DNA of 12,678 nucleotides, taken from positions 1-12,678 of the forward strand of contig JAIPFU010000034.1 of the NCBI GenBank assembly GCA_021736505.1. Reading direction: 5' to 3'. This document shows, piece by piece, positions 1-12,678 of this stretch. Positions within the stretch are counted from its first letter, which is position 1; every line of letters starts with the position of its first letter. The translations under genes were made by a program, and so were the position numbers. Source of the stretch: Spirochaetia bacterium. GTDB taxonomy: Bacteria; Spirochaetota; Spirochaetia; PWKH01. The notes below the pieces were generated by a model. That model did no database searches. It saw only the letters and a list, made by a program, of their open reading frames with translations, and had not been told where the DNA came from.

Positions 1-13
1 AAAGAGTAGCGTC

Positions 14-241
14 ATGACTGAAGGTGTAATGATCGTATTCATCGTTATCGGACTTCCCGTTATCTGCGGGACATTGCTGGCCATGAACAAAAGCAGCAGG
101 AAGTCCAAGGGTAAGAAGGATGATACGGTGAAGGATGACGAGGCACAAATTATCGATGAGATATACTGGGGCCTTAAAGATCTTAATCACCGTATAGAAA
201 ATTTAGAAGCAATTGTGTTCAAGAATGATAAGGGAGAATAA
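14..241 (+). CDS. pspB: PspB-like envelope stress protein
   Basis: This is a 75-residue protein, the usual size of PspB. It has one N-terminal membrane helix at about residues 5-24 (VMIVFIVIGLPVICGTLLAM), a basic linker (SSRKSKGKK), and a C-terminal segment with coiled-coil character at about 45-68 (WGLKDLNHRIENLEAIV). That is the PspB layout: an inner-membrane anchor with a cytoplasmic helix that partners PspC and, in enterobacteria, relieves PspA inhibition of PspF. The next gene is PspC-like and starts 1 nt after this stop, so the two are co-transcribed and probably translationally coupled. pspA would be expected just left of the window, but this cannot be seen. The start at 14 is the first in-frame ATG. 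A second ATG at 29 is possible and the upstream sequence is too short to judge. Family assignment rests on length, topology and neighbour; primary sequence similarity is weak. Confidence 0.75.
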   Translation: MTEGVMIVFIVIGLPVICGTLLAMNKSSRKSKGKKDDTVKDDEAQIIDEIYWGLKDLNHRIENLEAIVFKNDKGE

Positions 242-242
242 G

Positions 243-656
243 ATGATGGCGGCATATTATGGACGTAAATTATACAGATCAAAACATGGTGAGCTTTTTG
301 GTGTCTGCCAGGGACTAGCGGACTGGAGAGACCTCCCGGTGGGACCAATCAGGTTAATTGTTATTCTTCTTGCAGTATTTTCAGGTTTCATACCGATCCT
401 GCTGCTCTATGTACTTGCAGCCTTGATTTTACCGGTGGAACCGGGATATCAGGATAGAAGATCTGATTTTTATGATGACAATATTGGATCACGATATAAG
501 AACAGCAGAAGAAAAACAGCAGAAGATTTGAAAGAGGAATTCGAAAACTTAAAATCAAAAGTTTCAGGCATGGAAAGCAAGGTTTTCGATGAGGAACGCG
601 GTAAGAATAAGGATAAAGAAAAAGAGTGGGAAGAGCGTTTCAAAAAAGGCGATTAA
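243..656 (+). CDS. pspC: PspC domain protein
   Basis: This is a 137-residue protein with an N-terminal PspC domain at about residues 4-66. It opens with the typical motif KLYRSKHGELFGVCQGLADW, followed by a hydrophobic helix pair (IRLIVILLAVFSGFIPILLL / YVLAALILPVEP). The C-terminal half is charged and predicted to be helical or coiled coil (EDLKEEFENLKSKVSGMESK), ending in a Lys/Glu-rich tail. PspC proteins are inner-membrane sensors or effectors of envelope stress working with PspB and PspA. The start at 243 is chosen because AGGGAG at 231-236 lies 6 nt upstream. The in-frame TTG at 213 has no ribosome site and would overlap pspB. The ATG at 246 is a close alternative. A strong terminator follows at 768-795, which ends the psp transcript here. 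Confidence 0.9.
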   Translation: MMAAYYGRKLYRSKHGELFGVCQGLADWRDLPVGPIRLIVILLAVFSGFIPILLLYVLAALILPVEPGYQDRRSDFYDDNIGSRYKNSRRKTAEDLKEEFENLKSKVSGMESKVFDEERGKNKDKEKEWEERFKKGD

Positions 657-723
657 TTAGGGCTGTTTACTAGCTTTCTGCTTATTGTTTGCTGGCTTTT
701 TGTTAAAGGCAAATTGCACTAGG

Positions 724-749
724 CTTGCTATAGGCGCTTGCTATAGGCG
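724..749 (+). repeat. 13-bp tandem duplication in psp 3' region
   Basis: The 13-mer CTTGCTATAGGCG occurs twice head to tail (724-736 and 737-749), between the pspC stop and its terminator. It looks like a small slippage duplication in untranslated DNA. No function is apparent. Confidence 0.8.
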
Positions 750-767
750 AAACAGAGAAGCCTTCCG

Positions 768-795
768 CCCTGCCGATCAATCGGCAGGGTTTTTT
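768..795 (+). terminator. Rho-independent terminator of psp operon
   Basis: A perfect 9-bp stem CCCTGCCGA (768-776) / TCGGCAGGG (781-789) with a 4-nt loop TCAA is followed at once by six T. It lies 112 nt after the pspC stop, on the same strand, and separates the psp genes from the DUF4097 gene at 919. Confidence 0.92.
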
Positions 796-851
796 AAGCC
801 TTGCTTGATTTATTACCACATATGTTATGACCCATCAGTCGTAAGCTTTAT

Positions 852-878
852 TTGGATATTAATCATGTATGAGATAAT
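852..878 (+). promoter_or_regulatory. Weak candidate promoter for DUF4097 gene
   Basis: TTGGAT (852-857) and GATAAT (873-878) are separated by 15 nt, downstream of the psp terminator and about 40 nt upstream of the ATG at 919. The spacing is shorter than the ideal 17 nt, so this is tentative. Some promoter is needed here because the preceding terminator is strong. Confidence 0.3.
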
Positions 879-918
879 TTACATAAGTTATATTAGTTAA
901 CATAAGAGGAATCCTGAA

Positions 919-1824
919 ATGAATAATAGCATGCGAAAACTGCTAATTGTCGTTGTTGCCTTTCTTCTGGTACTCTCACTCATTCCAAGATTTTCAATTT
1001 TCTCCCTCTGGGGTTTTTGGAATGAGAAAAGCATTTCCACTGAAAGAGAGTCATCAGTGAAAGGGAATGACACTGTTAGCATTAAGAGCATTACTGCAGA
1101 TATAATTATAAACTATAGAGAAGACAGCATTACCAGTGACCGTTTGGTCGCTACTTTGACAGGTGAAGCAAATCATTCTGTCAGCTTGGATATGAACGAA
1201 AGGGCAGATGGAATTGATATTGAGGTTATGGAAAAGAGAGGGAGCTTTCTATTCAATAATCTCCGGACACATGATCTACAGCTCAATCTTACATTGCCTG
1301 AAAGCTTTCACGGTTCTCTTACCGCAGAGTCGGTATCCGGAAACCTCCAGCTTGGATTGCTGGATCTTGATTCTTTGAAAATGGAAACAGTTTCTGGAAC
1401 GATATCTGCTCCTGATATTATAAGTGACCACTTAGTCATAAAAACTATCTCCAGCGATCTCCGCATTGATACCATCCATGCTGCAAATACGGATATCAGC
1501 ACTACCAGCGGAGATATTCATCTTGGAAATCTAAGCGCTGGGGCAGTTCAAGTTAAGTCAGTTTCCGGCAATCTGTCCGTCACGACACAAGAGGAACTGC
1601 AGAAAGATATGACTTTGAAGTCAGTATCAGGAGATATTCTCCTGCAATTGCCGGTCCAGAGCAGCATCAATCTGCGCTGCAATTCCGTTTCAGGAGACTG
1701 CACGACAAGACTTCCCCTGGAAAACCGCTCTTCCTCGGACAATTCCTTAAGCGGCACCCTCGGCAGCGGCCAGCATACGGTCAGCTTGAAAACAACTTCG
1801 GGGAACATTCATACTACTCAGTAA
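919..1824 (+). CDS. Membrane-anchored DUF4097 'toastrack' protein
   Basis: This 301-residue protein has a single hydrophobic N-terminal helix (about 6-24) and a long extracytoplasmic region. It is built of short beta-strand repeats marked by a recurring [S/T]-x-S-G turn: SVSGN (138), TVSGT (157), TTSGD (195), SVSGN (214), SVSGD (235), SVSGD (256) and TTSGN (291), with a degenerate TISSD at 176. This is the signature of DUF4097/putative-adhesin beta-solenoid proteins, the 'toastrack' family that includes LiaG of the Bacillus Lia operon. The position directly after pspBC fits the known association of toastrack proteins with Psp/Lia envelope-stress systems. The start at 919 has AGAGGA at 905-910, 8 nt upstream. 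An ATG at 931 is an alternative. The helix lacks a clear cleavage site, so it is probably an anchor. No enzymatic role is expected; it may bind envelope components or partner PspC (inference). Confidence 0.82.
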   Translation: MNNSMRKLLIVVVAFLLVLSLIPRFSIFSLWGFWNEKSISTERESSVKGNDTVSIKSITADIIINYREDSITSDRLVATLTGEANHSVSLDMNERADGIDIEVMEKRGSFLFNNLRTHDLQLNLTLPESFHGSLTAESVSGNLQLGLLDLDSLKMETVSGTISAPDIISDHLVIKTISSDLRIDTIHAANTDISTTSGDIHLGNLSAGAVQVKSVSGNLSVTTQEELQKDMTLKSVSGDILLQLPVQSSINLRCNSVSGDCTTRLPLENRSSSDNSLSGTLGSGQHTVSLKTTSGNIHTTQ

Positions 1825-1935
1825 GTTTTAAAGTGTAAAAAAGTATTTTATAACAGACCTGCATAATTACAAGATTCCTAGAGAATTTGACCAATGCTTT
1901 ATCTTTGATGTTGATTTATATTTTGTCCATATAGA

Positions 1936-1995
1936 CGAAAAAAAAGACTATTCTTTTGCTTACTATCTGTTAACTCTTGAGAATAGTCTTTTTCG
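1936..1995. terminator. Bidirectional terminator between convergent genes
   Basis: A perfect 14-bp inverted repeat runs AAAAAGACTATTCT (1941-1954) / AGAATAGTCTTTTT (1980-1993) with a 25-nt loop. The arm ends supply a U-run for plus transcripts (1989-1993) and, through the A8 tract at 1938-1945, for minus transcripts. It sits between the convergent DUF4097 gene (stop 1824) and the GntR regulator (stop 2037), where a shared terminator is expected. The loop is longer than usual. The rest of 1825-2036 shows nothing else. Confidence 0.65.
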
Positions 1996-2036
1996 GATAA
2001 TAATTACTATTTCTTTTCAGTTAAATGATTGTTCAA

Positions 2037-2732
2037 CTATTTTTTATCAACTGAGTTACGATTTCTTTGCCATGCCTTACTGTGATCTTCAACTGCCTTC
2101 ATAGCTTTTTCATAGTCTTTTTCCATTATAGCCTCATGCATAACACGATGTTCTTGATATCCGAGGTCTGAATTAATAGTCGGTGCAAAAAGATCTACTA
2201 CAAAACTATACATATTATCTACAATATTATTGTGAGTCATCTTTCCCATAAGCCTGTGATATTTTAAATCAATTTGGTCTGCTGTCTTACGGTCTTTTGA
2301 GTTGGTTTCTTCTGCTTTATCAAATTCAATCATACACTCAGATAATTTCTGTAAATCCTTCTCGGTAGCGTTTTTAATAATTAGACGAACAACCTCTTTC
2401 TCCATCATTTCTCTAACTTCAATGAGTTCATCATAATCACCATTTGAAACAAGAATTCTAAACAATAGTGGATCAAAAATCTTCTTATTGCTTGCATTGC
2501 TAATGTATGTACCAGCTCCCCTGCGAATATCAATGACTCCGAAAGCTGAAAGAATTTTCATAGCTTCTCGAATTGAGCCACGACTTACTTTAAGCTGCTC
2601 AGCTAAAACCGACTCACTTGGAATCATATCACCAGGACACAATTGCTTTTCAATTAGTAAGCCTTTAATCTTTTCAATAACAGTATCAACTGCAGATATT
2701 CGGGGTTCTTCTATAGCAAATAAGTTTTCCAA
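2037..2732 (-). CDS. GntR-family (FadR/FCD) transcriptional regulator
   Basis: This is a 231-residue one-component regulator. The N-terminal winged helix-turn-helix covers about 13-79, with the GntR signature PSESVLAEQLKVSRGSIREA and the wing GVIDIRRGAGTYI. The C-terminal all-helical FCD ligand domain covers about 95-225. The FCD metal-site residues are present: D155-x3-H159 (DLKYH), H195 (EHRVM) and H217 (EDHSK). It therefore probably uses a metal to bind a carboxylate effector, as FCD proteins commonly do. The start is TTG at 2732, supported by AAGGG at 2739-2743 with 6-nt spacing; no in-frame ATG is better placed. The gene lies downstream of dctM on the same strand with its own promoter in the 177-nt gap. 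The usual role of such a neighbour is control of the adjacent TRAP catabolic operon, probably repression relieved by the substrate (inference). Confidence 0.93.
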   Translation of the reverse strand: MENLFAIEEPRISAVDTVIEKIKGLLIEKQLCPGDMIPSESVLAEQLKVSRGSIREAMKILSAFGVIDIRRGAGTYISNASNKKIFDPLLFRILVSNGDYDELIEVREMMEKEVVRLIIKNATEKDLQKLSECMIEFDKAEETNSKDRKTADQIDLKYHRLMGKMTHNNIVDNMYSFVVDLFAPTINSDLGYQEHRVMHEAIMEKDYEKAMKAVEDHSKAWQRNRNSVDKK

Positions 2733-2750
2733 TGTATGCCCTTCATTTAC

Positions 2751-2769
2751 ACAAATATTTCAAATTTGT
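2751..2769. promoter_or_regulatory. Inverted repeat, possible autoregulatory operator
   Basis: ACAAAT (2751-2756) and ATTTGT (2764-2769) form perfect 6-bp arms around 7 nt. They lie between the predicted promoter and the ribosome site of the GntR gene, a position suited to autoregulation. The motif does not match the palindrome upstream of the TRAP operon beyond CAAA/TTTG. The sequence is AT-rich, so chance is a real alternative. Confidence 0.3.
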
Positions 2770-2787
2770 TCTCATCATGATAGTTTT

Positions 2788-2816
2788 ATAATATTGTATA
2801 TTACTAAAAAAATCAA
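2788..2816 (-). promoter_or_regulatory. Predicted sigma70 promoter of the GntR gene
   Basis: On the minus strand, TTGATT (2816-2811) and TATTAT (2793-2788) are separated by exactly 17 nt. The -10 box is about 55 nt upstream of the TTG start. This gives the regulator its own transcript in addition to any readthrough from dctM. No strong hairpin terminator is seen between dctM and this promoter, only a small CCTG/CAGG stem near 2840-2850 without a T-run. Confidence 0.5.
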
Positions 2817-2909
2817 TTGACTAGCCATGATACGTACATCCTGTTGCAGGAAAAAGCACTTTCATTATTATTAACAATAAAAAACGTAACATCAAAAAAG
2901 CATTACACA

Positions 2910-4193
2910 TTATTTAAAAATAAAGTCTGGAAGAAATGTTGATAGTACTGGAAAAATCGTAATAATAAGAAGCGATACAATCAAAGGAATAAAAAACGGT
3001 ATTATTTTCCTAATAATCCGCTCAACAGGCTCCTTTGCTACATTACTGACCATATAGAGACTCATTCCAACAGGAGGAGTCAGCAACCCAACCATAAGAT
3101 TCAGGACAACAACTATACCTAAATGTATTGGGTCAACACCAGCAGCTATTAAACCGGGATAAATTATTGGGGTCATTACTAAAATCGCTGCTATAGTATC
3201 CATAATCATACCCACAATTAGAAGAATAAAATTAACCATAAGAAGAAGTATAATTGGCTCCTGACTGATAGAATTCAGCAAGCCAGCCATTTGTGCAGGA
3301 ATTTGTTCTACTGTCAAAGTCCATGCAAAGACAGAAGCACATCCTACAACAAAAAGAATAACAGCAGAAGAATGTATAGTCTCCAATGCCATATTAAATA
3401 TCTGCTTGATAGTCAGCTCCCGATACACAACAACACCCAGGAAAATTGAATATCCTACTGTTACAGCAGCTACCTCTGTAGGACTGAACCATCCCGAAAG
3501 CAAACCGCCAATTAGTAATAACGGTGTAATCAATGCAGGAAAAGCTGATTTTATATTCATAAGAATTTCTTTTACGGTATACCTTTCCTTATCTTTTGGG
3601 TAATCTTTTTTATGCGCTGTCCATGTTACAACAACCATAAGAGAAATCGTTATAATAAGTGAAGGTATAATACCAGCGAGAAGTAACTGCACACCAGAAA
3701 CCTCAGCTACAGTAGCAAATATTATCAGAGGAATAGAAGGAGGAAAAATCGGACCAATAGTAGCTGATGCAGCTGTTATGGTTGCGGCATCAGCCCCATC
3801 ATATCCTTGATCCTTCATTGCTTTTATCTCTATATTGCCCAGTCCTCCAATATCTGCTAAAGCTGCTCCTGAAATACCTGAGAAGATAAGACTCGCGAGA
3901 ATATTAACATGAGCTAAGCCTCCTTTCCTATGCCCGACAAGCATCCTTGCAAATACAAATAGCCTATTGGTAATCCCAGAAGTATTCATTAAATTCCCGG
4001 CAAAAATAAATACAGGTACGGCAACAAGGGGAAAAGAATTTAATGCGTTTGGAAGTCTTTGTGCAAGAACAGATATTGGAAATATGTCTGATGTTAAAAA
4101 ATAGATAATGGCTGAAACACCCATTCCAAAAGCTACCGGAATACCCAATAAAGTAAGTAATAAGAAAAGTAATATTATCATTCCTCCAGTCAT
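2910..4193 (-). CDS. dctM: TRAP transporter large permease (DctM-type)
   Basis: This 427-residue, very hydrophobic protein has the normal length and about a dozen membrane segments expected of the 12-TM DctM subunit. The DctM/IT-superfamily landmarks are all present: FSGISGAALADIGGLG (about 104-119), ATIGPIFPPSIPLI (about 144-157), FSPTEVAAV in the middle loop and NLMVGLLTPPVGMSLY near the C terminus. It forms the sodium-coupled translocation channel with DctQ and receives substrate from the periplasmic DctP. The start ATG at 4193 overlaps the dctQ stop by 4 nt (ATGA). A G-rich ribosome site (GGGGGA) lies about 5 nt upstream inside dctQ. The full length is intact with no internal stop. Substrate cannot be read from this subunit. 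Confidence 0.96.
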   Translation of the reverse strand: MTGGMIILLFLLLTLLGIPVAFGMGVSAIIYFLTSDIFPISVLAQRLPNALNSFPLVAVPVFIFAGNLMNTSGITNRLFVFARMLVGHRKGGLAHVNILASLIFSGISGAALADIGGLGNIEIKAMKDQGYDGADAATITAASATIGPIFPPSIPLIIFATVAEVSGVQLLLAGIIPSLIITISLMVVVTWTAHKKDYPKDKERYTVKEILMNIKSAFPALITPLLLIGGLLSGWFSPTEVAAVTVGYSIFLGVVVYRELTIKQIFNMALETIHSSAVILFVVGCASVFAWTLTVEQIPAQMAGLLNSISQEPIILLLMVNFILLIVGMIMDTIAAILVMTPIIYPGLIAAGVDPIHLGIVVVLNLMVGLLTPPVGMSLYMVSNVAKEPVERIIRKIIPFFIPLIVSLLIITIFPVLSTFLPDFIFK

Positions 4194-4654
4194 TCTTTCC
4201 CCCAGAAACGTAGTATAGTGATTAATTTACATATTCCGACAACAACTCCTGTAAATGCTCCAATGAGTCCGGCAAGAAAGAACCACTGATTCTGCATATT
4301 CAAAGAAGGAGTACAAACATCACCCATATATCTGATAAAATTATAATGGCTGAAAATATAAAACACATAAAAAAAAGTAATGCATAAAACAGAAAAGAGC
4401 TTCGTGAATTTATTATACTTTGAAGGAACAAAAGTTTTCACAAAATAATCTAATTTAACATGTTCATCCCTGCTGAAAATGACAGGGGACAGAATTAGAA
4501 CCATAGAAAGTAGTAAATATCTTGCCATCTCCTCAGACCAAACAAAACCCCAGCCCAAACTATTTCTTAGAATCACCTGCACAATTATAAGCAAAGAAAG
4601 CAGTATTAGAATTATGGCAGATATATGCTCAAAAAAACTTAAGATCTTCTTCAT
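4190..4654 (-). CDS. dctQ: TRAP transporter small permease (DctQ-type)
   Basis: This protein of about 154 residues has four predicted membrane helices, as in DctQ. The conserved DctQ motif WSEEMARYLL follows the first helix, and DEHVKLDYF follows the second. It pairs with DctM to form the membrane part of a TRAP transporter. Two starts are possible. The ATG at 4663 (adding MRT) has AAGGA (4669-4665) only 1 nt upstream. The ATG at 4654 has the same site at 10 nt, so 4654 is preferred. The stop overlaps the dctM start by 4 nt. The 100-nt gap to dctP holds a terminator-like hairpin, so the permease genes are probably expressed below the binding protein. Confidence 0.94.
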   Translation of the reverse strand: MKKILSFFEHISAIILILLSLLIIVQVILRNSLGWGFVWSEEMARYLLLSMVLILSPVIFSRDEHVKLDYFVKTFVPSKYNKFTKLFSVLCITFFYVFYIFSHYNFIRYMGDVCTPSLNMQNQWFFLAGLIGAFTGVVVGICKLITILRFWGKE

Positions 4655-4682
4655 TGTTCTCATATCCTTATCAGTGACTACT

Positions 4683-4727
4683 AAAAAACAGCCCCAAATG
4701 TGTTAACAAATACATTGGAGCTGTTTT
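4683..4727 (-). terminator. Intra-operon hairpin/attenuator between dctP and dctQ
   Basis: Read on the minus strand downstream of dctP, AAAACAGC (4727-4720) pairs with GCTGTTTT (4692-4685). The stem continues through imperfect CC/GG, AA/TT and TGT/ACA pairs. A U-tract of six follows (4688-4683, partly paired). It has the form of an intrinsic terminator but lies inside an otherwise continuous TRAP operon. The likely effect is partial termination, giving more DctP than DctQM, and/or protection of the dctP mRNA 3' end. Confidence 0.7.
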
Positions 4728-4766
4728 CAGTTTTTTAACACATCATTCTAATATTATTTTCAGTTA

Positions 4767-5777
4767 CTATTCTATCTGAGAAATAATATCATACATATCA
4801 CCGTACATATCACTGAAATTTTGATTCACATATTCTTTTACACGGCTTCTGAATTTCTCAACCTGCAGGCCCTCAGATTCTGTAATAACTGTCATACCAG
4901 CATCCTTAAGTAATTCAATGTTCTCCGCCTCACCAAGCTTCGTAAGATTAGTAGCCCATTCTGCTGTCTCTTCTGCTGCTTCCATTATCTGATCTCTCTG
5001 TTCCTGAGTTAAACTCTTCCATACGCTTTCATTAGCAACAACACATTCAGCACCCATGATATGACCAGTAAGCATCATATGAGACTGAACATCCTGCATA
5101 TTATTCGAATAAATAGTGTTCGGCGGATTTTCCTGTCCATCAGCAGTACCTGTTGCTAACGCAGTTGGTAGTTCTGCAAAATCTATTGGAGTAGCTATAG
5201 CTCCCATACCATTAACTGCAGCCATATATATTGGAAAAGGAATTGCACGAATTTTCATTCCCTTCAAATCAGCTGGTTCATAGACAGCCTCATTCGCTGT
5301 CAACTGGCGAGTACCAAAGTAAAAATTGTATATATTCCTTACATTCCTTTCATCTATAAGACCTTTATTCAGTTTCTGCATAATAGGAGAATCCACATCG
5401 GTAACGCGCATAAGATGATCTACACTCTTGTACAGATACGGTGTATCAAGAACCGCATAGTCAGAGTATAATGATCCAATACCTGCCATAGTATTGTGGT
5501 GAAATGCTACAGTACCATTGGAAACCATTTCTGCCATTTCCTGCAGTGTTCCAAGCTGAGATGAAGGATATACTTTAATGACAACTGAACCATTTGTCTT
5601 CTCTTTTACTAGATCAGCAAAATAAACAGCCTGCTTTCCAGCAACACTTCCAGGTGCATTCATGTGGGCATAAATCAGCTGACTTTTCGATTTAGAACCG
5701 CTCTCATTCTGTCCTTCAGCAAAAATACTTCCTGCAGTTAAACAAAGCAGCAGTACAGCAATAACAACCTTTTTCAT
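4767..5777 (-). CDS. dctP: TRAP transporter substrate-binding protein (DctP-type)
   Basis: This 336-residue periplasmic binding protein has a signal peptide at 1-20 (MKKVVIAVLLLCLTAGSIFA) cleaved before EGQNES; there is no lipobox Cys. The mature part has the DctP fold markers: FADLVKEKTNGSVVIKVYPS with SSQLGTLQEMAEMV (about 53-86), DLKGMKIRAIP, in which R177 is the conserved Arg that salt-bridges a substrate carboxylate, and TADGQENPPNTIY (about 211-223). The ligand is therefore expected to be an organic acid (family knowledge); which one is not visible. The ATG at 5777 has AAGGAG at 5791-5786 with 8-nt spacing, and the ribosome site lies inside the end of the transketolase C gene. The two genes are 2 nt apart, so transport and catabolism are tightly coupled. 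Confidence 0.96.
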   Translation of the reverse strand: MKKVVIAVLLLCLTAGSIFAEGQNESGSKSKSQLIYAHMNAPGSVAGKQAVYFADLVKEKTNGSVVIKVYPSSQLGTLQEMAEMVSNGTVAFHHNTMAGIGSLYSDYAVLDTPYLYKSVDHLMRVTDVDSPIMQKLNKGLIDERNVRNIYNFYFGTRQLTANEAVYEPADLKGMKIRAIPFPIYMAAVNGMGAIATPIDFAELPTALATGTADGQENPPNTIYSNNMQDVQSHMMLTGHIMGAECVVANESVWKSLTQEQRDQIMEAAEETAEWATNLTKLGEAENIELLKDAGMTVITESEGLQVEKFRSRVKEYVNQNFSDMYGDMYDIISQIE

Positions 5778-5779
5778 AA

Positions 5780-6757
5780 TTACAACTCCTTATATATTTT
5801 TTTATTTTCTAAGGCTTTTTTAGCCTTTTTCACAATTTCTTCTGCAGTGATGCCGTATTTTTGGAACAATTCTTCCGATGTGCCGGATTCAGGAAAAACA
5901 TCCTGTATACCGACCATTTGCATCGGAACATTCGGCCCCTGCACATTCACTTCAGCAACTGCGCTGCCAAGACCTCCTATAACCGTATGGTCTTCAACAG
6001 TAACAACCGCAGAAGCTGTATTCAATAAATTTATTAGTTCTTCAACAGGTAATGGTTTCAAAGTAGAAATTTCAACAGCTTTCACTTTATAACCAAGATT
6101 TTTCAGCATAATACAAGCTTTCTCCAGTATAGGCAAAACAAAGCCGCACCCAACTAGGAGTATTTCATCCCCATAATCCTTTAGTTCCCTAATTTTATGA
6201 AATTCAAATGGGGTGGAGATATCATGATACAATGGTTCTTTACCACTTCCTGTTCGTACATAAACAGGACCAGGAATATCTACTGCCTTTAAAATTGCTT
6301 TTTTTACTTGTCCAGCATCAGAAGGTACCAGGATAGTCATACCTGGCATTGTTCGAAGAATACCAATATCCTCACACCCTTGGTGTGAGACACCTTCTCG
6401 TTCACCTGACCCCATCCCGCCATTTGCTCCTACAATAACCATATCTAAATTTGAATAACATACAATGGAACGCAACTGCTCACAAGCACGCATCGAAGCA
6501 AATACGGAATATGTAACATAGATAGGCTTAATACCAGTTGAAGAAAGTCCTGCAGAACAATCTACAGCAGCCTGTTCCGAAATACCCATTTCAATAACTC
6601 TATCAGGATATTTTTTTGCAAAATCCTGCGCTTTAATTACTCCTACTGAATCGCTTGAGACTAAGACTACTGATTCATCCCTCTCTGCAATTTCCAGCAA
6701 TGCATCAGTTACAGCTCTTCTGCTGCTTGTGTTCACATTCGCTTTTAAGCTCTTCAT
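5780..6757 (-). CDS. Transketolase, C-terminal subunit (split enzyme)
   Basis: This 325-residue protein has the pyrimidine-binding (Pyr) and C-terminal domains of transketolase. The Pyr domain contains VIEMGISEQ, with E61 as the conserved Glu that activates the thiamine diphosphate aminopyrimidine. It then has GANGGMGSGEREGVSHQGCEDIG (about 110-132), the conserved His loop of this subfamily, and LRTMPGMTILVPSDAGQ. The C-terminal domain (about 195-315) has VEDHTVIGGLGSAVAE. With the N-terminal half encoded directly upstream (4-nt ATGA overlap at 6754-6757), it forms a two-gene transketolase. Such pairs are common in carbohydrate or sugar-acid operons and act on dedicated ketose or ketose-like donors as well as in the pentose phosphate pathway. 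The substrate is not predictable; co-location with a carboxylate TRAP system argues for a specialised role. Confidence 0.95.
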   Translation of the reverse strand: MKSLKANVNTSSRRAVTDALLEIAERDESVVLVSSDSVGVIKAQDFAKKYPDRVIEMGISEQAAVDCSAGLSSTGIKPIYVTYSVFASMRACEQLRSIVCYSNLDMVIVGANGGMGSGEREGVSHQGCEDIGILRTMPGMTILVPSDAGQVKKAILKAVDIPGPVYVRTGSGKEPLYHDISTPFEFHKIRELKDYGDEILLVGCGFVLPILEKACIMLKNLGYKVKAVEISTLKPLPVEELINLLNTASAVVTVEDHTVIGGLGSAVAEVNVQGPNVPMQMVGIQDVFPESGTSEELFQKYGITAEEIVKKAKKALENKKIYKEL

Positions 6758-7587
6758 TCTGCAGCCTCCTGTGATAATATTTCTCGTGCCTGCTTCATCT
6801 GAATTTCAGTGGGAACTCGTTTATGCCAGCTGTTATCATTTTCCATAAATGAAAGTCCCTTTCCTTTTGTCGTTGAGCATATTATCATTGAAGGTTTATT
6901 TTTCTGTTTACCTGCATCCTCAGATGCTGAAATAATTTCCTGAAAGCTATGTCCGTCAATTTCGTATGTATTCCAGCCGAATGCATTGAACTTTTCATAA
7001 AATGACGTAAGGCCACTTATATTCTCTACAGTACCACCACTCTGCCAACAATTATTGTCAAGAAAAACAATCAAATTAGCTAGGCCAAGATGGGACGCTG
7101 CAATAATTGATTCCCACACAATCCCTTCATTTGTTTCTCCATCTCCAAGCACGGTATAGACCTTAGCGCCTAAGCCCTGCATTTGAAGACCTTTAGCCGT
7201 ACCTATCGCAGTAGCTAATCCATTACCCAAACTGCCAGTTGTTGCATCATTTCCAGGGGTTTTTCCCATAAGTGGATGTCCCTGAAGACGAGAATCAATT
7301 TTTCTCAAAGTCCTCAACTCGTCTTTTGCAAAAAAACCTCTATATGCAAGGGCAGCATACAGCATTGAACATGCATGGCCCTTAGATAAAAAGAATCTGT
7401 CACGTTCTTTCATTGAAGGTCTTTCAGGATCAATTCTGAGAATCCCTCCAAAATATAGGGCTGTGATGATTTCAGCGACAGAAAAACAAGGACCTGGATG
7501 ACCATCTTTAACATCATAAACCATTTCCAGCACTTCTAGCCGTAAAGCGGCAGCAGTGCGTTTGAGCTCATTTATGCTATAACTCAT
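6754..7587 (-). CDS. Transketolase, N-terminal subunit (split enzyme)
   Basis: This 277-residue thiamine diphosphate-binding half has the cofactor motif GDG (148-150, LGDGETNEG) extending to NN (178-179, LDNNCWQ). Transketolase His positions are visible: H30 (DGHPG), H71 (LSKGHACSMLY) and H104 (LQGHP). TTGSLGNGLATAIGTAKG (about 117-133) and TKGKGLSFMENDNSWHKR (about 240-257) are also characteristic. Its length is typical for the N subunit of split transketolases. It overlaps the racemase-like gene upstream (ATG at 7587 within the stop, 4 nt) and the C subunit downstream by 4 nt. The three enzymes are therefore translationally coupled and probably made in fixed ratio. All key residues are intact. 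Confidence 0.96.
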   Translation of the reverse strand: MSYSINELKRTAAALRLEVLEMVYDVKDGHPGPCFSVAEIITALYFGGILRIDPERPSMKERDRFFLSKGHACSMLYAALAYRGFFAKDELRTLRKIDSRLQGHPLMGKTPGNDATTGSLGNGLATAIGTAKGLQMQGLGAKVYTVLGDGETNEGIVWESIIAASHLGLANLIVFLDNNCWQSGGTVENISGLTSFYEKFNAFGWNTYEIDGHSFQEIISASEDAGKQKNKPSMIICSTTKGKGLSFMENDNSWHKRVPTEIQMKQAREILSQEAAE

Positions 7588-8246
7588 ACATCCCCCTGTA
7601 GATAGGAAGCAAGAGAATCCATTCCTGATTCTGGACTTGTAAGCACAGGTTTTCCAATTCTTTCAGAAAGCTGCTCCTTCATACGAGCCATAGAACCCTG
7701 CGCCAAGAGAAAAACATCTGCTTTATCTTTCAGTTTTTCTGCTGCTTGTAAAATCTTAGCATCATGAATATCCTCTCTACCTTCGCCTAATGCCTGAAAA
7801 GCACCATCCGCAAGTCCATTCATAACTTCTACTGAACGATTCTTTTTCTCTGCAGTTTTTTCAACAAGACGTATAGTAGGTTCCAGTGTTGTTGGGAGAG
7901 TTGCAATTACCCCAATTCGCGAATATCCTAAAACAGCTGCTTCTGCCATTGGAGCATCTATTCTGAGAATTGGTATATCAAGAAAAGGTTGTATTAAATC
8001 AACTGATTCGCCTACCGAAGAGCACGTCTCCAAGATAACTGCTGAATGAGCTTCTCTAGCCTCTCTGCAATAAGCATATATTTTTCTTAGAACAGCATCT
8101 CCCATTTTTCCTTCTTTAATAACTGCTGCAATAAGATTATCATCCAATACATTTATCAATGTATGTTCAGGAAATCTTTGTGAAAAATAAACACTCAAGG
8201 GTTTTACTAGAGCAGCGCCGGTATATATTGCTGTAACTGTAGCCAA
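7584..8246 (-). CDS. Asp/Glu/hydantoin racemase-superfamily protein, single-Cys type
   Basis: This 220-residue protein has the two-domain racemase fold. The N-terminal catalytic Cys is present (C75 in VILETCSSVGE) and IGVIATLPTTLEPT (111-124) marks the second lobe. The second catalytic Cys of true racemases is expected in the LLxC motif after the 'DVFLLA' strand. Here the segment reads DVFLLAQGSMARM, with Q183-G184-S185 and no Cys. A two-base racemization is therefore unlikely. Single-Cys relatives such as arylmalonate decarboxylase do proton-transfer, decarboxylation or isomerase chemistry. It heads the operon, so its reaction may be tied closely to the imported acid. The start is TTG at 8246 with a strong AGGAGGA at 8257-8251. 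No in-frame ATG exists near it. The family is secure; the reaction is unknown. Confidence 0.85.
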   Translation of the reverse strand: MATVTAIYTGAALVKPLSVYFSQRFPEHTLINVLDDNLIAAVIKEGKMGDAVLRKIYAYCREAREAHSAVILETCSSVGESVDLIQPFLDIPILRIDAPMAEAAVLGYSRIGVIATLPTTLEPTIRLVEKTAEKKNRSVEVMNGLADGAFQALGEGREDIHDAKILQAAEKLKDKADVFLLAQGSMARMKEQLSERIGKPVLTSPESGMDSLASYLQGDV

Positions 8247-8266
8247 AAAATCCTCCTATACAATTT

Positions 8267-8288
8267 AAACATCAAACGTTTGATGTTT
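8267..8288. promoter_or_regulatory. Perfect 22-bp palindrome, operator of TRAP/transketolase operon
   Basis: Positions 8267-8288 read identically on both strands. The centre is between C8277 and G8278 and the core is ATCAAACGTTTGAT. It starts inside the predicted -10 box and covers the likely transcription start, about 20 nt upstream of the first gene. That position blocks initiation when occupied. The even symmetry with a central CG resembles LacI-family operators, though the only regulator in the window is GntR/FCD. A 22-bp perfect palindrome is very unlikely by chance. Confidence 0.8.
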
Positions 8289-8315
8289 TATGTCTTGTAT
8301 GGACGTTAGCATCAA
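8287..8315 (-). promoter_or_regulatory. Predicted promoter of the TRAP/transketolase operon
   Basis: On the minus strand, TTGATG (8315-8310) is followed after 17 nt by CATAAA (8292-8287). Each box matches the consensus at four of six positions, so it is a moderate promoter. Its position immediately upstream of the palindrome at 8267-8288 and of the first gene (start 8246) supports it. Confidence 0.5.
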
Positions 8316-8401
8316 TCCTGATATCTGTCAAGAAAAAATTTTAATAACTCTTTGAGATGGCTAATTAGAATTGGACGTGAGAAATCGTTAGAATAAACAC
8401 T

Positions 8402-8646
8402 TTGAAAACACAAAAATCTAGAGAAAAAGGGGTTGGAGCTGACATTTTATTCCTTATCGGTGTTGGAACAGCTATTGGTTTCTATTTTTTTATTATCTCC
8501 TTCGTTTTTTTGGCTGATTTATCCTTCGAAGAAGTAGGTTCCATATACTTGTAAATTAAAATGCTTGCTAGAATAAATGTTCTGTGTTATTTTCCTTTAT
8601 CACAGGTATCACAGGCTTGTTTTATTTCTTTTTATACTTTTTTTAG
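8402..8646 (+). pseudogene. Possible relic of a small integral-membrane permease subunit
   Basis: An in-frame stretch from TTG 8402 to TAA 8552-8554 encodes 50 residues. These have a basic start (KTQKSREKG), GADILFLIG and a membrane helix (VGTAIGFYFFIISFVFLADL), then SFEEVGSIYL before the stop. The N terminus resembles the first helix of small permeases of tripartite transporters (TctB-like, judged by eye). No ribosome site precedes it. In another frame, 8572-8646 encodes a second hydrophobic stretch (SVLFSFITGITGLFYFFLYFF) like a TctB C-terminal helix. Together they suggest a gene reduced by internal deletion and frameshift. The rest of the 8289-8709 gap shows a 9-bp tandem repeat (TATCACAGG twice, about 8599-8616) and long T-runs, but no convincing plus promoter. 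Confidence 0.35.
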
Positions 8647-8709
8647 GAAATTTTTTTATCTGATAAGCAAATTCTTTGAAACAAAAACGCTAAATATTTG
8701 GAGGATAGC

Positions 8710-9669
8710 ATGAATATTGTAATTCTTGACGGCTATACGGAAAACCCTGGGGATTTATCCTGGGAAGGATTCGAAGCATTGGGGAATCTCACAGTATATG
8801 ACCGCACTCCCGAAAAACAAATCGTTGAACGGATTGCGGATGCTGAGATTGTCATAACTAACAAAGTACCCCTGACTGCTGAAACCATGGCTGCTTGCCC
8901 GAAAATAAAGTACATCGGAGTTCTTGCCACGGGTTTCAATGTTGTCGATATCCAAGCGGCTAAAGAGCGGGGAATTCCTGTGACAAATATACCGACTTAC
9001 GGTACTGCAGCGGTAGCCCAGTTTGCCATGGCTCTCCTGCTGGAAATCTGTCATCACATTTGGCCCCACAGTGAAACAGTCCATCAGGGGAAATGGACAA
9101 AAAGTCCCGATTTCTGCTACTGGGATTACCCGCTCATCGAGCTTGACGGAAAAACCATGGGAATAATTGGCCTTGGACGTATCGGAAAAAAGACGGCACA
9201 GATAGCAGCCGGCTTCGGCATGAATATCCTCGCCTATGATGCATATCACGATAAGGCCTGGGAAAATGACATTCGCAGATATGCAGAATTGGATGAGCTG
9301 CTGGAAAAATCGGATGTGATCTCACTTCATGCACCGCTTCTTCCGGATACCGAAGGCATCATCAATAAAAACAGCATTGCAAAAATGAAAGACGGAGTGA
9401 TCATTCTGAATAATTCAAGGGGCCCCTTGATTGTGGAAGAGGACCTCAGGGATGCCCTGAACTCGGGGAAAGTGTATGCCGCAGGCTTAGATGTCGTTTC
9501 CACGGAACCCATACGGGAAGACAATCCCCTGCTGGAAGCAAAAAACTGCATCATCACCCCGCACATCTCCTGGGCGCCGAAGGAATCTCGACAGCGTCTC
9601 ATGAATATAGCGGTGGATAACTTGAAGGCATATCTTGATGGGAAACTAATCAACACAGTCAATATGTAA
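8710..9669 (+). CDS. D-2-hydroxyacid dehydrogenase (glycerate/hydroxypyruvate reductase-like)
   Basis: This 319-residue NAD(P)-dependent oxidoreductase interconverts a 2-keto acid and a D-2-hydroxy acid. The Rossmann domain begins at LDGKTMGIIGLGRIGKKTAQ (145-164), with G154-x-G156-x2-G159. Asp177 at the end of the second strand (ILAYD) favours NADH. The catalytic triad is intact: R237 (NNSRGPL), E266 (VVSTEPI) and H285 (ITPHISWAP). The region LATGFNVVDIQAAKERGIPVTN matches the glycerate dehydrogenase/hydroxypyruvate reductase branch, so glyoxylate or hydroxypyruvate-type substrates are likely (inference). The start at 8710 is chosen because GGAGGA (8700-8705) lies 4-5 nt upstream; an in-frame TTG at 8698 overlaps that site. 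It is divergent from the TRAP operon and ends in a strong terminator, so it is a single-gene unit. Confidence 0.93.
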   Translation: MNIVILDGYTENPGDLSWEGFEALGNLTVYDRTPEKQIVERIADAEIVITNKVPLTAETMAACPKIKYIGVLATGFNVVDIQAAKERGIPVTNIPTYGTAAVAQFAMALLLEICHHIWPHSETVHQGKWTKSPDFCYWDYPLIELDGKTMGIIGLGRIGKKTAQIAAGFGMNILAYDAYHDKAWENDIRRYAELDELLEKSDVISLHAPLLPDTEGIINKNSIAKMKDGVIILNNSRGPLIVEEDLRDALNSGKVYAAGLDVVSTEPIREDNPLLEAKNCIITPHISWAPKESRQRLMNIAVDNLKAYLDGKLINTVNM

Positions 9670-9685
9670 AAACGAGAGGCTTTGG

Positions 9686-9720
9686 TGCCGGGAAAAGTTT
9701 TTCTTTTCCCGGCATTTTTT
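9686..9720 (+). terminator. Rho-independent terminator of hydroxyacid dehydrogenase gene
   Basis: A perfect 12-bp stem TGCCGGGAAAAG (9686-9697) / CTTTTCCCGGCA (9703-9714) with loop TTTTT is followed by six T (9715-9720). It starts 17 nt after the stop codon. A near-ideal intrinsic terminator on the plus strand. Confidence 0.95.
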
Positions 9721-9750
9721 CTCAATTTTTTTCTATTCAGGTCGGCGGAA

Positions 9751-9773
9751 GAAAACTGCTGTAAGTCAGCAGT
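9751..9773 (-). terminator. Terminator of the alcohol dehydrogenase/aldo-keto reductase unit
   Basis: On the minus strand, ACTGCTG and CAGCAGT form a perfect 7-bp stem (9773-9767 with 9761-9755) with a 5-nt loop, followed by a short T-run. It lies about 60 nt after the stop of the aldo/keto reductase gene at 9832. Weaker than the plus-strand terminator beside it, but correctly placed. Confidence 0.55.
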
Positions 9774-9831
9774 AGAATCACTCAGCTCTAAATATGACCG
9801 TATAGTCACCTTCTCAAGCTATCTACTTGCC

Positions 9832-10890
9832 CTACTGAGGTATCGTACCGTCAAGATCCCACAAATCCTCCCAGCTCTGATCATCCTTCCATAGAAAAAC
9901 CTGACCCTTAATCAGTCGGCAGTTTTTGTCAATACCAGCTAGGGCATCCATTTCATTCTGACTGAGGGGATCTTCTGCTGCAGCCCGCAGGTTGGTCAGA
10001 AAGTTTCTCCGCTTTGTAGAAAAAGGTATAGGAACCTGCCCCCTCTGTACGGCCCACTTTATGCAGACCACAGCGGGATGTATTCCATGATCCGCAGCAA
10101 TTTTTGTGACCACCGGGTCATCTATATCCACGGTATCTCCTGGAGCACGGTCTCTTTCCGGCCGACCAGGCGAACCAATTGGGCTGAACCCGATAGGCTG
10201 TATATCATGATCACGAAGGAAGGAGAACAACTCCGGCTGCTGGAAATGCGGATGCAGCTCCATCTCATTACATGCCGGTTTTATATCCGCATCTCGCAGA
10301 AGGAGTTTCAGTTTTGGAATCGTCATGTTGGAGGTACCAATGTGACTGACCAGTCCTAACTCCACAAGCCGCTCCATTTGACGCCAGGTCTTCATGAAAT
10401 TTTCATGAATATAAGGGACTGCATAGGGATTTCGTTCATCCACTGAGCAGCCTGGAGGATGGTGGTTTGGAAAAGGCCAGTGCACAAGGAAGAGATCAAG
10501 ATAATCGAGCTTCAAATCCTTCAGAGTCTGCGCACAGGAGAGGAGAATATCTCCATCTCCATGCATATCATTCCAGACTTTTGAAGTAATCCACAGCTCA
10601 TCTCTGCGAATCTCTCCGCTTTCCATGACTTCCTGCAGAACAGGACCAATCTTATCTTCATTACCATACACCGAAGCACAGTCTAAATGACGATACCCAG
10701 CAGAAAGAGCGCCGCGGACGGCTTCTGCAACCTCATCTGCAGATACGTGGTCGGATCCAAAGGTACCCAAGCCCACGGCAGGCATAACTGCTCCAGTATA
10801 AAGACTGACTTTGGGAACATCCCAAGGATGCACTTGATCCGCATCTAATGTAAATGTTTGTTTGTTTTTTAGAGCTTCACTGCTAGCCAT
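9832..10890 (-). CDS. Aldo/keto reductase
   Basis: This 352-residue (beta/alpha)8 NAD(P)H-dependent reductase carries the full AKR tetrad: D70 and Y75 (GYRHLDCASVYGNE), K104 (LWITSKVW) and H137 (LFLVHWPF). Later AKR motifs follow: VSHIGTSNM (about 180-188), CNEMELHPHFQQPEL, and VPIPFSTKRRNFLTN for the cofactor phosphate/adenine loop. It is longer than the usual 280-320, with a 25-residue N-terminal lead and a Trp/Asp-rich tail (LWKDDQSWEDLWDLDGTIP) that may shape the substrate pocket. It probably reduces aldehydes, ketoses or sugar-type carbonyls (family knowledge). The ATG at 10890 lies 1 nt after the stop of the upstream alcohol dehydrogenase gene, so the two are co-transcribed. A ribosome site is weak (GAGG about 12 nt away), suggesting translational coupling. 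Confidence 0.93.
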   Translation of the reverse strand: MASSEALKNKQTFTLDADQVHPWDVPKVSLYTGAVMPAVGLGTFGSDHVSADEVAEAVRGALSAGYRHLDCASVYGNEDKIGPVLQEVMESGEIRRDELWITSKVWNDMHGDGDILLSCAQTLKDLKLDYLDLFLVHWPFPNHHPPGCSVDERNPYAVPYIHENFMKTWRQMERLVELGLVSHIGTSNMTIPKLKLLLRDADIKPACNEMELHPHFQQPELFSFLRDHDIQPIGFSPIGSPGRPERDRAPGDTVDIDDPVVTKIAADHGIHPAVVCIKWAVQRGQVPIPFSTKRRNFLTNLRAAAEDPLSQNEMDALAGIDKNCRLIKGQVFLWKDDQSWEDLWDLDGTIPQ

Positions 10891-10891
10891 G

Positions 10892-11959
10892 CTACTTCAC
10901 TTCCTCATCAAAAACCACAGCAACTTTTCCGCATTTCCCACTGGACATCAATTCATATGCTTCAGCAGCCTTGTCCAGGGTAAACCGATGCGTTACAAGA
11001 TCTTCAGGATGGATTCCCCAGCGAACCAGACGTTCAACCAGTTCTTCCATTCGCCAGATATTCGTCACCCAGCTTCCATATATGGTTTTCTGATCGTGAA
11101 TGATGTCAGGACTCGGCTGGAAGGAGCAGGTTCCGCCTTCACCGATAAAACAGATTTTACCCCATTTCCGTGCACCCTGAATTGCAATCAGCCGGGCTTT
11201 ATCGTTTCCAGAGCAGTCAACAGATTTTTCACAACCCATACCGTCTGTAACTTCTTTGATTTTGGAAACCGTCTCGGAGTTGGAATCAAAGACGTAATCC
11301 GCCAGTCCTAAATCCAGTGCAAGCTGACGACGGTCTTCAGCAATATCTATACCGATGGTCTTCGTTGCGCCCATGGCCTTGCTCAACATGAGAGCAGCCA
11401 AACCGACAGGGCCAAGCCCGGTTACAAGAACAGCATCGTTCCCGGATACGCCGATTTTTTCGAGTCCTTCATAAACGGTTCCGAAACCACATGCAACCTG
11501 AGCTCCGTCTGTATAGGTTAGCTCATCAGGAAGCAGAACCAGATCTTTTTCTTCTGCTATAAGGTATTCTGCCATACCCCCATTACGCTGCCATCCGTAG
11601 GCCCGACGAAATTCGCTGGTGCAGCTGATCATATATCCTCTTCTACAATCGTTACAGACGCCGCAGCCTGAAATATGATATACGACCACTCGGTCACCTT
11701 CTTTAAAACGACGCAGCCCCGGGCCAGTAGCGACTATCTGCCCGCATGGTTCATGCCCTGCTATGACTCCCTGGTAACCTTCAGGTCCTTTTCCAACATG
11801 CTCATGATATATTGCCCGGATATCACTACCGCAAATGGTGGATGACTTCATCTTTATCAGCACTTCCCCATGTCCTGGTTCTGGAATATCATATTCCTTA
11901 AATTCAACTGTACTGTTTCCCGGAAGGACGGCCCCTTTCATTTTCTTTTTATCTGGCAT
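10892..11959 (-). CDS. Zinc-dependent alcohol dehydrogenase (MDR family)
   Basis: This 355-residue medium-chain dehydrogenase has catalytic zinc ligands C43 (TICGSD) and H69-E70 (AGHEPCG), with C157 as the likely third. The structural zinc lobe is complete: C99, C102, C105 and C113 ([16 protein letters not shown]). The Rossmann fold begins at [14 protein letters not shown] (GxGPVG at 181-186), and D205 ([11 protein letters not shown]) suggests NAD. Overall it looks like sorbitol/threonine/butanediol-type dehydrogenases that oxidise secondary alcohols or polyols; the substrate is not certain. The start at 11959 is chosen because GGAGG (11969-11965) lies 5 nt upstream; the ATG at 11971 overlaps that site and has none of its own. 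The aldo/keto reductase follows 1 nt downstream. The pairing suggests one polyol or sugar is interconverted through a ketone. No confident promoter was found in 11972-12066. Confidence 0.94.
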
Positions 11960-12067
11960 ACTTACCTCCATATTGGATCCTAAAATATTTGTGAAACAAT
12001 CAAAAACATCAGCTATATATTATTTGCAAGATCAATTAAACTGCATAATGCAACCCAACGTTTATTT

Positions 12068-12122
12068 TGTGGATTTTTTCTCCGAGACGATTTCCAAACC
12101 ATGTGGATTTTTTCTCCGAGAC
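12068..12122. repeat. Pair of 21-bp direct repeats, period 34 bp
   Basis: The 21-mer beginning TGTGGATTTTTTCTCC and ending GAGAC occurs exactly at 12068-12088 and 12102-12122. It contains TCTCCGAGA, an odd palindrome. The spacer (12089-12101) resembles the sequence after copy 2, so the true unit may be about 34 bp and partly eroded. It directly borders the AACN array and lies upstream of the alcohol dehydrogenase gene. Confidence 0.9.
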
Positions 12123-12129
12123 CAAATCC

Positions 12130-12541
12130 AACCAACAACCTAACCAACGAACCAACGAACCAACAAACCAACAAACCAACAAACCAACGAACCAACGAAC
12201 CAACGAACCAACGAACCAACTAACCAACCAACCAACAACCCAACCAACAACCCAACCAACCAACAACCCAACCAACAACCCAACGAACCAACAAACCAAC
12301 CAACCAACCAACCAACTAACCAACCAACCAACCAACCAACCAACCAACCAACCAACCAACCAACTAACCAACCAACGAACCAACTAACCAACTAACCAAC
12401 TAACCAACGAACCAACTACCCAACCAACCAACTAACTAACCAACCAACCAACTAACCAACTAACCAACTAACCAACGAACCAACTAACCAACTACCCAAC
12501 TACCCAACGAACCAACAAACTAACCAACCAACCAACCAACT
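12130..12541. repeat. AACN tetranucleotide array, 103 in-register units
   Basis: From 12130 to 12541 the sequence is an unbroken series of 4-nt units in constant phase. Position 1 is always A and position 3 always C. Position 2 is A except in a few ACCC/ACCT units. Position 4 varies (C most often, alternating with G, A or T in blocks such as AACC-AACG, AACC-AACA, AACC-AACT). The longest pure run is eleven AACC at 12318-12361. No net indel occurs over 412 bp. Translation gives QPTN-type repeats on the plus strand and GWLV-type on the minus strand, with stops arising at AACT-AACC. No ribosome site or domain supports coding, so it is annotated as repeat. The minus strand is GGTT-rich and could form two-layer G-quadruplexes. 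Confidence 0.95.
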
Positions 12542-12621
12542 GTAGATACCCGCGAAAAAAATATGAGAAAAGAAGTAGATTACCGGAATAAAAAATGAGA
12601 TACTTGAAGAAAAGGATAAAA

Positions 12622-12659
12622 GAATGCGGGATATCAATACCAATATCCTTCCCGCATTC
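12622..12659 (-). terminator. Probable terminator for a minus-strand gene beyond the window
   Basis: GAATGCGGG (12622-12630) and CCCGCATTC (12651-12659) form a perfect 9-bp stem around 20 nt. An alternative inner stem is GGATAT/ATATCC (12629-12634 with 12643-12648). On the minus strand the stem is followed by TTTTATCCTTTT. It would end a gene lying to the right of position 12678. The region 12542-12678 holds no other supported feature. Confidence 0.5.
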
Positions 12660-12678
12660 AAAAACCAAAAACTGGTAT

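Follow-up and report, generated by a model that had tools for sequence, protein, structure and literature searches.

Organisation of the operon

The question raised by this stretch of a Spirochaetia bacterium genome (contig JAIPFU010000034.1; 12,678 nucleotides, referred to as a whole as the window) was which substrate is handled by an operon that combines a racemase-like gene and a split transketolase with a TRAP transporter. An initial annotation had described six tightly packed genes with a GntR/FCD regulator gene downstream on the same strand, and all of these reading frames and spacings were seen, every gene lying on the minus strand. The gene for the racemase-fold protein (RAC, 8246-7584; Asp_Glu_race, 6e-17) has a TTG start with AGGAGG upstream and is followed by those for the N-terminal, ThDP-binding transketolase subunit (TK-N, 7587-6754; Transketolase_N PF00456, 5e-52), the transketolase Pyr + C subunit (TK-C, 6757-5780; Transket_pyr PF02779, 2e-31, and Transketolase_C PF02780, 2e-20), the TRAP solute-binding protein DctP (5777-4767; PF03480, 2e-65), the small permease subunit DctQ (4663-4190; PF04290, 2e-17) and the large permease subunit DctM (4193-2910; PF06808, 7e-115). 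Overlaps of 4 nt join RAC to TK-N, TK-N to TK-C and DctQ to DctM, and 2 nt separate TK-C from DctP. The 103-nt gap between DctP and DctQ contains a hairpin (4664-4766, minus strand; MFE -24.2 kcal/mol, z -2.64, with 2 of 200 shuffles equally good), which is probably an mRNA processing or attenuation stem. The regulator gene (2732-2037; TTG start; GntR 9e-16, FCD 3e-15) begins after a further 177 nt. No glycosidase is encoded in the window. The genes flanking the operon, for a 2-hydroxyacid dehydrogenase (8698-9669, divergent), an aldo-keto reductase and a zinc alcohol dehydrogenase, were excluded from its parts: at the score limits applied, none of them turned up next to RAC in any of the 94 other loci.

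The transporter has the three TRAP components, DctP and the small and large permeases, and the carboxylate-type arginine of DctP proposed in the initial annotation was borne out by alignment, R177 falling within the expected DLKGMKIRA segment. The solved DctP structures were also considered as a guide to the ligand, and the best relative (4o8m, 141 bits) is too distant to fix it. Regulators of the same GntR/FCD cluster were found in the operons of six other loci (L006, L007, L012, L030, L064 and L071). A perfect 22-bp palindrome, AAACATCAAACGTTTGATGTTT (8267-8288), lies just upstream of RAC; the 14 bp at its centre (8271-8284) have a single occurrence in the window against 0.09 expected, and related, partly imperfect palindromic sites precede RAC in L006, L007, L012 and L030, making it a candidate operator for the regulator.

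RAC retains the racemase fold but only one of its cysteines

Against the Pfam family Asp_Glu_race, RAC scored 62.5 bits (cut-off 31), and its AlphaFold model (pLDDT 95) matched glutamate, aspartate and hydantoin racemases in Foldseek with a probability of 1.00. It shares both its fold and its first cysteine position with the superfamily of aspartate, glutamate and hydantoin/allantoin racemases and arylmalonate decarboxylase (AMDase), C75 being aligned with Cys82 of the aspartate racemase 1jfl. Asp/Glu racemases, however, carry a second cysteine, the position of which is occupied by Gln183 in RAC and in all aligned RAC proteins (25/25). RAC therefore lacks the two-Cys (two-base) active site and was not classed as a racemase; the initial description of it as racemase-like applies to the fold and not to the active site. 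AMDase keeps the other cysteine, of which the RAC pattern is the mirror image. RAC probably represents the racemase fold in a new role. A total of 2614 relatives of RAC were matched, the best 120 of them being listed, and no NCBIfam equivalog scored over its cut-off for RAC, TK-N or TK-C.

The transketolase has an altered phosphate site

TK-N and TK-C form a split transketolase, with the ThDP-binding N domain in one subunit and the Pyr and C domains in the other. The catalytic glutamate is present as E61 of TK-C, which corresponds to E366 of human transketolase. Among solved structures, the nearest in sequence is 6yaj, the two-gene split transketolase of Carboxydothermus hydrogenoformans, which the C half matched at 220 bits. 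Unlike this enzyme, the TK-C proteins encoded beside RAC have a longer, arginine-bearing loop and are without the Ser, His and Arg that normally bind phosphate. The loop, which is longer by one residue and in the window contains Arg120-Glu121 (GANGGMGSGEREG), was found in 10 of 10 RAC-adjacent TK-C proteins and in 0 of 7 others. The phosphate-site Ser and Arg show the opposite pattern, being present in all seven of the other proteins and absent from all nine RAC-adjacent proteins that cover each position. Of the human phosphate-site residues (R318, S345, H416 and R474), the window TK-C retains the first as R13 and has V40, N112 and S171 in place of Ser, His and Arg, and thus does not have the phosphate site of a canonical sugar-phosphate transketolase. 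A carboxylate of the substrate may take the place of the phosphate in these proteins. The combined loss of phosphate-site residues and gain of an arginine fits the absence of a kinase from the operon, remarked on in the initial annotation, and is its likely explanation.

The operon recurs, and its relatives are linked to aceric acid hydrolase genes

RAC is adjoined by one or both transketolase halves in 10 of the 80 RAC loci fetched, and five of these also contain TRAP genes. The recurrence of the gene order in other genomes indicates an association beyond chance. In L012, the operon proteins are 52% (RAC), 54% (TK-N), 56% (TK-C), 62% (DctP) and 72% (DctM) identical to those of the window, and its RAC falls inside the window's own RAC clade (support 99/95).

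Directly after the L012 operon lies a GH127 gene, the product of which scored 802 bits to the NCBIfam aceric acid hydrolase model, below the cut-off of 950. Of the solved structures, BT_1003 matches it best (596 bits, against 352 for the second), and it joins the aceric acid hydrolases with support of 100/99, together with a Paenibacillus abyssi GH127 encoded some 13 kb away from RAC and an incomplete GH127 of the L064 genome; a separate analysis placed the L012 and P. abyssi proteins with support of 94/100. Relatives of BT_1003 also adjoin RAC in L017 and L052, directly upstream in both, the L017 protein scoring over the cut-off (1019 bits) and that of L052 being 76% identical to it. RAC-adjoining GH127 genes of the aceric clade occur in Chloroflexota and in a spirochaete. 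Among 150 genomes of a Prevotella-type genus, the hydrolase was present in 13 of 13 clear RAC carriers compared with 29 of 137 others (p 1e-8), the latter count including a 290-residue contig-end match from G075 that lies in the aceric clade. Removal of two seed genomes left 11 of 11 carriers with the hydrolase (p 2e-7), and at the order level it was found in 4/4 RAC carriers and 8/243 others.

Aceric acid, 3-C-carboxy-5-deoxy-L-xylose, occurs as a rare, acidic, branched-chain sugar in the plant-wall pectin rhamnogalacturonan II (RG-II), and its hydrolase is a general marker of RG-II degraders, so co-occurrence alone could reflect a different RG-II sugar. The hydrolase gene is absent from the window, and GH127 supplies the substrate link only. 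Among the ten genomes of the transketolase type, an aceric-type GH127 was found only in L012 and L064 (in the latter as two contig pieces of 442 and 288 bits), and seven had neither such a gene (nothing above 36 bits) nor a member of the c5 family described below. Two spirochaetes without a RAC match, G234 and G337, encode GH127 proteins of intermediate score, each split into two pieces and reaching about 666 and 626 bits, that lie next to the aceric clade but outside it.

In other contexts, RAC is accompanied by genes for a RuBisCO-like protein and a DUF1537 kinase, or for BKACE and a kinase, often near GH127-type hydrolases. The role of BKACE in the latter variant has no explanation under an aceric acid model. 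In 36 of the 80 loci a c5 gene is no more than 10 kb away from RAC; among the transketolase-type genomes, only that of L059 has one. The L070 member of this family gave no Pfam or NCBIfam match and only chance-level PDB sequence matches (E 0.55). Assignment of c5 to the GH127 type, but not to any specificity, is supported by profile comparison, by the sub-threshold Pfam match that the L059 member gave, and by the predicted fold (mean pLDDT 74, TM about 0.5).

A proposed route for aceric acid and its alternatives

From the genomic linkage of relatives to aceric acid hydrolase genes, we lean, narrowly, towards the reading that the operon serves to take up aceric acid and break it down through RAC and an unphosphorylated transketolase cleavage, under GntR/FCD control. 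Free aceric acid would be taken up by DctPQM, and RAC, proposed by elimination to be an aldose-ketose isomerase, would shift the carbonyl from C1 to C2 via an enediol, using its one catalytic-type cysteine. The resulting ketose, CH3-CHOH-C(OH)(COOH)-CO-CH2OH ("acerulose"), would be the methyl homologue of the 3-oxo-isoapionate of D-apiose breakdown. In line with this, the RuBisCO-like protein and kinase that accompany RAC elsewhere, examined through one representative of each, have their highest scores to OiaX and OiaK, which act on 3-oxo-isoapionate. The split transketolase would then pass the HOCH2-CO- unit to an acceptor and release 3-hydroxy-2-oxobutanoate, the inserted arginine holding the substrate carboxylate in place of the usual phosphate and so making a kinase unnecessary, while the GntR/FCD protein would regulate the genes by way of the palindrome that precedes RAC. 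The operon itself encodes neither acceptor-providing genes nor a route for 3-hydroxy-2-oxobutanoate. What was first suggested, an uncharacterised pathway in which a split transketolase cleaves an acid brought into the cell (a sugar acid or a branched hydroxy-keto acid), fits these findings, and the guess of a branched hydroxy-keto acid has held up well; the substrate, also that of the transketolase, the RAC reaction and the operator function are those that we infer.

RAC could instead be an AMDase-like decarboxylase that removes CO2 from the ketose, after which the transketolase would cleave a 5-deoxy-pentulose into lactaldehyde and a C2 unit. The single-Cys active site would suit this, AMDase being a member of the same fold, as would the aldo-keto reductase (L007, L009, L071) and glycyl-radical enzyme (L007, L059) encoded near the transketolase genes, both being needs of a lactaldehyde/propanediol route. 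We nevertheless consider it unlikely, as the operon would be left without an aldose-ketose isomerase, RAC stands in 39 of the 80 loci beside OiaX-like RuBisCO-like proteins that are themselves expected to decarboxylate, and the inserted arginine suggests that the carboxylate remains at the transketolase step.

A further possibility, to which we give less credence, is that the substrate is another RG-II or pectin sugar acid, most plausibly one from D-apiose (apionate or 3-oxo-isoapionate), with RAC catalysing a step there. The RuBisCO-like protein and the kinase found beside RAC (one representative of each) most resemble OiaX and OiaK, which act in the breakdown of apionate, but at 471 and 482 bits they fall well under the curated cut-offs of 700, and the window has neither gene. 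L019 and L023 have a gene of the Apiosidase family next to RAC, and in L009 a weak one lies upstream. Apionate routes require a dehydrogenase and an oxidoisomerase; one Paenibacillus subgroup (e.g. L038, L040) encodes a GFO/IDH/MocA oxidoreductase (c15, 11 proteins) two genes upstream of RAC, but outside this subgroup no oxidoreductase is regularly found beside RAC, and the window operon has none. The aceric-clade GH127 genes adjoining RAC in two phyla also argue against an apiose substrate. Moreover, L039, L043, L062 and L081 carry, within 10 kb of RAC, separate genes for a glycerol-kinase-like FGGY kinase, a distant FucI-like protein and a transketolase, which could themselves be an apiose route.

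Degradation of tetronate-type acids (threonate, erythronate or a branched relative), with RAC resembling 2-oxo-tetronate isomerase and shifting the carbonyl of a 2-oxo acid, appears more doubtful again. In L003 and L041, the latter also with a FucI-like isomerase, RAC relatives lie beside OtnK/OtnC/LtnD/OtnI-type genes and dehydrogenases, so that the wider RAC family is not confined to aceric acid; Deinococcus L001 has an SDR, a DUF1537 kinase and a class II aldolase. The L003 and L041 proteins, however, are 38-49% identical to the window's RAC and outside its clade, no dehydrogenase is common to the spirochaete operons, and the GH127 linkage would be left unexplained. Every gene does belong to a large known family, but a reading of the cluster as an ordinary dicarboxylate or sugar-acid TRAP operon, in which the split transketolase is housekeeping-like and the racemase a bystander, is highly improbable, being disfavoured by the recurrence of gene order and overlaps across genomes, the distinctive transketolase active site and the non-racemase cysteine pattern.

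Relation to known pathways and significance

The apulose-4-phosphate transketolase AptAB is the split transketolase of D-apiose catabolism. The proposed aceric acid route would share with the D-apiose and D-apionate pathways a branched plant-wall sugar, a beta-keto tertiary-alcohol intermediate, a DUF1537 kinase and ends in a RuBisCO-like decarboxylase or a split transketolase. It differs in that the present transketolase operon has no kinase but has a racemase-fold enzyme and TRAP import, and in the linkage of its relatives to GH127. In the literature searched, mainly open-access papers, the gene order was not found assigned to a known substrate, nor was an aceric acid catabolic pathway found (including in passages of PMC12168206, PMC6353982 and PMC7939467); the racemase family and rhamnogalacturonan came up together only in a plant-pathogen genome paper. 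The search also returned no published work joining a racemase and a transketolase with a four-carbon acid sugar kinase or a TRAP genome neighborhood, or joining apionate or apulose with a transketolase.

If correct, the aceric acid reading would provide candidate genes for the uptake and first breakdown steps of this sugar. A broader proposal, which we hold only tentatively and with less confidence, is that RAC founds a group of cofactor-free, single-Cys aldose-ketose isomerases with the Asp/Glu racemase fold that act on aceric acid and feed three interchangeable ends, namely a split transketolase with carboxylate for phosphate, a kinase with a RuBisCO-like decarboxylase, and a kinase with BKACE. 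The aceric acid reading itself, if right, would also extend to sugar isomerisation a fold otherwise associated with the racemisation of amino acids, and would reveal a transketolase in which a carboxylate does the work that a phosphate does elsewhere; many proteins annotated as aspartate/glutamate racemases, to judge from the 2614 RAC relatives matched, may do something else.

Operon Organization and Recurrence

The gene order, strand and spacing proposed in the initial annotation were borne out by frame and family calls. On the minus strand, a racemase-fold protein (RAC, 8246-7584) is followed by the subunits of a split transketolase (TK-N, 7587-6754; TK-C, 6757-5780), the TRAP transporter proteins DctP (5777-4767), DctQ (4663-4190) and DctM (4193-2910), and a GntR/FCD regulator (2732-2037). 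A hairpin folds from the DctP-DctQ gap, and a perfect 22-bp palindrome, the 14-bp core of which was found once in the window, lies directly upstream of RAC. Among 10 other RAC-bearing loci (L-numbers) examined for this palindrome, related sites, partly imperfect, precede RAC in L006, L007, L012 and L030; only a partly similar CATATGTATGATG occupies its position in L064 and L071, a partly similar ACGTCATACGTGTGAT replaces the full palindrome in L036, and no related site was seen by eye in L008, L009 or L059. Elsewhere in the window, the 8-bp unit CCAACCAA forms a tandem array of 51.6 copies (12128-12540) that yields long repeat frames (Trp-Leu-Val or Asn-Gln-Pro-Thr), and a PspC-domain protein and a DUF4097 'toastrack' protein, unrelated to the operon, are encoded close together on the plus strand (213-656 and 919-1824).

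A scan of genome contigs gave 474 RAC relatives, the best 80 of which were fetched as loci and classed by score and distance limits. One or both transketolase halves adjoin RAC in 10 of these 80, five of them with a TRAP transporter; L014 and L036 were counted on one half only, at contig ends, and L008 was classed as 'other' although it carries a transketolase fragment. The RAC-TK-TK-DctPQM operon was seen again in L007, L012, L030, L064 and L071, all five having a transaldolase-like gene and a small cupin gene downstream of DctM, both of which the window lacks. The further classes were a RuBisCO-like protein (39/80), a beta-keto acid cleavage enzyme (BKACE) and/or kinase (14/80), an MFS transporter only (6/80) and other (11/80). 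For one representative each, the RuBisCO-like protein scored best to the 3-oxo-isoapionate-4-phosphate decarboxylase OiaX (471 bits) and the kinase to the 3-oxo-isoapionate kinase OiaK (482 bits), both below the cut-off of 700. RuBisCO-like proteins of the OiaX kind are reported to decarboxylate or transcarboxylate 3-oxo-isoapionate-4-phosphate (PMC6302742). In a tree of 51 RACs, the two Paenibacillus BKACE variants branched as sisters of RuBisCO-like variants with support of 100/99. The transketolase variant of L059 grouped with other RuBisCO-like variants (96/88) on a long branch.

Several neighborhoods held further genes. BKACE lies beside a DUF1537 kinase and RAC in L033, L058, L063, L082 and other loci, with no obvious reason for such an enzyme on a tertiary alcohol substrate. 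Glycyl-radical enzymes near RAC-transketolase (L007:6980-9373, matching the PFL2/diol-dehydratase kind, and L059:1005-3116) could act on a cleavage product. An Accumulibacter locus (L041:4917-13441) has the order TRAP, 2-hydroxy-3-oxopropionate reductase-like, SDR, RAC, FucI/sulfoquinovose-isomerase-like and hydroxypyruvate isomerase-like, apparently a different sugar-acid pathway with a RAC relative. A protein of about 1100 residues in Paenibacillus RAC loci (L077:3094-6414 and its cluster of 10) is a possible new enzyme for rhamnogalacturonan II (RG-II); the one member searched had no match in Pfam, NCBIfam or PDB sequences.

Putative Aceric Acid Hydrolases near RAC in Some Relatives

In L017, an aceric acid hydrolase of family GH127 (1019 bits, above the curated cut-off) lies directly upstream of RAC, as does a 76% identical hydrolase in L052; L018, from the same assembly as L052, begins with a 103-residue GH127 end piece too short to tell its kind. 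The hydrolase is named after its NCBIfam label. L012, the RAC of which falls in the window's RAC clade (99/95), carries a GH127 gene (802 bits) directly after the complete transketolase-TRAP operon, and its best solved relative (596 bits; next 352) is BT_1003, which we take to be the aceric acid hydrolase. In two trees, this protein and a Paenibacillus abyssi GH127 encoded about 13 kb from RAC grouped with aceric hydrolases (94/100, then 100/99), other GH127 proteins of both genomes falling apart from them; a partial GH127 of the L064 genome was also inside the aceric clade in the second tree (100/99).

Paenibacillus loci often encode a protein of cluster c5 directly upstream of RAC, and in L059 one precedes the RAC-transketolase genes. 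A first family search with c5 gave no match. Profile comparison with aceric hydrolases gave 87% probability over the metal/Cys region, the L059 member scored 19.4 bits to Pfam GH127 (below the cut-off of 24.9), and the 21 best Foldseek matches of a c5 model were all GH127/GH146, including BT_1003 (E 1e-12 to 2e-11, versus 6e-5 for the next fold). These divergent GH127-fold proteins (L070:8213-9940 and relatives) may represent a new kind of aceric acid hydrolase. c5 occurs within 10 kb of RAC in 36/80 loci (32 with a RuBisCO-like protein, 2 BKACE/kinase, 1 transketolase, 1 other). A shared type of release enzyme, a shared RAC and exchangeable downstream modules are what would be expected if RAC carries out a common first step on one substrate.

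Co-occurrence was assessed in three genome samples. Among 150 genomes from the genus of genome G041, full-length aceric hydrolase scores were bimodal among the matches listed (41/150 genomes at 880 bits or more, next 498); with G075, which has a 412-bit piece over 290 residues in the aceric clade and no RAC in the RAC search, at least 42/150 carry a hydrolase. The RAC search gave 14 matches, of which one (G115; 38 residues, 28 bits) was set aside as not clearly RAC, leaving 12 full-length proteins and one partial with a stop (G124). A hydrolase was present in 13/13 RAC genomes versus 29/137 others among the matches listed (p 1.4e-8), in 11/11 RAC genomes once both seed genomes were removed (p 1.8e-7), and with 28/137 and G115 counted as a contrary case p was 1.1e-7, all uncorrected for kinship. 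In the order of G038 (247 genomes; E up to 1e-50 for RAC and up to 1e-180 for hydrolase), 12 genomes had the hydrolase and four had RAC, all four being among the 12 (3/3 without the seed; p 7e-5, again uncorrected for kinship). As many hydrolase genomes had no RAC (29/42 in the genus, among the matches listed, and 8/12 in the order), RG-II degraders would not strictly need RAC. In a sample of 296 spirochaete genomes, which does not include the other RAC-transketolase genomes, only G007 combined a strong RAC (347 bits) with an aceric-type GH127, which scored 802 bits and lies 7 kb away. RAC-family matches in eight further genomes were weaker (119-197 bits). The GH127 matches of G234 and G337, split into two pieces in each genome, scored about 666 and 626 bits and fell outside the aceric clade; neither genome had a match in the RAC search.

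Predicted Roles of RAC and the Transketolase

RAC belongs to a large family (2614 matches in a protein database search), its nearest 30 relatives among the matches listed, some spirochaetal, being 49-65% identical. Its predicted model (pLDDT 95) adopts the same fold as glutamate, aspartate and hydantoin racemases. In alignments, Cys82 of aspartate racemase 1jfl corresponds to C75, and the second Cys of allantoin racemase to Q183; the aligned cysteines of these racemases are presumably the catalytic ones. As the second position is a glutamine, invariant with C75 in 25/25 aligned RAC proteins, a two-base racemase role appears unlikely from the alignment. Arylmalonate decarboxylase (AMDase), by comparison, works with one Cys. 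AMDase variants in which the catalytic cysteines were changed are reported to show the opposite enantioselectivity (PMC6563808). One-Cys enolate chemistry thus has precedent in the racemase fold. RAC is proposed as an aldose-ketose isomerase because it is the sole enzyme common to all downstream-module variants and isomerisation is the one step that every variant needs; a new enzyme role for the racemase fold is likely. The L064 genome holds a second, weaker RAC-family gene (G039:C216:5361-6014; 144 bits), perhaps a paralogue for another acid.

Aceric acid, which we take to be 3-C-carboxy-5-deoxy-L-xylose, would be converted by RAC to the 2-ketose CH3-CHOH-C(OH)(COOH)-CO-CH2OH. This ketose would differ from 3-oxo-isoapionate by a single additional methyl group on the side arm, which would explain the OiaK- and OiaX-like partners of RAC. 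In the RuBisCO-like variant, the ketose would be phosphorylated and then decarboxylated to 5-deoxypentulose 1-phosphate, from which an aldolase would release DHAP and acetaldehyde. In the transketolase variant, the ketose would be the donor and cleavage at the tertiary alcohol would give an alpha-keto acid, paralleling the apiose pathway, in which apulose 4-phosphate gives DHAP on transketolase cleavage.

The TK-C active site was compared across 17 proteins, 10 adjoining RAC and 7 farther from RAC within the same fetched loci. The motif GANGG....G[EN]REG, one residue longer and Arg-bearing (R120 in the window), was present in 10/10 RAC-adjacent proteins and 0/7 others. Alignment to human transketolase showed R318 (R13) and E366 (E61) to be kept in the window protein, with S345, H416 and R474, which we take to be phosphate-binding, replaced by V40, N112 and S171. 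Among RAC-adjacent proteins covering the positions, Val/Ile replaced Ser in 9/9 and Ser/Asn replaced Arg in 9/9, versus Ser and Arg, respectively, in 7/7 others; the His position was Asn in 10/10, the others having His once and Ser six times. By its residues, the site fits a carboxylated, unphosphorylated donor, and the lost phosphate ligands and new Arg would account for the absent kinase, although an acceptor phosphate would need the same site.

Substrate of the Operon

The operon could act on a substrate other than aceric acid, and the window, which has no hydrolase, speaks against aceric acid. Among the 10 transketolase-type genomes (L006, L007, L009, L012, L014, L030, L036, L059, L064 and L071), an aceric-type GH127 was found in two (L012 and L064) and c5 in one (L059, whose genome additionally gave a GH127 match of 294 bits). 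In the other seven, searches detected no c5, and GH127 scores did not exceed 36 bits. Such absences may mean that the TRAP transporter scavenges free aceric acid, that the mostly metagenome-assembled genomes are incomplete, or that the acid is a different one. A gene of the Apiosidase family next to RAC in both L019 and L023 could point to apiose. One Paenibacillus subgroup has an oxidoreductase gene upstream of RAC, and wider RAC relatives are found with tetronate genes. Aceric acid is nevertheless the best-supported candidate. The operon is recurrent and specialised, is very probably catabolic for a branched plant sugar acid, and would represent a new variant of apiose-type pathways.
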